A stretch of DNA of 64,000 bases from Desulfuromonadales bacterium (lineage in GTDB: Bacteria; Desulfobacterota; Desulfuromonadia; Desulfuromonadales; Syntrophotaleaceae): contig JASKKK010000005.1 of NCBI GenBank assembly GCA_030154185.1, forward strand, positions 1-64,000, in the 5' to 3' direction. The notes under the pieces were generated by a model that did not search any database, was not told the DNA's origin, and saw only the letters and a program-made list of their open reading frames with translations. How positions within the stretch are numbered: position 1 is the first letter of the stretch; the number at the start of each line of letters is the position of its first letter. Shown piece after piece: positions 1 through 64,000 of this stretch. Made by a program: the position numbers and the translations under genes.

Positions 1-1369
1 GAGAGGACAGTTGCCGATGCAGATCGAGCAGAGCCGTGAAATCGCCTGTATCGGTAAAGTGCTGAATGAGGTTGGAAAGATGTTTTTTAAGAGAGATCTG
101 CTCACACCTGTCTTCCGTATTTTGCAGCAAATGGCCAAGGACGTTGGAGAGCCGCTTTTCCATTGTCAGATCATGGATGCTGTTTTTCAGCGTGGTGACG
201 ACTTCGGCCGGTAGCACCGGTGGCGGCTGGCGGTTTGGAATCTGTTGCAGAACCGATCGGTAGTCTTCTGGTACATAGTGATCGGCATGGTGCTTGGCAA
301 ATACCAGCTTGAAATGTTCTGGTGTTTGTTTCGACCTCCCTGCCGACAGACTGTCAGTAGTTTTCGGGGCGAAGTTGTCGCCGGCTGAAGAACCATGGCA
401 TGACAGCTGATTGAGCATCTGCAGGATAAAGGGGGGGATGACACCTTTTTCCGCATTGATGTCTTGCAGCGCCTCCAGAATTAGCTGGTTGGAAAAGGAG
501 CTGAGAATTGCCCCGGCATGTTTGTCGTGGGTGGCCAGGGCGGAAACGGTGCTCGATAGAAACTGCTGACGTAGAGGGGGGTGCAGGTTGCCGATAAACA
601 CCCGGAATTTGTCCAAAACTTCGCTGTGTACCTGTTGGGAGAGATTTTCCCGATCAAGATCACGTAAAAAGGAGGCAATGGCTTTGTCGTAGTCGCTGTA
701 TTCTTTTGTCCTGTCCGGGGAGCGGCTCTGGCTCAAATTCTCGGCCAATTCTTGCGGAGTCAGCCATGTGCCCGGATAAGCCGGAGCCGTTTTTGAGCTG
801 TCGACCGCCTTTAGCATGGCGTCGACAAAACCCTCCCACGGAGATGTCATGCCATCCTGCGTGGGGTTGGAAGGTTCGGAAGACTCCGACCACGGTTGCG
901 TTTGAAACCGACCGTAATGGAGAGGTGTGACGGTAAGGTGTTTGATATCAGCGGCGACGGTTGTTTCAACGATGCCGCCTCGTGCAAGGATATCTTCCGG
1001 TTTACAGGCCAGCAGGCGGCAGAAACTGCATAGTTCCGGTACCGTCAGTCCGTAATGGATGGTCAGAGCGACCAGGCCATGGGAAAACAGGGCACGGGAA
1101 AATTCGCGGTAGACCGGGTTTTTGGGATCCAAAAGAGCCGAACCGAGCATGAGCCGGTCACGGGCAACGCCTATGGTGACCTGCCGGGAGGATGTTTTGA
1201 GGTGTTCCACAACCTTGATGGTTCTTTGGGCGGAGGTGAGTATGATCTGGTGCCCGGGAGGGTAAGTGCTCACCTGCCGTCGTACGATATTCATCTGATA
1301 GATGAGATTGGACAGAAGTCTGGTGTCCAAGCAGGCCTCAGCATCTTGGTTGTCGGGATGGTGAGACAA
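1..1369 (-). CDS. Hypothetical protein, 3' end cut by the window edge
   Basis: Reading the minus strand by hand gives one uninterrupted frame from about 1409 to base 1, roughly 456 residues without a stop; the end lies outside the window. Recognisable stretches are NLIYQMNIVRRQVSTYPPGH near the N-terminus and a mostly polar helical body. I do not recognise the family. The start is uncertain. I chose the TTG at 1369 because AAGGGG lies about 7 bases before it; a GTG at 1409 and an ATG at 1294 are in the same frame, and a stop lies just upstream of the GTG. It follows the sigma-54 activator in the same direction after about 155 bases, so co-transcription is possible. Plus-strand frames here are shadows of this gene. 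Confidence 0.75.
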   Translation of the reverse strand, partial: MSHHPDNQDAEACLDTRLLSNLIYQMNIVRRQVSTYPPGHQIILTSAQRTIKVVEHLKTSSRQVTIGVARDRLMLGSALLDPKNPVYREFSRALFSHGLVALTIHYGLTVPELCSFCRLLACKPEDILARGGIVETTVAADIKHLTVTPLHYGRFQTQPWSESSEPSNPTQDGMTSPWEGFVDAMLKAVDSSKTAPAYPGTWLTPQELAENLSQSRSPDRTKEYSDYDKAIASFLRDLDRENLSQQVHSEVLDKFRVFIGNLHPPLRQQFLSSTVSALATHDKHAGAILSSFSNQLILEALQDINAEKGVIPPFILQMLNQLSCHGSSAGDNFAPKTTDSLSAGRSKQTPEHFKLVFAKHHADHYVPEDYRSVLQQIPNRQPPPVLPAEVVTTLKNSIHDLTMEKRLSNVLGHLLQNTEDRCEQISLKKHLSNLIQHFTDTGDFTALLDLHRQLSS

Positions 1370-1524
1370 TCGGTTTCCCCCTTGGCAGGATGTCGAAAAA
1401 GGTTAACACGACTCTTTTTCAACGAAGCAACCCGAGAATGCGTTTTCTCCTTGCTTGCAAAATCAAGGGATTGGAGAGCAACTCCGGATTCTGGTCGCCC
1501 ACCCGCACAATGGGTTCACGCTTT

Positions 1525-2907
1525 TTAAAGGTCTAATCGCTTGATCTTTTCGACCAGGGTGGTGCGCTTGATATTCAGCAGATCGGCTGCGCGTGCCTTG
1601 ACGCCGCCGCTTAACTCCATGGCGGATTTGATCAGACAGCGTTCGATGCCTGCTATGACCTGGGGCATGTCGAGACCCGATTCGGTCAGACGGGGACAGG
1701 ATATCTGAGGCTCTTCGTCCTCACAGGAACTGCCGCTGATATTGGCCGGCAGGTCGCTTTTACCTATTGCCGCCCCGTCTGTTAATGTGACGGTGCGTTC
1801 AATGACATTCTCCAGTTCGCGCACATTGCCGGGCCAATGGTAGTTTTCCAGAGACGTCATGGCTCCAGGGGTTATGGATACGATAGGGCGTTTCATCTCG
1901 CTGCAGGTTTTTTGCAGGAAGTGACGTGCAAGCAGGGCGATGTCCTCGCGTCTTTCCCGCAGAGGCGGCAGGGCGATGGGGATGACATTCAGACGATAAT
2001 AGAGATCGGCACGAAAGTGTCCCTGCTCAACTTCTTCCTCGAGGTTGCAGTTGGTGGCGGAGATGACCCTCACGTCAAGCTTGATTTTTTTTGAGGAGCC
2101 GACTTTTTCCACTTCCTGCTCCTGCAGCACCCGAAGAAGCTTCATTTGCAGATGCAGGGGCATGGTTCCGATTTCATCGAGAAAGATCGTGCCCTGATGA
2201 GCTTGCTGGAATTTGCCCGCTTTATCGGAAACGGCTCCTGTGAAGGCTCCTCTGACATGGCCGAATAGTTCGCTTTCCAGCAGTTCGGCGGGAATCGCTC
2301 CGCAGTTTATGGCGACAAAAGGTTTCTCCCGGCGATGACCGTTGTAGTGGATGGCCTTGGCGACAAGTTCCTTGCCGGTACCCGATTCCCCAAGGATGAG
2401 AATGGTCGAATCCGTATTGAGGATCTTTTCCATGCGGGAAAAAACGTATTGCATGGGCAGGCTGTTTCCGATGATGTTGTCGAAACGATACTTGCCCCGC
2501 AATTGTTGGCGCAGATACAGGTTTTCCGCCACCAGCTGACTTTTTTCCAGAGCCTTGGCGATGATTACCTGAAGCTTTTCGAAATGCAAAGGCTTGGTAA
2601 TATAATCGAAGGCCCCTTCCTTCATGGCTTCGACAGCAGATTCGGCAGAGCCTTTGCCGGTGATGAGGATAACGTTTGTAAAGGGCCATTGCTCTTTTAC
2701 GCGTTTCAGGATCTCGATCCCGCTGACTCCCGGCAGGAAAAGGTCGGTAAGTATGACTTCAAAGGGGGTTTTGCTCAGGATTTCCAGGGCTTTTTCGCCG
2801 GTTTCGGCGGTTGTGACCTGATACCCTGCGTTGCCGAGCAGAAGAGCGATGGCCTCGCGATTTGCAGCTTCATCTTCAATAACCAGAATTTGTGATATGT
2901 TTTTCAT
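1525..2907 (-). CDS. NtrC-family sigma-54-dependent response regulator
   Basis: Cytoplasmic transcription activator of about 460 residues. The receiver domain spans residues 5-120, with acidic pair ED at 11-12, phospho-acceptor Asp55 (ILTDLF) and Lys105 (TKP). A central AAA+ domain has Walker A GESGTGKE, the sigma-54 contact loop GAFTGA and Walker B FLDEIG. The C-terminus is a Fis-type helix-turn-helix ([20 protein letters not shown]). I chose ATG 2907 because receiver domains begin a few residues before ILVIEDE; an in-frame ATG at 3015 would add 36 poorly conserved residues. No histidine kinase is adjacent, so the partner is unknown. It diverges from nfeD across a short region that holds a perfect dyad. 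Its sigma factor is encoded further along (rpoN). Confidence 0.95.
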
Positions 2908-2952
2908 AGTGTCGACTGCAGAAAAGGGTTGGCTTGTCATCCGATTGACGGT

Positions 2953-2970
2953 ATGGTAGAAAGCTACCAT
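2953..2970. promoter_or_regulatory. Perfect inverted repeat in divergent promoter region
   Basis: ATGGTAG and CTACCAT form exact 7-base arms around AAAG. The dyad lies between the divergently read response regulator and nfeD genes, where an operator for either would be expected. It could equally form an RNA hairpin. No binding protein can be assigned from sequence. Confidence 0.4.
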
Positions 2971-3034
2971 GCTCGGATGATCCTTGCAAGGCCGGGCGTT
3001 AAAAAATTGGCGCATCGTGGAGATCGTGGTTCAA

Positions 3035-4438
3035 ATGATTGACGCTTTATGCTCCTTAAAGATTTTTGCTCGCCGTTTCGGCGTGGTTTTTATGCTGGTG
3101 AGCCTGGCCATTTCGTTGGTCCTGCTTCGAATGGCGTTCAGCGCAGTGAATGAGACGCCACGCGTTGAAGCGGTACGTATCGCCGGGCCAATCAATCCGG
3201 TTGTAGCTGAATTTGTAACGGACCAGCTTGCTCGCGTCAACCTTGAAAATGCCGATGCCTTTCTCCTGGAACTCGATACGCCGGGCGGGTTGGACAATGC
3301 CATGCGGCAGATCATCAAGGGAATTCTCGGTTCGAATATCCCGGTCATTGTCTTTGTGTCGCCTGCCGGGGCGCGTGCCGCATCGGCGGGAGCGCTGATT
3401 ACCCTTTCCGCGGATTTCGCGGTCATGGCGCCGGGGACAAACATCGGTGCTGCGCATCCCGTTTCTATCGGCGGGGGGCAGAAGGATCCCGACGATGTCA
3501 TGATGAACAAGGTGGTGGAGGATGCCGCCGCCTATGCCCGCAGCCTTGCTGCGCGCAGGGGGCGCAATCCGTCCTGGGCAGAGAAGATGGTGCGGGAAAG
3601 TGTGTCTATCTCCGCCACCGAAGCTCTCCGTTACGGGATTGTCGATGTGGTCGCCGATAATCTTGACGATCTTTTCCAGAAACTTCATGGGCGCAATTAT
3701 CAGAGGGGTGATGTCGCCAGGAAGTTGTCCTGTAAGGGGGCGGTGGTGGCATGGGCCGCCATGGATTGGCGGCAGAAGATTCTGAATGCCGTCAGCGATC
3801 CGAATGTTGCCTACATGTTGCTCATGTTGGGGATACTCGGCGTGTTCTTTGAAATTTCTCAGCCCGGTGTCATACTGCCGGGCGCCATTGGCGGCATTTC
3901 TCTGTTGCTGGCTCTGTTTGCCTTCCAGGCTTTGCCGGTGAACTATGTCGGGATTCTGTTGATCCTGTTGGCGCTTGTGCTGTTCGTGCTGGAGGTCAAG
4001 GTGACGTCCTTCGGCATGCTTACGATTGGAGGCGTGGTTAGCATGACACTTGGCTCCCTGATGCTGTTTGAACACGCTGAACCGTTTTTCCGGGTTTCAA
4101 AGGCTCTGGTTGCCTGCAGCGTAATCGTGGTCAGCGGGCTTTGCCTTCTGGTGCTTTATTATGTGGTTCGGGCACAACGTCGACGTTTCGTGTCCGGCCG
4201 GGAAGGGATGGCCGGCTTGACCGGCGAGGCTCTTACAGAGGTCCATCAAGGCGGGCAGGTTTTCGTTCATGGCGAGTATTGGAGAGCGTTCTCGGTCGAA
4301 CCGATTGCCCGGGGTGAATCGATCGTGGTGGTGCGCATGGTTGACAACATGCGTCTGGAAGTCCGTCGCGCAAATTCCTTACCCCTGCAGGAAGCCGCGT
4401 ACCCAACGTCAGGGTCCGACAAGGAGGATGGCAAATGA
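3035..4438 (+). CDS. nfeD: NfeD-family membrane-bound serine protease (ClpP class)
   Basis: Long-form NfeD protein of about 467 residues. An N-terminal signal or anchor segment ([19 protein letters not shown]) precedes a ClpP/S49-like protease domain with LLELDTPGG and the serine motif [10 protein letters not shown]; a likely catalytic lysine sits in [14 protein letters not shown] cluster of four hydrophobic helices follows, then a C-terminal beta-rich NfeD/OB-fold domain. In this family the protease is known to cleave stomatin-type partners, and the next gene encodes one, overlapping by four bases (ATGA). Membrane quality control is the likely role. Start: ATG 3035 is the first in-frame ATG before the anchor; in-frame TTG and GTG codons lie upstream (2984, 3014). 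Confidence 0.93.
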
Positions 4439-5184
4439 TCTATCCCGTTATTGTGCTGGTTCTGCTGATTCTGATTCTTACCTCTGCGATCAAGGTGGTG
4501 TATGAATATGAGCGGGGGGTGATATTTCGCCTCGGGCGCTTCAGCGGTGTGAAGGGCCCAGGTTTAAGGCTTATCATTCCGATCGTCGACAAGCTCATGA
4601 AAATCAGTTTGCGCACGGTGGCTATGGACGTGGCGCCGCAGGACGTCATTACCAAGGATAACGTTTCGGTCAAAGTCAATGCGGTCATCTATTTTCGCGT
4701 AGTCAGTCCGGAAAAGTCGATCATCGAAGTGGAGAATTATCTTTATGCCACCAGTCAGCTGGCGCAGACTTCGCTGCGCAGCGTGCTGGGGCAGTCCGAG
4801 CTGGACGAACTGCTGGCCCATCGGGAAAGCATAAATCAACACTTACAGGAAATCCTCGATCGGCAGACCGATCCGTGGGGCGTCAAGGTATCCAATGTGG
4901 AAATAAAACATGTGGATCTGCCAGTAGAGATGCAGCGCGCCATGGCACGACAGGCGGAGGCCGAACGTGAGCGGCGTTCCAAGGTTATTCATGCCGAAGG
5001 GGAATTTCAGGCGGCTCAGAAGCTTACCGATGCGGCGGAAATTATTGCATCACAGCCGGGGGCGCTGCAGTTGCGTTATCTGCAGACTTTGACCGAAATT
5101 GCTGCGGAAAACAGCTCGACGGTGATATTTCCTTTCCCGGTGGATCTGGTGAAGCCGTTTCTGAGCAAGTTCAATCAGAACTGA
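4435..5184 (+). CDS. Slipin / stomatin-like SPFH domain protein
   Basis: A 249-residue membrane protein. One N-terminal hydrophobic segment ([15 protein letters not shown]) is followed by an SPFH/prohibitin domain ([14 protein letters not shown], then the [20 protein letters not shown] region) and a charged C-terminal helix rich in Ala, Glu and Arg ([20 protein letters not shown]), typical of slipins that oligomerise on the inner membrane. A perfect AAGGAGG ribosome site sits within the end of nfeD, and the two genes overlap, the standard bacterial NfeD-slipin operon. The pair is thought to organise and turn over membrane protein complexes. Confidence 0.95.
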
Positions 5185-5227
5185 AAACGGTTCGCTCGAC
5201 TTTCTGGACCGGTGTGAAAAGCGGCTA

Positions 5228-5255
5228 TTACATGAATTTATGGTGCATCTATAAA
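5228..5255 (+). promoter_or_regulatory. Candidate sigma-70 promoter for pyruvate carboxylase
   Basis: TTACAT (5228-5233) and TATAAA (5250-5255) are separated by 16 bases, within the 150-base gap after the slipin gene. Predicted transcription starts about 75 bases before the pyc start codon. Confidence 0.5.
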
Positions 5256-5334
5256 GAGAATATTTGCTTTGGGCCCCCGGTTTTGATACGGTTCTCGGTC
5301 GGTCCAAACACCTAGTAACAGGGAGGTTTGTTTC

Positions 5335-8300
5335 ATGGAAATAAAGAAGTTCAATAAGATCATGGCGGCCAATCGCGGGGAAATCGCCATCCGCATTTTT
5401 CGTGCCTGCATCGAGCTGGGTATCAAAACGGTCGCCATTTATTCGGAAGAAGACCGCGTATCCCTGCATCGTTACAAGGCAGATGAATCCTACCGGGTAG
5501 GTAAGGGAAAGGGGCCCATCGAAGCTTATCTGGGCATCGAAGAGATTATCGACCTGGCCAAAAAAAAGGATGTCGATGCCATTCACCCGGGTTACGGCTT
5601 TCTTTCGGAAAACCCTGAATTCGCCGAGGCCTGCGAACGTGCCGGTATCGCTCTGATCGGACCGGGCGCCGAGATTCAGCGCAGACTCGGTGACAAAGTC
5701 GCTGCCCGGAAGGTGGCCATTGCAGCCGGCGTACCGGTGGTGCCGGGCACCGACCAGCCGGTAACCAGTGAGGAAGAAGCCCTGCTGTTCGCTGCCAAAT
5801 GCGGTTATCCCATCATGGTCAAGGCGGCCGCCGGCGGCGGCGGGAGAGGCATGCGCATTGCGCGCAACCGTCAGGAACTTGTGGAAGGCTTGCGGTCGGC
5901 ATCTTCGGAGGCCAAGGCTGCGTTCGGAAATCCTGCCGTTTTTCTTGAGAAATACATAGAAAAGCCTAAACATGTCGAAGTTCAGATCATGGGTGACAAG
6001 CATGGGAACGTGGTGCATTTCTATGACCGCGATTGTTCCATTCAACGTCGTCACCAGAAGGTTATCGAAGTCGCTCCCTCTCCTAACCTGAGTGCGGCCA
6101 AGCGACAGGAATTGTGCGAATACGCCCTGCGCATCGCCAACGAAGTCGGTTATGTCAATGCCGGCACCGTTGAATTCCTCATGGATGCCGACGGCAATTT
6201 TTACTTCATCGAGGTGAATACCCGCATTCAGGTTGAGCATACCGTGACCGAATTTGTGACGGGGCGCAACCTGGTCCGCACCCAGATCCGTGTGGCCGAA
6301 GGTTACCGTCTGGCCGATCCGGAAATCGGGATTCGCAGCCAGAAGGACATCCAGCTTAACGGCTTCGCCGTTCAGGCTCGTGTGACTACTGAAGATCCCA
6401 CCCGAAATTTCTCCCCGGATTTCGGCACCATTACCGCTTATCGCAGTCCCGGCGGCTTTGGTGTACGTCTCGATGCCGGCAGCGCCTTCCCCGGTGCGCG
6501 AATTTCCCCCCATTACGATTCGTTGCTGGTCAAGATCAGCGGGTGGGGGCTTACTTTGCGTGAAGCGGCGCGCACCACCGCCCGGAGTCTCGAGGAATTT
6601 CGTCTGCGCGGGGTCAAATGCAATATCGGCTTTTTGGATAATGTCATCAATCATCCGACCTTCCTGGCCGGAGCCTGCGATACCTCATTCATCGATACGC
6701 ATCCCGAGCTGTTCCAGATACCGGTGAAGCGGGATCGAGCCAACAAGCTGTTGTCCTATATCGGCCATGTGGTGGTGAACGGATATCCCGGCATCAAGGA
6801 TCCCCTTCACTATAAGGACCTGCGTGAACCCCCCATTCCGGAGATTCACTATGATGTCCCGCGTCCCAAGGGGACCCGCGATATTCTGCTGGAAAAAGGT
6901 CCCGAGGGCCTGATTCAGTGGATCCTGGAACAGCAGCAACTGCTGATTACCGATACCACCATGCGCGATGCGCACCAGTCGCTGATGGCCACCCGATTCA
7001 GGACTCATGATCTTGTAAAGATCGCGCCTGCCACCAGTCATCTCGGCAGCGGGCTGTTCTCCCTCGAGATGTGGGGCGGAGCATCCTTTGACGTGGCCAT
7101 GCGGTTCCTGCGGGAGGATCCGTGGGAACGCCTCCACAGACTGCGGGAAAAAATTCCCAACATCCTTTTCCAGATGTTGCTGCGTGCTTCCAATGCCGTC
7201 GGATATTGCAACTATCCCGATAACGTGGTGCGGGAATTTGTCGCCAAGGCGGCGGAGTGTGGCATCGATGTCTTCAGGGTGTTCGATTCGTTGAACTGGA
7301 CCAAGGGAATGCAGGTCGCCATGGATGCGGTGCGCAAATCCGGAGGCATTTGTGAAGCGGCCATCTGCTATACCGGCGATATTCTCGATTCCAAGCGGGA
7401 CAAATATCCGCTGTCCTATTATGTCAATATGGCCAAGGAACTGGAGAAGATGGGAGCCCATATCCTCGGTATCAAGGACATGGCGGGCCTGCTCAAACCG
7501 CTGGCAGCAGAAAAGCTGGTGCGGGCATTGAAGGATGAAGTCGGTATCCCCATTCATCTGCATACCCACGATACTTCCAGCAACGGCGGAGCGACCCTGC
7601 TTTTGGCGGCTCGCGGTGGGGTCGATATTGTCGATACGGCACTGTCTTCCGTTTCCGGACTTACTGCTCAGCCCAACTTGAATGCCTTGCTGGCGGCTCT
7701 GAAGGGACACGAGCGCGATCCTCGTCTGAATGAACTGGATTTACAGAAACTTGCCAATTATTGGGAAACCGTACGCACTTACTATGCCCCCTTCGAGTCG
7801 GAATTGCGCAGCGGCACCGCGCAGGTCTATCACCACGAGATCCCCGGCGGACAATATTCGAATTACAAGCCGCAGGTCGAAGGGCTTGGTTTGGGAGACC
7901 GTTGGGAAGAGTGCAAGGATATGTATCGCAAGGTGAACGACATGTTCGGCGATATCATCAAGGTCACTCCGTCCTCCAAGATCGTCGGCGACATGGCCAT
8001 GTTCATGGTGCAGAACAATCTTGAGCCGGAGGATATTTACGAACGCGGTCATGAGTTGACCTTCCCCCAGGGGGTGGTCGATTTTTTCAAGGGAATGATA
8101 GGTCAGCCCCACGGCGGATTTCCCGAGAAGTTGCAGAAAATAGTGCTTAAAGGCGAGGAACCGCTGACCTGCCGTCCCGGTGAATTCCTCGAAGCGGTCG
8201 ATTTGGGGGCCAAACGTCAGGAACTTGAAACCAAGCTCGGTCATCCGATATCCGATCAGGACGTGCTGTCCGCCGTTCTTTATCCCGGCGTCTTCGAGGA

Positions 8301-8781
8301 ATTCGATGCTCATCGGCAGGAATATCAGGATACTTCGGTATTGCCGACACCGGTCTTTTTCTACGGGCTCGATCTCGGTGACGAAACCACCGTCGAAATG
8401 GAGCCCGGCAAAACCCTGCTGGTGCAGCTGAATGCTATCGGCAGGGTACAGGAAGACGGGCACCGGGATATCTATTTCGAACTCAACGGCGAGCCTCGGG
8501 TGATCATGGTCCCCGATCTGTCCGTGGCGGGCGAACACATCAAGCATCGCAAAGCCGATCCCGAAAACCTGCATCATGTCGGCGCGCCCATGCCGGGTAA
8601 AGTATTCCGTATCATGGTCAATATCGGTGATGTCGTCAAAAAGGGGGATATCCTCCTGTCCACCGAAGCCATGAAGATGGAAACCAACGTCAAGGCTGAA
8701 AAAGACGGTGTGGTGGCCGAAATACTGGTCAAGGAAGGAACCCAGGTGGAACAGGGCGAATTGTTGCTGATCCTGGAATAA
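5335..8781 (+). CDS. pyc: Pyruvate carboxylase (single-chain, biotin-dependent)
   Basis: Converts pyruvate, bicarbonate and ATP to oxaloacetate, the main anaplerotic step. The 1148-residue length is normal for the single-chain form. Residues 1-455 form the biotin carboxylase/ATP-grasp module (MAANRGEIAIRIFRA, glycine loop AAAGGGGRGMR, RDCSIQRRHQK, EVNTRIQVEHTVTE). The carboxyltransferase TIM barrel follows from about 530 (DTTMRDAHQSLMATRFRTHD, LHTHDTS metal ligands). The C-terminus is a biotinyl domain with acceptor Lys1114 in EAMKMET. GGAGG precedes the ATG by about 10 bases. The gene stands alone between its promoter and a strong terminator. Confidence 0.98.
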   Translation: MEIKKFNKIMAANRGEIAIRIFRACIELGIKTVAIYSEEDRVSLHRYKADESYRVGKGKGPIEAYLGIEEIIDLAKKKDVDAIHPGYGFLSENPEFAEACERAGIALIGPGAEIQRRLGDKVAARKVAIAAGVPVVPGTDQPVTSEEEALLFAAKCGYPIMVKAAAGGGGRGMRIARNRQELVEGLRSASSEAKAAFGNPAVFLEKYIEKPKHVEVQIMGDKHGNVVHFYDRDCSIQRRHQKVIEVAPSPNLSAAKRQELCEYALRIANEVGYVNAGTVEFLMDADGNFYFIEVNTRIQVEHTVTEFVTGRNLVRTQIRVAEGYRLADPEIGIRSQKDIQLNGFAVQARVTTEDPTRNFSPDFGTITAYRSPGGFGVRLDAGSAFPGARISPHYDSLLVKISGWGLTLREAARTTARSLEEFRLRGVKCNIGFLDNVINHPTFLAGACDTSFIDTHPELFQIPVKRDRANKLLSYIGHVVVNGYPGIKDPLHYKDLREPPIPEIHYDVPRPKGTRDILLEKGPEGLIQWILEQQQLLITDTTMRDAHQSLMATRFRTHDLVKIAPATSHLGSGLFSLEMWGGASFDVAMRFLREDPWERLHRLREKIPNILFQMLLRASNAVGYCNYPDNVVREFVAKAAECGIDVFRVFDSLNWTKGMQVAMDAVRKSGGICEAAICYTGDILDSKRDKYPLSYYVNMAKELEKMGAHILGIKDMAGLLKPLAAEKLVRALKDEVGIPIHLHTHDTSSNGGATLLLAARGGVDIVDTALSSVSGLTAQPNLNALLAALKGHERDPRLNELDLQKLANYWETVRTYYAPFESELRSGTAQVYHHEIPGGQYSNYKPQVEGLGLGDRWEECKDMYRKVNDMFGDIIKVTPSSKIVGDMAMFMVQNNLEPEDIYERGHELTFPQGVVDFFKGMIGQPHGGFPEKLQKIVLKGEEPLTCRPGEFLEAVDLGAKRQELETKLGHPISDQDVLSAVLYPGVFEEFDAHRQEYQDTSVLPTPVFFYGLDLGDETTVEMEPGKTLLVQLNAIGRVQEDGHRDIYFELNGEPRVIMVPDLSVAGEHIKHRKADPENLHHVGAPMPGKVFRIMVNIGDVVKKGDILLSTEAMKMETNVKAEKDGVVAEILVKEGTQVEQGELLLILE

Positions 8782-8797
8782 TCCCCGATTCACCAGC

Positions 8798-8834
8798 CCT
8801 GAAAAAGGCCGAACTTATGGTTCGGCCTTTTTTT
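8798..8834 (+). terminator. Rho-independent terminator after pyc
   Basis: AAGGCCGAAC pairs with GTTCGGCC-TT around a short loop and runs into a T tract. It lies between convergent genes (pyc and the AEC transporter) and could serve both strands because A residues precede the stem. Confidence 0.9.
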
Positions 8835-8883
8835 ATATGGTTGGTTTTGGGTATTCTGTCCCTTTGTTAATCTGCGGCTGCGG

Positions 8884-9837
8884 TCAGTAAGACAGAAGTC
8901 CCGCTATTCCCAGCAGGGTTAACAGAACGGTGAAGCTGGCCGCCGAAAAAATGGTTGAAAGAATGATAATGGAGCTGCTCAGGCGGGGATTGCCGTCGAG
9001 TTCCTGGGCCAGGACATAACTGGCCGCAGCGGTCGGTGTTCCGGCCAGCAGCACGGCGATGCCGAGATCCATACCGTGGATGCCGAAAAGACGTATCACA
9101 AGGAAATTGAGGAACGGAAAGGCGGCCAGTTTGAAAAGGGAGGCCAACCCGGCTTTTCGAAGGTCGCCCTGCAGTTGTCGGAGTGAAAAAGCCCCTCCGA
9201 TCGTTATCAAAGCCAGTGGCAGGGTGGCGCCTGTCACCAGTCGAAGACTCCGGGATACCGTGTCGGGCAAGGGAAGGCCTGAAAGACTCCAGGCAATCCC
9301 GCTAAGTGATCCGATAATCAGAGGGTTGCATAATAGCTGATCGCGTAAAAGTCGCTTTTTTGTCGCAGAGTGTCGGTTTCCCCGGGCAAGGATCAACGCC
9401 AGGATCGACAACAGATTGATTGCCGGAACCAGACAACCCATAAGCATGCCGGCTTTGGTAAACCCGGCCTCGCCGTATGCACTCAGCACAATAGGTAGTC
9501 CCACGTATGCAAGGTTGCCGCGGAAGGCTCCCTGGCTGAAGGTTCCGCGATCCTCCGGAGAATAACCGAAGGCGAGGGCCAGGCCATAGGATGATACGGC
9601 GCCGAGGCTCAGTGTTGCAAGCATGCCCAGGGTCAGGTTCAGGTTGAAGTTTGTTTCGAAGTCGGCGCTGCCGATCTTGTAAAAAAGAAGAAGTGGGAGC
9701 AGTATGAAATACAGCAGGCGGTTGGTTTGTGTCAGAAAAGACGGATCGACGAGTCCTTTGTTTCGCAGCAGGGCTCCCAGCCCAATAATGGCGAATACCG
9801 GCAGAACGATATTGAGGGTGGTCAGAAATGCTTGCAT
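8884..9837 (-). CDS. AEC-family (auxin efflux carrier-like) transporter
   Basis: A 317-residue inner-membrane protein with about ten hydrophobic helices in two halves, starting with FLTTLNIVLPVFAIIGLGALL and ending with a second set (LAGTPTAAASYVLAQEL). This matches the bacterial AEC/permease family, whose known members export or import malate, malonate or other small carboxylates. The substrate cannot be read from sequence. AGGAG lies about 8 bases before the ATG. It is divergent from the thioesterase gene and shares a terminator region with pyc; carboxylate transport next to pyruvate carboxylase is suggestive only. Confidence 0.88.
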   Translation of the reverse strand: MQAFLTTLNIVLPVFAIIGLGALLRNKGLVDPSFLTQTNRLLYFILLPLLLFYKIGSADFETNFNLNLTLGMLATLSLGAVSSYGLALAFGYSPEDRGTFSQGAFRGNLAYVGLPIVLSAYGEAGFTKAGMLMGCLVPAINLLSILALILARGNRHSATKKRLLRDQLLCNPLIIGSLSGIAWSLSGLPLPDTVSRSLRLVTGATLPLALITIGGAFSLRQLQGDLRKAGLASLFKLAAFPFLNFLVIRLFGIHGMDLGIAVLLAGTPTAAASYVLAQELDGNPRLSSSIIILSTIFSAASFTVLLTLLGIAGLLSY

Positions 9838-9927
9838 GACGATGCTCCTGCGGATACTCTGCGACCATACTCTTTTGAGGCCATGTGAGGCAATGTTCTT
9901 TTGTGATAATGACGAAAAGGAGATGTA

Positions 9928-10398
9928 ATGGCCAGATTGCTGGTAAATGGCGATACGCCGAGAAATCGCTCGGAACGACAGTTTGTCATGGAAGGGTGGG
10001 TATCGCTGGCACCTTTCGAGGATTTACTCGGGCTTTCCATTCGCGAGGCCGCGGACGGGCGGGCCGTGTTATCGCTGCCTTTTTCCGTCAAACTGGCACA
10101 AGGGGGCGGGGTTTTGCACGGAGGGGCTTTGACCACCCTGGCCGATACAGCCGCAGCTATGGCCGTCAAGACCTGGTTGCCCGAGTCTGTGCCCTTTGCC
10201 ACGCGTGATCTGAACATGCGTTTTCTGGCTCCGGTGCACGAAGGCCTGGTGACCGCCACGGCTGTGTTGAAAGAGGTCGACGGCCGCCGTTTTATCGTAG
10301 TTGTCGATCTGGAAGATGAACGAGGCGTCAAGGTTGCGACTTTTTCAGCCGATTTCCGTCTGTTGCGCAACGCCGGAGGTGGCAGCCCCCCCGCTTAA
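9928..10398 (+). CDS. PaaI-like hotdog-fold thioesterase
   Basis: A 156-residue cytoplasmic protein of the hotdog thioesterase superfamily, PaaI/YdiI-like subgroup. The signature GGGVLHGGALTTLADTAAA contains the HGG turn and central helix, and the strand RDLNMRFLAPVHEGLVTATA is typical. It likely hydrolyses an aromatic or acyl-CoA thioester; the substrate is unknown. AAAGGAGATG upstream of the ATG gives a good ribosome site. The N-terminal 15 residues are poorly conserved. Confidence 0.88.
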   Translation: MARLLVNGDTPRNRSERQFVMEGWVSLAPFEDLLGLSIREAADGRAVLSLPFSVKLAQGGGVLHGGALTTLADTAAAMAVKTWLPESVPFATRDLNMRFLAPVHEGLVTATAVLKEVDGRRFIVVVDLEDERGVKVATFSADFRLLRNAGGGSPPA

Positions 10399-10405
10399 CG
10401 TCTTC

Positions 10406-10433
10406 TTGACTTTTCGAGCCCCGTTGATAACGT
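10406..10433 (+). promoter_or_regulatory. Candidate promoter for the thioredoxin-CcdA pair
   Basis: TTGACT (10406-10411) and TAACGT (10428-10433) are spaced by 16 bases just after the thioesterase stop. The match is moderate. Confidence 0.3.
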
Positions 10434-10485
10434 GGCACAAGAAATTCTTGTGCTCCCGGTTACTCTTTGCAAAAGGGGAAAGATC

Positions 10486-11040
10486 ATGATTAAAAATCTC
10501 AGGCCGTGTATTCCTGTGGTCGTTGTTTTGCTGCTTTGTTGGGCGGTTGCATGGGGTGGCGGACGAAGGGACGCCAATAGTCGTGTCGAAGATCTGAGTG
10601 TCGGACTGCCGGCTCCCGACTTTACCCTGAAGGATCTGGAAGGGAATGACATTACCCTGCATGAGTATCGCGGTCGGGTGGTTGTCTTGAGTTTCTGGGC
10701 GACCTGGTGTCCCGCGTGTCGTGCAGAAATGCCATCTCTTGAGGCTCTGCACCGGCGCATGGCGGAGCAGGGGGGGGTCGTACTCGGTGTCAACGGCGGG
10801 GAACCCGTTGAGCGGGTGCGGGATTTCATGACGAATTTGCGGCTGTCTTTTCCCGTTGCCATGGATTCTGACGGCCGGATTCACGCACGTTATCACGTAC
10901 GGCAATATCCTGTCACATTCATTGTCGATCGCCAGGGTCGTCTGGTGGAACGTCACCTTGGACTGCGCGATTGGAATGCTCCCGAAGTTGTGGATACACT
11001 TCGCACCCTGGCTGAAAAAGGATTGGAGGAAAAACCATAA
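10486..11040 (+). CDS. TlpA/ResA-like membrane-anchored thioredoxin
   Basis: A 184-residue extracytoplasmic thiol-disulfide protein. An N-terminal hydrophobic segment (residues 9-23) acts as signal or anchor, followed by an AhpC/TSA-Redoxin domain (VGLPAPDFTLKDLEGNDI) and the active site WCPAC, Cys75 and Cys78; the cis-Pro loop is YPVTFIVDRQG. I chose ATG 10486, preceded by AAAAGGGGAAAG, over an upstream GTG at 10432. The gene overlaps the next one (TAATG), which encodes CcdA, the known electron donor for such reductases. Cytochrome c maturation is the likely purpose. Confidence 0.93.
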   Translation: MIKNLRPCIPVVVVLLLCWAVAWGGGRRDANSRVEDLSVGLPAPDFTLKDLEGNDITLHEYRGRVVVLSFWATWCPACRAEMPSLEALHRRMAEQGGVVLGVNGGEPVERVRDFMTNLRLSFPVAMDSDGRIHARYHVRQYPVTFIVDRQGRLVERHLGLRDWNAPEVVDTLRTLAEKGLEEKP

Positions 11041-11774
11041 TGCCCGGAGAAGAAATTACCTTGGGAATCGCCTTTTCCGCCGGGCTGGCCTCTTTTGTGT
11101 CGCCGTGCGTGCTGCCGCTGATCCCATCGTTCATCACTTATATAACCGGTTTAAGCTTTCAGCAATTGCAGGACGCCCATCCCGGTGGGCGCATACGTTT
11201 GCGCGTAGCCATACACTGTCTGTTGTTTATTGCCGGTTTTTCCCTGGTGTATACTGCCATGGGGGTTGTGGCCGGGGGCTTGTTCAACTTCCTCAGTGAA
11301 GGGTTGTGGTGGGTTCAGAAGGTCGGCGGTGTGTTGATTTTCCTGTTCGGGGTGCACCTGACCGGACTCTTCCATTTTGGGATTCTGCTCGGGGAAAAAC
11401 GTTTGCACATTCACGACAAACCGGCAGGTTATATCGGCTCATTTCTTGTCGGGCTCGTTTTTTCGGCCGGTTGGACTCCTTGTACCGGGCCGATTCTCGG
11501 TGCGGTGTTGACCATGGCCGCCGGTTCTTCCGGTGGGTCCATGCGTGGCGGGTTGTTGCTGGCGACCTATTCCGCAGGTTTGGGGCTGCCGTTTTTGATC
11601 TCCGGTCTGCTTTTTCATGGGTTTCTGGGGTTTTTCAACCGGTTTCGCAAATATATTCGTTTGGCCGAAATGCTCACCGGTATCATGCTTATGATTGTAG
11701 GTGTCGTACTCTTTTTTAACTGGTTCACCCTTCTCACCGGTTATCTTTATCAGTGGCTGCCATCCTCCGGATGA
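11040..11774 (+). CDS. ccdA: CcdA-type cytochrome c biogenesis / thiol electron-transfer protein
   Basis: A 244-residue polytopic inner-membrane protein of the DsbD transmembrane family with six predicted helices. Both conserved cysteine helices are visible: SAGLASFVSPCVLPLIPSF and FSAGWTPCTGPILGAVL. The pair carries electrons from cytoplasmic thioredoxin to periplasmic thioredoxin-like proteins such as the TlpA/ResA protein encoded just upstream. The start overlaps the preceding stop, indicating translational coupling. Deltaproteobacteria with many c-type cytochromes need this function. Confidence 0.95.
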   Translation: MPGEEITLGIAFSAGLASFVSPCVLPLIPSFITYITGLSFQQLQDAHPGGRIRLRVAIHCLLFIAGFSLVYTAMGVVAGGLFNFLSEGLWWVQKVGGVLIFLFGVHLTGLFHFGILLGEKRLHIHDKPAGYIGSFLVGLVFSAGWTPCTGPILGAVLTMAAGSSGGSMRGGLLLATYSAGLGLPFLISGLLFHGFLGFFNRFRKYIRLAEMLTGIMLMIVGVVLFFNWFTLLTGYLYQWLPSSG

Positions 11775-11789
11775 AGGCCGTCTTACTGC

Positions 11790-11819
11790 TTGACACCCGT
11801 ATTGTTACTCTGTTACTTT
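11790..11819 (+). promoter_or_regulatory. Promoter for fur
   Basis: A consensus TTGACA (11790-11795) is followed 18 bases later by TACTTT (11814-11819), about 25 bases before the fur start codon. No clear classical Fur box was seen around it. Confidence 0.55.
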
Positions 11820-11844
11820 GATATTCAATTTCACTGGAGGGGGC

Positions 11845-12276
11845 ATGTCCGAAAAACGCGAGATATTCCGAAAGTATATCAGCCAGCAGGGACTCAAACT
11901 CACACGCCAGCGACAAGTCATTCTGGATGAATTCCTTCGGATGGAGGCCCATCTGTCGACTGAGGAACTTTATCTGAAAGTCCGCAAAAAGCATCCCCAT
12001 ATCGGCTACGCCACCGTTTACCGAACGCTCAAGCTTCTGGCAGAATGCGGCTTGGCGAAGGAGCGCGATTTCGGCGCCGGACAGACCCTTTACGAGGTAA
12101 CGCATCGCGGTCAGCATCATGATCACCTGATCTGCACTGAATGCGGTGAAATCATAGAATTCGAGGACCTTCGCATCGAAGAGTTGCAGAAGCAGGTGGC
12201 CAAAAAATACGATTTCACCATCCGCGACCATCGTCTCGAAATATACGGCCGTTGTTCCAAGTGTTCTTCCTCCTAG
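11845..12276 (+). CDS. fur: Fur-family ferric uptake regulator
   Basis: A 143-residue DNA-binding metalloregulator. The winged helix comprises LKLTRQRQVILDEFL and HPHIGYATVYRTLKLL. The dimerisation and metal domain has HHDHLICTECGEIIEFED and a C-terminal CSKC, which supply the structural zinc cysteines and iron-sensing histidines. ATG 11845 is preceded by GGAGGGGG and is preferred over an in-frame TTG at 11818. It sits directly upstream of feoB in the same direction, so it probably controls ferrous iron uptake. HHDH and CTECG favour Fur over PerR, but PerR cannot be excluded by eye. Confidence 0.93.
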   Translation: MSEKREIFRKYISQQGLKLTRQRQVILDEFLRMEAHLSTEELYLKVRKKHPHIGYATVYRTLKLLAECGLAKERDFGAGQTLYEVTHRGQHHDHLICTECGEIIEFEDLRIEELQKQVAKKYDFTIRDHRLEIYGRCSKCSSS

Positions 12277-12315
12277 TGACGTTCAGACCCACTCGTATTG
12301 TAATGCAATTTTTGT

Positions 12316-12330
12316 GGTAACCTGGTAACC
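12316..12330. repeat. Tandem GGTAACC direct repeat upstream of feoB
   Basis: GGTAACC occurs twice, separated by one T, 20-34 bases before the feoB start. It may be a binding site for a regulator of the iron operon or chance; no matching protein is known to me. Confidence 0.25.
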
Positions 12331-12349
12331 CCTTCCGGAATATTCAGTC

Positions 12350-14314
12350 ATGGCAGTACAAAATGCAGTATGTGCGGCCGATCGTAAGATCGTGCTGGTT
12401 GGCAACCCGAATGTAGGCAAGAGTGTTCTTTTCAACGCCCTGACCGGCGCCTATACCGTCGTCTCCAACTATCCGGGCACCTCTGTCGAGGTTTCCCGGG
12501 GGAATTGTCAGATCGACGGGGTATCATACGAAGTGCTCGACACCCCCGGTATGTATTCCCTGTTGCCTATTACGGAAGAGGAACGGGTTGCGAGGGAAAT
12601 TCTCCTCAAGGAAAAAGCTCACACCGTCATCCATGTCATCGATGCCCGCAATCTCGAACGCATGTTGCCCATGACGCTGCAGCTGGTCGAAGCCGGGTTG
12701 CCGGTGATACTGCTGATCAATATTCTTGACGAGGCGGAACGTCGGGGGATGTATGTCGATATACCCCTGTTGCAGGAAAAACTCGGTATTCCGGTGATAG
12801 GCGGCGCCATGGCGAGAAAACGCGGTCTGGCCGAACTGCGCCAGGCCATTGCCTCCTACGATTCGAAAGTTAAGGCGGTTTTCGGGTATTCCCGCGACCT
12901 TGAGAAGGATATCGCCAAGATTTCCGAACATCTGACCGGCGATTATACGCTCGTACCACGTTCCATCGCCCTGCTTCTGTTGCAGAAAGACGAAGATGTC
13001 TGGGGACTGATCCGAGACGCCGAAAAAGGTAGTCTGGAAGCCATCGAAAAGGCGGTCAATGATACCGTCTATGAACGGCGTATGGATCTTAACCTTCGCA
13101 TCAGCCTCGAGCGTAAGCGCATCTGTCGCGCCATTCTGGAAGAAGTGGTCCATCAACAGGCCGATCGAAAACCGACTTTTTTCGAGAGATTGGCAGGGTG
13201 GACGATCAATCCGTGGACCGGCTTCCCGCTGCTTCTGCTGGTGCTTTATTTTGGCGTCTATGTTTTTGTGGGTAAGTTCGGAGCCGGCGTTCTGGTCGAT
13301 CTGCTTGAAGGCGGGTTGTTTGAGAATTATCTCAATCCCTGGGTTGTCGGTTTGGTCCACAAGTTGACCTCGTGGTACTGGCTGCGCGAATTGCTGGTCG
13401 GGGAATACGGGGTTTTTACGCTTGGGGTGCGTTATGCCGTAGCCTTGGTTCTGCCGATTGTCGGTACCTTTTTTCTGGCTTTTTCACTTATGGAAGATGT
13501 CGGCTATTTCCCGCGACTGGCCATGCTGGTCGATCGCGTGTTCAAAAAGATCGGCCTCAACGGGCGGGCCGTGATCCCCATGGTGTTGGGTTTCGGGTGC
13601 GATACCATGGCAACCATGGTTACCCGTACTCTGGAAACGGTGAGGGAGCGTGTTATCGTAACGTTGCTCTTGGCTTTGGCCGTCCCCTGCAGTGCCCAAC
13701 TCGGGGTCATTATGGGGCTTCTGTCCGAGGTTCCGGGGGCTCTGCCCGTATGGGTCGCATGTGTTATGCTGGTATTCCTGGCCGTCGGGTTGTTGTCGGC
13801 ACGCCTGCTGCCCGGAGAGCGTCCCATGTTCTATATGGAGTTGCCTCCCATGCGTCTGCCCCAGGCTCGCAATGTACTGATCAAAACAGTAAGCCGGATG
13901 CAGTGGTATTTCCTTGAAATATTTCCGCTGTTCATTTTTGCCTCGATATTGCTCTGGGCCGGCAAAATGACCGGTGCCCTCAACGGGCTGGTGCGCATCA
14001 TGTCCCCGGCCATATCGGCCCTTGGACTGCCATCCGAAACCACTGCCGCATTTATATTCGGCTTTTTCCGGCGGGATTTCGGGGCAGCCGGCCTCTACGA
14101 TATGCATTCTCAAGGGTTGCTTTCTCCACGGCAATTGACCGTCGCCGCGGTGACCATGACTCTGTTTGTCCCCTGCATCGCTCAGTTTCTCATGATGAAG
14201 AAAGAGCGTGGCTGGAAGGTTTCACTCGGTATCTTCCTGCTGGTGACGCTGTTGGCATTCGCCGTAGGTTGGAGCCTTAACGTGGTGCTCGGTTTTACAG
14301 GATGGCTGGCATGA
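12350..14314 (+). CDS. feoB: Ferrous iron transporter FeoB
   Basis: A 654-residue inner-membrane Fe(II) transporter with a cytoplasmic G domain. G1 is VGNPNVGKS near residues 16-24, the G3 region is LDTPGMYSL, and G4 is NILD. The membrane part contains the paired FeoB gate and core motifs, including MVLGFGCDTMATMVTRTL and PCSAQLGVIMGL, ending at about residue 650. It is shorter than the 770-residue E. coli form but has all core parts. The following small gene overlaps by four bases (ATGA), and a DtxR-FeoA fusion comes next, making an iron operon. Confidence 0.97.
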   Translation: MAVQNAVCAADRKIVLVGNPNVGKSVLFNALTGAYTVVSNYPGTSVEVSRGNCQIDGVSYEVLDTPGMYSLLPITEEERVAREILLKEKAHTVIHVIDARNLERMLPMTLQLVEAGLPVILLINILDEAERRGMYVDIPLLQEKLGIPVIGGAMARKRGLAELRQAIASYDSKVKAVFGYSRDLEKDIAKISEHLTGDYTLVPRSIALLLLQKDEDVWGLIRDAEKGSLEAIEKAVNDTVYERRMDLNLRISLERKRICRAILEEVVHQQADRKPTFFERLAGWTINPWTGFPLLLLVLYFGVYVFVGKFGAGVLVDLLEGGLFENYLNPWVVGLVHKLTSWYWLRELLVGEYGVFTLGVRYAVALVLPIVGTFFLAFSLMEDVGYFPRLAMLVDRVFKKIGLNGRAVIPMVLGFGCDTMATMVTRTLETVRERVIVTLLLALAVPCSAQLGVIMGLLSEVPGALPVWVACVMLVFLAVGLLSARLLPGERPMFYMELPPMRLPQARNVLIKTVSRMQWYFLEIFPLFIFASILLWAGKMTGALNGLVRIMSPAISALGLPSETTAAFIFGFFRRDFGAAGLYDMHSQGLLSPRQLTVAAVTMTLFVPCIAQFLMMKKERGWKVSLGIFLLVTLLAFAVGWSLNVVLGFTGWLA

Positions 14315-14493
14315 AATGCGGTTTTTGCGGCAGGGATCTTCCTCCGCCTGACAAGGTGCGGCAGAAGCCTTGCGGTGCATGCCTGGGAGGGTGTCGCAAG
14401 ATCCACTGTCCCTGGTGTGGGTATGAAAACCCCATTGTGCCCAACTATTTGCGCCGTTGGAAAAACAAAGACGAATCTAAGGAGAACGATTAA
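14311..14493 (+). CDS. Small cysteine-rich zinc-ribbon protein in the feo operon
   Basis: A 60-residue protein, Cys-rich through its first two thirds: CGFCG at residues 3-7, then a second cluster CGACLGGCRKIHCPWCG, consistent with one or two zinc or iron knuckles. I chose ATG 14311, which overlaps the feoB stop as ATGA; an ATG at 14302 is in the same frame. It overlaps the next start as TAATG, so all three genes are translationally coupled. FeoC is the usual small third Feo protein and often carries cysteines, but this ribbon does not look like the FeoC winged helix. A role in FeoB assembly or sensing is inference. Confidence 0.8.
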   Translation: MKCGFCGRDLPPPDKVRQKPCGACLGGCRKIHCPWCGYENPIVPNYLRRWKNKDESKEND

Positions 14494-15149
14494 TGGGATA
14501 TACGGAAAGGGCTGAAGATATTCTGGAAGCCCTATGGATCGCTGTGGTCGAAGAAGGGGACAATTCGGCCTCGCTGGATAATCTGGATGTGGATGTTCAG
14601 GATCCGGCTTTGCTGGACCTGGAGCGTCAAGCCCTTATTGAAATCAAGGGAGAGCGGGTCTATTTGCGTTCGGAGGGGCGCAGGGCTGGAGAAAGGGTGG
14701 TTCGGCGGCATCGCCTGGCGGAGCGTTTGATGATGGATATCCTCGATCTCAAGGGAAATAACGCCAATGCCAAGGCCTGTGAGTTCGAACATCTTCTCAA
14801 CGAGGGCGTTGATACCCGAATCTGTACCCTTTTGAATCATCCCGCGACCTGTCCTCACGGCAGGCCCATCCCCCCCGGAGAATGTTGTCGGAATGCAAGG
14901 CGCTCTGCCGAGATAGGCGTTGTGCCGTTGACGGAAATGAAGGTTGGCGAAGAAGGAGAGATAGCTTACCTGACCACCAGCGATACCAAGAAAATGCAAA
15001 AACTCATGTCGCTCGGTGTTTTGCCCGGAAATCACATCCGACTGAACCGACGCTTTCCTTCGTTCATTTTCCATGTGGGAAATTCCGAGTTCGCCGTCGA
15101 TGAGCAGCTGGCCAAGGAGATTTTCATCCGAAGCGCTCATTCGGAATAA
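14493..15149 (+). CDS. DtxR-family metalloregulator with C-terminal FeoA domain
   Basis: A 218-residue fusion. The N-terminal part is a DtxR/MntR-like winged helix (YTERAEDILEALWIAV) and metal-dimerisation domain (RHRLAERLMMDILDL, CEFEHLL, NHPATCPHGRPIPPGECC). From about residue 145 a FeoA/SH3-like domain follows (LTEMKVGEEGEIAYL, KLMSLGVLPGNHIRL, HVGNSEFAVDEQLAKEIFI). No free-standing feoA is present, so this domain may act with FeoB or as the regulator's own SH3 domain. It likely senses Fe(II) or Mn(II). The start overlaps the zinc-ribbon stop. Confidence 0.92.
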   Translation: MGYTERAEDILEALWIAVVEEGDNSASLDNLDVDVQDPALLDLERQALIEIKGERVYLRSEGRRAGERVVRRHRLAERLMMDILDLKGNNANAKACEFEHLLNEGVDTRICTLLNHPATCPHGRPIPPGECCRNARRSAEIGVVPLTEMKVGEEGEIAYLTTSDTKKMQKLMSLGVLPGNHIRLNRRFPSFIFHVGNSEFAVDEQLAKEIFIRSAHSE

Positions 15150-15190
15150 TCCCGGCATTCCGGCAAGTTTTTCAAAGCATGGCTGGTTCT

Positions 15191-15231
15191 CAAAGGCTCC
15201 GCCACCCCGGTAAAGGGGTCAGGAGCCTTTG
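15191..15231 (+). terminator. Hairpin after the feo operon
   Basis: CAAAGGCTCC and GGAGCCTTTG form exact 10-base arms with a second small CCCC/GGGG stem inside. There is no T run after it, so it could be a factor-dependent terminator or an RNA-stability hairpin. Confidence 0.55.
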
Positions 15232-15263
15232 AACTATCCGGATGGCTGGGAGGGGATTTGTCT

Positions 15264-15291
15264 TTGCATTGAATGGGGGATTTGTTAGAAT
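15264..15291 (+). promoter_or_regulatory. Candidate promoter for the hybrid histidine kinase
   Basis: TTGCAT (15264-15269), a 16-base spacer and TAGAAT (15286-15291) lie about 105 bases before the kinase start. The rest of this 246-base gap holds the hairpin above and no gene that I can see. Confidence 0.45.
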
Positions 15292-15395
15292 CCTTACCGC
15301 TTAAAACCCTATTATTGGACGATATTTCCGATTGTTCTCCTCGTTTGCCGCAAAATACCAGCACTAACACCCGATGGAAATGAGGTTTCAGGCGG

Positions 15396-17897
15396 ATGTT
15401 TCGATTTCGACATGCGACGCTGAAGACAAAACTGACCGGTATCATCATGCTGGCCTGTGCGGTGGTTCTTGTTCTTTCAGCAGGGGCTTTCGTTGTCGTC
15501 GAAATCCTTTCCTTTCGGCGGAATATGGTCAGTCGGAACTATTCGCTGGCCGAGGTCCTGTCCGCCAACGGCACCGTTGCCCTCACCTTTAAAAGCACAC
15601 AAATCGGCGAGCAGGTCATGTCATCCCTGCTTGCCGAACCGCATATCCGCTCTGCATACCTTCTGGATAACCATCATCGGATTATCGCACAATTCACTCC
15701 TTTGAACGATGCTTTCGATGCCCCGGGGCAATGGGGCACCGATGTCGACCCTGTCACCTATCAGCAATTGGCTCAGGTTTTAAGGTCAGGGCAAAGACAA
15801 CATTTTTTCACCCGGGATTCTTTGACGGTTATCGTGCCGGTGCGACAATCCGGCAAGATCATAGGTACCGTATTCATTCGATCGGGTTTAGGAGCCTTTT
15901 ATGCCTGGTTGAGATCTTTTGCCCTTAGCGTTCTGGCTGTATTGGCCGCTGCCTGTCTTATCGGTTTTTTCGTTGCCAGGCATCTTCAGCACCTGATATC
16001 TCGTCCAATCCTCTACCTTGCAGACACGATGCGTAAGGTCTCCGTCCACGAAGACTTTTCCCTGCGTGTCGTACCGTCGTCGTCCCGCGATGAGGTCGGG
16101 GTGCTTTTCAACGGATTCAACAACATGCTGGAGCAGCTCGAAATCCGCGACCAGCAATTGGAGAGTTATCGTTATCATCTGGAAGAACAGATTTTTCAGC
16201 GGACTCAGCAACTTCGCGAAACCAACCAGGAGCTGCATCAGGCCGTCGAGCAACTCCGTCAGGCTCGTCAGAATGCCGAGTCGGCCAACCAGGCCAAATC
16301 ACGTTTTCTGGCCAACATGAGCCACGAAATCCGTACTCCCATGATCGGCGTCATCGGATCGGCTGAACTATTGACCAAGACTCTTGCAACGCCTGAGCAG
16401 AGGGACCTCGCGCACATGATCTGCAACTCCGGAGAATCTCTGCTTCAGGTGCTGAACGATATACTCGATTTTTCCAAAAACGAAGCCGGGCAGCTGGTGC
16501 TGGAGCAGGTCCCTTTCAATCTGATCGAGGTTGTCGAAGAACCTTTCACCCTGCTTTCCAAAAACGCCCAGGATAAAAATATCGCGATGATCTGCCGCAT
16601 CGATCCCGGCACACCGATTTCGCTCCTCGGTGATCCTGCCCGCCTGAGGCAGATTCTATTCAATTTATTGGGGAATGCGGTTAAGTTCACAACCGAAGGA
16701 GAGGTGGTTGTACGCGTCGGTTGCCGGGATGAAAACTGTGCAAGCGCCATGATCTATCTGGAAGTAAAAGATACCGGCATCGGCATCGATCCCAGCTACA
16801 ACAAGGATGTTTTCGAGTCTTTTTCGCAGGCGGATAGCTCGACGACACGCCATTTCGGCGGCACAGGTCTCGGGTTGGCCATTGTAAAACAGTTATTGGA
16901 TCTTATGAATGGTCGCATTTGCCTGGAAAGCGCCGTTCATGAAGGATCTGTCTTTACCTGCACCATCCGTTTTCCTAAACATGAAGATCTGCGCTGGCTT
17001 GACGGTTTCGCAACACATCAGCATCGAGAGGCGTCTGTGATGGTGGTCGATCCCCATCATGGGGTGCGGGAGATGCTGGTTGAGCAGCTGGCGGCCCTGG
17101 GGCTGCATGTCGGTGCCGTGGATTCAGCCGAGGAGGCATGCCGACGGTTGAAAACAGCAACCCAACGGGGAGAGAACTATAATCTGGTTCTGGTCGATGC
17201 GGCGATCTATGGAGAAAGCACAAGCTTGCAACAGGTCTGTACGGTTTCATCTGCACAGGGTTGCCGCTGGGTTCAAATGGCTTATCGAGGCACCATGGGC
17301 GTAATGCCGGAGTCCGCAACGATTTTCGACCGTCTGCCAAAACCGGTGTGTCCTTCCCAACTGCGCAATCTCGTGCTCAGGTTATTGAAGAACCATGCAG
17401 GCACGGAGGAGAAGCCCGCTGTGCCAAAAGAGTATTCGAGCAGCAAGGATGCGGAGGCCATGTCTGCGGTACGGGTGCTTCTGGCCGAAGATAATCCCAC
17501 CACCCGCAAGATGATCTGCATCAGTCTGAACAGTCGTCATTGCAAGGTGGTGGCGGTAGAAAACGGGCAGCAGGCGCTGGACGAGGGAACGAGCAAAACC
17601 TTCGACATCATACTCATGGATTGTCAGATGCCGTTGATGGACGGATTTCAGGCCACGGCCGAATTACGTGGTGCAGGTGTGAAAACCCCCATTGTCGGCC
17701 TTACGGCTCATTCACAGGAGGAAGCCTCCATTCTCTGCAAACGCGCCGGCATGGATGATTGCCTGGCAAAACCCTTTAAGCATAAACATTTATATCTGCT
17801 GGTAGATAAATGGACGGCAAAGAAAACCCCGAAAACATCCATGAAGGAGCCGATCAGTCTTAACGACGGCATGGTATGCAATGCGTCCAAAGATTAA
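15396..17897 (+). CDS. Membrane hybrid sensor histidine kinase with two receiver domains
   Basis: An 833-residue inner-membrane kinase. TM1 spans about residues 14-37, a periplasmic sensor region 38-172, TM2 about 173-195, then HAMP and a long coiled coil to 300. HisKA contains MSHEIRTPM with phospho-His310. The HATPase domain shows N and G boxes ([26 protein letters not shown]). A degenerate receiver follows (VVDPHHG replaces the acidic pair), then a canonical receiver with LLAEDN and Asp742 (ILMDCQMP). No Hpt domain or separate output regulator is adjacent. The next gene overlaps its end by 17 bases, so its propeller protein may share the pathway. Confidence 0.95.
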
Positions 17898-20022
17898 CAG
17901 GGTTGGTCTCATCATCGGTTTTTGCATTGTGTCCTATCTGGGACTGATTTTTTTTCTGCTGGCGAGTATCTTTAAACCGGAAGTGCCTGCAGATGATTTG
18001 ATGGTTCGTTCCATTGTTGAACAATCAGGCACCGCTGCAAAAGGTTTTTCCTTAAAACTCCAAGGGCAAGGGTTTTCTTCCGATATGCAGGCTTATTTAA
18101 GTCTGGACATTGGGAATCGCTTTGCCCTCGTCGGCAACAAACCGAGTTGGGGCATTGCAAAGAGTGTCGAAGCCAGGGGAAGCCTTTGTTTTGTCTGTGA
18201 TACGGTGCGGGGGCTTCAGGTTTTTGATATGCAGAATCCCTCGCGTCCTGAAATTATCGGTTCCCTGGCCGTTGCGGAGCGCGCCTGGGATCTGACCGTG
18301 CTGGAGGATCGCGTTTTTATCGCCGCAGGAGAGGGCGGAATCCATATCGTCTCGATCCAAAATCCGGCCAAACCCGAACTCCTTGCCACTGTCGACACGC
18401 CCGGCAAGGCTCTCGATATATGGGCGGAGGCGGACCGTCTGTATGTGGCGGATGACGCAAAGGGCGTGCATATCGTCGATTGGCGTAACCGGCCACGTAT
18501 CGTATCCTCCGTGCAAACTCCCGGACGGGCAACAGGACTTTGGAAAGATGGTGAGTATCTGTATGTTGCCGATCAGCGGGCCGGATTACAGGTCGTGCAT
18601 TGTCCGTTGCGCAAGCCGCCCCGATTGATCGGTACGGTGGACACTTCCGGAGTTGCCACAAGCGTTACGGTTCTGGATGGCGTCGCTTATGTAGCCGATC
18701 GCCACGGTGGAATCCAGGCCATATCCGTGGAAAACCCCGCCCGACCGGAAATATTGAGCACGACGGCCACATTGGGGCAGGCGCGCAGCTTGAAATGGTT
18801 TGGCGATTTCCTTTGGGCGGCGGCCGATTATGGGGGCGTACAGGTTTTTCAGCGGGGGGAGGGGTGCCGCCTGCATCTGCTTGGCATAATCGACACCCCC
18901 GGAGTGGCATGGGATGTGGCAGGTGTGGACCGACACGTCGTAGTCGCCGACGGCAAGCGCGGGTTGCAAGTTGTCGACATGAAACATGTTCCCCGGCTAA
19001 CGGTGCCCAAGGCTCTCGATATCTGCGGGGTGGCTCAGGGGCTTGCCGCCGAAGGTGGACAAATTTTTGTAGCAGGCGGTTCGCAGGGACTGCAGATTCT
19101 ATCCAACGAGCGCGATCGACTCCGTCTCCTGGAAACCGTCGATACACCCGGCAAGGCGATCGATGTGGGAATTTGCTGCGGCCGTGCGTTCGTTGCGGAT
19201 GACTCCGGCGGGGTGCATGCGATTGCGCTGGATGGCAGCCACAGCGAAATCGTCGATTCGGTTTTTCTGCCGGGAAAACTTAAAAGGATCGTCTGTTCCC
19301 GGGAGATCCTTTTCGCGGCCGATTTGAAAGGTACCCTGCATCTCATTAATGCCAAGCCGGGCGAGAAAATGCATCCGATCGCTTCTCTTTCCGTCCCGAC
19401 TCCCCTGCTGGATGTTGCGGTTGTGAACGGGTACGCATACCTTGCGTGTGGCTCGGCTGGCACCTTTATCGCCGATGTTCGCCGGCCTGATAAAGCGCGG
19501 CTGGTGGGAAAAGTCGGGCTGCCGGACTATATTCTCCCTTTTGCCTGCGCGACCACTTTGTCTGTGACCGAAAGGCAGCTTTATGTCGCAAACGGTCGAG
19601 CCGGAATCCAGGTTTACGACCTGAGCCGCGGAGACAAACCCCAAACCGTCGGTTCACTCAGCACCCTCGGTTATGCCGTTTCCCTGGCGGTCTCCGGCGA
19701 GCATGTTTACGTGGATGACCTTCGCAGCGGCTTGCAGGTAGTCGATTGTCGCAGGCCGAACAGTTTGCAGATTCTGGGAAATCTGGGTGCAAACATCAAG
19801 GCGAAAGGAATGATCGTCGTAGGTGATGAGCTGTTCGTAACATCGAGTATGGGAGGCGTTCTGGCTCTGCCGCTGCCTTTGCAGGCATCGCACATCAAAA
19901 GGGACGGCCCGCGGTATCTCGAAGTTCGATTCCCCCCGTTACCCAGAGCCGGATCGTACAGCCTTTCGCTCTCCGACGGAAAGAAGAATCTGGTTCTTCC
20001 GCATGCAATCGTTTCACCGTAG
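17881..20022 (+). CDS. LVIVD-type tandem beta-propeller protein, membrane-anchored
   Basis: A 713-residue protein. An N-terminal hydrophobic segment (residues 9-30, [20 protein letters not shown]) should anchor or export it. About fourteen repeats of roughly 43 residues follow, each shaped like LYVADxxxGLQVVD and then a proline-containing turn ending ILG or LLA. Repeats run from about residue 90 to 660, matching the LVIVD family; fourteen blades would make two seven-bladed propellers. A short Ig-like tail ([20 protein letters not shown]) ends the chain. It overlaps the hybrid kinase gene by 17 bases and so is translationally coupled. Binding a ligand or envelope component for that kinase is inference. 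Confidence 0.85.
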
Positions 20023-20035
20023 CGCAGCCATGCCG

Positions 20036-22498
20036 TTAAAAGTAATATTTGGCACCGAGCCAGACCTGTCTTCCCAGTTCATAACTGTCTTCGCCTGTCG
20101 CAACTTTTTTGTTCAGAAGATTGAGTATCTCCAGATTCAGCACCAGTTGCTGGCCGCGCCATGAAAAGGTGCGCCAGTCGATGGTGCAGTCGATCGTTAT
20201 CGCACCTCCCCGTTTGACTTTTTCGTAGATGGGGATGCCGAGCTCCTCGTGTTTCCGATGGGTGTCTTCCAGGGCTTGATAGCCGCTGCGATATTTCAAC
20301 AGGCTGCTGAAGGTGATGCCGTAAGGGAACTGGCCGATGTACAGCAGGCTGACAAGCCATGGACGATTGAAATCCTTGCGTGGCAACTGGCTTTTGGAAA
20401 GGATTTGACCGTCATACCAGACGTCTTCGTCGAGATCCTCTTGTTCCCAGAGCTCGTCATACGATTCGTTGCTCGAGGTGGTTTCCTGATAGGTTCCGGA
20501 AAGGCTGAGATAGTGGTTGCGCCATTGCCCCTCCCAGCTCAGGCGGTAGCTTTCGTGGCGACTGCGGCCGTTGTTGTCAAGACTGTAGTACCAGAAGCCG
20601 TCGGGTTGCCTGTCGCTGAAGGCCATGCCGAACGCGTCCTTGCCTTGGCGTTGCACGTATTTGAACACTGCCTTGCCGCCGAAAATATGTTGTTCAAGGC
20701 CGATCACATATTCATCGGCATAGGGTGTCTTGAGAGAGGCAAAACTGGTGGCGGTCGTATTGTTTTTCCAAAAGGTCCACGATCCTTCGCTCGGGCGTTG
20801 CTCCCAGTAACTTGACGGAGTGTCATCCCGCAGTTTGTAGGTCAGGAGGGTGGAGGCATAGTAGCGATTGATGCCTCCGACGAGAACCGTCCGACCGTTG
20901 CCGAAAACGTCGAAAGCGGCGGCGAGACGGGGAGCCAGATTGAAGTTCCGCATGAAATCGTCGTACGATAAACGCAGACCGGGACGCACTTCCAGGCGGC
21001 GGTAGTGAAGGATGTCTTCGATATAAAAGGCTAATTGTCGCAGAGTTGCCTGTGCCTGGTGTTTTTTAAAGACTTTGCGTTTTGCGGAGCCGTCCAGGTA
21101 GTAGTAATACAAATAGCTGGTTTCATCGCGTCGGGAGGTGCCCCGAATATGCTGTAAATCGAAGCCGGTGTTTATCTCATGGGAAACCGTACCGGTCAAA
21201 AAGCGATGGAACTCCAGATCGGTTTTGAATTGGAAGGTCTGCTGTTTCTTTTCGAGGTCTCCGACAAAGCCTTCCTGTTTCCAGCTGCCGTCCGTTTTTT
21301 GCGTAAGGATCAAGTCGGGCGGGCCTTCGCGGGAATTTTTACCTTCAGTGTAACCTGCCTGCAGGCGCAGATCGGCAAAGGGCAGGGCGGTTCGATATTC
21401 GGCATTTGCCATATAAGCGCCGCCGAAGATTGTGAAATCACTGTCCAGATAATCTTTTTTGAAATACCTCCCTTCGTAGGGGCTGTAGACCCAACTCAAG
21501 CTCAGTTCGGACGAAAGCGTCGGTTCGCTTGCCAGTTTGATCAGGAAGGTTTCGTTGCGGCGGTGCTGGTTCCGGGTTTTGTCGAGATGTCGCAGTGGGA
21601 TGGTGGCGAGCTGCAGTCGATACGCTGCCAGCAAACGCAGGTGGCTGGTGACAGGAAGGTGAATGTCGAAGCCGGCATGATGCTTTTTAAATTTCGGCTG
21701 CAGCTTATGGTCTTCGGAATTCTCGAATGCGGTTTTTTCTGAAGGTGCTATATGAAATTCTGTCCAGGCATCGCGCGTGGTGCGATAGAAAAGACTGCCG
21801 CCGAATTCATAGCCGGGTTCAATGGTTGCAGCCTGGACCACGCCTCCCTTGAAATCGCCAAAACTGGCGGGAACGTTGCTGTCGTGCAGGGTGATTCGAT
21901 CGACCAGGGAGGCGTCCAGGAATATTTGCTGGGCATGGCCCGGTACATTGTCGTGGCTGAGCGGGTTGTCGGCATCGGGGTCCAGCAGGCTGTTGTTGCC
22001 CAAACCGTCGATCATGAAGTTGTTTTCGAAGCTTTTGCCCCCGGCGATGGATACGGCGGAGGGAACGATTTCGCCTCCCCGGGTCGACAGGTTTGCAGTT
22101 TCGCTGTATTGGATATCGGGTAAAAAGGACAGGATCTCGTTGATATTGCCGTTGCGGCAGGGAAATCTGTCGATGATGGTCTTGTCGACGGTTTTCGATG
22201 CGTCGGTCAAAGGGTCCTGCCGCCCGTGCACCACGATGGCCGGCAACGTCGCCGTCTCGGGAGATTCGGTAGCTTTTGCGGGGGCAGACGGTTCCGCTGC
22301 TGAGGCATTGCTGAAGAAAGGTCCACCTGTTAAATCAATCGCAAACAGAAAGAAGATGGTCATTGCAAGCAGTCCGATACCGATTTGCCGGAAAAAGCTT
22401 GTGCCGGATGCGGTGTCGCCTGTTCGTCGCGATGCGGTCATGCGGAGTGCTTTGGAAAACGCGGACAGGGAAAGACATGTAAAAAAAAATATCTTCAT
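20036..22498 (-). CDS. TonB-dependent outer-membrane receptor
   Basis: An outer-membrane gated barrel of about 820 residues. The signal region ends at NASAA before EPSAPA. A TonB-box-like stretch (LPAIVVHGRQD) is followed by a plug domain (NINEILSFLPDIQYSET, NNFMIDGLGNN, the DASLVDRITLHDSNVPASFG region) and many alternating barrel strands, ending with an aromatic C-terminal strand (GRQVWLGAKYYF). The substrate cannot be told; Fe chelates, cobamides or sugars are all possible. The start is uncertain: ATG 22498 is chosen, with alternatives at 22441 and 22570. No exbB, exbD or tonB is nearby. It converges on the propeller gene with only 13 bases between stops. Confidence 0.93.
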   Translation of the reverse strand: MKIFFFTCLSLSAFSKALRMTASRRTGDTASGTSFFRQIGIGLLAMTIFFLFAIDLTGGPFFSNASAAEPSAPAKATESPETATLPAIVVHGRQDPLTDASKTVDKTIIDRFPCRNGNINEILSFLPDIQYSETANLSTRGGEIVPSAVSIAGGKSFENNFMIDGLGNNSLLDPDADNPLSHDNVPGHAQQIFLDASLVDRITLHDSNVPASFGDFKGGVVQAATIEPGYEFGGSLFYRTTRDAWTEFHIAPSEKTAFENSEDHKLQPKFKKHHAGFDIHLPVTSHLRLLAAYRLQLATIPLRHLDKTRNQHRRNETFLIKLASEPTLSSELSLSWVYSPYEGRYFKKDYLDSDFTIFGGAYMANAEYRTALPFADLRLQAGYTEGKNSREGPPDLILTQKTDGSWKQEGFVGDLEKKQQTFQFKTDLEFHRFLTGTVSHEINTGFDLQHIRGTSRRDETSYLYYYYLDGSAKRKVFKKHQAQATLRQLAFYIEDILHYRRLEVRPGLRLSYDDFMRNFNLAPRLAAAFDVFGNGRTVLVGGINRYYASTLLTYKLRDDTPSSYWEQRPSEGSWTFWKNNTTATSFASLKTPYADEYVIGLEQHIFGGKAVFKYVQRQGKDAFGMAFSDRQPDGFWYYSLDNNGRSRHESYRLSWEGQWRNHYLSLSGTYQETTSSNESYDELWEQEDLDEDVWYDGQILSKSQLPRKDFNRPWLVSLLYIGQFPYGITFSSLLKYRSGYQALEDTHRKHEELGIPIYEKVKRGGAITIDCTIDWRTFSWRGQQLVLNLEILNLLNKKVATGEDSYELGRQVWLGAKYYF

Positions 22499-22574
22499 GG
22501 TAAGTCGTTCTGAAGAAACATTCCATTGAAAGTAATATGTTCGCTGGTCTGCATCTTTTATCACAACCACTACC

Positions 22575-22676
22575 GCTATTGACAGAAAAATGCATGCAAA
22601 AACATATAGTTATTAACTGTTAATTAGCACATGTTGCATGCTGGGCCGAAACCCTCTGCAGAGGGTTTCGGTTTTT
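22575..22676 (+). promoter_or_regulatory. Nested dyads and palindromic terminator upstream of the TonB receptor
   Basis: This non-coding stretch holds three symmetric elements. Outer arms GCATGCAA (22592-22599) and TTGCATGC (22635-22642) flank ATTAAC-T-GTTAAT (22612-22624). A 26-base perfect palindrome (22647-22672) is followed by TTTTT. On the plus strand a TTGACA (22579-22584) and an A/T-rich box CATATAG fit a weak promoter, so a short RNA of about 65 bases ending at the terminator is conceivable. On the minus strand the dyads sit upstream of the receptor gene like an operator. The remaining gap to kdsB holds only its promoter and leader. Confidence 0.5.
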
Positions 22677-22700
22677 CTGCAACAAGTCCATGCACCGTTC

Positions 22701-22729
22701 TTGACAAGCTTTGAACCTTTTCTTACTCT
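22701..22729 (+). promoter_or_regulatory. Candidate promoter for kdsB and the Kdo cluster
   Basis: TTGACA (22701-22706), a 17-base spacer and TACTCT (22724-22729). It would give a leader of about 185 bases before kdsB in which I recognise no known riboswitch. Confidence 0.5.
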
Positions 22730-22919
22730 ACCAGCGATTTTTGCCTGACAGGTTGTTCGAAATCAGCCTGTGGACCCGTGGATGTGCGATCCGAAGCCTT
22801 TTGGCCTGGCAAACTCGCGATTTTATAGGCAAGACGGATTTATTGTCCTTGTCCCTTCGCGTCGAAAAGGCCAGGGAAGGGTTTTTTGCGCATTCTGCCA
22901 GAAAGGAAGACTTTCAGAC

Positions 22920-23675
22920 ATGTCGATTACCGCAGTCATACCAGCTCGTTATGCTTCCTCGCGTTTTCCGGGAAAGCCGCTTGCCCCTATTCTGGGAAAA
23001 ACGATGATTCAGCGGGTATATGAGCAAACTGCGCAGGCAGTCGGTGTCGACAGGGTGGTGGTTGCTACCGACGATATCCGGATTGCCGAGGAAGTGTCCG
23101 GTTTCGGCGGCGAAGTGCAGATGACCCGGGCGGATCATGCTACCGGAACCGATCGACTTGCCGAAGTGACGGCCAGACTCGATACCGATTTGGTAATCAA
23201 TGTCCAGGGGGATGAGCCCCTGATAGACCCTCGTATGATAGAAGCGGCTGTCGCGCCTCTGGCAGCCGATGCTCGGATTCCCATGGGCACGCTGAAAACC
23301 CCCTTGCTGAGCTGGGATGAATACCGTGATCCCAATGTCGTCAAGGTCGTGACCGACGGTCGCGGTTTGGCTCTCTACTTTTCCCGCGCTCCGATACCTT
23401 ACCCCCGGGACCTGGCGGTGGAGACTGCGGAGGTGCAACCGTCTTCTCTCGGCTTGTTCCGCCATGTGGGTCTGTACGTCTATAGAAAGGACTTTCTGCT
23501 CAAGTTTGCCGCACTGCCGGCTTCTCCCCTGGAAAAACTTGAAAAACTCGAACAACTGCGGGCTCTGGAAAACGGATATGCCATACGCGTTGTTGAAACG
23601 GACTTGGTCAGTCTCGGGGTTGATACCCCTGATGACCTGATGAGGGTGGAAGCTTATCTGCGGGAGCATGGATAG
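22920..23675 (+). CDS. kdsB: 3-deoxy-manno-octulosonate cytidylyltransferase (CMP-Kdo synthetase)
   Basis: Activates Kdo with CTP to CMP-Kdo for lipid A core synthesis in the cytoplasm. The 251-residue length is normal. Motifs are the nucleotide-binding IPARYASSRFPGKPL at the N-terminus, VVVATDD, and VQGDEPLI. I chose ATG 22920, with AGGAAG upstream; earlier in-frame starts only add non-conserved residues. CTP comes from pyrG just downstream. Confidence 0.96.
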   Translation: MSITAVIPARYASSRFPGKPLAPILGKTMIQRVYEQTAQAVGVDRVVVATDDIRIAEEVSGFGGEVQMTRADHATGTDRLAEVTARLDTDLVINVQGDEPLIDPRMIEAAVAPLAADARIPMGTLKTPLLSWDEYRDPNVVKVVTDGRGLALYFSRAPIPYPRDLAVETAEVQPSSLGLFRHVGLYVYRKDFLLKFAALPASPLEKLEKLEQLRALENGYAIRVVETDLVSLGVDTPDDLMRVEAYLREHG

Positions 23676-23700
23676 ATTGCGGGCCGGGGATTTTTGATGC

Positions 23701-23729
23701 TTTAAATCTCGGTACATTCCGTGTAGAAT
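23701..23729 (+). promoter_or_regulatory. Candidate internal promoter for pyrG
   Basis: TTTAAA (23701-23706), a 17-base spacer and TAGAAT (23724-23729) in the 119-base kdsB-pyrG gap. The -35 element is weak. Confidence 0.35.
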
Positions 23730-23746
23730 CAATTTTTTCGTTTTGA

Positions 23747-25399
<1,653 letters not shown>

Positions 25400-25400
25400 G

Positions 25401-26234
25401 ATGCCTGCTGCATTGAAGGTGGCCGATGTTGTTTTCGGTGGCGAACAGCCCCTGGTTCTGATCGCCGGGCCATGCGTCATGGAGGACGAGACGCAGACCC
25501 TGACCATTGCTCGGCAACTGGCGGAACTGCAACGGGAACTCGGGGTCGGCGTGGTCTTCAAGGCCTCCTTTGACAAGGCCAACCGGACCTCGCTATCGGC
25601 CTATCGCGGCCCCGGTCTGCAGGAAGGTCTGCGGATACTGGACAAGGTCAGGCAGGAGACCGGTCTGCCATTGCTGTCCGACGTTCACGATGTCGGACAG
25701 GTGGATGCCGCCGCCGGGGTGCTCGACATTCTTCAAATTCCGGCCTTTCTGTGCCGTCAGACCGATCTTCTGCTGGCTGCCGGACGCAGTGGCAAGATCG
25801 TCAACATTAAAAAAGGGCAATTTCTGGCACCCTGGGATATGGCCAACGCCGTGACCAAGGTCGCCTCGACAGGTAACGAGCGGATTCTTTTGACCGAGCG
25901 CGGGACTTCCTTCGGTTACAACAATCTGGTCGTGGACATGCGTTCGCTTGCCATCATGCGCGAGACGGGATGTCCGGTTGTTTTCGACGCCACCCATGCC
26001 GTACAGTTGCCGGGAGGCGCCGGGACCTCCTCCGGCGGTCAAAGGCAATACGTTGCAGCCTTGTCGCGTGCGGCGGTTGCCGTGGGGGTGGACGGTCTGT
26101 TCTGGGAAGTCCATCCGGATCCCGATCATGCGTTGTGCGACGGCGCTAACTCCTTGCCGCTGGCCGAGGTGAAGGCAATCCTAAAAGAAATGTTGGCAAT
26201 CGACGCTGTTATCAAAGGAAACACACAATCGTGA
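25401..26234 (+). CDS. kdsA: 2-dehydro-3-deoxyphosphooctonate aldolase (Kdo-8-phosphate synthase)
   Basis: Condenses arabinose-5-phosphate with phosphoenolpyruvate to Kdo-8-phosphate. The 277-residue TIM-barrel enzyme shows VLIAGPCVMEDE, VVFKASFDKANRTS and the QLPGGAGTSSGG loop. ATG 25401 starts one base after the pyrG stop, with GGAG about nine bases upstream; ATGs at 25386 and 25392 are also in frame but would overlap pyrG. Its end overlaps the kdsD GTG start. Confidence 0.96.
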   Translation: MPAALKVADVVFGGEQPLVLIAGPCVMEDETQTLTIARQLAELQRELGVGVVFKASFDKANRTSLSAYRGPGLQEGLRILDKVRQETGLPLLSDVHDVGQVDAAAGVLDILQIPAFLCRQTDLLLAAGRSGKIVNIKKGQFLAPWDMANAVTKVASTGNERILLTERGTSFGYNNLVVDMRSLAIMRETGCPVVFDATHAVQLPGGAGTSSGGQRQYVAALSRAAVAVGVDGLFWEVHPDPDHALCDGANSLPLAEVKAILKEMLAIDAVIKGNTQS

Positions 26235-27202
26235 GCGATATGCTAAATACCGCCAAAAGGGTTTTCCGTGTGGAAGCCGAGGCTATTGTTGCGCTGTCGC
26301 AGCGACTCGATGAGCGTTTTGTCGCTGCTGTCGAAATGATTCTGTCCTGCAAAGGGAGGGTGGTCATCACCGGCATGGGCAAGTCGGGGCTGATTTGTCA
26401 GAAAGTTGCCGCCACCATGGCCTCCACGGGGACGCCGGCTTTCTTTCTGCATCCGGCCGAGGGAATTCATGGTGATCTCGGTATGCTTATGAAGGGAGAT
26501 GTCGTGATCGCCGTCTCCAATTCAGGAAATACCGAGGAAATCGTACGCATCCTTCCGGTCATAAAGCGCATGGGGCTGCCTCTTATCGCCATGACGGGAC
26601 AATCTGAAAGTGGTCTGGCCCGTGCAGCCGATGTGTTTCTCGATATCGGAGTGCGGGAAGAGGCATGTCCTCTCGGTCTGGCGCCGACCGCCAGCACTAC
26701 CGCTACCCTGGCCATGGGAGATGCGCTGGCTGTGACTCTTCTGGAACGGCGCGGTTTCCGGGAGGAGGATTTCGCTCTCTATCATCCTGGTGGCGCTTTG
26801 GGAAAAAAACTGCTGCTCAAGGTGGAAGATATCATGCATGCCGGCAGCGATATCCCTTTGGCGACGACGACAACCCTTTTGCGGGATGCGTTGTTTGAGA
26901 TTACCAGCAAGAAACTTGGTATAACCGGGGTTCTCAACGATACCGGCGAGCTTGTCGGAGTGTTTACGGATGGCGATTTGCGACGTACCATGGCCAGGGG
27001 ATATGATGTGTTGAACCTGCCTCTCAGTGATGTTATGAGTCGTAATCCCAAACGGATACTTCGTTCCAACCTGGCAGCCAAGGCGGTGCAGAAGATGGAA
27101 GAATTCTCCATAACTTCTTTATTCGTTTTCGATAGCGAGGACAGTACGGCACCGGTGGGCATTATTCATCTTCACGATCTTTTGAAGGCGGGGGTTGTCT
27201 GA
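26231..27202 (+). CDS. kdsD: D-arabinose-5-phosphate isomerase
   Basis: Interconverts ribulose-5-phosphate and arabinose-5-phosphate, the first committed Kdo step. The 323 residues comprise a SIS domain (VVITGMGKSGLICQKVAATM, VIAVSNSGNTEEI) and two C-terminal CBS domains (residues about 200-320), the standard KdsD/GutQ layout. It begins with GTG at 26231, overlapping the kdsA stop, with AAGGAA upstream. It ends by overlapping kdsC (TGATG). Confidence 0.95.
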   Translation: MSDMLNTAKRVFRVEAEAIVALSQRLDERFVAAVEMILSCKGRVVITGMGKSGLICQKVAATMASTGTPAFFLHPAEGIHGDLGMLMKGDVVIAVSNSGNTEEIVRILPVIKRMGLPLIAMTGQSESGLARAADVFLDIGVREEACPLGLAPTASTTATLAMGDALAVTLLERRGFREEDFALYHPGGALGKKLLLKVEDIMHAGSDIPLATTTTLLRDALFEITSKKLGITGVLNDTGELVGVFTDGDLRRTMARGYDVLNLPLSDVMSRNPKRILRSNLAAKAVQKMEEFSITSLFVFDSEDSTAPVGIIHLHDLLKAGVV

Positions 27203-27726
27203 TGGATAACAGCCTGGCGAAAATCCGTTTGCTGCTGCTTGACGTTGACGGCATACTGACCGATGGCCGAATCCATTACGATACGGCAGGCGGTGAAATG
27301 AAAAGCTTCGATGTCAAAGACGGCCATGGTCTCAAGCTCTTGCAACGGGCCGGTTTCCGGGTCGGTATCATCACCGGGCGCAGCTCCAATATCGTGCAAA
27401 GACGGGCCGAGGAACTCGGTATCGAGATTCTTTACCAGGGAGCGAAGAAAAAGCTCGTGCCTTACGAGGAGATTCTTCGTGAAACCGGACTCAGAGACGA
27501 GCAGGTCGCGTATATGGGTGATGATCTGGTCGATCTTCCCATATTGCAGCGCGTCGGGTTTTCCGCCACCGTGGCCGATGCGGTAGCCGAAGTCAGGGAG
27601 AGGGTCGATTTCGTCGCATCCAGGCCGGGAGGACGCGGTGCTGTCCGGGAGGTGTGCGAGATGTTGCTGAAGCGTACCGGTGGCTGGGAGGCCGTCACCG
27701 AACGCTACTTCGGCAGGGCAGTGTAG
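27202..27726 (+). CDS. kdsC: 3-deoxy-D-manno-octulosonate-8-phosphate phosphatase
   Basis: A HAD-superfamily phosphatase that releases Kdo from Kdo-8-phosphate. The 174-residue tetramer-forming type has no cap domain. Motif I is LLLLDVDGILTDGR with the nucleophile Asp and acid/base Asp; GIITGRSS gives motif II; YMGDDLVDLPIL gives motif IV. The start overlaps the kdsD stop. The only Kdo gene it lacks nearby is the transferase waaA. Confidence 0.96.
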   Translation: MDNSLAKIRLLLLDVDGILTDGRIHYDTAGGEMKSFDVKDGHGLKLLQRAGFRVGIITGRSSNIVQRRAEELGIEILYQGAKKKLVPYEEILRETGLRDEQVAYMGDDLVDLPILQRVGFSATVADAVAEVRERVDFVASRPGGRGAVREVCEMLLKRTGGWEAVTERYFGRAV

Positions 27727-27766
27727 CCGTGAATCAAAACTCGTGCCAAATGCCTTCTGTTCCTCC

Positions 27767-27795
27767 TTTACAGCCCATAGCGATAATGCTATACT
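27767..27795 (+). promoter_or_regulatory. Promoter immediately upstream of lptC
   Basis: TTTACA (27767-27772), an exact 17-base spacer and TATACT (27790-27795). Predicted start of transcription is near 27802, only a few bases before the lptC ATG at 27806. Confidence 0.6.
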
Positions 27796-27805
27796 GGCGA
27801 CACCT

Positions 27806-28378
27806 ATGATGCAAAGGGTAACTATCCGAAATTTCTTGCTTATTGCTATTCTGACGGTAGCATTCGGTCTTGGGCTGAGGATGTGTACTCACCGTCGGGA
27901 GCCTGTTTCAGAACCTCCTGCTGCTTCTCTCCCCGCGGATACCGATCTCTCCTTGCAGGATATCCAATATACCGAAACCAGCGGTGGTGTGCGCCGCTGG
28001 AGTTTGTCCGCAAAGACCGCGGCTTATGATGCCGAACAAGGCGAGAGTTCGGTCCGGGACATGCGTCTGGTGTTTTTCGATAAAGAGGGCCGGGAGCAGG
28101 CCGTCCTTACTGCCGAGCAGGGATCCTGGTTTTCCGAGAAGGGCGTGATAGAAGCCCGGAACCGGGTCGTTGTTAAAACCACCCAAGGGTATACCTTGCG
28201 AACCGAGCTTCTGGATTATCACTCCGAAACGCATGAGATCACAACCGATCGGACCGTACATGTCGACGCAGGAGGCATGAAACTGTCCGCACGCGGTATG
28301 CGCTATGGCATCGACGATCGTGCCTTGAACCTGACTTCACAGGTCAAGGCAGTCTTTGCCGGCGGGATAGGAAATTAA
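27806..28378 (+). CDS. lptC: LPS export ABC transporter periplasmic protein LptC
   Basis: A bitopic inner-membrane protein of 190 residues that passes LPS from LptBFG to LptA. A single N-terminal transmembrane helix (FLLIAILTVAFGLGLRM) is followed by a periplasmic beta-jellyroll (LSLQDIQYTETSGGVRRWSL, VLTAEQGSW, the NRVVVKTTQGYTLRTELLDY region). Start: ATG 27806, immediately followed by a second ATG. No Shine-Dalgarno is visible and a strong promoter ends about ten bases before, so the mRNA may be almost leaderless. lptA follows after two bases. Confidence 0.92.
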   Translation: MMQRVTIRNFLLIAILTVAFGLGLRMCTHRREPVSEPPAASLPADTDLSLQDIQYTETSGGVRRWSLSAKTAAYDAEQGESSVRDMRLVFFDKEGREQAVLTAEQGSWFSEKGVIEARNRVVVKTTQGYTLRTELLDYHSETHEITTDRTVHVDAGGMKLSARGMRYGIDDRALNLTSQVKAVFAGGIGN

Positions 28379-28380
28379 CG

Positions 28381-28881
28381 ATGGCCAGGATATACAGCAT
28401 TTTCCTGTTTTTTCTGCTGAATGTGCTATTGACCGGGGCCGCCTGGTCTCAGACAACAGTCTCAGGCGTCGGATCGGCTCCTCTGGAAATTACCTCCCAA
28501 AGGCTTGAGGCGGATGGAGCCTTGCGTGAAGTCGTGTTTTCAGGCAAAGTCGTTGCCGTGCAGGACGGTATGATCATAAGATCGAATAAACTTATCGTTC
28601 GTTATCTTGCAAGCAGGGAGGAAATATCCTCTGTGGAGGCTGTCGGTGAGGTCCGAATCGAAAAGTCCGGACGTATTGCCACTGCCGGGCGCGGGTTGTA
28701 CGAGGTGGCAGAAGGTACGGTGGTCCTGACCGAAATGCCTCGGGTCCAACAGGGCGAAAATTCCATCGAGGGAGATGAAATCGTATTTTTCCTCGAGGAG
28801 GATCGGAGTATAGTGAAAAGTCGATCCGGTTCGCGAGTCAGGGCGGTTCTGACGCCCAAGGAGAAAACCGTTGGGCCGTAA
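28381..28881 (+). CDS. lptA: LPS transport periplasmic protein LptA
   Basis: A 166-residue periplasmic bridge protein. The signal peptide ([20 protein letters not shown]) is followed by an OstA-like beta-jellyroll ([56 protein letters not shown]). Multiple LptA copies form the LPS path from LptC to the outer-membrane LptD. Its 3' end overlaps lptB by 11 bases. Confidence 0.95.
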
Positions 28882-29596
28882 ACTTGAAGCCAGAGATCTT
28901 TGGAAAAGTTATCGGGGGCGCCAGGTCGTGCGTGGTGTCGACCTGCAGATCGGTTCCGGGGAAGTTGTCGGCCTGCTCGGTCCCAACGGCGCCGGCAAGA
29001 CAACCTCCTTTTATATGGTGGTGGGCCTCGTACGTCCCGATCGGGGGAAGGTTCTTCTGGATGGGCAGGATCTGACCGGTATGCCGATGTATCAAAGGGC
29101 CAGAGCCGGTATCTCTTATTTGCCGCAAGAGGCTTCGGTTTTCAGAAAACTGACGGTGGAAGAAAACCTTCTGGCCATTTTGGAAACGGTTGAAAGTGCC
29201 GCTGGACAGCGAAAAGAGCGCGCTCAAACCCTGATCGAGGAGTTTCGTCTGCAACATGTAGCCCGCTCGCCCGGATATGCACTCTCGGGCGGTGAACGGC
29301 GCAGGCTCGAAATCGCTCGCGCTCTGGTCATCGATCCCGGATTCATATTGTTGGATGAACCCTTTGCGGGAATCGATCCTTTGGCGGTACACGATATTCA
29401 GAATATTATCTGTCGATTGCGCGACAGAAGGATCGGAGTACTTGTCTCCGATCATAATGTACGAGAAACTCTGGGCGTGTGCGACAAGGCCTACATTCTC
29501 AGCGATGGGCAGATCCTGGCATGCGGGGACCCGGAGCAGATTGCTTCCTGCCCCCAGGTCAGAGCTACCTATCTCGGTGAGAAATTCAGGTTATGA
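28871..29596 (+). CDS. lptB: LPS export ABC transporter ATP-binding protein LptB
   Basis: Cytoplasmic ATPase of 241 residues that powers LPS extraction with LptF and LptG, encoded elsewhere in this window. Walker A is GPNGAGKTT, the Q-loop [11 protein letters not shown], signature [15 protein letters not shown], Walker [14 protein letters not shown] and H-loop VLVSDHNV. It starts with TTG at 28871 inside lptA, with AAGGAG seven bases upstream; no other start fits the N-terminus. Confidence 0.97.
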
Positions 29597-29657
29597 ACAT
29601 CCTCTGAAGCTACGAGCATTCCCTCGCCCGTCCTTGCAGTAAAAGAATTGGAAAATC

Positions 29658-31115
29658 ATGGCATTAGAAATTCGGCAACAGCTAAAGCTTAGTCAGCAAC
29701 TTGTAATGACTCCCCAACTGCAGCAGGCGATCAAACTGCTGCAGCTATCCCGTCTGGAACTGGAAGAGGTGGTGCGTCAGGAACTGGAGGAGAACCCCGT
29801 TCTTGAAGAAGCGCAGGATCTCGCGGAAGATAAGGAGCTTGCTGCCGAATCCGCTGAAATTTCCAAAAATCCCTCTTCCGAAGGCAATGCCGAGGAGGTC
29901 AAGGAGCTGCAGGACGACATGGAGGGATTCAACCAGGCCGACTGGCAGACATACCTTGACGGCTACCACTCCAGCGGCGCGACGGCCGATACCTATGAGG
30001 CCGATGATGATCGTCCGAGTTTTGAAAGTCTTCTCACCAAGAAAACGTCTCTTGCCGACCATCTTCTCTGGCAGCTCACCCTGACGCGGATTCCGGACGA
30101 TCAGCGGGCTGCCGCTGCGGAAATCATCGGCAACATTGATGATGACGGGTATTTCAAGTCGTCCATTGAAGAAATCTCCCAAGCCTGCGCTGTGAGTAGC
30201 GAAGCTGCCGAACAGGCTCTGTCCGTGGTTCAGGATTTTGATCCTCCCGGGGTCGCCACCGGCAACCTGCGCGACTGTCTGCTGAAGCAGGCGGAGACGC
30301 TGGGGATGGGGGAGTCTCTTGTCGGTATCATGTTACGTGACCACATCAGCGAGTTGGAAAACCGTAAATACCAGGCCATCGCAAGGGCATTGAGCGTTTC
30401 TTTGGATGATGTGCTGGGGGCGGCGCGAATCATTTCCGGTCTTGATCCGCGTCCCGGTAGAGCCTATGGTCAGGATGAAGTGCAATACATTACCCCGGAC
30501 ATCTTCGTTCACAAGGTGGGTGATGAATACGTGGTGGTGCTCAACGATGAAGGCCTTCCGAATCTGCGCATCAATTCCTTTTACAGAAATGCTCTTGCCG
30601 GAGGCCAGAAGGTTGACGAAGCCGCGGGAGAATACATTCAGGAGAAGTTGCGCGGAGCGATCTGGCTGATCAAAAGTATTCATCAACGCCAGCGCACCAT
30701 TTTTCGCGTAACCAAAAGCATCGTCAAGTTTCAGAGGGATTTCTTCGAAAAAGGCATAGAATATCTCAAGCCTTTGGTGCTGAGGGACGTCGCCGAAGAT
30801 ATCGAGATGCACGAATCGACGGTAAGCCGTGTGACTACCAATAAATACGTGCAGACACCGCGAGGGTTGTTTGAGTTGAAGTATTTCTTCAACAGCGGTA
30901 TAAATACGACAGTAGGCGAATCGATAGCCTCCGAAAGCGTCAAGAGCAAAATCAAGGACATTATTGCCGAAGAAAACCCCAAAAAGCCGTATTCCGATCA
31001 GAAGATAGTCGATATCCTCCGGCAGGAGGGGATCGATATCGCCCGTCGTACCGTAACGAAGTATCGAGAAATGCTGAATATCCGGTCGTCTACCGAGCGC
31101 AAACGATTGTTTTAA
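29658..31115 (+). CDS. rpoN: RNA polymerase sigma-54 factor
   Basis: The alternative sigma factor for -24/-12 promoters; 485 residues. Region I is glutamine and leucine rich (LEIRQQLKLSQQLVMTPQLQ), region II is acidic, and region III contains the DNA-binding helix-turn-helix (MHESTVSRVTTNKYVQTPRG) and the RpoN box ARRTVTKYREML near the C-terminus. It follows lptB, the classical arrangement. The sigma-54 activator at the left of the window depends on such a factor. Confidence 0.98.
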   Translation: MALEIRQQLKLSQQLVMTPQLQQAIKLLQLSRLELEEVVRQELEENPVLEEAQDLAEDKELAAESAEISKNPSSEGNAEEVKELQDDMEGFNQADWQTYLDGYHSSGATADTYEADDDRPSFESLLTKKTSLADHLLWQLTLTRIPDDQRAAAAEIIGNIDDDGYFKSSIEEISQACAVSSEAAEQALSVVQDFDPPGVATGNLRDCLLKQAETLGMGESLVGIMLRDHISELENRKYQAIARALSVSLDDVLGAARIISGLDPRPGRAYGQDEVQYITPDIFVHKVGDEYVVVLNDEGLPNLRINSFYRNALAGGQKVDEAAGEYIQEKLRGAIWLIKSIHQRQRTIFRVTKSIVKFQRDFFEKGIEYLKPLVLRDVAEDIEMHESTVSRVTTNKYVQTPRGLFELKYFFNSGINTTVGESIASESVKSKIKDIIAEENPKKPYSDQKIVDILRQEGIDIARRTVTKYREMLNIRSSTERKRLF

Positions 31116-31141
31116 GCGCAACCCGGATCGCAGGGTATAAT
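31113..31141 (+). promoter_or_regulatory. Candidate promoter for hpf
   Basis: A perfect TATAAT at 31136-31141 lies about 70 bases before hpf, at the start of the rpoN-hpf gap; the -35 region (near 31113) is poor, so an activator or another mode may apply. Confidence 0.35.
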
Positions 31142-31209
31142 TGGTAATAAGACCTGTAAGCGCAAAGCCTCGACACTCTACAAAACACGTTAATCAGGAG
31201 GTTTACAGC

Positions 31210-31758
31210 ATGCAGATTGCCGTGACATTTCGACACATGGAAGCAAGCGAAGCGCTTAAAACGTATTTGGATGAAAAAATATCCCGGGTTAAAAAGTACA
31301 TCGACGAACCGATCGATGCTCAGGTTGTACTGTCGGTTGAAAAGAAAATCAGGCATTCCGCCGAAGTAACGCTGGTTGCCAAGGGCATCACCATTAAAAG
31401 CTCGGACGAAACCAACGACATGTATGCCGCCATCGACGGCATGGTTGACAAGCTCGAGCGTCAGCTCAAGCGTTACAAGGAAAAAATCAAAAAACATAAG
31501 CCTGGTTCCGAACGTATGCGTCAGGTGGAAAAGACTGTTTATGCTGCCGAGAGCATCGACGAAGGTTCTCCCGAGCCGGTGATTATCCGGAGCCAGAGTT
31601 TTTCCGTGAAACCCCTGTCCGTGGAAGAAGCCGTCATGCAGATGGATCTTTTGAACAAGACCTTTTTGGTTTTTTCCGATGCGACGACCGATGAAATCAG
31701 TGTTGTTTATCGTCGTAAGGATGGAAACTACGGACTCATCGTACCGGAAGCCAGGTAA
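31210..31758 (+). CDS. hpf: Long-form ribosome hibernation promoting factor
   Basis: A 182-residue protein that dimerises 70S ribosomes in stationary phase. The N-terminal RaiA/YfiA domain (MQIAVTFRHMEASEALKTYL, HSAEVTLVAKG) is joined by a charged linker to the C-terminal dimerisation domain (SFSVKPLSVEEAVMQMDLL, YRRKDGNYGLIVPE). AGGAGG lies nine bases before ATG 31210. It occupies its usual place after rpoN. Confidence 0.96.
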   Translation: MQIAVTFRHMEASEALKTYLDEKISRVKKYIDEPIDAQVVLSVEKKIRHSAEVTLVAKGITIKSSDETNDMYAAIDGMVDKLERQLKRYKEKIKKHKPGSERMRQVEKTVYAAESIDEGSPEPVIIRSQSFSVKPLSVEEAVMQMDLLNKTFLVFSDATTDEISVVYRRKDGNYGLIVPEAR

Positions 31759-31846
31759 GTCGGTTGGTTTTAATGTAATCCCGAGGAGGAAAGGGCTGGT
31801 CCTGTCCGTTGCCGCGAGCAGGAATGCCGGTGCTTTTGTTAGAATT

Positions 31847-32308
31847 ATGAAAATCGTCGATCTTCTTAACCCTGCCGCCATTATCCCGGATCTGGGGGCG
31901 GCGGAAAAAGATTCCGTTCTGGAGGAACTGGCCGGAGCCGCGATCAAGGTTGATAAGGAACTTGATCGTTCAGAGGTTGTTCGCGTGCTGCAAGAGCGAG
32001 AACGCCTCGGCAGTACCGGTATCGGTGACGGCGTAGCCATTCCTCATGGAAAGCTGGGGAGCATCGATCAACTGCTGTTATCCTTCGGACGCAGCTGCAA
32101 AGGGGTCGATTTCGATTCCCTTGACGGAAAGCCGGCCCAACTCTTTTTCCTTCTGCTTGCCCCTGAAGAATCTGTTGGCGTGCACTTGAAGACGCTTGCA
32201 AGGATTTCCAAACTGCTGAAAAGCCCGGCCGTTCGTCAACGTTTGCTTGGAGCCGAGTCCGGTGATGATCTGTACAGGATCATCGGGGAAGAGGAAGAGC
32301 GTCTTTGA
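31847..32308 (+). CDS. ptsN: PTS IIA-like nitrogen regulatory protein PtsN
   Basis: A 153-residue EIIA of the fructose/mannitol fold acting in the regulatory nitrogen PTS. The phosphorylation site is His67 in GVAIPHGKL. The N-terminus MKIVDLLNPAAI resembles related PtsN proteins, so I chose ATG 31847, although only a weak ribosome site precedes it. A strong GGAGG lies 57 bases upstream, six bases before an in-frame CTG at 31796, which could give a longer form. A small frame (31824-31850) overlaps the start as ATGA. Its position beside rpoN and rapZ is conserved. Confidence 0.93.
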   Translation: MKIVDLLNPAAIIPDLGAAEKDSVLEELAGAAIKVDKELDRSEVVRVLQERERLGSTGIGDGVAIPHGKLGSIDQLLLSFGRSCKGVDFDSLDGKPAQLFFLLLAPEESVGVHLKTLARISKLLKSPAVRQRLLGAESGDDLYRIIGEEEERL

Positions 32309-32352
32309 TCCGGAGTCTGCACACGGAGCCAGTCGGATTCCCGAAGTTTGAC

Positions 32353-32367
32353 GGCATATCGTATGCC
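32353..32367 (+). repeat. Small hairpin after ptsN
   Basis: GGCATA and TATGCC arms around TCG, 45 bases after the ptsN stop; first of two stem-loops in the ptsN-rapZ gap. Confidence 0.45.
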
Positions 32368-32383
32368 GCGTACAGGTAATTAA

Positions 32384-32445
32384 AAAAGGGGTGTCTCTGC
32401 GGCCGCATGCGGATTCGAAGGTCGGTCGACGCCCCTTTTCTCTTT
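32384..32445 (+). terminator. Terminator or attenuator between ptsN and rapZ
   Basis: AAAAGGGGTGTC pairs with GACGCCCCTTTT (one G-U), enclosing a GC-rich loop, and is followed by a T-rich stretch. It would separate or attenuate expression of rapZ and the PTS genes. Confidence 0.6.
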
Positions 32446-32488
32446 GTTGTCGGATTGAACGCCAAAAAGGCGTTGCCATCGGGGTGAT

Positions 32489-33355
32489 ATGAAACACGCA
32501 CGTCTGATCATCATTACCGGTTTATCCGGATCCGGAAAAACGACAGCCGCCAGGGCGCTTGAAGATGAGGGGTTCTTTGTTGTCGACAACCTGCCACTGC
32601 TATTGCTTCCCGAATTTTTGAAGTTGCATACCGCATCCGGTGAAGGCAATGCCAATGTAGCCGTGGTTGTCGATGTCCGCAACAAACCCTATCTGGAAGG
32701 GTATCGTGAAACCCTGGAAGAGGTCAGGTCTGCAGGGCATGTTGTAGATATCTTCTTTTTTGATGCTGTCGATGAAGTTCTCATACGTCGCTATTCAGAA
32801 ACCCGGCGCCGGCATCCTTTGTCGCAAAAAGAGGGAGTGGGGGAATCGATCAGACAGGAACGCGCATTGCTCGGGGGGATCATGGATCTTTCCACAGAGA
32901 TAATCGATTCCTCCTGGCTTACCCCGCACCAACTGCGTGCCCGGGTTGTGCATATGGTATGCGGCGATAACGAGGGGACGCCTCTGGCGGTCTTGGTGCA
33001 GTCCTTCGGTTATCGCTACGGAATCCCCCCCGGCTCGGATTTAGTCATGGACGTGCGGTTTCTGCCTAATCCTCATTATATTCCCGAATTGCGGCCCCAA
33101 ACCGGACTTTCCAAAGGGGTGCGTAACTTTGTTTTGCGGCAGGAGGCTTGCAGAGAGTTCCTCGATCGTTTCAATCATCTGCTGGATTATCTTCTGCCGT
33201 GTTATCGCAAAGAGGGCAAAAGTTATCTCACCATTTCCATTGGTTGTACCGGTGGCCGCCATCGCAGCGTCGCCATTGCAGAATACCTGCGTGATGCGAT
33301 TCAGGGAGAAAACCTGGTAGTGGAAGGATTGCATCGAGATGTGGCCAAGGAGTAA
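32489..33355 (+). CDS. rapZ: RapZ-family nucleotide-binding protein
   Basis: A 288-residue P-loop protein. Walker A is TGLSGSGKTTAARAL, with a further motif VVDNLPLLLLP; the C-terminal domain has the conserved VRFLPNPHYIPELRPQTGLS and GCTGGRHRSVAIAEYL, which binds the RNase E substrate in E. coli. There RapZ guides RNase E to the GlmZ small RNA to control glucosamine-6-phosphate synthase; whether that holds here is unknown. It ends directly against the EIIA gene (TAAATG). Confidence 0.95.
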   Translation: MKHARLIIITGLSGSGKTTAARALEDEGFFVVDNLPLLLLPEFLKLHTASGEGNANVAVVVDVRNKPYLEGYRETLEEVRSAGHVVDIFFFDAVDEVLIRRYSETRRRHPLSQKEGVGESIRQERALLGGIMDLSTEIIDSSWLTPHQLRARVVHMVCGDNEGTPLAVLVQSFGYRYGIPPGSDLVMDVRFLPNPHYIPELRPQTGLSKGVRNFVLRQEACREFLDRFNHLLDYLLPCYRKEGKSYLTISIGCTGGRHRSVAIAEYLRDAIQGENLVVEGLHRDVAKE

Positions 33356-33763
33356 ATGCCGGTGGTTGGTTTAGTCATTGCAACCCATTGCGGGCTGGCC
33401 GGAGAGTTGGTCAAGACCGCCGAGATGATCATCGGCTCGATGCCGCTTGTCGCCGCTGTGTCCATAAGGCGGGAAGATGGTCCCGAAGAAATCCGACAGC
33501 GTTTTCGCCGGGCCATCGATGAAGTCGGACAGGATGGTGACGGAGTTCTGGTGTTGACGGACATGTTCGGCGGTACCCCCTCCAATATCGGCTTCTCCTT
33601 TCTCGATCAGGGACTTGTCGATGTTCTCAGTGGCGTTAATCTGCCTATGGTGCTCAGGGCTTCGCAGGAGCGAAAAGGTCGGTGCCTTGGTGAACTTGCT
33701 CTGTTGCTGAGAGATTACGGCCAGCATAGTATTCTTCTGGCAAGTGATATCCTGGACAAATAA
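33356..33763 (+). CDS. PTS mannose-family EIIA component
   Basis: A 135-residue cytoplasmic phosphocarrier with the ManX EIIA fold. Phospho-His11 sits in VIATHCGLAGEL; the VLTDMFGGTPSNIGFSFL motif is conserved. It is free-standing and not fused to EIIB as in E. coli ManX. The start follows the rapZ stop with no gap. Confidence 0.93.
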   Translation: MPVVGLVIATHCGLAGELVKTAEMIIGSMPLVAAVSIRREDGPEEIRQRFRRAIDEVGQDGDGVLVLTDMFGGTPSNIGFSFLDQGLVDVLSGVNLPMVLRASQERKGRCLGELALLLRDYGQHSILLASDILDK

Positions 33764-33787
33764 ATAATACCCCCTTCAGATGGTGAT

Positions 33788-34270
33788 ATGAGCGTTGTTC
33801 TTGCGCGTGTAGACAATCGACTGATTCACGGACAGGTGCTGGAAGCGTGGGTTCCGACCACCAAGGCAAACTGTATCGTGGTGGCGAACAATGAAGTCGC
33901 CGACGAGGATATGCGCAAACGGCTCATGGCGGCTGCTGTGCCTCGCGGGATTCGCGTGATCATTTGCTCGGTCGAGGAGTCCGCGAAGTTTGTCAATTCG
34001 CCGGGCAACAGCGCTTTGAAAATGCTCGTTTTATTCGCCAGTCCGGAAGATGCTCTGTGCGCCTATCATCTGGGCATGCATTTCGCCCATCTCAATCTCG
34101 GAAACTTGCATCGTCCCGAAGGGTTGCTTCAGCTCGGATGTACGGTTACCCTTGACAATCATGATATTTCCAGCCTTTCGGAACTCGAAGCCCGGGGCGT
34201 GGAAATCAGCCTGCAGTGCGTTCCTTCGGACCGTCAGCGTGAGTGGCGTTCCATCATAAAGGCAAAATAA
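33788..34270 (+). CDS. PTS mannose/fructose/sorbose-family EIIB component
   Basis: A 160-residue cytoplasmic EIIB. The phosphorylation site is His14 in VDNRLIHGQVLEAWVP, followed by the typical NCIVVANNEVADEDMRKRLM. It accepts phosphate from the EIIA just upstream and hands it to sugar during uptake through the EIIC/EIID pair encoded next. Confidence 0.94.
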   Translation: MSVVLARVDNRLIHGQVLEAWVPTTKANCIVVANNEVADEDMRKRLMAAAVPRGIRVIICSVEESAKFVNSPGNSALKMLVLFASPEDALCAYHLGMHFAHLNLGNLHRPEGLLQLGCTVTLDNHDISSLSELEARGVEISLQCVPSDRQREWRSIIKAK

Positions 34271-34281
34271 ATATCCTTGTT

Positions 34282-34977
34282 ATGTCAGGTTTTCCCTATT
34301 TCATCGCAGCGTTCGCGTCCCTGGTTGCGGGTCTGGACCGTACGGCCTTTTTGCAAATCATGGTCTCCAGGCCCATTGTGGCCGCGCCTTTGACGGGATG
34401 GTTGCTGGATGATATGCAGACGGGTCTTTACATCGGTGCCTTTCTCGAGTTGTTGTGGTTGGGACGCATACCGGTAGGCGCCTCCATTCCACCTGACGAT
34501 ACGCAGGTCGCCGTTGGCAGTACCTGCCTTGCGGTTACGCAATATCCCGGCTCCTCCGTACCTGTCGTCGCTTTTTCCATTCTGTGCCTGCTGGTCGCAT
34601 TGCCTTTCGGCAGGGTCGGAGGTTTTTTTGATCGTTTGGCGCGGCGTGCCAACGGCACCTTATGGGTCCGTGCTGAACGGGCGGTTGAGGAAGAGCGCTA
34701 CGATCGCTTGACCTGGTTGCATCTGCAGGGGGTTTTGCATTTCGGGTTTGCATCCCTCATGACTTTCGGCGTAATTCTGCTGGGAGGTCTGGTCTGTCTG
34801 CAGATCCTGGTCCCCGTATTGTCCGGTGACCTGCCCCTCGTGCAACCCTGGCTGCGTCTGGCTGTGCCTCTGGCCGGAGTTGCAGCCTGCCTGAGTACGG
34901 TTAATTTTCGCCATGCCGTGTGGGTGTACAGCGGTGCCTTTTTGATTGTGTATTGCCTGCTTCTGTTGTTTGGATAA
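34282..34977 (+). CDS. PTS mannose/sorbose-family EIIC membrane component
   Basis: About 231 residues with around six hydrophobic helices. Early motifs FASLVAGLDRTAFLQ and SRPIVAAPLTGWLL are typical of ManY-like EIIC. Start is uncertain: ATG 34282 has no clear ribosome site; an in-frame GTG at 34243 would overlap the EIIB gene and suggests coupling. With EIID it forms the sugar channel in the inner membrane. Sugar specificity cannot be read. Confidence 0.88.
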   Translation: MSGFPYFIAAFASLVAGLDRTAFLQIMVSRPIVAAPLTGWLLDDMQTGLYIGAFLELLWLGRIPVGASIPPDDTQVAVGSTCLAVTQYPGSSVPVVAFSILCLLVALPFGRVGGFFDRLARRANGTLWVRAERAVEEERYDRLTWLHLQGVLHFGFASLMTFGVILLGGLVCLQILVPVLSGDLPLVQPWLRLAVPLAGVAACLSTVNFRHAVWVYSGAFLIVYCLLLLFG

Positions 34978-34980
34978 ACC

Positions 34981-35751
34981 ATGAAGGGCTCTGAGAACCT
35001 ATCCAAAAAAATCTTATGGTGTGTCGCATTGCGTGCCCTGCTTCTGCAGGCCAGCTGGAATTTCGGACGCATGCAGAATCTCGGTTTCCTGTTTACGGTC
35101 ATGCCCGGTTTCCGCCGAATTTTCAAGGGCCGGCAACTGCAACGGGAATGCAGGCGCAATCTGTCTTATTTTAATTCAAATCCTGTTCTGGCGTTACCTA
35201 TCATTGGAGCCAGCCTGCGTCTTGAGGAACAAAAAAGTCGCGGGGAAGACCTCATTATGGGCGTCGAAGACTTTAAGTCGGCCATGGCCGGGCCATGTGC
35301 GGCCATGGGGGACAGTTTCTTCTGGGGTACGTTGCGTCCACTTGCCGCATCCGCAGCGGTTTGGCTTGCGCTCGCCGGGAATGGCTGGAGCGTGGTGCTG
35401 TTTTTGTTGCTGTATAATGTGCCGGCCATCGGTTTGCGTTTTTGCGGTTTTTGGCAAGGTTATCGCAGGGATTATAAAGTTGTCGATAAACTGCAGAGCT
35501 GGCGCCTGTCGGATTTAGCCTATCGGCTACGGTCCCTGCTGGTCGTGGTTCTGGGAGGAATTTCCGCCTGGGTCGCTTTTGACGGACTCGGCCATGTCCA
35601 GTTGTCTGTTGCGTGGGGATGGTCGGTTGTCCCAGTGGTGCTGCTTATCGGATGGCTTGTCCGGCGAGGGGTGTCTTCCCTGGTGATGTTGATCGGTTTG
35701 GTTAGCTTGTTATGGATCGGATTGCACTTATGCAACATTGTGAGACTGTGA
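34981..35751 (+). CDS. PTS mannose/sorbose-family EIID membrane component
   Basis: A 256-residue ManZ-like protein. It shows the QASWNFGRMQNLGFLFTVMP N-terminus, FNSNPVLALPIIGASLRLEE and the FKSAMAGPCAAMGDSFFWG motif, then a C-terminal hydrophobic region. Together with EIIC it makes a complete permease. It overlaps the HPr start (TGATG). Confidence 0.92.
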   Translation: MKGSENLSKKILWCVALRALLLQASWNFGRMQNLGFLFTVMPGFRRIFKGRQLQRECRRNLSYFNSNPVLALPIIGASLRLEEQKSRGEDLIMGVEDFKSAMAGPCAAMGDSFFWGTLRPLAASAAVWLALAGNGWSVVLFLLLYNVPAIGLRFCGFWQGYRRDYKVVDKLQSWRLSDLAYRLRSLLVVVLGGISAWVAFDGLGHVQLSVAWGWSVVPVVLLIGWLVRRGVSSLVMLIGLVSLLWIGLHLCNIVRL

Positions 35752-36017
35752 TGAAAAAAAGGCATTTCACCATCATTAACAAACTGGGGTTGCACGCCAG
35801 GGCGGCGGCTTTATTTGTGCAGACGGCAGGCAAGTTTGATGCCGATGTTCTCGTTTCGAAAGATGGCGAACAAGTCAGTGGTAAAAGCATTATGGGGATA
35901 CTGATGCTGGCGGCGGCTCAGGGCACGCAAATTGAAGTTGCGACTTCAGGCGTGGATGCCGAACAGGCCATGGAGGCTCTTGGGCAGCTGATAGAGAACG
36001 GTTTCGGAGAATTGTGA
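35751..36017 (+). CDS. ptsH: Phosphocarrier protein HPr
   Basis: An 88-residue phosphocarrier. His15 lies in KLGLHARAAALF and Ser46 in SGKSIMGIL, exactly the canonical positions. The Ser46 region matches HPr kinase substrates, but no hprK gene is in this cluster. ATG 35751 overlaps the EIID stop; an ATG at 35712 is in frame but too far upstream for the conserved N-terminus. ptsI starts one base after its stop. Confidence 0.96.
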   Translation: MKKRHFTIINKLGLHARAAALFVQTAGKFDADVLVSKDGEQVSGKSIMGILMLAAAQGTQIEVATSGVDAEQAMEALGQLIENGFGEL

Positions 36018-36018
36018 C

Positions 36019-37794
36019 ATGATGCAGGATGTTTTCCTGGTCGGCATAGGTGCTTCGCCGGGGATTGCTATCGGATCTGCCTATGTCGTCGATAGAAGAC
36101 GCATGTCGGCTGTTGAGCGGTCACTTGACCCCCAAGAAGTTGAAGGAGAGGTGCGTTTATTCGAGACGGCCTTGCAAGTATCCAGACAGCAGCTCGAAGA
36201 CGTCAAAAATCGCGTAGCCGATCCTCATATAGCCGAACATCTCCATATTATCGACACGCACCTGCTGATTCTTAAAGATCCGATGCTGGTCGATGAGACC
36301 ATCGCCGTCATCAGAAGGGAAAAAATCAACGCCGAAGGTGCCCTGATGCGCACCTTGAGGGGCTTTCGTTCCGTATTCGATGCGATCGATGACGAATACC
36401 TGAAGGAACGCCGTTCCGATGTCGACGTCGTGGGAGACCGCATACTGCGAAACCTCGTAGGGGTATCCCAACAATCACTTGCCGAAATAGAGCGCAAGTC
36501 GGTCATCGTGGCTCACGATCTGTCACCTGCCGATACCTTGCAGATGGATAAATCGCGCATCATCGGTTTTGTCACCGATCTCGGCGGGCGCACCTCTCAT
36601 ACCGCCATCCTGGCGCGTTCTCTGGGCATACCGGCGGTGGTCGGTCTCGAGTCGGTAACCTCGCAGATCCGAGAAGATCTGCCGGTTATCATCGACGGAA
36701 CCACCGGCACAGTCGTTCTCAATCCATCCCTGGATACTTTTCGGGAATATCTCGAAAAAAAACAGTTTTACGAATATCAGGCTGAGGAACTGACCTATTT
36801 CCGGGGGCTGGATGCGGTCACGCTGGACGGCCACAAAATCATATTGCGCGGAAACATCGAAATCGCCGAAGAGGTACCCATCGCCTTGCGGGAAGGAGCG
36901 CAGGGGGTCGGCCTGTTTCGTACCGAATTTCTTTACATGAAACGCAAATGCGTTCCTTCCGAAGAAGAACAGGTTGCGGCTTACAGGGAAATCATCGAGA
37001 GCATGGTTCCCCATCCCGTCACCATACGTACCCTTGATGTCGGAGGGGATAAACTGGTTTCGGATATCGATCTGTCCGACGAAGCGAACCCGGCTATGGG
37101 ACTGCGGGCCATACGCTTTTCATTGAAAGAAAAAAATCTCTTCAAAATTCAACTGCGGGCCATCCTTCGGGCTTCGGCCTTCGGCAAGGCTCGCATTCTT
37201 TTTCCCATGATCACCGGCGTGGCTGAAATCAAGAGCTGTAAAAAGCTTCTTGAGGAGATCAAGGGGGAACTTGCCGCCGAAGGGCGTGATTTTGATGCCG
37301 GGATCGAGATCGGCATCATGATCGAAACTCCCGCTGCAGCGCTTGTTACGGAACTTTTGGCTCGCGAGGTGGATTTTCTTTCGGTAGGGACCAACGACCT
37401 GATTCAATATTGTCTTGCGGTCGATCGTGGCAACGAACACGTCGCCTATCTTTACGAACCGCTGCATCCCGCGGTATTGCGAGCTCTGCGCATGATCTGC
37501 AAGGCTGCCAAGCAGGTCGGCATCATGGTCGGAATCTGCGGTGAGATGGCCGCCGACCCCTTCTATACCCTGGTGCTGTTGGGGCTGGGATTTGATGAGT
37601 GGTCCATGAATGCGCCCTACATATCTCAGGTCAAGCGGATCATTCGACAGGTTTACAGGCCGGAAGCCGAAGAATTGGTCGAAGAGCTTTTTGTTTTGGG
37701 CTCCGCTCCCGAGGCATCCAGGCGATTGTCGGAAGAAATGGGTAAGCGTTTTCCATCTCTTTTCGGTCAGCCCGCACGATCCGGACGCGAGTAA
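36019..37794 (+). CDS. ptsI: Phosphoenolpyruvate-protein phosphotransferase (Enzyme I)
   Basis: A 591-residue Enzyme I that moves phosphate from PEP to HPr. The phospho-His is in LGGRTSHTAILARS; the PEP-binding barrel shows VGLFRTEFLYM, IRTLDVGGDK and the terminal EIGIMIETPAA and VGICGEMAADP. It closes the operon that starts with EIIA or earlier. No GAF domain is fused, so it is the sugar-type Enzyme I and not PtsP. Confidence 0.97.
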   Translation: MMQDVFLVGIGASPGIAIGSAYVVDRRRMSAVERSLDPQEVEGEVRLFETALQVSRQQLEDVKNRVADPHIAEHLHIIDTHLLILKDPMLVDETIAVIRREKINAEGALMRTLRGFRSVFDAIDDEYLKERRSDVDVVGDRILRNLVGVSQQSLAEIERKSVIVAHDLSPADTLQMDKSRIIGFVTDLGGRTSHTAILARSLGIPAVVGLESVTSQIREDLPVIIDGTTGTVVLNPSLDTFREYLEKKQFYEYQAEELTYFRGLDAVTLDGHKIILRGNIEIAEEVPIALREGAQGVGLFRTEFLYMKRKCVPSEEEQVAAYREIIESMVPHPVTIRTLDVGGDKLVSDIDLSDEANPAMGLRAIRFSLKEKNLFKIQLRAILRASAFGKARILFPMITGVAEIKSCKKLLEEIKGELAAEGRDFDAGIEIGIMIETPAAALVTELLAREVDFLSVGTNDLIQYCLAVDRGNEHVAYLYEPLHPAVLRALRMICKAAKQVGIMVGICGEMAADPFYTLVLLGLGFDEWSMNAPYISQVKRIIRQVYRPEAEELVEELFVLGSAPEASRRLSEEMGKRFPSLFGQPARSGRE

Positions 37795-37798
37795 ATGC

Positions 37799-37827
37799 TT
37801 GACAGTTGAAACCGGGGTACTTAAAAT
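37799..37827 (+). promoter_or_regulatory. Promoter for metK
   Basis: Consensus TTGACA (37799-37804), 17-base spacer, TAAAAT (37822-37827), just after the ptsI stop. The leader is only about 30 bases, too short for a SAM riboswitch. Confidence 0.65.
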
Positions 37828-37864
37828 TTAGCGTATTGAAAATTTTTATAAGGAGCGATTTCCC

Positions 37865-39034
37865 ATGCCCATGACAGATTTTCTTTTTACGTCCGAATCC
37901 GTAAGCGAAGGCCATCCTGATAAAGTTGCGGATCAGGTTTCCGATGCGATTCTGGACGCCATTTTAGAGCAGGATCCTCACAGCCGTGTAGCTTGCGAGA
38001 CCATGGTGACGACCGGCATGGCCGTTATCGCCGGTGAAATTACCACCAATGCCAGGGTCGATTATCCCAATGTGGTTCGTGAAGTCATTCGGGATATCGG
38101 CTACAACGACTCCGCTATGGGCTTCGACTGGGAAACCTGCGCAGTTCTTACATCCATAGACCGGCAGTCGCCGGACATTTCCCAGGGGGTTACTCAGGGA
38201 CAGGGGCTATACAAGGAGCAGGGGGCCGGTGATCAGGGGCTCATGTTCGGTTATGCCTGCGATGAAACCTCGGTACTCATGCCGATGCCCATAACTTACG
38301 CGCATCAGCTTACCCAACGTATGGCCGAGGTACGCAAAAGCGGTCTTCTAACCTTTTTGCGCCCTGACAGCAAATCCCAGGTGTCGGTGCAGTATATCAA
38401 CGACAAGCCGGTTCGGGTCGATGCGGTTGTCGTATCCTCTCAACACGCTCCGGATGTGGTCTACGAAACATTGCGCGAAGCGCTGATCGAAGAGGTTATC
38501 AAAAAGATTATCCCCTCCGATATGCTCGACGAAAATACCAAGTTTTATGTCAATCCTACCGGCCGTTTCGTAGTCGGCGGGCCTCAGGGCGACTGTGGTC
38601 TGACAGGTCGGAAGATCATCGTTGACACATATGGCGGACAGGGGTCGCACGGCGGTGGTGCTTTTTCCGGAAAGGATCCTTCAAAGGTCGATCGCAGCGC
38701 ATCCTATATGGCGCGGTATGTCGCCAAGAACGTCGTAGCCGCCAAGCTGGCCCGTAAGTGCGAAGTTCAGCTTGCCTACGCCATAGGGGTGGCGGAACCG
38801 GTTTCCATCATGATCAATACTTTCGGTACCGGAATCATGCCTTCCAACGAAATCGCCCGCCTTGTTCGTGAAGAATTCGACATGCGACCGGCGGCGATTA
38901 TCGAAATCCTGGATCTGCTGCGTCCTATTTATCGCAAAACAGCGGCTTATGGGCACTTCGGGCGCGAACTTGCGGAATTCAGTTGGGAACGCACAGATCG
39001 CGTCGAATCGCTTCGCAATCGTGCCGGACTCTGA
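37865..39034 (+). CDS. metK: S-adenosylmethionine synthetase
   Basis: Makes SAM from methionine and ATP. The 389 residues show [20 protein letters not shown], the [12 protein letters not shown] loop and [22 protein letters not shown] lies before ATG 37865; ATG 37871 is an alternative. It has its own promoter and terminator, and ahcY lies 3 kb downstream, placing two SAM-cycle enzymes close together. Confidence 0.98.
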
Positions 39035-39039
39035 TATCG

Positions 39040-39079
39040 AAAAGGCAAAGGCGATCCGCAAGGTTCGCCTTTGCCTTTT
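39040..39079 (+). terminator. Terminator after metK
   Basis: A perfect 15-base stem, AAAAGGCAAAGGCGA with its complement, and a 10-base loop. The TTTT is part of the stem. Some read-through into the glycosyltransferase gene, whose start lies 12 bases later, is possible. Confidence 0.85.
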
Positions 39080-39090
39080 CCGGGTAAATC

Positions 39091-40173
39091 ATGGTTTCTC
39101 TGCCTGATGCATCCCCCCCGGAACTGTCGGTCATTGTGCCCTTTCTCAACGAAGGAGAAATGCTGCCCTCCCTGATCCGGACCTTGCAGCGGCAGCAAGG
39201 GGTGAAATTCGAGCTCATCCTATGCGACGGCGGTTCCGAGGATGACAGCCACGATGTTTTGTCGCCGCTGTTAGCAAAGTTCCCCTACGAATATCGTCTG
39301 TATCACTCCCCCCCGGGTCGCGCCCGCCAACTCAACTTCGGTGCCGCCAGCAGTCGCGGTAATTACCTGCTTTTTCTCCATGCCGACTCCACCTTCGAGG
39401 ATTCGAGGGCCCTCGCACGGGCGTATTCCGCTCTTCATGCTGCTCACTGTCGTGCCGGTCATTGTGAAATTGCCGGGCACTTTCCCCTTTTTTTTCGGAG
39501 CAGGTCGGACCAAAGCTCCTGGGCCTTTTTTCATCATGCCTGGAAAACCCGGCTTCATCGCCCCTATTGCGTGCATGGGGATCAAGGCTTCATGCTGGCG
39601 AGATCTTTCTTTGAAAAGGTCGGTCCTTTTGATGAATCTCTGCCGTTTCTTGAAGATGTCCGTCTGGCAAAAAGTATTGAAAACCGTGGGCGCTGGTTAT
39701 TGTTTCCGACTGTTCTGGAAACATCCGCCCGGCGCTTTGAAGAAGAAGGTTTTGGCCGACGGCAGGCCCTCAACGCCATGATTCTGGCGTGCGAAGAGGC
39801 CGGGTACGGGTATTGGCTTGCCGACCTGCCGGGAATATATCGGCAGCAGGCGGCGTGTAAGGGACTTCGGCTATATCCTTTTTTCAAACAGGTATCGCGC
39901 CATGTGTCCTCTCTGTCTCTGTCACAAAAACGCAGGCTGTGGCGCACGGTAGGTGCCTTTGTCTGCGGCAACGTATGGCAACTGGCGTTCATGGTCGATA
40001 CGCTGCGCCATTATCGCAGCGGGAAAACTCCAGGACTCGGCCCCTTGAACGTTTTGCGTTTTTTTGACAGGCGCATTGCCTGGATGATCGACCACCCTGT
40101 CGGATATTGGATAGCAGCATTTGGGGCTTGGGTATGGTATCGATGGAATCTGCATGCAGGTTACCGGTCTTGA
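39091..40173 (+). CDS. Family 2 glycosyltransferase
   Basis: A 360-residue enzyme with a GT-A fold N-terminus. The SVIVPFLNEGEMLPSLIRTL start, ILCDGGSEDDS, GRARQLNFGAASSRGNYLLF and LHADSTF (DxD-like) resemble the TIGR04283 subgroup. The C-terminal 150 residues are Arg- and aromatic-rich without a clear membrane helix until WMIDHPVGYWIAAFGAWVWY. Donor and acceptor are unknown; envelope polysaccharide is a reasonable guess. Confidence 0.82.
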   Translation: MVSLPDASPPELSVIVPFLNEGEMLPSLIRTLQRQQGVKFELILCDGGSEDDSHDVLSPLLAKFPYEYRLYHSPPGRARQLNFGAASSRGNYLLFLHADSTFEDSRALARAYSALHAAHCRAGHCEIAGHFPLFFRSRSDQSSWAFFHHAWKTRLHRPYCVHGDQGFMLARSFFEKVGPFDESLPFLEDVRLAKSIENRGRWLLFPTVLETSARRFEEEGFGRRQALNAMILACEEAGYGYWLADLPGIYRQQAACKGLRLYPFFKQVSRHVSSLSLSQKRRLWRTVGAFVCGNVWQLAFMVDTLRHYRSGKTPGLGPLNVLRFFDRRIAWMIDHPVGYWIAAFGAWVWYRWNLHAGYRS

Positions 40174-40220
40174 AACGGCAATCATGCCCTGGTGGCAGGT
40201 GTATTCCCGTTTTGTTGATG

Positions 40221-40237
40221 ATTTCACATCATGAAAT
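40221..40237. repeat. Inverted repeat upstream of the lipoprotein gene
   Basis: ATTTCA and TGAAAT arms around five bases, 64-80 bases before the lipoprotein start. Possibly an operator for that gene. Confidence 0.3.
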
Positions 40238-40300
40238 TTAATCTGGTATCCTTTCTGTGGTACCATATGTGCAGAACCGCTAAAGGAAAGGTACGCGATC

Positions 40301-41029
40301 ATGAAAATTGCAAACGGAGTGGTTTTCTGTGGTTTGTTTTTGATGCTTGCATCATGTACCGCTTATCGCGGTCAGGAAGTTCCCTTTCGGCCTCCCGCAA
40401 GTTATGGCAATATGCAAGCGGTTGCAGGGGCGCAATTGGCTTCCAGGGCATATGTTGACGAAAGCGAGGCCAGCGGGGTTTTCGGCTTCAATATTCGCAA
40501 GGCAGGCTTACTGCCTGTGCAGGTGGTGTTTGATAACCAGGGAGAGCAGGCCCTGACTATCGTTCCCGAGCAATCCTTTCTGATAGATAGTGAAGGGAAC
40601 CTGTGGAATCTTCTCGACAGTCGTACCGCATATACCAGGATTGAAAAAAGTTCCGAATATGCGCGTATAGCCAAGGGAGGCGGCAAGGGGGCGATGCTCG
40701 GCGCTGCCGGTGGTGCCGTGCTCGGTGCCGCCATCGGAATTCTGAGCGGCGAAAACATAGGCTCCACCATGTTTAAAGGGGCGGCGGTCGGTGGTGCCGG
40801 CGGCGCAGTCGTCGGCGGAGCCCAAGGGGCTACGGAAGATCAGGCAGGGCGGCAAATTGCCCGTGATCTGGCCAACAAGTCCCTCGTCAATCAGGGCATT
40901 CAACCGGGCAACCTGGCGCACGGTTTCCTGTTCTTTCCCGGAGAAGCCATGTCTGCCGCACAATTGAGGCTGCAGATCAGGGAGGTGGGAACCGGCCGGA
41001 TACATACGGTCATCATGTCGCTTCAGTAA
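40301..41029 (+). CDS. Putative glycine-zipper lipoprotein
   Basis: A 242-residue exported lipoprotein. A type II signal peptide ends in the lipobox LASC at Cys19. A central beta-like domain (VFGFNIRKAGLLPVQVVFDN, FLIDSEGNLWNLLD) is followed by a glycine-zipper segment (GGGKGAMLGAAGGAVLGAAI, AAVGGAGGAVVGGAQGA) typical of membrane-inserting proteins. Residue 2 after Cys is Thr, so outer-membrane sorting is likely. Function is unknown. AAAGGAAAGG lies upstream, and a strong terminator follows. Confidence 0.82.
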   Translation: MKIANGVVFCGLFLMLASCTAYRGQEVPFRPPASYGNMQAVAGAQLASRAYVDESEASGVFGFNIRKAGLLPVQVVFDNQGEQALTIVPEQSFLIDSEGNLWNLLDSRTAYTRIEKSSEYARIAKGGGKGAMLGAAGGAVLGAAIGILSGENIGSTMFKGAAVGGAGGAVVGGAQGATEDQAGRQIARDLANKSLVNQGIQPGNLAHGFLFFPGEAMSAAQLRLQIREVGTGRIHTVIMSLQ

Positions 41030-41055
41030 AGCATAACGGCAGTCGTTCCGGTAAG

Positions 41056-41090
41056 AAGGGCGAATCGCATGGCGGATTCGCCCTTTTTTT
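41056..41090 (+). terminator. Terminator after the lipoprotein gene
   Basis: AAGGGCGAATC pairs with GATTCGCCCTT, then seven T residues. Confidence 0.92.
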
Positions 41091-41114
41091 CTTGCAAATG
41101 CCGACCGGATTGGG

Positions 41115-41136
41115 TATATCAATAAAACCTGATATA
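41115..41136. promoter_or_regulatory. Inverted repeat operator upstream of the ArsR-family gene
   Basis: TATATCA and TGATATA are perfect 7-base arms around an 8-base spacer, 23-44 bases before the regulator's start codon. ArsR-family regulators bind such dyads, so autoregulation and control of ahcY downstream are likely. Confidence 0.6.
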
Positions 41137-41158
41137 TGCCAGCGAGGATAATTGATCA

Positions 41159-42079
41159 ATGCTTGCCACATTTAAATCCCTGGCCGACCCGACCCGATTA
41201 CGCCTGATGGCTATTCTTGCCCGCGGTGAATTCACCGTGCAGGAACTGACAACCATTCTGGACATGGGACAATCGAGGATATCGCGGCATTTGAAAATTC
41301 TTTCGGATGCCGGTCTGCTTTCGGTAAAGCGCGAAGGCACCTGGGCCTATTACCAGCTCGATGCGACAAACGATTTTTTTAAAGACATACGACCGTATGT
41401 GGAGGCGCGACTGAACAGGGAGGATGATCCGTGCGGCGACCGGAATCGCCTCTTTTCTCTGCTGGAGAAGCGACGTTCCCGAAGTCTCGACTTTTTTGAC
41501 CGGCATGCCAGGCAGTGGGATGAACTGGTGCAGGATCTGCTGCCCACCGCCAGCTATCGCGAAAAGCTGCTAGCCAGCGTTCCGACCGTACCGACCATCC
41601 TTGAGGTTGGCGTCGGAACCGGCAACCTGCTGCAGGGATTGCGGCGACAGGCGAAGCTTGTCATTGGTGTGGACCACTCGGCGGTCATGCTTGAGCAGGC
41701 ACGTGAGCGCATGCAATGCAACCAGGTGACCGGTATCGATCTGCGTCTCGGAGAAATGCGGCATCTCCCTGTATCGGAAGGGGAGGTACAGTGGTCGGTG
41801 CTGAATATGGTCCTGCATCACGCGCCTCAACCGCAACAAGTATTTTTTGAACTTGCAAGGGTGCTGTCCCTCGGGGGCGGGGTGACTCTGGCTGATCTGC
41901 ACCGGCATGATGAAGAATGGGTCAGGGAGCGCATGGCCGATCAATGGCTTGGTTTCAAGCGGCAGGAACTGGAGGGCTGGCTTAAGACGGCGGGGTTCCG
42001 CCCGATCTCCTTCCAGGTTATTGGCGGGAAGGCCGCCGAACATGATGTCATCCTGCTTTCAGCCCTCAAGAATGATTGA
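41159..42079 (+). CDS. ArsR-family regulator fused to a SAM-dependent methyltransferase domain (SahR-like)
   Basis: A 306-residue fusion. Residues 1-95 form an ArsR winged helix (ADPTRLRLMAILARGEFTVQ, DMGQSRISRHLKILSDAGLL, GTWAYYQLD) without an obvious metal-binding cysteine motif. The rest is a class I methyltransferase fold with motif I LEVGVGTGNLL, acidic VIGVDHSAVM and NMVLHHAPQP. It lies 43 bases before ahcY. SahR regulators of Deltaproteobacteria have this fusion and respond to S-adenosylhomocysteine, so the methyltransferase domain probably acts as the sensor. Assigning SahR rests on architecture and context. Confidence 0.85.
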   Translation: MLATFKSLADPTRLRLMAILARGEFTVQELTTILDMGQSRISRHLKILSDAGLLSVKREGTWAYYQLDATNDFFKDIRPYVEARLNREDDPCGDRNRLFSLLEKRRSRSLDFFDRHARQWDELVQDLLPTASYREKLLASVPTVPTILEVGVGTGNLLQGLRRQAKLVIGVDHSAVMLEQARERMQCNQVTGIDLRLGEMRHLPVSEGEVQWSVLNMVLHHAPQPQQVFFELARVLSLGGGVTLADLHRHDEEWVRERMADQWLGFKRQELEGWLKTAGFRPISFQVIGGKAAEHDVILLSALKND

Positions 42080-42122
42080 TCCGCCCACGGGTTTTGTCCT
42101 AAATGAGAACGGAGATTAAAAA

Positions 42123-43550
42123 ATGACCGGTAAAATCAATGCTAAGAATTATGTCGTCAAGGATATCGAAATGGCTGAATGGGGTCGCAGGGAAATCCGC
42201 ATGGCTGAAGCGGAAATGCCCGGACTGATGGCCATCCGCCAGGAATATGCAGGCCGCAAACCCCTTGCCGGGGCCCGTATAACAGGGTCTTTGCACATGA
42301 CCATTCAAACGGCAGTGCTGATCGAAACCCTTGCCGAACTTGGAGCCGAACTGCGTTGGGCCTCCTGTAATATTTTCTCTACGCAGGATCATGCCGCCGC
42401 TGCCATCGCCGCTGCCGGCATTCCGGTTTTTGCCTATAAGGGGGAAACCCTTGAGGAGTACTGGGAGTACACCTTCAGGGCCCTGGCGCATGAGCAGGGT
42501 CCGCAATTGATTGTCGACGACGGTGGCGACGCCACTCTCCTCATTCATCGTGGCGTGGCCCGGGAGCGGGAATATGCCCGTACAGGCAATGTCCCCCAGG
42601 TGTCTTCCGAAAACAAGGAGTTGGGTATTGTGGATCAGTTGCTGAACCGACAACTGGTCGAAGACGGTGAATATTGGCAACGTCTGGCAAGCGGGTTGTC
42701 GGGGGTCAGTGAAGAAACCACCACCGGTGTGCACCGGCTTTATCATATGGCGCGTAGCGGTGAGCTGCTGTTCCCAGCCTTCAACGTCAATGATTCCGTC
42801 ACCAAAAGCAAGTTTGACAACCTTTACGGATGTCGGGAATCACTGATCGATGGTATCAAACGCGCCACGGATGTCATGATTGCCGGTAAGAAGTGTGTCG
42901 TTCTGGGTTATGGGGATGTCGGCAAAGGATGTGCCCAGGCCTTCAGGGGCATGGGAGCGTTGGTATCCGTCACGGAAATCGATCCCATCTGTGCTCTGCA
43001 GGCTGCCATGGAGGGATTCAGCGTGGTTGACATGGACGAAGCCTGTCGCTGGGGGGATATTTTTGTGACGACGACCGGAAATGTCGACGTCATAACCCGC
43101 GATCACATGGACGCCATGAAAAATGAAGCCATCGTATGTAATATCGGCCATTTTGATTCGGAGATTCAGGTCGATTCCCTGTATGACGATCCCGAGCTGA
43201 CTGTTCACGAAGTCAAGCCCCAGGTCGATCAGATCGAATGGCCGGACGGCAAGCGCATCACCGTGCTGGCCAAAGGACGTCTGGTCAATCTCGGCTGTGC
43301 AACGGGACACCCTTCCTTTGTCATGTCCAATTCCTTTACCAACCAGGTGCTGGCTCAGATCGAATTGTGGCAGAATCGCAGCCAATACGAAAACAAAGTC
43401 TACGTACTGCCGAAGCAACTGGATGAAAAAGTCGCGAGTCTGCACCTCGGTCCGCTGGGAGTAAAGCTCACCCGATTGAGCCAGAAACAGGCCGATTATC
43501 TCGGAGTGGAAGTGGACGGTCCCTTCAAGCCGGAGCATTATCGGTATTGA
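42123..43550 (+). CDS. ahcY: Adenosylhomocysteinase
   Basis: Hydrolyses S-adenosylhomocysteine to adenosine and homocysteine. The 475 residues include the N-terminal substrate part ([31 protein letters not shown]), the NAD-binding loop [14 protein letters not shown] and the C-terminal signature [14 protein letters not shown] with [24 protein letters not shown] precedes the ATG. It forms an operon with the SahR-like regulator. Confidence 0.98.
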
Positions 43551-43574
43551 TACGCTCTTTTGCGTGACCCGGGT

Positions 43575-43607
43575 AAAAAAGGCGCCCCGTTCGGGCGCCT
43601 TTTTTTA
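43575..43607. terminator. Bidirectional terminator between ahcY and lptG
   Basis: GGCGCCC and GGGCGCC arms around CGTTC, with a run of A before and a run of T after, so it can stop transcription on both strands of this convergent pair. Confidence 0.93.
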
Positions 43608-43638
43608 TCCGGTTTATCTGCTAGATTCCTGAAGAGAC

Positions 43639-44727
43639 TTACGTTTCCTCGCCGTAGAGGAAAAGCCAACAGCCGAATAAAAGAAAGAGAACATTGGCGC
43701 CCCAGGCGGCGATGACGGGCGGAAACGCTCCCGAGTAGCCGAATGCCAGCAGCGCCGCGTGTAGGATAAAGTAGATAGCTCCGATGCCTACGCTGACGGC
43801 AATGCCGAGGGCCAGGCTGGTTCCCCGTCCTTTGCGAATGGCGAAGGGAATGCCGAGGAAAGCCATGACCAGGCAAGCGAAAGGAGCGGCAATGCGCGCA
43901 TGCATGTCGACCTGAAATCGCGTCGCGTTGTAACCTTCCTTTCGCAGTTTTCTGGCCAGATGTCGCAACTCCGAAATGGATAGGTCCTCATTGCGCTTGC
44001 TGCCGGGAATCTTGAAATCATCCGGGGAAACCGGCAGGTTAACCATTTTTTGCGCAAGGTTTCGTTCCGAGGTCAGGTTTCCGGAAGCCGGGTCGAAGGT
44101 GCGGAAAACGACCTGCCGGCACAGCCAACGGTTGTCTGTGAAGGTTGCCTTTGCGGCATCGAGTCTTTGCGTGACGCGGAATTGATCGTTGAAGGTCAGC
44201 AGCGTGATGCCTTCGAGGGTTTGCTGTTTTGGACTGGCCAGTCGGATGTTGAGGATCTGTTCGTTATGACGCAGCCAGATTTTGTCGCGTTTGTAAGTGA
44301 CGGCAGGTCCGCCTCTTACTTCAGTTGCGAGAATATGGCGGGCTCGTTTGACCGAAGACGGCACCACAAACTCGTTGGCGGCAAGAATGATCAGCGAGAG
44401 ATACAATCCTGTGCGCAGCAGAGGGCCGGCAATTCTGCCCAGACTGATGCCGCCGGCATGCATGGCGGTCAATTCCCCCGTACGGGTGAAGCTGCCCAGG
44501 GTCATGAAAACCGACATCAGGCAAGCCAGTGGGGCCACCTGAGTTATGATCAGAGGGGTTTTGTTGACAAAGTAGGATATGCTCAAGCCTATCGAGGCGT
44601 GATATTCGATAAAGTCGTCGATGCGTTCGAAAAATTCGACCAGCAGGTACAGTCCGACGAAGGCCGCGAGAGACAAGCCGAAGAAACGGAAAAAGGTGCG
44701 CAGTATGTAGCGGCTGTAAAGCAACAT
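43639..44727 (-). CDS. lptG: LPS export ABC transporter permease LptG
   Basis: A 362-residue YjgP/YjgQ-family permease. Three N-terminal helices (YILRTFFRFFGLSLAAFVGL, and APLACLMSVFMTLGSFTRTG with the coupling segment GELTAMHAGGIS) and three C-terminal helices flank a periplasmic jellyroll domain (residues about 130-260). ATG 44727 is chosen two bases after the lptF stop, with GAGGAAA upstream; a longer in-frame version would overlap lptF. It works with LptF and LptB. Confidence 0.94.
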   Translation of the reverse strand: MLLYSRYILRTFFRFFGLSLAAFVGLYLLVEFFERIDDFIEYHASIGLSISYFVNKTPLIITQVAPLACLMSVFMTLGSFTRTGELTAMHAGGISLGRIAGPLLRTGLYLSLIILAANEFVVPSSVKRARHILATEVRGGPAVTYKRDKIWLRHNEQILNIRLASPKQQTLEGITLLTFNDQFRVTQRLDAAKATFTDNRWLCRQVVFRTFDPASGNLTSERNLAQKMVNLPVSPDDFKIPGSKRNEDLSISELRHLARKLRKEGYNATRFQVDMHARIAAPFACLVMAFLGIPFAIRKGRGTSLALGIAVSVGIGAIYFILHAALLAFGYSGAFPPVIAAWGANVLFLLFGCWLFLYGEET

Positions 44728-44729
44728 GG

Positions 44730-45908
44730 TCAGGATTTCCTCAGACGGCGAATGACGCGGTCGGTCCAATGCCGGCAGGTTTCCTGCAATGGCAATGGTT
44801 TTTCCCGGGCGGCCGATTTGAGTACGACGATGCCGGCGATCAGGAATATCATATTGGGAATCCACAGAACCGCGCCGGGCATCCCCGTCTCGACGACCAG
44901 GGTGGAGGCCAGGGACAGCAGCATATAGTAGGCGAGGAACACCAACAGTCCTAAGGCGAAACCGCTGCCGCGGCCGGAACGTACCGGTTGAATGCCCAGA
45001 GGAACGCCGAGCAGGGCAAAGAGCAGCGGTGCGAAGGGCAGTGCCAGGCGCCAGTGGAATTCGGCGGTCAATTCGCTGGATTTGGAAGAAATCGGTGCGG
45101 TATCGGCATGGATTGCCCGGAAAAGCTCCAGGATGGACATGGTTTTCTTGTTTTTGCGTGGTTCATCCGAGGACAGAGAAGCGTTTCCGAGGTCGAGATT
45201 GAGGTCGTAGGTCGTAAAGCCGATGACATGGAAGGCTTTGTCCGATATGCTGCGCTGTCTATGGATGGTGCCGTTTTCCAAATGCAGGGTGAGGGACATC
45301 GTATCCTGGTTGGATAGAACGCGTCCATTGTCGGCTAAGATGATAGCCGGTACGGCGTCTTTTCGTTCATCGGAGATGAAGACGCCCTGCATGCGGGCGG
45401 TCCTTTCGTCGACTTCGTTGGCGTAGAGTACGAGTCCTTCGAATTCGTCGTTGAAGATTTGCGGCTGAATACCTATGTTGGCGCGACTGCTGGCGATCTG
45501 GAACAGTTGTCTGCGAAAAAAGTCTTCACTCGCAGGTTTGACGACCGTGGTGAGGCCTGCTGTTACAAGACTTACAAGCAGTCCCAGGCAGATGACCGGG
45601 GTGGTTATCTGGTAGAGGCTGGTGCCGCCGGCTTTGAGAGCCAGTATCTCCTGGTCCGAGGACATGCGGCCGAGTCCTGCCATGATGCCGAGCAGAAAAG
45701 ACAGTGGCAAGGTCAGTACCAGAAAGGTCGGCAACAGGGAGGCGAACAGCAGCAGAATGTCTGCCAGGGGCACGCCTTTGTTGATAACCAGTTCGACAAA
45801 TTTGAGGATGCGTCCCATGATCAGGACGAGGGTGAACACTGCCAGTCCCAGCGACATGGGGACCAGCGTTTCACGCAATAGATAACGTTGAATGCGAAAG
45901 CTCGACAT
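44730..45908 (-). CDS. lptF: LPS export ABC transporter permease LptF
   Basis: A 392-residue YjgP/YjgQ-family permease with the same six-helix plan (IQRYLLRETLVPMSLGLAVF; MSSDQEILALKAGGTSLYQI coupling helix; C-terminal GLLVFLAYYMLLSLASTLVV). The periplasmic domain lies at about residues 130-290. The pair lptF-lptG completes the LPS export machine together with lptABC 16 kb upstream. It points away from rpsB, so the gap upstream serves both. Confidence 0.95.
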   Translation of the reverse strand: MSSFRIQRYLLRETLVPMSLGLAVFTLVLIMGRILKFVELVINKGVPLADILLLFASLLPTFLVLTLPLSFLLGIMAGLGRMSSDQEILALKAGGTSLYQITTPVICLGLLVSLVTAGLTTVVKPASEDFFRRQLFQIASSRANIGIQPQIFNDEFEGLVLYANEVDERTARMQGVFISDERKDAVPAIILADNGRVLSNQDTMSLTLHLENGTIHRQRSISDKAFHVIGFTTYDLNLDLGNASLSSDEPRKNKKTMSILELFRAIHADTAPISSKSSELTAEFHWRLALPFAPLLFALLGVPLGIQPVRSGRGSGFALGLLVFLAYYMLLSLASTLVVETGMPGAVLWIPNMIFLIAGIVVLKSAAREKPLPLQETCRHWTDRVIRRLRKS

Positions 45909-46142
45909 AGGCGCTGATATTAATACAGTTCCGGCTTTTTTGTAAACCAGAGTTCGCCCGGAAAAAACGATTCGGCATGGAAAGCGACAGGTACAGAATA
46001 AAGGACGAGAACCCGGGTCGGGAGGGCTTTTGTCAGGTTGGCGGATATCCGTTTCCGCCCGAATCCGATTAGAGAAGGAAGAGGAGAGTTGATCGTAGGC
46101 GGGGGGCTGACCGCGGAGAGTGGTCGGGTTGCTATTTTGTCC

Positions 46143-46290
46143 TTGCTATGCCGCTTTTTCCATGGTAAATACACGTGTTCATAATACGCACGCACCTTGA
46201 CCTTGTGGCGGAGGTGCCCGCCGGTTGATACGGCAGGGTCCGCCAGGGATGATGGGTGCGGAGGCAAACCAATTTAAAGGAGTAAAGTAC
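46143..46290 (+). promoter_or_regulatory. Promoter and structured leader of rpsB
   Basis: TTGCTA (46143-46148), 17 bases, TAAATA (46166-46171) could start a leader of about 115 bases. The leader segment CGCACC (46191-46196) can pair with GGTGCG (46255-46260), and the overlapping GCACCT (46192-46197) with AGGTGC (46212-46217), two mutually exclusive pairings. The rpsB-tsf leader binds S2 in other proteobacteria; homology to that leader is not established here. The remaining 230 bases up to lptF show no gene. Confidence 0.4.
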
Positions 46291-47082
46291 ATGGCACAGG
46301 TTAGCATGAAACAGCTGCTCGAGGCCGGCGTCCACTTCGGCCATCAGACCAAGCGCTGGAACCCAAAAATGAAGCCCTATATTTTCGGGGCGCGCAACGG
46401 TATCTACATCGTCGATCTGCAGAAGACCGTTCGATACTTCAAGGCGGCTTATCAGTTTGTTCGTGAAACGGTTCAGAACGGCGAAAAGGTTTTGTTCGTC
46501 GGAACCAAGAAACAGGCGCAGGAAGCTATCCGTGAGGAGACCGAACGTGCTGGGCAGTTTTATGTCGACAGTCGGTGGCTCGGTGGCATGCTGACCAACT
46601 TCGCCACCATCAAGAAGAGTATCGAACGTCTCAAGAAAATCGAAGCCATGGCGCAGGATGGCACTTACGAACTGCTTACCAAAAAAGAAGCTCTCGGGCT
46701 GGAGCGCGAAAGAGAAAAACTCGAAAAAACTCTCGGCGGCATCAAGGGCATGAGCAAGCTGCCCGGCGCCGTGTTCGTGATTGATCCCAAGAAGGAAGCC
46801 ATCGCCGTCAAGGAAGCCCGTAAACTGGGTATCCCGGTCGTCGCCGTGGTCGATACCAACTGCGATCCGGACGACATCGATTACATCATTCCCGGCAACG
46901 ACGATGCCATCCGTGCCATTCGTCTGTTTGCCACAAAAATGGCCGATGCCTGCGTCGAAGGCGCCGAGGCACGCGAAGCTGCATTGAGGGCTGAAACCGA
47001 CAAAGCTGAGACCGAAAACAAGGACGAAGCCCCCGTTGAGGAAGCTGCTGGCGAAGCGGGCGAGAAGGCCGGCGAAGCATAG
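46291..47082 (+). CDS. rpsB: 30S ribosomal protein S2
   Basis: A 263-residue ribosomal protein: [20 protein letters not shown] start, [17 protein letters not shown], and [20 protein letters not shown]. The last 35 residues form an acidic, alanine-rich tail beyond the usual S2 end. AAAGGAG precedes the ATG. First gene of the rpsB-tsf-pyrH-frr cluster. Confidence 0.98.
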
Positions 47083-47105
47083 TCGTTTTTCGGTGTTTTG
47101 AATAC

Positions 47106-47141
47106 GCAAAAGGCGGTCCGGGAAACTGACCGCCTTTTTGC
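47106..47141 (+). terminator. Terminator or attenuator between rpsB and tsf
   Basis: GCAAAAGGCGGTC pairs with GACCGCCTTTTTGC around a 9-base loop. A strong hairpin here probably lowers tsf relative to rpsB. Confidence 0.8.
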
Positions 47142-47205
47142 TGACATATATCACGGAAGCGGTGACCAAGAACCCGCCTCCCAGCATAAACGAGGAGAGA
47201 TTGTC

Positions 47206-48117
47206 ATGAAAATCACTGCATCGATGGTTTCCGAACTGCGTACCAAAACCGGCGCAGGGATGATGGATTGTAAAAAAGCTCTTACCGAAGCCGGCGGAAA
47301 TATGGAAGAAGCTGTCGACCTGCTTCGTAAAAAAGGTCTTTCCGCCGCAGCCAAAAAAGCCGATCGCGCTGCTGCAGAAGGTCTCGTGGTCGGCCTTGCC
47401 GAGGGTGGCTGCGGAGTTCTGGTGGAAGTGAATGCCGAGACCGATTTCGTTGCCAAAAACGCCAATTTTCAGGAATTCACCAGCGGCGTGGCGAATGTTG
47501 TGCTCTCCTCCAAGCCCGCCGATCTCGAAGCTCTCAAGGCTCTTCCTTTTCCCGGAACCGGGCGTACCGTTGCCGAAGAGCAGACCCATCAGATAGCCAC
47601 TATCGGTGAAAATATCAATTTGCGGCGCTTTGTCTGTTTTGACAATGACCAGGGGGTCGTATCCTTCTATATTCACGGGGTCGGAAAAATCGGCGTTCTC
47701 GTGGAACTGGAAACCGCAAAGACTGATGATGAGCGTGTGTCCGCCCTGGCGCGCAACCTGGCCATGCATATAGCTGCCGCCAACCCCCCTTACCTGTGTC
47801 GCGACGATGTGCCCGCGGAAGTTGTGGAAAAAGAAAAAGACATCATGCGCACCAAGGCCATCGAAAGCGGCAAACCTGAAAAAATCGTTGAGAAAATCAT
47901 TGCCGGACAGATCAACAAATACTTCAGTGAAGTCTGCCTGCTTGAACAAGCTTACGTTATCGATCCCGACCACACCGTCGGCAAGGTAGTCGAGAACTTG
48001 GGCAAGGAGATAGGTGGCGATGTCAAACTGACTCGTTTCGCCCGCTATCAATTGGGTGAAGGTCTGGAAAAACGAGAAGACGACTTTGCGGCCGAGGTCG
48101 CTTCCATGACCAAGTAA
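47206..48117 (+). CDS. tsf: Translation elongation factor Ts
   Basis: Exchanges nucleotide on EF-Tu. The 303 residues begin with the UBA-like domain (VSELRTKTGAGMMDCKKALT), then the ETDFVAKNANFQEF core motif and two dimerisation subdomains, of full bacterial length. GAGGAGAG precedes ATG 47206. The pyrH start codon directly follows its stop. Confidence 0.98.
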   Translation: MKITASMVSELRTKTGAGMMDCKKALTEAGGNMEEAVDLLRKKGLSAAAKKADRAAAEGLVVGLAEGGCGVLVEVNAETDFVAKNANFQEFTSGVANVVLSSKPADLEALKALPFPGTGRTVAEEQTHQIATIGENINLRRFVCFDNDQGVVSFYIHGVGKIGVLVELETAKTDDERVSALARNLAMHIAAANPPYLCRDDVPAEVVEKEKDIMRTKAIESGKPEKIVEKIIAGQINKYFSEVCLLEQAYVIDPDHTVGKVVENLGKEIGGDVKLTRFARYQLGEGLEKREDDFAAEVASMTK

Positions 48118-48855
<738 letters not shown>

Positions 48856-48860
48856 ATTCC

Positions 48861-49418
48861 ATGTATAACGATGTCGTCAAGAAAGCTCGCAACGGAATGG
48901 ATAAGGCTGTAGACGCCTTGAAAAAGGACATGACCAAAGTACGTACCGGGAGGGCGTCCACCTCTCTTCTGGATGATGTGATGGTCGATTACTACGGCAC
49001 TCCTACGCCACTGAATCAGGTCGGCACCCTGACCGTTCCTGAATCTCGACTGATAACCATTCAACCTTGGGAAAAGAAACTTCTGCCGGATATTGAAAAG
49101 GCTATTTTCAAGGCCGATCTTGGGCTTACCCCGACGTCCGACGGGCAGCTCATCCGTATTGCCATTCCTCCCATGACCGAGGAACGCCGCAAGGAAATGG
49201 GCAAAGTGGTGCGGAAGATGGGAGAGGAGGCGAAGGTCAGTGTGCGCGGCGCTCGGCGCGACGCCAACGAGAGCTTGAAAAAACTGGAAAAAAACAAGGA
49301 AATCAGTGAGGATGAACAGAAGCGTGGCGAAAAGGAAATCCAGGATCTGACCGATTCCTTTGTGGCCAAAATTGATGAGCTTGTTGCCGGTAAAGAAAAG
49401 GAAATCATGGAAATCTGA
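48861..49418 (+). CDS. frr: Ribosome recycling factor
   Basis: A 185-residue two-domain tRNA mimic that splits post-termination ribosomes with EF-G. Motifs: [62 protein letters not shown] precedes the ATG. A terminator follows. Confidence 0.97.
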
Positions 49419-49510
49419 ACCCGGCTTCCGGCACGGCAGCGCACTTCGGTTCGAGGTCGCATCTGCCGGTGTCCGGCCTCCGGGAAGGGTAACCAGCAAA
49501 AGATAGACCG

Positions 49511-49540
49511 AGGGACGTCGGTGCGGCGTCCCTTTTCTTT
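49511..49540 (+). terminator. Terminator after frr
   Basis: GGGACG and CGTCCC arms with a 9-base loop, followed by TTTTCTTT. Confidence 0.85.
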
Positions 49541-49632
49541 ATGTGGAGCACGACCGATCCCTTCTTGCTGGGTAAAACCGGTTGTGCTAATGTTTTAAAC
49601 TTCGTTGCGATGTGAAGTCAGGCGGTGCCGAA

Positions 49633-50361
49633 ATGCGTATACCCCGACATCTCGCCATTATCATGGATGGTAACGGGCGTTGGGCCGAACAACGTGGCTT
49701 ACCCCGGATTCTCGGCCATCGTCATGGCGTTGAGACAGCCAAAACCATCATTGAAGAGTGCCGCCGGATGGGGGTGGCCTATCTCACCCTTTATGCTTTC
49801 AGCTCCGAAAACTGGGGTCGACCCAACGAAGAGGTCGATTCCCTGATGGCCTTGCTCAACACTTTCCTTGACAAAGAATTACAGACGCTTCTCACTCATC
49901 GAATCCGTCTCAACGTTATCGGAGCTATAGACCGTCTCCCTGCGCAGGTACGTGACACGCTGTTTCGTACCATGGAACGCACAGCCCAAAACCGGGATAT
50001 GGTTTTGACCCTTGCTCTCTCCTACGGGGCCCGCGATGAAATACTGGGCGCCGTTCGAACTCTCGTCGAAGAGGTCCAGAGCGGGCAACTCAAGCCCGAT
50101 GCCATCGATGAGCAGTGCTTTTCCCGCGCCCTCCAGACATCCGGTATGCCCGATCCGGACTTTCTCATTCGTACCAGCGGCGAAATACGCATCAGCAACT
50201 TTCTGCTGTGGCAGCTGGCTTATGCCGAAATCTATTTCACGCCGGTCTTATGGCCCGATTTCAGTCCCGCTCACCTGCACGACGCCTTTGTCGAATTCGA
50301 GCGTAGGGAACGTCGCTACGGTCTGACCGCTGAGCAATTACCCGATAAGTGTGATGACTGA
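49633..50361 (+). CDS. uppS: Undecaprenyl diphosphate synthase (isoprenyl transferase)
   Basis: A 242-residue cis-prenyltransferase that makes the C55 carrier for peptidoglycan and O-antigen. HLAIIMDGNGRWAEQRG with catalytic Asp12, YLTLYAFSSENWGRP, and RTSGEIRISNFLLWQLAYAE are the family regions. ATG 49633 is chosen; a GTG at 49612 is in frame. Its stop codon overlaps the AAGGAGG of the next gene. Confidence 0.96.
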   Translation: MRIPRHLAIIMDGNGRWAEQRGLPRILGHRHGVETAKTIIEECRRMGVAYLTLYAFSSENWGRPNEEVDSLMALLNTFLDKELQTLLTHRIRLNVIGAIDRLPAQVRDTLFRTMERTAQNRDMVLTLALSYGARDEILGAVRTLVEEVQSGQLKPDAIDEQCFSRALQTSGMPDPDFLIRTSGEIRISNFLLWQLAYAEIYFTPVLWPDFSPAHLHDAFVEFERRERRYGLTAEQLPDKCDD

Positions 50362-50372
50362 AGGAGGAAGAT

Positions 50373-51170
50373 ATTAAAACGCGAATCCTGACAGCATGTA
50401 TTGTGCTGCCTCTGCTTATAGCTTTTATTTTGAAGGCTCCCGCCTGGGGGTTTTTCTGTATGGTGGCCGGCATTGCCGGCTGGGCTCTCTGCGAATATTA
50501 CGCCATGGTTCTGCCTGGACGGCGATATGTCGAAAGATGGCTGGCGATTATCACCGGCGTTTCGCTGATGATTCCGCTAGTATTTGAGCAGTATGAGGTG
50601 TTTGTCGGGCTAATCACATTCATTGTTTTCATTTTTGCATGCCTGTTTCTGTTGCATCATGGCACCATGGAGAGAGCGGCTGGGGACCTCGCTCTGATGG
50701 TGTTCGGTTTTTTTTATTTAAGCATACCCCTTGCGCACATGGTCATGCTTCGCTATCTGGAGCATGGCACGCGCTGGATTCTGCTGGTGCTGTTCATGGT
50801 CATGGTCAATGATACCAGCGCATATTTTACCGGGACTTTTCTGGGACGGCATAAGTTGTATCCGAGCGTGAGTCCCAAAAAAAGTGTCGAAGGTGCCGTT
50901 GGCGGCCTGGCCGGCAGTCTTTGTGCCGCCGCCGTAGCGCATTGGACTTTTGTTCCCTGGACTGCCCTGTCGCATATCCTGCTCCTTGGGCTGGTGGCCG
51001 GAGTCGTTGCCGAACTCGGCGATCTGTTTGAATCTCTCCTGAAACGTTCTTTCGGCATAAAAGATTCCGGCGCACTGATTCCCGGGCACGGGGGGATACT
51101 CGATCGCCTTGACAGTCTGATATTCGTTTTTCCGTTAACATACTATTTCGCCCTGGCATTTCAGGGATAG
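50373..51170 (+). CDS. cdsA: Phosphatidate cytidylyltransferase
   Basis: Makes CDP-diacylglycerol for all phospholipids. About 265 residues with many membrane helices and the C-terminal signature ([20 protein letters not shown], then GILDRLDS). The N-terminus [18 protein letters not shown] is the usual CdsA start, but it is preceded by no ATG, GTG or TTG: the frame upstream reads stop, CTG, AAG, GAG, GAA, GAT, ATT. AAGGAGG (50361-50367) lies five bases before ATT 50373, so AUU initiation is the best reading. A GTG at 50403 lacks a ribosome site and would drop the first ten residues. Confidence 0.92.
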
Positions 51171-51178
51171 AGGGGATT

Positions 51179-52363
51179 ATGGCTTCCGCAAAAAGACTCG
51201 GCATCCTCGGTTCCACCGGCTCCATCGGAGTCAGCACCCTGGACATTGTGGCTGCATTTCCGGACCAGTTCGAAGTGGTGACCTTGACGGCGGGAAACAA
51301 TCTCGTTCGTCTGGAAGAGCAGATACGACGTTTTCGGCCCCAAATGGTCGCAGTGCTTTCTGAAGATGGAGCAAAACAGCTGAAACAACGGCTTGGCGAC
51401 GAGGCACCGCAGATTCTGTCCGGTATCGAGGGGTTGGTGGCATGCGCCACCCACGCGGGCATCGATATGGTGGTTTCCGCCATTGTCGGTGCTGCAGGAC
51501 TGGTTCCTACCATGTCTGCCATCGAGTCGGGCAAGGATATCGCTTTGGCCAACAAGGAAACATTGGTGACGGCAGGTTCGCTGATAACCGAAGCCGTGGC
51601 ACGACATGGCGTACGGCTGTTTCCCGTGGATAGCGAACATTCCGCGATCTTTCAGTCTCTGGAAGGACATCGCATGGATGACGTTCGTCGGTTGATTCTG
51701 ACCGCTTCGGGAGGGCCGTTTCGCAATCGTCCGCTTGAGGAGATGGTCGATATAACACCGGCCGATGCTCTGGCGCACCCGAACTGGAGCATGGGACGCA
51801 AAATTTCCATCGATTCCGCCACGATGATGAACAAGGGGCTGGAAGTCATCGAAGCGCGTTGGCTGTTCGATGTTCCGGCGGATCGCATCGCAGTTCATAT
51901 CCATCCCCAGAGTATCGTTCATTCCCTGGTCGAATACATCGATGGCGCCGTTATCGCCCAACTTGGCATTCCCGATATGAAAACGCCTATTGCATATGCC
52001 TTGTCCCATCCCAACCGATTGCCCCTCGATCTGCCCGCATTGGACCTTTGCAGTTTGCGCAATCTTACTTTCGACGATCCCGACCTCGAGCGTTTTCCCT
52101 GTCTGGGGCTTGCCTATGATGCTCTGGCCATGGACGGCACTGCGCCTGCCGTGCTTAATGCCGCCAATGAAGTGGCGGTCGACGCTTTTCTCAATGAAGA
52201 GATTGCCTTTCTCGACATTGCGCGGATCATTGGTGCGACCCTCAAGGGGCTGAAAGTGAAGCCTCTCGAGCATATCGATGATGTTCTGCGGGCCGATCTA
52301 TGGGGTCGGCGGGAGGCTCGTCGCCTCATCGACAGTCAGGCTGAAGGAGGACAGGCATGCTGA
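51179..52363 (+). CDS. dxr: 1-deoxy-D-xylulose-5-phosphate reductoisomerase
   Basis: The committed step of the MEP isoprenoid pathway, converting DXP to MEP with NADPH. The 394 residues show [39 protein letters not shown] and TASGGPFRN, and [20 protein letters not shown]. It overlaps rseP by seven bases. Products feed uppS just upstream. Confidence 0.98.
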
Positions 52364-53685
52364 AAATCGTCGGCGGTATTCTCATGCTCGGGGTTCTGGT
52401 TTTCGTCCACGAGCTTGGACACTTTCTGATTGCCAAATGGTGCCGGGTCAAGGTGCTGAAATTTTCCCTCGGCTTCGGACCCAGACTTTTCTCGCGTACC
52501 TGGGGAGAGACGGAGTACCAGGTCTGCATTATACCTTTGGGAGGGTATGTGCAGATGCTTGGAGAAGGAGGGAACGAAGAGGGTCAGCCCCTTACGGAAG
52601 AAGACAAACAAAGATCGTTCGCCGAAAAGCCGGTATTGCAACGGCTTGCCATTGTTGCGGCCGGTCCGGCCATGAATCTGTTGCTGCCGTTTACGCTTTT
52701 GCCCCTGGCTTTTTTTATCGGCATGGATCAGCCCGCCTTTCTCGATCGGCCTGCCTGTGTCGGGTATGTTGTCAGCGAATCGCCCGCCGCACGTGCGGGT
52801 TTCGAGGTGGGGGACTGCATCAAGAGCATTTCTGGGCATCCGGCCGATACCTGGACTGAGGCTGAAAAAAACCTTCTTTCCGTTGCCGGTAAGAGAGTGT
52901 CGTTGCTGGTTGAGCGCGAAAAGGGGCCCGTCGACCTGCAGCTGCCTGCGGACGCCACCGCCGTGGAGGGGTTGCAGGGCGTAGGGCTTTTACCGCGGCA
53001 GGCTGCCGTTGTCGGATTTCTTCAGGACAACATGCCTGCGAGGAAGGCCGGGATGCAGCTGAACGATCGTATCGTTGCCATCGACGGTTCACCGGTGCGG
53101 TCCTGGTACGATATCCCCGCCCTGGTGGAGGCGAGCGAAGGCGCCGCCATGACCGTCGTCGTTGAACGCAGCGGAAGCTTTTTGAATCTGCAGCTCGATC
53201 CAAAGTTTATCGGCGAGAAAGAGTCCGGTCGATACATGCTTGGTATCGGACCGCAAGTGGAAACGGTTTTCAAGCGTTTCAGTCTCGGCGATGCTTTCCG
53301 TGAAGGGGTCGGACGCAGCGTGGAACTTGTCGACATGACGCTTCTGTTTTTACGCAAACTGTTTGCCGGACACATTTCCGCCAAGAACATCGGCGGTCCC
53401 ATCATGGTGGTGCAGATGGCGGGCTCTGTCGCAGAAGAGGTCGATCTGGCCAAGATTCTTTCCATGCTGGCATTTTTGAGCATTCAATTGGGGATCCTCA
53501 ATCTGCTTCCGGTACCCATCCTCGATGGAGGACACCTGCTGTTCGGAGCCGTTGAGCTGGTGCGCGGCAAGCCTCTGTCGGAGCAGGCACGGGAGATCGC
53601 CCAACAGGTCGGCCTGGTGTTTATTATTCTGCTGATGGCATGGGCTTTTTATAATGACATTATGCGTCTGACCTTCGGGGGGTAG
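52357..53685 (+). CDS. rseP: RIP site-2 metalloprotease RseP
   Basis: A 442-residue inner-membrane zinc protease. The zinc site is HELGH at residues 18-22 in the first helix; two PDZ domains lie at about 110-290; the third ligand region is [15 protein letters not shown]. It cleaves anti-sigma factors or leftover signal peptides in the membrane. The gene order dxr-rseP is widely conserved. Confidence 0.96.
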
Positions 53686-53686
53686 A

Positions 53687-54397
53687 ATGGAGGAGCTGGC
53701 AGTAACCGTCGATACTTCGACTCCGGCCGGTAGCGTGGCTCTCAATCGAGGGGAAGACCTGCTCGGGGAGGTGGTGTTGCACCTGCGGGGCACGCATACG
53801 GATCGCATTCTCAGTTCCCTGAACTGGTTGCTCACCGAGGCATGTGTAAAACCGTCTGAAGTCGATGTGTTCGGTGTCGTGATCGGGCCGGGTAGCTTCA
53901 CCGGCTTGCGGGTCGGGGTCGCTACCGTCAAAGGGCTTGCCTTTGCCTGTGACACCCCCGTTGTCGGGGTGTCATCTCTGGAGACCCTCGCCATGGGGCG
54001 CCCTGCCTCCGCTTATCCGGTTTGCACCATGATCGATGCCCGAAAACACGAAGTGTATGGCGCGGTGTACGACTGTCGGCAAGAAGTCCCCATAAACCAG
54101 GTTCAAGAACAGGTTGTACCGCCGAGGGTCATGTTGGAACAGTTGCAGGGAGAACATCTGTTTGTTGGCAGCGGGGCTGTTTTGTATCGTGATCTTATTC
54201 TGGAACGGATGGGTGACAAGGCACATTTCGTGCCCAGGGCGGTGAATCTTCCCAGGGCTTCGTCTGCTGCAGCGCTGGTTTTGGCCCGCTATCGTGTCGG
54301 TAAGACATGCACCGCCCGGGAAATCGCGCCACGTTACATCCGGGCTTCAGAAGCGGAAATCATGCGTGCCGCCAAGCAGGCCTCCAAGACTACCTGA
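53687..54397 (+). CDS. tsaB: tRNA threonylcarbamoyladenosine synthesis protein TsaB
   Basis: A 236-residue ASKHA-fold protein that activates TsaD for t6A37 modification of tRNA. VTVDTSTPAGSVALNRGEDL start, GPGSFTGLRVGVATVKGLAF and TMIDARKHEVYGAVYD are family motifs. It begins two bases after rseP. tsaD and tsaE are not in the window. Confidence 0.94.
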   Translation: MEELAVTVDTSTPAGSVALNRGEDLLGEVVLHLRGTHTDRILSSLNWLLTEACVKPSEVDVFGVVIGPGSFTGLRVGVATVKGLAFACDTPVVGVSSLETLAMGRPASAYPVCTMIDARKHEVYGAVYDCRQEVPINQVQEQVVPPRVMLEQLQGEHLFVGSGAVLYRDLILERMGDKAHFVPRAVNLPRASSAAALVLARYRVGKTCTAREIAPRYIRASEAEIMRAAKQASKTT

Positions 54398-54539
54398 TTT
54401 TCATCCGAACGCGCTTTACCTCCCGGGAGTATCGTCCGACGTCTGCATGGTAGACGCATGATTTCGACTTGCACCGGAACGTGGTTTGCAGGGCCTGGTG
54501 CACATGCGTCACAGACCAATCGACAGGCCGCTAATGCAG

Positions 54540-54568
54540 TTGACATATTTGGGGCGATTCGCTATTTT
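54540..54568 (+). promoter_or_regulatory. Promoter for the DUF465 gene
   Basis: Consensus TTGACA (54540-54545), 17 bases, TATTTT (54563-54568), about 48 bases before the start. The rest of the tsaB-DUF465 gap (218 bases) shows nothing recognisable. Confidence 0.65.
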
Positions 54569-54615
54569 GAAACAGGCTCGTCGCTCTTTGTCAACCCTTT
54601 CCTGGGAGGTGTCTG

Positions 54616-54837
54616 ATGGAAGAACAAGATCTTGGGCTGGTCCGGCGGCTCTGCGATGAAAGCCCTCGTTATCGCAGGCTTTACGAGGAACACATGTTCC
54701 TCGAAAGGGAACTGTCTCTGCTGGATCAGCGAGGGGCACTCAGCCCCGAAGAAGAACTCCAGAGGAGAAAAGTGCAGAAGTTGAAATTGGCGGGCAAGGA
54801 TGAAATGGCGCAGATCATGCGCTGCTGGAAACGTTAA
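54616..54837 (+). CDS. DUF465 (YdcH-like) small protein
   Basis: A 73-residue, highly charged helical protein. The pattern SPRYRRLYEEHMFLERELSL and the C-terminal EEELQRRKVQKLKLAGKDEM are typical of DUF465, a two-helix coiled-coil family of unknown function. GGGAGG precedes the ATG. It has its own promoter and a terminator hairpin after it. Confidence 0.9.
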   Translation: MEEQDLGLVRRLCDESPRYRRLYEEHMFLERELSLLDQRGALSPEEELQRRKVQKLKLAGKDEMAQIMRCWKR

Positions 54838-54859
54838 AAAATATTTTCCCGATTTGGCT

Positions 54860-54892
54860 GAAAGGGTTTGGACGCAGCGTCCGAACCCTTTC
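54860..54892 (+). terminator. Terminator after the DUF465 gene
   Basis: A 15-pair stem (GAAAGGGTTTGGACG with GTCCGAACCCTTTC) and a three-base loop. There is no T run beyond the stem. Confidence 0.7.
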
Positions 54893-54941
54893 TGCATCAT
54901 GCGGTATTCGATTATTTCAAAAAAAGGTTTTGTTTGATCGA

Positions 54942-55082
54942 TATAATTAAGGAGCTTGGGTACCCGAATGATCCGGAGGGTGCTCAACTGAATGCGGGCA
55001 GGTGTCGTTGCTGAGGGGGCGAATTTTTCGGCCGCCCTTATCCCGGACCATAGATCTGCAAGAAAGGAAAAGATCCGACCAT
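54942..55082 (+). promoter_or_regulatory. ilvD -10 element and leader with a possible leader peptide
   Basis: A perfect TATAAT (54942-54947) has a weak -35. The leader of about 130 bases contains a short frame starting with ATG at 54967 (MIRRVLN, then stop) with one Ile, Val and Leu codon each, and a GC-rich region (about 55014-55047) able to form a stem around AATTTTT. This could be a transcription attenuator for a branched-chain operon; the evidence is weak. Confidence 0.35.
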
Positions 55083-56753
55083 ATGAAAGGCAAACGTAGC
55101 GAAGCCATTACCAAAGGTTTTGAAAGAGCGCCTCATCGTGCGCTGCTGATGGGGACCGGTATTCCGCGCAAGGAACTGGGAAAACCGCTTATCGGGATTG
55201 CCACCTCCTTCACCGATCTCATTCCCGGGCATATCGGCATGCGGGATTTGGAGCGCTTTATCGAAAAAGGGGTCCATACCGGGGGGGGGTATTCCTTCCT
55301 GTTCGGCATTCCAGGTGTCTGCGATGGCATCGCCATGGGGCATAAGGGAATGCATTATTCCCTGTCCACCCGCGAACTGATTGCGGATATGGTCGAATCC
55401 ATTGCCGAGGCACATCGTCTGGACGGTCTGGTGTTGCTGACCAACTGCGATAAGATCACCCCCGGCATGCTGATGGCGGCCGCGCGTCTCGATATTCCCT
55501 GCATCGTGGTTACGGCGGGTCCCATGCTTACCGGTACCGGACGTGGTGGAAGACGGTATTCCTTCGTCACGGATACCTTCGAGGCCATGGGGCGCTATAA
55601 AAAAGGTGAAATCGACGCCAACGAGCTTCAACAGTGCGAGAACCGTGCCTGCCCCGGCGCCGGATCCTGCCAGGGATTGTTTACCGCCAATACCATGGCG
55701 ATTCTGACGGAAACCCTGGGCATGAGTCTGGCAGGGTGCGGTACCGCTCTGGCCGTTTCCTCCCTGAAACGACAGATCGCCTTCGCCTCCGGCGAGCGCA
55801 TCGTCGACCTGGTTCGCGGAGGAATCACGCCTCGGCAGATTCTCACCCGCGAAGCGTTCGAAAATGCGATCCGGGTCGATCTGGCGCTCGGAGGTTCGAG
55901 CAATACCGTGCTGCATCTGCTGTCCATCGCCCATGAGGCCGAAGTCGACCTGCCGCTCGATCTGTTTGACAAGCTGAGTCGTGAAACGCCCCAACTTGCA
56001 TCCATGAATCCCGGTGGCAAATATTTCATGGAAGATCTGGATGCTGCAGGAGGGGTGCCCGGGGTGTTGTATCAGTTGCGAGAGTACATTCACGACAACC
56101 CGACTCTCAACGGTGCGACCGTGAAAGAGATTATAGACAGCGTCGTCGATGTCGACGAGGAGGTCATCCATCCGATGAACGACGCCGTTCGCCCGGAAGG
56201 GGGGATCGCTGTGCTTTCAGGCAACCTGGCCCCCGATGGTGCGATCGTAAAACAGTCTGGCGTCTCCGACAAAATGATGAAATTCGAAGGGACGGCCCGT
56301 TGTTTCAATTCCGAGGAAGAGGCCATGCAAGCCCTTATGGAAGGTGCCATCAACGCCGGCGATGTGGTGGTTATTCGCTATGAAGGACCCAAAGGCGGAC
56401 CCGGGATGCGGGAAATGCTGGCGCCTACCGCTACTATCATGGGGATGGGACTCGGCGACAGTGTCGCCTTGATCACCGATGGACGTTTTTCCGGCGGTAC
56501 CCGTGGGCCCTGCATCGGGCATATCTCACCCGAGGCCGCGGTAGGTGGACCCATCGCCCTGGTGCAGGACGGGGATAAAATTGCCCTCGACATTCCGTCG
56601 CGGAGTCTGGAATTGAAAGTTACCGATCAGGAAATGGATCAACGACGTCAGCGCTGGCAGGCGCCAGAACCTAAAATCAAGAAAGGCTGGTTGTCCCGTT
56701 ATGCCTCTGTTGTGACGTCGGCCAATACCGGCGCCATTTGTAAAGCACGTTGA
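55083..56753 (+). CDS. ilvD: Dihydroxy-acid dehydratase
   Basis: Iron-sulfur dehydratase giving the 2-keto acid precursors of valine and isoleucine. The 556 residues show [20 protein letters not shown] and [20 protein letters not shown] with the cluster cysteines, [13 protein letters not shown], and [21 protein letters not shown] 55083 is chosen; an in-frame TTG at 55002 adds non-conserved residues. First gene of the ilv-leu stretch. Confidence 0.97.
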
Positions 56754-56767
56754 AAACAAGTGCTGGC

Positions 56768-56791
56768 ACCGGCCGCCAGGTGGCGGTCGGT
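56768..56791 (+). repeat. Hairpin between ilvD and ilvB
   Basis: ACCGGCCGCC and GGCGGTCGGT form a 10-pair stem with one G-U and a 4-base loop. There is no T run, so RNA stability or processing is more likely than termination. Confidence 0.55.
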
Positions 56792-56829
56792 TGTGGATTT
56801 AATGAAACTGGCATACGAGGAGGCATTGC

Positions 56830-58527
56830 GTGAAAAGGACCGGTTCTCAGATTCTGCTTGAAAGCCTGTTGCAGGAAGAGGTGGACACCGTTTTCGGTTA
56901 TCCTGGCGGCACGGTAATCAATATCTACAACGATCTGCTCGATTATCCCATCAAGCACATCCTTACCCGACACGAACAGGCGGCAGTGCACTCTGCCGAT
57001 GGCTATGCCAGGGCGACGGGGAAGGTGGGTGTGGCCATTGCCACCAGCGGTCCCGGGGCAACCAATACGGTGACCGGTATCGCCACCGCCTACATGGATT
57101 CCATTCCCATGGTCGTCATTACGGGGCAGGTGCCGACCCCGCTGATCGGTAACGATGCTTTTCAGGAGGCGGATATCGTAGGTATCACGCGTTCCATAAC
57201 CAAGCATAATTATCTGGTCAAGGATGTCAGGGACCTCTCCCGCATCGTGAAGCAAGCTTTCTATATTGCCCGCACCGGGCGACCGGGACCGGTTCTTATC
57301 GATTTGCCCAAGGATGTGCAGCTGGCGACGACCGAATTCGCTTATCCCGAAAGTGTCGAACTGCGTGGCTATAAACCGACCATCAGCGGCAATGTGCGGC
57401 AGGTCGAAAAAGCCGCCAAGATGATCATGGCGGCTCGGCGACCGGTGCTCTATGTCGGCGGCGGGGCTACCGCTTCTGATGCCGGAAAGGATCTCATTGC
57501 CTTTGCGGAACTCTTGCAGACGCCGGTCGTCACCACCCTCATGGGGATGGCGGCGTTTCCGACCGGACACCCCCTGTCTCTCGGCATGCTCGGCATGCAC
57601 GGTACCTATTATGCCAATATGGCCGTGACCAACTCGGATCTGCTTATAGCGATCGGCGCTCGATTCGACGATCGCGTTACCGGGCGTGTGGCGGCTTTTG
57701 CACCCAAGGCCAAGATTGTTCATATCGATATCGATCCGACATCGATTAAAAAGAATGTACGGGTTGATCTGCCGATTGTCGGGGAACTGCGTGACGTCAT
57801 AGGCAAAATTTCCTCCAAACTGCAGGAGGACAAAGATCAGATCGCTGCGCTTTCCGAGCATACCGCCCCCTGGCGCAGTCAGATCGATTCCTGGCGTGCC
57901 CAGTATCCGATGACCTACAAGTCCAGCGACAAGGTCATCAAACCCCAATATGTCATTGAAAAAATCCGCGAGCTGACCCGTGAGGACGCCATCATCGCCA
58001 CGGAAGTGGGGCAGCACCAGATGTGGACGGCGCAGTTCTTCAACTTTTGTCACCCCCGCACCTTTCTGACCTCGGGAGGTTTGGGCACTATGGGATTTGG
58101 CCTGCCCGCTGCACTGGGAGCCCAGGTTGCCTGTCCCGATCGGCAGGTGATAGACATATCCGGAGACGGTTCCTTTCAAATGAATTCCCAGGAATTGGCC
58201 ACCCTGGTGCAGTACAAACTGCCGGTAAAGATCGCGATTCTGAATAATAACTTTCTGGGTATGGTGCGTCAGTGGCAGCAGCTTTTCTTTGATCGACGCT
58301 ATAGTCAGACCCCCCTCGATGTGCCCATCGATTTTGTAAAGCTGGCCGAAGCATACGGTGCGACCGGATTGCTGGCCGACAAGCCGGACCAGGTTGAGAG
58401 CGTTATCCGCAAGGCTCTTGATACGCCCGGTCCCGTATTGATGGAATTCAGGGTCGATCGTGAGGAAAATGTCATGCCCATGGTGCCTGCCGGGGCTGCT
58501 ATCGATGAAATGGTTCTGGCTTCTTAG
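56830..58527 (+). CDS. ilvB: Acetolactate synthase large (catalytic) subunit
   Basis: Thiamine-diphosphate enzyme of 565 residues that condenses pyruvate with pyruvate or 2-oxobutyrate. [20 protein letters not shown] with catalytic Glu region [20 protein letters not shown], and the ThDP/Mg site [20 protein letters not shown] with [14 protein letters not shown]. It starts with GTG at 56830, after GAGGAGG. ilvN begins 12 bases later. Confidence 0.97.
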
Positions 58528-58539
58528 GAGGTGGGTGAC

Positions 58540-59046
58540 ATGGCAAGCCATGAGGCAAAACATACGATTTCTGTTCTGGTTGAAAACGAGTTCGGCGTTC
58601 TTACCCGTGTAGCCGGTCTTTTTTCCGGTCGTGGTTTCAATATTGAAAGTCTTTCCGTCGCACCGACCCTGGACGACAGCATTTCGCGAATGACCATCGT
58701 TACCAGCGGAGATGAGCGGATTCTTGAGCAGATCACCAAGCAGCTCAACAAACTCATCGACACCATCAAGGTCATCGATTTTACCGACAGCGAATACGTG
58801 GAGCGGGAAATGGCGCTTATCAAGGTTCAGGCCACGGAAGATACGCGCGCCGAAGTGTTGCGCATCGTCGATATTTTCCGGGGCAATGTCGTGGATGTGA
58901 CGGCCCGCAGTTATACCATGGAAATTACGGGCGCACCGAGTAAGATCAAGGCCGTGATCGATCTTCTTAAGCCTATCGGCATCCAGGAGATCGTGCGTTC
59001 AGGCCCTGTGGTCCTTGGTCGGGGGGCTAAGGGGTGGAACGGCTGA
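58540..59046 (+). CDS. ilvN: Acetolactate synthase small (regulatory) subunit
   Basis: A 168-residue subunit with an N-terminal ACT domain (ISVLVENEFGVLTRVAGLFS, RGFNIESLSVAPTLDDSISR), which binds valine for feedback control, and a C-terminal regulatory domain (EVLRIVDIFRGNVVDVTARS). AGGAGGTG lies six bases before ATG 58540. In related Geobacter, ilvC often follows, but here psd is next. Confidence 0.96.
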   Translation: MASHEAKHTISVLVENEFGVLTRVAGLFSGRGFNIESLSVAPTLDDSISRMTIVTSGDERILEQITKQLNKLIDTIKVIDFTDSEYVEREMALIKVQATEDTRAEVLRIVDIFRGNVVDVTARSYTMEITGAPSKIKAVIDLLKPIGIQEIVRSGPVVLGRGAKGWNG

Positions 59047-59094
59047 ACGGGGCTTTTCGGTCTGTCTCGAATATCAATAGTGAGGAAACCGCAT

Positions 59095-59739
59095 ATGCGT
59101 AATCAGAATCAACCGGTGGCTGTTGAAGGATACCCTTTTATCGGGTTGTTTGCATTTATTACCCTGGTTTTCGCCCTTCTCGGCTGGAGCATTTTTACCC
59201 TGCTGTTTCTCGGGTTAACCTTGTTCTCAGCTTACTTCTTTCGCAACCCCGATCGTTTCAGCGATGCTGAGGAATCTGCCGTTATTGCGCCTGCCGACGG
59301 CAAAGTCGTCTATATCGGACCGGCTCTTGAAGAACGTTATTTCAAGGCGGAAGTAACCAAGATCAGCATTTTTATGTCGGTTTTCAATGTGCATGTCAAT
59401 CGGGTACCCATGGCCGGCAAAGTTGTAGATATGTTTTACAACAAGGGGCAATTTCTCAATGCCTCCCTGGACAAGGCGAGTCTGCACAACGAACAGGCCG
59501 GCATACTGCTTGAGAGTCCGTCCGGTCGGCGCATGCTGGTGGTACAGATCGCCGGTCTCATTGCCCGGCGTATTGTCACCTATCCGGTGATCGGCGACAT
59601 TTTGCAGCGTGGCGCCCGCTATGGCCTTATCCGTTTCGGGTCGCGTGTCGATATCTATGTTTCCGAGGAGGTCGATATTCAGGTCCAGATCGGGGAGCGC
59701 GTCTGCGGAGGTGAGACGGTCCTCGGGCATCTGAAATGA
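59095..59739 (+). CDS. psd: Phosphatidylserine decarboxylase proenzyme (short form)
   Basis: A 214-residue short-type PSD that makes phosphatidylethanolamine. Two hydrophobic segments lie at the N-terminus (residues 14-50). The body has APADGKVVYIG, KISIFMSVFNVHVNRVPM and the self-cleavage site Gly-Ser in LIRFGSRVDIY, yielding the pyruvoyl group. GAGGAAA precedes ATG 59095. The usual partner pssA is not adjacent. Confidence 0.95.
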   Translation: MRNQNQPVAVEGYPFIGLFAFITLVFALLGWSIFTLLFLGLTLFSAYFFRNPDRFSDAEESAVIAPADGKVVYIGPALEERYFKAEVTKISIFMSVFNVHVNRVPMAGKVVDMFYNKGQFLNASLDKASLHNEQAGILLESPSGRRMLVVQIAGLIARRIVTYPVIGDILQRGARYGLIRFGSRVDIYVSEEVDIQVQIGERVCGGETVLGHLK

Positions 59740-59870
59740 GTTTCGGGTGCGAAGGGGATTCTGAAACGCACTGTATCTCTATGCGGAATCGGACGTTTTC
59801 AAGCACGTCGAATTTCGTATTGCCGCATCGAAAAAATGTTGTTCCTACCCTCGGTGGCGGCCTTTACGGC

Positions 59871-59899
59871 TTGACAGCGGGGGTTTGACTCTGGTCTAT
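59871..59899 (+). promoter_or_regulatory. Promoter for the leuA T-box transcript
   Basis: TTGACA (59871-59876), 17 bases and GTCTAT (59894-59899), just before the T-box leader. Confidence 0.55.
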
Positions 59900-59906
59900 T
59901 GGTTCT

Positions 59907-60187
59907 TACGTAGCAAAGACGTTGAAGAGGAGTAGTAGGTCGTAAACTCGATTGGAGAGAGCCGGCGGTTGCTGCGAGCCGGTATCGAGCGGGCCGAACT
60001 CGCCTTGGAGTCGCGCGGCTGAATCCCGGGGAAGGTATCGTTTTTAACTGTGATAAGCCTCCATGCGGACTAGGTCGTGACGTGATCCTGCGTTAAGGGT
60101 AATGAAGGATTCCCCCGGGAATCGAATCAGGGTGGTACCGCGAAGCAAAGCTCTCGCCCCTGAAAGGGAGAGGGCTTTTTTGTATGC
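59907..60187 (+). ncRNA. Leucine-specific T-box riboswitch leader of leuA
   Basis: The hallmark T-box AGGGTGGTACCGCG lies at 60129-60142 and is followed by a terminator stem (60147-60180) and T run. Stem I features are clear: GAAGAGGAGTAGTA on the 5' side, AGAGAGCCGG with the GNUG-like distal loop (59955-59984), and GAACTCGCCTTGGAG, giving specifier CTC (leucine) at 59999-60001. Uncharged tRNA-Leu should pair with the specifier and T-box bulge and prevent termination, raising leuA. The 5' end is inferred from the promoter. T-boxes before leuA are known in Deltaproteobacteria. Confidence 0.95.
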
Positions 60188-60374
60188 AGCAGATTATTTA
60201 CACGGCTGATTTGCCGGAGTGGAAAGAAAGGGGGTGGTCAGGTGGAATCGGACCTGGGTGACCTGCAGCTTAAACCGAATGCCGAACCGTATGAAAATGT
60301 CCGAATGACATTCACGAAAACGACTGCTCCCGGCTCCCGGTGAAAGGGGCGGAGCAATGACTGACGGAGGTCAT
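60188..60374 (+). promoter_or_regulatory. Gap between T-box terminator and leuA
   Basis: A 187-base untranslated stretch. GCTCC and GGAGC near 60327-60355 can pair and hide the ribosome site region of the upstream ATG 60357. A 25-codon frame from 60184 has no ribosome site and is not taken as a gene. Confidence 0.3.
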
Positions 60375-61916
<1,542 letters not shown>

Positions 61917-61971
61917 TTCGTAAGGGGGTCGGATTTCCGACCCGATTTTACAAGGATTGTTGGAGTCACAT

Positions 61972-63252
61972 ATGGGACAGACTATCGCACAGAAAATCTT
62001 TGCAGCTCATTTGCGTGAGGAGCCGTTTCCGGGAACCTATGTTCTCGACCTCGACCGGGTCCTCTGCCACGAAATTACCACGCCCGTGGCCATTGCCGAT
62101 CTGGAATGGCGCGGTAAGGATCGGGTGTTCGATCCGAATAAAATCAAGGCTGTGATCGACCACGTTACCCCGGCCAAGGACAGCAAGACGGCCATCCAGG
62201 GCAAAATCCTGAGGGAGTGGGCCGAGCGACACAGCATACCCGACTTTTTCGATATCGGACAGAACGGCGTCTGTCATGCCCTGTTTCCGGAGAAGGGGTT
62301 TATCCGTCCCGGATTCACGGTCATTATGGGCGATAGCCATACATGCACCCACGGTGCCTTCGGGGCTTTTGCCGCCGGGGTCGGAACGACCGACCTTGAA
62401 GTCGGGATTCTCAAGGGGGTTTGTGCTTTTCGCAAACCTCAAAGCATCCTGGTGAATATTGCCGGCACTCTTCCGGAGCATGTGTATGCCAAGGACGTGA
62501 TCCTGCACATCATCCACAAGCTTGGCGTCAACGGCGCCACCGATTGCGTCATCGAATTCCGCGGACCCGTAGTCGATGCCATGTCCATGGATGCGCGCAT
62601 GACGCTGACCAACATGGCGATTGAGGCCGGAGGGACCTGCGGAATCTGTTTGCCCGATCAGGTGACCGTCGACTATCTGTGGCCTTTTATCAGCGAGGAA
62701 TACGAAAGCAAGGAGGCGGCTCTGTCGGATTTCAAAAAATGGCATTCCGATGACGACGCCGAATATGCGAAGGTTCTTGATATAGATGTCACCGGTCTTG
62801 AGCCGCAGGTTACGTACGATTACAAACCCGATTGCGTCAAGAGCGCTCGTGAGATGGCCGGAACGCCAGTCAATCAGGTCTATATCGGCACTTGTACGAA
62901 CGGTCGTTTGGAGGACCTGCAACAGGCGGCAGAGATCCTCAGGGGGCATAAGTTGGCGCCTAACGTGCGCGGTATCCTGTCGCCCGGAACGCCAAAGGTT
63001 TTTCGCGAGGCCATGGACCAAGGCATCCTCGCTGTTTTCATGGATGCAGGCTTCTGCATTACCAATCCTACATGCGGTGCGTGTCTCGGTATGAGCAACG
63101 GCGTCCTCGCCCCCGGTGAAGCATGTGCCGCTACCAGCAACCGTAATTTCCAGGGACGCATGGGAAAGGGCGGAATGGTGTATCTTATGAGTCCGGCCAC
63201 CGCCGCCGCTACTGGAATCAAGGGTGCCGTTACCGATCCTCGCGATCTGTAA
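61972..63252 (+). CDS. leuC: 3-isopropylmalate dehydratase large subunit
   Basis: A 426-residue aconitase-family subunit of the short (HacA/archaeal-like) class. The 4Fe-4S ligands appear in YIGTCTNGRLEDLQQAAEIL and ITNPTCGACLGMSN; VIMGDSHTCTHGAFGAFAAG is the substrate loop. An in-frame TTG at 61957 was rejected. leuD follows after 38 bases. Confidence 0.97.
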   Translation: MGQTIAQKIFAAHLREEPFPGTYVLDLDRVLCHEITTPVAIADLEWRGKDRVFDPNKIKAVIDHVTPAKDSKTAIQGKILREWAERHSIPDFFDIGQNGVCHALFPEKGFIRPGFTVIMGDSHTCTHGAFGAFAAGVGTTDLEVGILKGVCAFRKPQSILVNIAGTLPEHVYAKDVILHIIHKLGVNGATDCVIEFRGPVVDAMSMDARMTLTNMAIEAGGTCGICLPDQVTVDYLWPFISEEYESKEAALSDFKKWHSDDDAEYAKVLDIDVTGLEPQVTYDYKPDCVKSAREMAGTPVNQVYIGTCTNGRLEDLQQAAEILRGHKLAPNVRGILSPGTPKVFREAMDQGILAVFMDAGFCITNPTCGACLGMSNGVLAPGEACAATSNRNFQGRMGKGGMVYLMSPATAAATGIKGAVTDPRDL

Positions 63253-63290
63253 TGGCTGTTGCGGTCTACTGAAGAAGGAGCATAGAACCC

Positions 63291-63821
63291 ATGAAAAGAG
63301 TATTCGGAGGGCCGGCGATTTTTCTCGACCGGTCCGATATAAATACCGACGAAATCATTCCCGCTCGTTACCTGACGGAAGTCACCAAGGAGGCTCTCAA
63401 GCCGTATCTGCTTGAGGACCTCAAGTTGTCGGGTTTCGATCCCGGTGGAAAAGCTTTGCAGAAGGCCACCGTCGTCGTGGCCCGCAAAAATTTCGGATGC
63501 GGATCGTCGCGAGAGCATGCCCCCTGGTCACTTGAAGTCAATGGCATTTATACCGTCATAGCCGAAAGCTATGCCCGTATTTTCCGTCAGAACATGTTCA
63601 ACTGCGGCATGTTGGCTATCGAGTTGCCGGCGGCGGATATCGATAAGATTTTCGCCATGGCCGATCACGGTGAGGTCGATATTTCCGTCGATCTCGAGGG
63701 GCATAGGCTTACGGCAATTAGCGGTTCGCGCAAGGAAGTTTTCAACTTTGATATCAGCCCCTTCGATCAGGCACTGGTCGAAGCCGGAGGGTGGGTCGAA
63801 TTTGCCGATCAGCGTTATTAA
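63291..63821 (+). CDS. leuD: 3-isopropylmalate dehydratase small subunit
   Basis: A 176-residue swivelling-domain subunit: DRSDINTDEIIPARYLTEVT start, and KNFGCGSSREHAPWSLEVNG, the conserved loop that completes the active site with LeuC. GAAGGAG precedes the ATG. leuB is not seen before the window ends. Confidence 0.97.
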   Translation: MKRVFGGPAIFLDRSDINTDEIIPARYLTEVTKEALKPYLLEDLKLSGFDPGGKALQKATVVVARKNFGCGSSREHAPWSLEVNGIYTVIAESYARIFRQNMFNCGMLAIELPAADIDKIFAMADHGEVDISVDLEGHRLTAISGSRKEVFNFDISPFDQALVEAGGWVEFADQRY

Positions 63822-63827
63822 AAAATT

Positions 63828-63861
63828 AAACGGCCGGGCCCTGGGTCCGGTCGTTTTTTTT
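63828..63861 (+). terminator. Terminator after leuD
   Basis: AAACGGCCGG pairs with CCGGTCGTTT (one G-U) and continues into a T run. Confidence 0.9.
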
Positions 63862-63863
63862 GG

Positions 63864-63933
63864 AACATGTGCCAAAAATTGCACATGTTATTGTGTCGAT
63901 TATGTCTCAAGATGGGCGCGGTGCCCTTGAGAC
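63864..63933. promoter_or_regulatory. Two strong inverted repeats upstream of a promoter at the right edge
   Basis: AACATGTGC/GCACATGTT (9-base perfect arms, 8-base spacer, 63864-63889) and GTCTCAAG/CTTGAGAC with an inner GGC/GCC stem (63904-63933). Both precede a consensus promoter and probably act as operators or RNA hairpins for a gene beyond the window. Confidence 0.5.
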
Positions 63934-63945
63934 GCGGAAAAATGT

Positions 63946-63975
63946 TTGACAATTTCTTGAGGCGCTTTCTATCAT
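63946..63975 (+). promoter_or_regulatory. Promoter at the right edge
   Basis: TTGACA (63946-63951) with an 18-base spacer to TATCAT (63970-63975). The gene it serves lies outside the window. Confidence 0.55.
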
Positions 63976-64000
63976 GACGCCGGTCCAAAGAGCACGCAAC

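Follow-up and report, generated by a model that had tools for sequence, protein, structure and literature searches.

The minus-strand reading frame that runs off the left edge of our window (the whole stretch of DNA analysed, that is, the first 64,000 bases of contig C24 of a draft genome with 118 contigs, 2.92 Mb and 90% completeness) is virtually certain to be a real protein-coding gene. It encodes a HEAT-repeat protein of 736 residues, and a gene for an HD-GYP protein with the same kind of N-terminal domain follows directly downstream; these two genes probably form one functional unit. The features on which this description rests are as follows.

1..1369, minus strand: first 456 of the 736 codons of the HEAT-repeat gene (open frame, contig overlap, orthologues and pN/pS).
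1367..1369, minus strand: TTG start codon of the HEAT gene, the first start after the in-frame TAA.
1377..1383, minus strand: likely ribosome-binding site AAGGGGG, read from the sequence, seven bases ahead of the TTG.
974..1330, minus strand: YPxxHP-type N-terminal domain of the HEAT protein, about residues 14-132 (hhalign, and E 2.6e-39 with profile A5, which contains close relatives of the genome's own domain copies or those copies themselves).
1525..3015 (probable ATG at 2907), minus strand: NtrC-type sigma-54 response regulator, with Response_reg, Sigma54_activat and HTH_8 domains.
Contig C17 (L009 100-941), plus strand: remaining 280 codons and stop of the HEAT gene (joined translation).
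Contig C17 (L009 938-2086), plus strand: HD-GYP partner gene, 382 residues, with HD_5 and HD matches.
Contig C4 (L076 4827-6452 and 6457-7788): second HEAT/HD-GYP pair of the same genome, with a shorter form of the HEAT gene and the same layout.

An ORF scan of the window gives 467 codons open from 1402 to base 1, bounded upstream by an in-frame TAA at 1405-1403; 300 base shuffles of positions 1-1409 gave longest open frames of 120 codons on average and of 222 at most. The sequence-only reading had reported more than 450 codons here, which stands, and an upper limit at 1409, which lies a few bases too far and out of frame. Its guess of a TTG or GTG start agrees with the TTG at 1369, which in alignment falls on the ATG of the orthologue at locus L042, in a genome of the same genus. 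The first 99 bases of the window are the exact reverse complement of C17:1-99 in the same draft genome, with the identity extending no further, and we infer an overlap of the sort left by assemblers between neighbouring contigs. Once the two contigs are joined, the frame passes the contig edge without an early stop and ends at C17:941, 736 codons in all; the earlier description of a gene cut off by the left edge, and the leftward extension proposed to check it, have both held. The join is supported by three genomes of the same genus (L042-L044), in which the whole gene is uninterrupted and an unbroken stretch carries the genes in the order seen here: pyruvate carboxylase, SPFH protein, NfeD-like protein (the names of these three window genes being our own labels), sigma-54 regulator, HEAT gene, HD-GYP gene. 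Homologues were found where the earlier reading had looked to find them, in Pelobacter (DKEW01000086.1 and DIKU01000064.1).

With respect to selection, the codons of the HEAT gene are under purifying constraint. When the window part is compared with four orthologues, pN/pS comes to 0.41-0.49 (0.41-0.45 against L042-L044, at 52-55% identity, and 0.49 against a fourth and more distant one, at 49% identity); against L042 the regulator gives 0.07 and the HD-GYP gene 0.31, the HEAT gene being under looser selection than both. With six genes of this genome as reference, the codon log-odds of the joined gene is 0.05 in its own frame, 0.005 in the mirror frame of the opposite strand and -0.38 to -0.56 in the other four frames. 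Codon use alone is not decisive because the mirror frame scored almost as high, and this ambiguity is all that speaks for a non-coding or decayed frame that is open by chance. Such a reading is already refuted by the full-length orthologues, the purifying selection and the synteny, and we give it practically no chance. All three antisense frames are broken by stops, both in our sequence and in each of the four orthologues inspected.

The gene is widely distributed among related genomes. When its C-terminal 276 residues were used as the query, matches were obtained in 56 of 58 genomes, our own included, with no match to this query in the other two (G033 and G038). By our reading of the match list, which takes a best E of at most 2e-24 as the mark of the long HEAT form, that form is present in 34 of the 58, again with our own; 22 have weaker matches in shorter frames, mostly of 519-642 codons, and these are taken as a paralogue, the HEAT gene of the second pair. 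One genome of the same genus, G003, has the shorter form only. In 32 of the 33 relatives' loci the orthologous frame is 711-758 residues long. The remaining gene, in G009 (L049 221-2443), is interrupted by a stop, and in G022 (L055 4990-6150) it is the HD-GYP gene that reads as two pieces; either case may be decay or an assembly error.

The earlier reading had left the family unnamed, and searches of Pfam and NCBIfam with the part of the protein encoded in the window gave nothing at E up to 1, HEAT models included. Its C-terminal part, on C17, matches HEAT_2 with 36.4 bits (cut-off 27.7), and the same domain is found at E up to 0.1 in all 32 aligned orthologues (alignment A1, 32 of the 33 relatives' proteins, without the stop-split L049 and our own protein, which lies on two contigs). 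The protein thus has the tandem helical-pair repeats, with a profile above cut-off, by which HEAT-repeat proteins are recognised. The AlphaFold model of the L042 orthologue (733 residues, mean pLDDT 76.6, pTM 0.46) begins with an alpha/beta N-terminal domain, continues through a middle part that is helical and in places disordered, and from about residue 384 onwards forms a regular helical solenoid. In fold searches it came closest to alpha-Rep and to further solenoids of the HEAT or armadillo type, matches which, for the predicted model, show repeat architecture and say nothing on function. The likeness to proteins of the HEAT_2 and PBS-lyase type (PF13646, PF03130 and the alpha-Rep designs) is therefore one of the C-terminal solenoid, in our protein and its orthologues; unlike them, our protein adds the YPxxHP domain and the pairing with an HD-GYP protein, and has a window part without a HEAT match. 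Since its most hydrophobic stretch of 19 residues has a mean hydropathy of only 1.55 and lies inside the solenoid, no membrane segment is expected, and the 736-residue protein is probably cytoplasmic.

Most discussion of HD-GYP enzymes treats them as single proteins to which an input domain is fused. The HD-GYP gene considered here lies outside the window and overlaps the last 4 bases of the HEAT gene, and its product matches HD_5 with 60.7 bits (cut-off 27.2). The motifs H248 D249 and G310 Y311 P312 are present in 33 of 33 sequences, as are the metal ligands that match those of PmGH (H189, H221, D222, H250, H276, H277 and D305) and the matching K225, D308 and R314; D183 is kept in 32 of 33. 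Consequently the seven shared metal ligands and the catalytic Lys are found throughout, and the catalytic Asp in all sequences except one. The positions of PmGH I294 and K317 vary among the 33 proteins, and the position of PmGH E185 is Tyr in every one of them, which places the family outside the trinuclear E/D-T-G subfamily. According to the passages on residue roles and subfamilies in PMC4159591, the Y/F subfamily of HD-GYP proteins likely holds a binuclear centre, and it is by the rule given there that the Tyr assigns the partner to this predicted binuclear subfamily. With the binuclear-site residues conserved, the partner would be expected to be an active phosphodiesterase. Its substrate could be c-di-GMP or 3',3'-cGAMP, the latter being also used by Geobacter (as stated in a passage of PMC8835794). 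The genome itself has 34 GGDEF matches over cut-off.

The HD-GYP alignment (A2) holds 29 of the 33 sequences used for the residue counts, without L049, L055, L057 and L060. A structure search with the full-length HD-GYP model gave matches in the HD-GYP part only (residues 148-380 in the VIA listing), and the nearest known proteins are the c-di-GMP phosphodiesterases of the Y/F subfamily, together with the solved HD-GYP relatives PmGH (4mcw/4mdz), PA4781 (4r8z) and Bd1817 (3tm8). The partner shares with these enzymes the HD-GYP fold, the metal ligands, the catalytic Asp and Lys and the GYP motif. It differs from them in its N-terminal domain, for which Pfam has no matching input domain and which is present also in a separate HEAT protein, encoded just upstream.

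This common domain, of about 110 residues, we call the YPxxHP domain, a label of our own. Comparison by hhalign of residues 15-124 of the HEAT protein with residues 5-113 of the HD-GYP protein gave a probability of 98.5 (E 2e-15), compared with 0.3 for the HEAT N-terminal domain against the HD-GYP catalytic part, 1.0 for the HD-GYP N-terminal domain against the HEAT part, and at most 4.4 for 20 column-shuffled profiles. The models of both proteins predict the same order of elements in this domain (helix, helix, strand, strand, helix, strand, helix), and in a 26-row alignment the Tyr of the motif is invariant and the His is present in at least 90% of rows. A search of the domain sequence against solved structures yielded seven matches at E up to 5; the best, Octarellin V.1 (E 0.012), is an artificial protein and was rejected as a relative, the match being taken as chance.

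In our genome the domain profile finds four places: the HEAT gene, its HD-GYP partner and the two genes of the second pair. The HD-GYP protein of the second pair is longer at its C-terminus, and L075, L076, L077 and L079 have a related gene after this pair; in L076 that gene has no Pfam match at E 1e-8. A tree of 116 N-terminal domains contains a HEAT-side clade of 50 (support 0.87) and an HD-GYP-side clade of 60 (support 0.66), six domains falling outside both; one HEAT-protein domain and eight tandem copies lie on the HD-GYP side. Both pair types are present within each main clade, and the pairing therefore seems, with moderate support, to predate the duplication. Of 247 genomes spread over the phylum, 100 carry the domain at E up to 0.001. 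It is also found in large STAND-like (AAA_16) HEAT proteins at L117 (two proteins), L118 (3539-7327) and L119 (10-3774), where it stands twice in tandem ahead of the HEAT region; AAA_16 is over cut-off in L118 and L119 and just below it in the single L117 protein that was scanned. These differ from the pair in being single polypeptides, of 1188-1447 residues, and no HD-GYP gene lies within the 7.5-8.5 kb read around them, L117 being cut close to the gene end. Because the tandem N-terminal domains cluster together, they are not a fusion of the domains of the two partners.

The pairing itself is well conserved. An HD-GYP reading frame lies directly downstream of the long HEAT gene in 32 of 33 loci (L042-L074, from 31 related genomes), the exception being L067, where a contig edge cuts off the region downstream of the HEAT gene. 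The two genes overlap by 4 bases in 24 of these 32 loci, some of the others being unclear since the start of the longest frame was used. Across the phylum, a set of 20 loci (L117-L136) was hand-picked with odd cases included; 16 of them hold a HEAT gene of the two-gene kind, and an HD-GYP gene adjoins it in 15, which is not the rate of a random sample. The sixteenth, L125, is a HEAT gene with the N-terminal domain and no partner in the stretch read, and in one of the 15, L136, the HD-GYP protein gave no match to the domain. The other four loci are those of the STAND-like proteins (L117-L119) and L120, a lone HD-GYP protein with the domain, likewise without a partner in the stretch read. Among the 146 domain matches listed from other genomes, at least 86 have a partner match on the same strand 0.3-3 kb away, a count that includes the four tandem copies carried by two G191 proteins and lacks weak partners. 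The distances of the HEAT and HD-GYP proteins correlate at 0.95 (mirror-tree, L049 and L055 left out), a value that we do not count as evidence because adjacent genes share ancestry anyway. In L061 (1613-4435) and L062 (7752-10574) a related protein of 940 residues is encoded directly after the pair; that of L061 has GAF and sigma-54 activator domains.

Upstream of the HEAT gene there is little such constancy. The sequence-only reading had correctly seen a sigma-54 activator there in the same direction, the NtrC-type response regulator, and such a regulator is directly upstream in 6 of the 33 relatives' loci (L042-L044, L051, L056 and L058), all six loci belonging to one family. In the eight loci scanned outside this group the upstream genes are PrkA-like, phospholipase D-like, an aminotransferase, a histidine kinase, a hexapeptide transferase, APH-like, a DEAD helicase and, in the genus mate L068, a REC-GAF-GGDEF gene. 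Since the upstream genes differ, only the HEAT/HD-GYP pair itself is widely conserved, and a conserved upstream gene was rejected as a clue to function. No -24/-12-like sigma-54 site, with up to 3 mismatches, lies between 1370 and 1525, and the pattern occurs 101 times in the window against 102.8 expected from shuffles, that is, without enrichment. No minus-strand terminator was found between the regulator and the HEAT gene, which would make their co-transcription plausible. Rfam has no match within 1-3100 at E up to 1. The intergenic region does carry a repeat of about 90 bases (1414-1504), one of three copies found in the genome, without an Rfam match or unusual folding. The other two (C74:43520-43610, L010, and C89:41656-41743, L011, both in our genome, G000) are 75-76% identical to it and lie, as we read their surroundings, beside GGDEF/chemotaxis-like genes and between sigma-factor-like and flagellar genes; a 55-base piece of the repeat occurs in G007, among 15 genomes searched.

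The conserved pairing and the N-terminal domain common to both proteins suggest a single signalling unit made up of the two; the second pair of the same layout and the largely split lineages of the domain fit a unit that is inherited as such. The HEAT gene would be the first gene of this unit and the HD-GYP gene the second, their products forming a complex through their N-terminal domains. The solenoid could then be a scaffold or regulatory arm, which would hold the phosphodiesterase at a target or act on it as a switch and so confine the breakdown of c-di-GMP, or of a related cyclic dinucleotide, to one place. To judge from gene order, the pair may also be co-transcribed with, or controlled by, the upstream sigma-54 regulator. 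That the HEAT protein is a scaffold or regulator of its HD-GYP partner, bound through the N-terminal domains, is the reading we favour, as an even bet.

Another view would be that the shared domain is a common input or homodimerisation domain, used by each protein alone in ligand sensing, and that the two genes lie together as responders to one signal and not because their products bind each other. Its presence in the STAND-like proteins, and in two further proteins with no partner close by, speaks for such a view, and both models place the domain as a separate unit before a low-confidence linker; the fixed order in 32 of 33 loci, the short overlap and the mostly separate lineages of the domain nevertheless fit subunits of one complex better, and we think independent inputs rather unlikely. 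A further alternative makes the HEAT protein the effector, acting on a third partner such as the pilus machinery, with the HD-GYP protein mainly a subunit for cyclic-dinucleotide sensing or regulation. The distribution of the domain gives this some attraction: PilM is present in 96 of 100 domain-positive genomes and 111 of 147 negative ones (Fisher p 7e-6), FlhA in only 48 of 100 compared with 101 of 147, in a statistic that in both cases ignores kinship. That caveat itself weakens the alternative, as does the fact that neither our draft genome (90% complete) nor its genus mate G001 (78%) has a PilM match, a gap that may reflect incompleteness because the same-genus genomes G002-G005 each have one. 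Moreover, the catalytic residues of the HD-GYP protein are kept, and we consider an effector role of this kind quite improbable. A general flagellar role was rejected, the domain being under-represented in genomes with FlhA and showing no co-occurrence with flagellar genes of the sort expected of a flagellar regulator.

Our searches of open-licence PMC papers brought up no description of the HEAT/HD-GYP pair, and the HEAT-repeat passages of PMC7159879, PMC3071791, PMC3826837, PMC7824862 and PMC2879425 concern other proteins. Both components are of known kinds; it is their combination that did not turn up in those searches. Returning to the scaffold reading, one may tentatively, and with more doubt than confidence, extend it to the phylum: an unnamed signalling domain, YPxxHP, would build a conserved two-protein machine in which a HEAT solenoid and an HD-GYP phosphodiesterase are joined by matching N-terminal domains, a machine duplicated into two parallel pairs (as in our genome), with its domain reused in STAND-like proteins, and with a local effect on cyclic dinucleotides that may be exerted at type IV pili. 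Should HD-GYP proteins regularly be accompanied by a separate HEAT scaffold that bears the same domain, it would become possible to test local second-messenger control in Pelobacter-like bacteria, and many HEAT-repeat genes without a named function would gain a family and a likely partner.

Follow-up and report, generated by a model that had tools for sequence, protein, structure and literature searches.

The cdsA gene of the window (the whole stretch of 64,000 nucleotides analyzed here) starts with an ATT codon behind a strong Shine-Dalgarno (SD) sequence, and this type of start is conserved across the class to which the genome belongs. Of 157 distinct sequences from the class, 155 have ATT, ATC or ATA (AUH codons) at the start position, two have GTG and none has ATG, and cdsA is nearly unique among the compared genes in having such a start. 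We consider it very probable that this is a real but weak initiation site, rescued by its SD and located behind uppS, which would have been selected to keep CdsA synthesis low.

In the window, cdsA (50373..51170, forward strand, as are the other genes of its row) encodes a phosphatidate cytidylyltransferase (CDP-diacylglycerol synthase) of 265 aa. The gene row has the order rpsB-tsf-pyrH-frr-uppS-cdsA-dxr-rseP-tsaB-like. Its first four genes span 46294..49418 and are followed by uppS (undecaprenyl diphosphate synthase; PF01255, TIGR00055; 49633..50361, stop TGA 50359-50361), for which we adopted the start ATG 49633 (MRIPRHLAIIMDG), the mechanical open reading frame running from GTG 49612. Downstream of cdsA are dxr, with an ATG start (51179..52363), which served as a control, and then the rseP-type M50 protease and TsaB-like genes (52357..54397). 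The uppS-cdsA junction reads GTG TGA TGA CTG AAG GAG GAA GAT ATT(50373) AAA ACG CGA ATC CTG. A TGA (50355..50357), five codons 5' of the ATT, closes the cdsA frame upstream, and the SD AAGGAGG (50361..50367) shares the last base of the uppS stop and is separated by the 5-nt spacer AAGAT from the start codon (50373..50375), which was assigned from the window sequence and from relatives. Since the uppS stop ends 11 nt 5' of the ATT, stop and start do not overlap here. No ATG, GTG or TTG lies in the cdsA frame of the window between the TGA at 50355 and the ATT, and the first canonical codon after the latter is GTG 50403 (50403..50405).

The protein started at the ATT belongs to the CdsA family, Pfam CTP_transf_1 (PF01148) covering its residues 2-261 with E=1.9e-64. 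Its N-terminus aligns from residue 1 with the solved Thermotoga maritima CdsA (4Q2E/4Q2G, profile positions 1-258), and the 27-residue family motif can be read directly in the window translation. The fold of the RNA around the start (50335-50410) was not better than those of shuffled sequences (z -0.61). The preliminary description had proposed the AUU start, with AAGGAGG five bases before ATT 50373 and no ATG, GTG or TTG from the in-frame stop at 50355 onward. Our reading of the window agrees on both details, and the start itself is confirmed by the codon, its SD, the full CdsA frame downstream and the class sequences.

The class sample comprised Desulfuromonadales- and Geobacterales-type genomes (Geobacter, Pelobacter, Desulfuromonas and relatives). 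The relatives read first, from the genus, family and order, all carried ATT, ATC or ATA at the aligned position; 100 further starts were taken from a class-wide search, cdsA being found in 156/156 genomes. The comparison of start codons in close relatives that had been called for initially thus gave the same answer throughout the class. Desulfuromonadales-type sequences start with ATT (74), ATC (18), ATA (1) or GTG (2), and Geobacterales-type sequences with ATC (38), ATT (15) or ATA (9). Named examples are Geomonas oryzae, Geobacter sp. AOG1 and Geomesophilobacter sediminis (all ATC), Trichlorobacter thiogenes (ATA) and Geothermobacter hydrogeniphilus (ATT). Both GTG cases (L213, L214) lack the Ile codon; in a third sequence (L212), tallied as ATC, the situation is ambiguous because a GTG stands immediately 5' of the ATC. 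In a maximum-likelihood phylogeny of 68 CdsA protein sequences, built with the start residue omitted, the third base of the start codon changed at least 14 times among T, C and A, and never to G. In addition, ATT accounts for 74/93 of the AUH starts of the Desulfuromonadales type versus 41% inside the gene, and still for 34/52 when stop-start overlaps are excluded (p=0.0003, a guide only, the sequences being related). This excess sets the codon apart from the usual Ile codons of the gene. Two isolated observations concern the gene itself: the cdsA match at G043:C4:118862-119641 (start in L205) contains one in-frame TAG, which could be a mutation, a recoding or a sequence error, and one congener possesses an additional CdsA-like gene that is only distantly related (30% identity; G004:C1:3240475-3241257).

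That the AUH codon is the true start of cdsA is, in our view, close to certain from the alignments. In 119 of the 155 class sequences, the 20 upstream codons (or those back to the nearest stop, where one intervenes) include no in-frame ATG, GTG or TTG; 22 genomes have an in-frame stop at most four codons 5' of the AUH codon. An SD of at least 4 nt (range 4-8 nt, mostly 5-6 nt, with a spacing of 6-7 nt) precedes it in 149/155 sequences, and the six without an exact match carry AGGGG or GGGGG. This SD is stronger than that of uppS or dxr in the same genomes, where these two genes often have none. Within the first 40 cdsA codons there is no conserved canonical codon, the maximum being 14/68 in any column. 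The site displays three sequence features of genes with a conserved AUH start such as infC: no canonical codon in frame, a strong and well-spaced SD, and a conserved codon with a variable third base.

The neighboring genes start conventionally in the same loci: uppS with ATG in 84/84 and dxr with ATG, GTG or TTG in all 83 found. We also compared two congeners (G003 and G004, 800 kb each, 501 non-overlapping reciprocal-best ortholog pairs) and recovered only two genes with a conserved, strongly SD-preceded non-canonical start and no canonical codon aligned as an alternative, infC (ATA/ATA, preceded by TTAGGAGGTGCTACC) and cdsA (ATT/ATC); the other 19 filtered pairs were judged from their context to reflect a nearby canonical codon, an internal match or a shadow frame. 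In the 30 relatives read (L165-L194, the genome of the window included), infC has the type of start that IF3 autoregulates, which is ATC in L168 and L176 and ATA in the others, mostly preceded by TTAGGAGGTG; the genome of the window has ATA (L173, C98:44114-44620). The arrangement GGAGGTGNNACC-ATA, or a similar one, at infC is thus comparable to the AUH start of cdsA in the same genomes.

Outside the class, most other Desulfobacterota start cdsA with ATG (often ATG-CAY) or with TTG or GTG. In the G147 lineage, which belongs to another class of the phylum (L375-L403), about 18 of 29 sequences (L378, L383-L385, L387-L389, L391-L401) have a CTG behind a GGAGG-like SD, as a rule with no canonical codon nearby. 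The family of G147 itself shows a mixture of ATG, GTG, TTG and CTG at cdsA, and two members of the lineage (L382 and L386) have ATT; here too, the controls were conventional, uppS starting always with ATG and dxr nearly always with a canonical codon. For the cdsA gene of Escherichia coli K-12, the annotated start is a TTG preceded by GGGGG (L404:178-180), and the Paenibacillus gene also starts with TTG. These are the same enzyme with codons that IF3 accepts, as is the case for the ATG-CAY of most other Desulfobacterota, and not AUH; however, TTG is itself a weak start, so that the E. coli gene already indicates that weak cdsA starts are not restricted to the class. The codon patterns, which are not a formal reconstruction, suggest that weak starts of cdsA probably arose repeatedly.

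According to the mechanism that we favor, initiator fMet-tRNA would read the AUU at 50373, assisted by the strong SD, and ribosomes finishing uppS next door would probably feed initiation at cdsA, a coupling that we infer. With AUU, AUC or AUA, the third base is expected to be a poor match for the CAU anticodon, which would make initiation weak and open to rejection by IF3, a factor that favors third-base pairs of the Watson-Crick or G-U type and excludes anything weaker (PMC10158994). In Staphylococcus aureus, AUU and AUA starts give about 10% of the output of AUG and are supported by extended SDs (PMC13009471), and the strong SD of cdsA is what would be expected from this work if a weak start needs rescue. 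An excess of IF3 also reduces re-initiation, an effect that the presence of an SD attenuates (PMC2268962). A reduced yield of CdsA can thus be predicted with good confidence. Selection would hold the codon off AUG throughout the class, most likely to obtain little CdsA behind rpsB-tsf-pyrH-frr-uppS. As a counterpoint to selection for a low level, two lineages have moved to GTG and persist. Furthermore, CdsA overproduction is not known to be strongly toxic in E. coli, which makes low CdsA a presumed rather than a demonstrated necessity.

A tentative extension of this weak-start reading, already raised in the preliminary description and regarded by us as possible but distinctly less probable than a simple low setting, is that the start responds to IF3. 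CdsA would then rise when little free IF3 is available per ribosome, and phospholipid synthesis would track the translation state, in parallel with the autoregulation of infC. Several observations are consistent with such control: infC retains its AUA or AUC start in the same genomes, which makes a functional IF3 loop probable there; over the 800 kb compared, no conserved start of this kind was seen beyond those of infC and cdsA; IF3 discriminates weak third-base pairs (PMC10158994) and represses starts other than AUG, GUG and UUG, such as the GUC of Streptomyces sigR (PMC5472188); and CUG is used independently at cdsA in another lineage. However, cdsA encodes no initiation factor, unlike infC, and there is no self-evident feedback loop, so that control by IF3 is only putative for this gene. 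The autoregulation of IF3 itself tends to keep its level steady, the two reversions to GTG count against a regulated start, and a fixed low rate and a regulated rate are inseparable from sequence alone. A broader version, to which we give slightly less credit still, would make cdsA and infC the standing IF3-gated genes of the class: the level of IF3 or of free ribosomes would set the synthesis of CDP-diacylglycerol and couple membrane growth to translation capacity, and AUH in the class and CUG in another lineage of the phylum would be parallel answers to one need.

Another explanation, which appears unlikely as a general cause, invokes the junction with uppS: the start would be AUU because its last base opens the uppS stop, which AUG would destroy. 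Of the 155 genomes, 45 indeed show the two genes overlapping as AU[UAA]A, all with ATT (40 of the Desulfuromonadales type and 5 of the Geobacterales type; for instance AT[TAA]A in L011, L012, L013, L014, L016, L028 and L029), and three others show them overlapping as A[UAA]A, with an ATA start (for instance A[TAA]A in L027). AT[TAA]A can be seen as a non-ATG analog of the ATGA overlap. In these genomes, the geometry forbids AUG without loss of the uppS stop and is a sufficient local reason for ATT, and it accounts for part of the excess of ATT over internal Ile usage. In most genomes without overlap, the uppS stop lies within about 20 nt of the cdsA start, on either side (distances were obtained heuristically for short loci, the uppS frame being identified only for the 68 longer ones). 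However, in about 107 other genomes, including that of the window, the codon is free of any overlap and varies between ATT, ATC and ATA, yet it is never ATG; the overlap is thus not the general cause. It may represent the origin of the AUH state or contribute to its maintenance, without being its full cause.

It is very improbable that cdsA translation begins at GTG 50403 or CTG 50358, or that it results from readthrough or frameshifting out of uppS, with the Ile codon as an ordinary residue. In favor of such a reading, the cdsA frame of the window reaches its first canonical codon at GTG 50403, a canonical codon lies upstream together with an SD-like 4-mer in eight of the 155 class sequences, and the GTG directly before the ATC in L212 could be counted in the same sense. 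Against this, GTG 50403 has no SD, its residue is not conserved, and a start there would deprive the protein of the conserved KTRILTACI and of some of its first hydrophobic segment. As for CTG 50358, it would place the SD inside its own frame and is absent from the other families. The 22 genomes with a stop at most four codons upstream leave no room for such a start or for a UppS-CdsA fusion by frameshift. Finally, L213 and L214 regained GTG and lost the Ile codon, as expected had the latter been the start. A sequencing or assembly error can be dismissed almost entirely, since the AUH start, although seen here in a 2.9-Mb assembly of 118 contigs, recurs across the class in independent assemblies, in isolates and in genomes that form a single contig.

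Start codons outside AUG, GUG and UUG are extremely rare. Starts in general tend to evolve toward AUG: among 61,358 ancestral AUG starts, a single switch to AUU was detected, while GUG and UUG starts revert to AUG (PMC5622118). The view of the preliminary description that AUU-type starts are known mainly from infC is nevertheless outdated, given ccpN and cvfC1 (PMC13009471) and the GUC of sigR (PMC5472188). The infC gene of E. coli and other bacteria has in common with cdsA the AUH start, the strong SD, the wide conservation and the replacement of AUG by a weak codon. The ccpN (AUA) and cvfC1 (AUU) genes of Staphylococcus and Bacillus likewise combine conserved AUH codons with strong SDs, at about 10% of AUG expression, and the AUA of ccpN is conserved from S. 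aureus to B. subtilis (PMC13009471). These genes encode a regulator and a small protein, whereas cdsA encodes an essential membrane enzyme, stands in an operon-like row, and has its AUH start class-wide, with a parallel CUG elsewhere. The sigR gene resembles cdsA in that a non-canonical start within an operon sets a low level of one product (PMC5472188); it differs in its codon and in the nature of the gene, in that repression by IF3 was measured in vivo, and in the reason, which is the ratio to its partner RsrA. The open-access literature that we searched yielded no description of cdsA with an AUH start. The start is thus new for this gene, such elements being already known from infC, ccpN, cvfC1 and sigR, and its breadth is unusual.

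An essential lipid gene with a class-wide AUH start, for which AUG is never seen, is among the widest cases of this kind. In practical terms, gene callers restricted to ATG, GTG and TTG would be expected to misplace the start of cdsA in genomes of the class. The AUH start of cdsA also offers a ready test of a tie between phospholipid synthesis and translation initiation, and it points to a simple low-output setting within a row of translation genes. Its near-universal presence suggests that evolution keeps the translation of cdsA weak in this class, possibly in connection with IF3.
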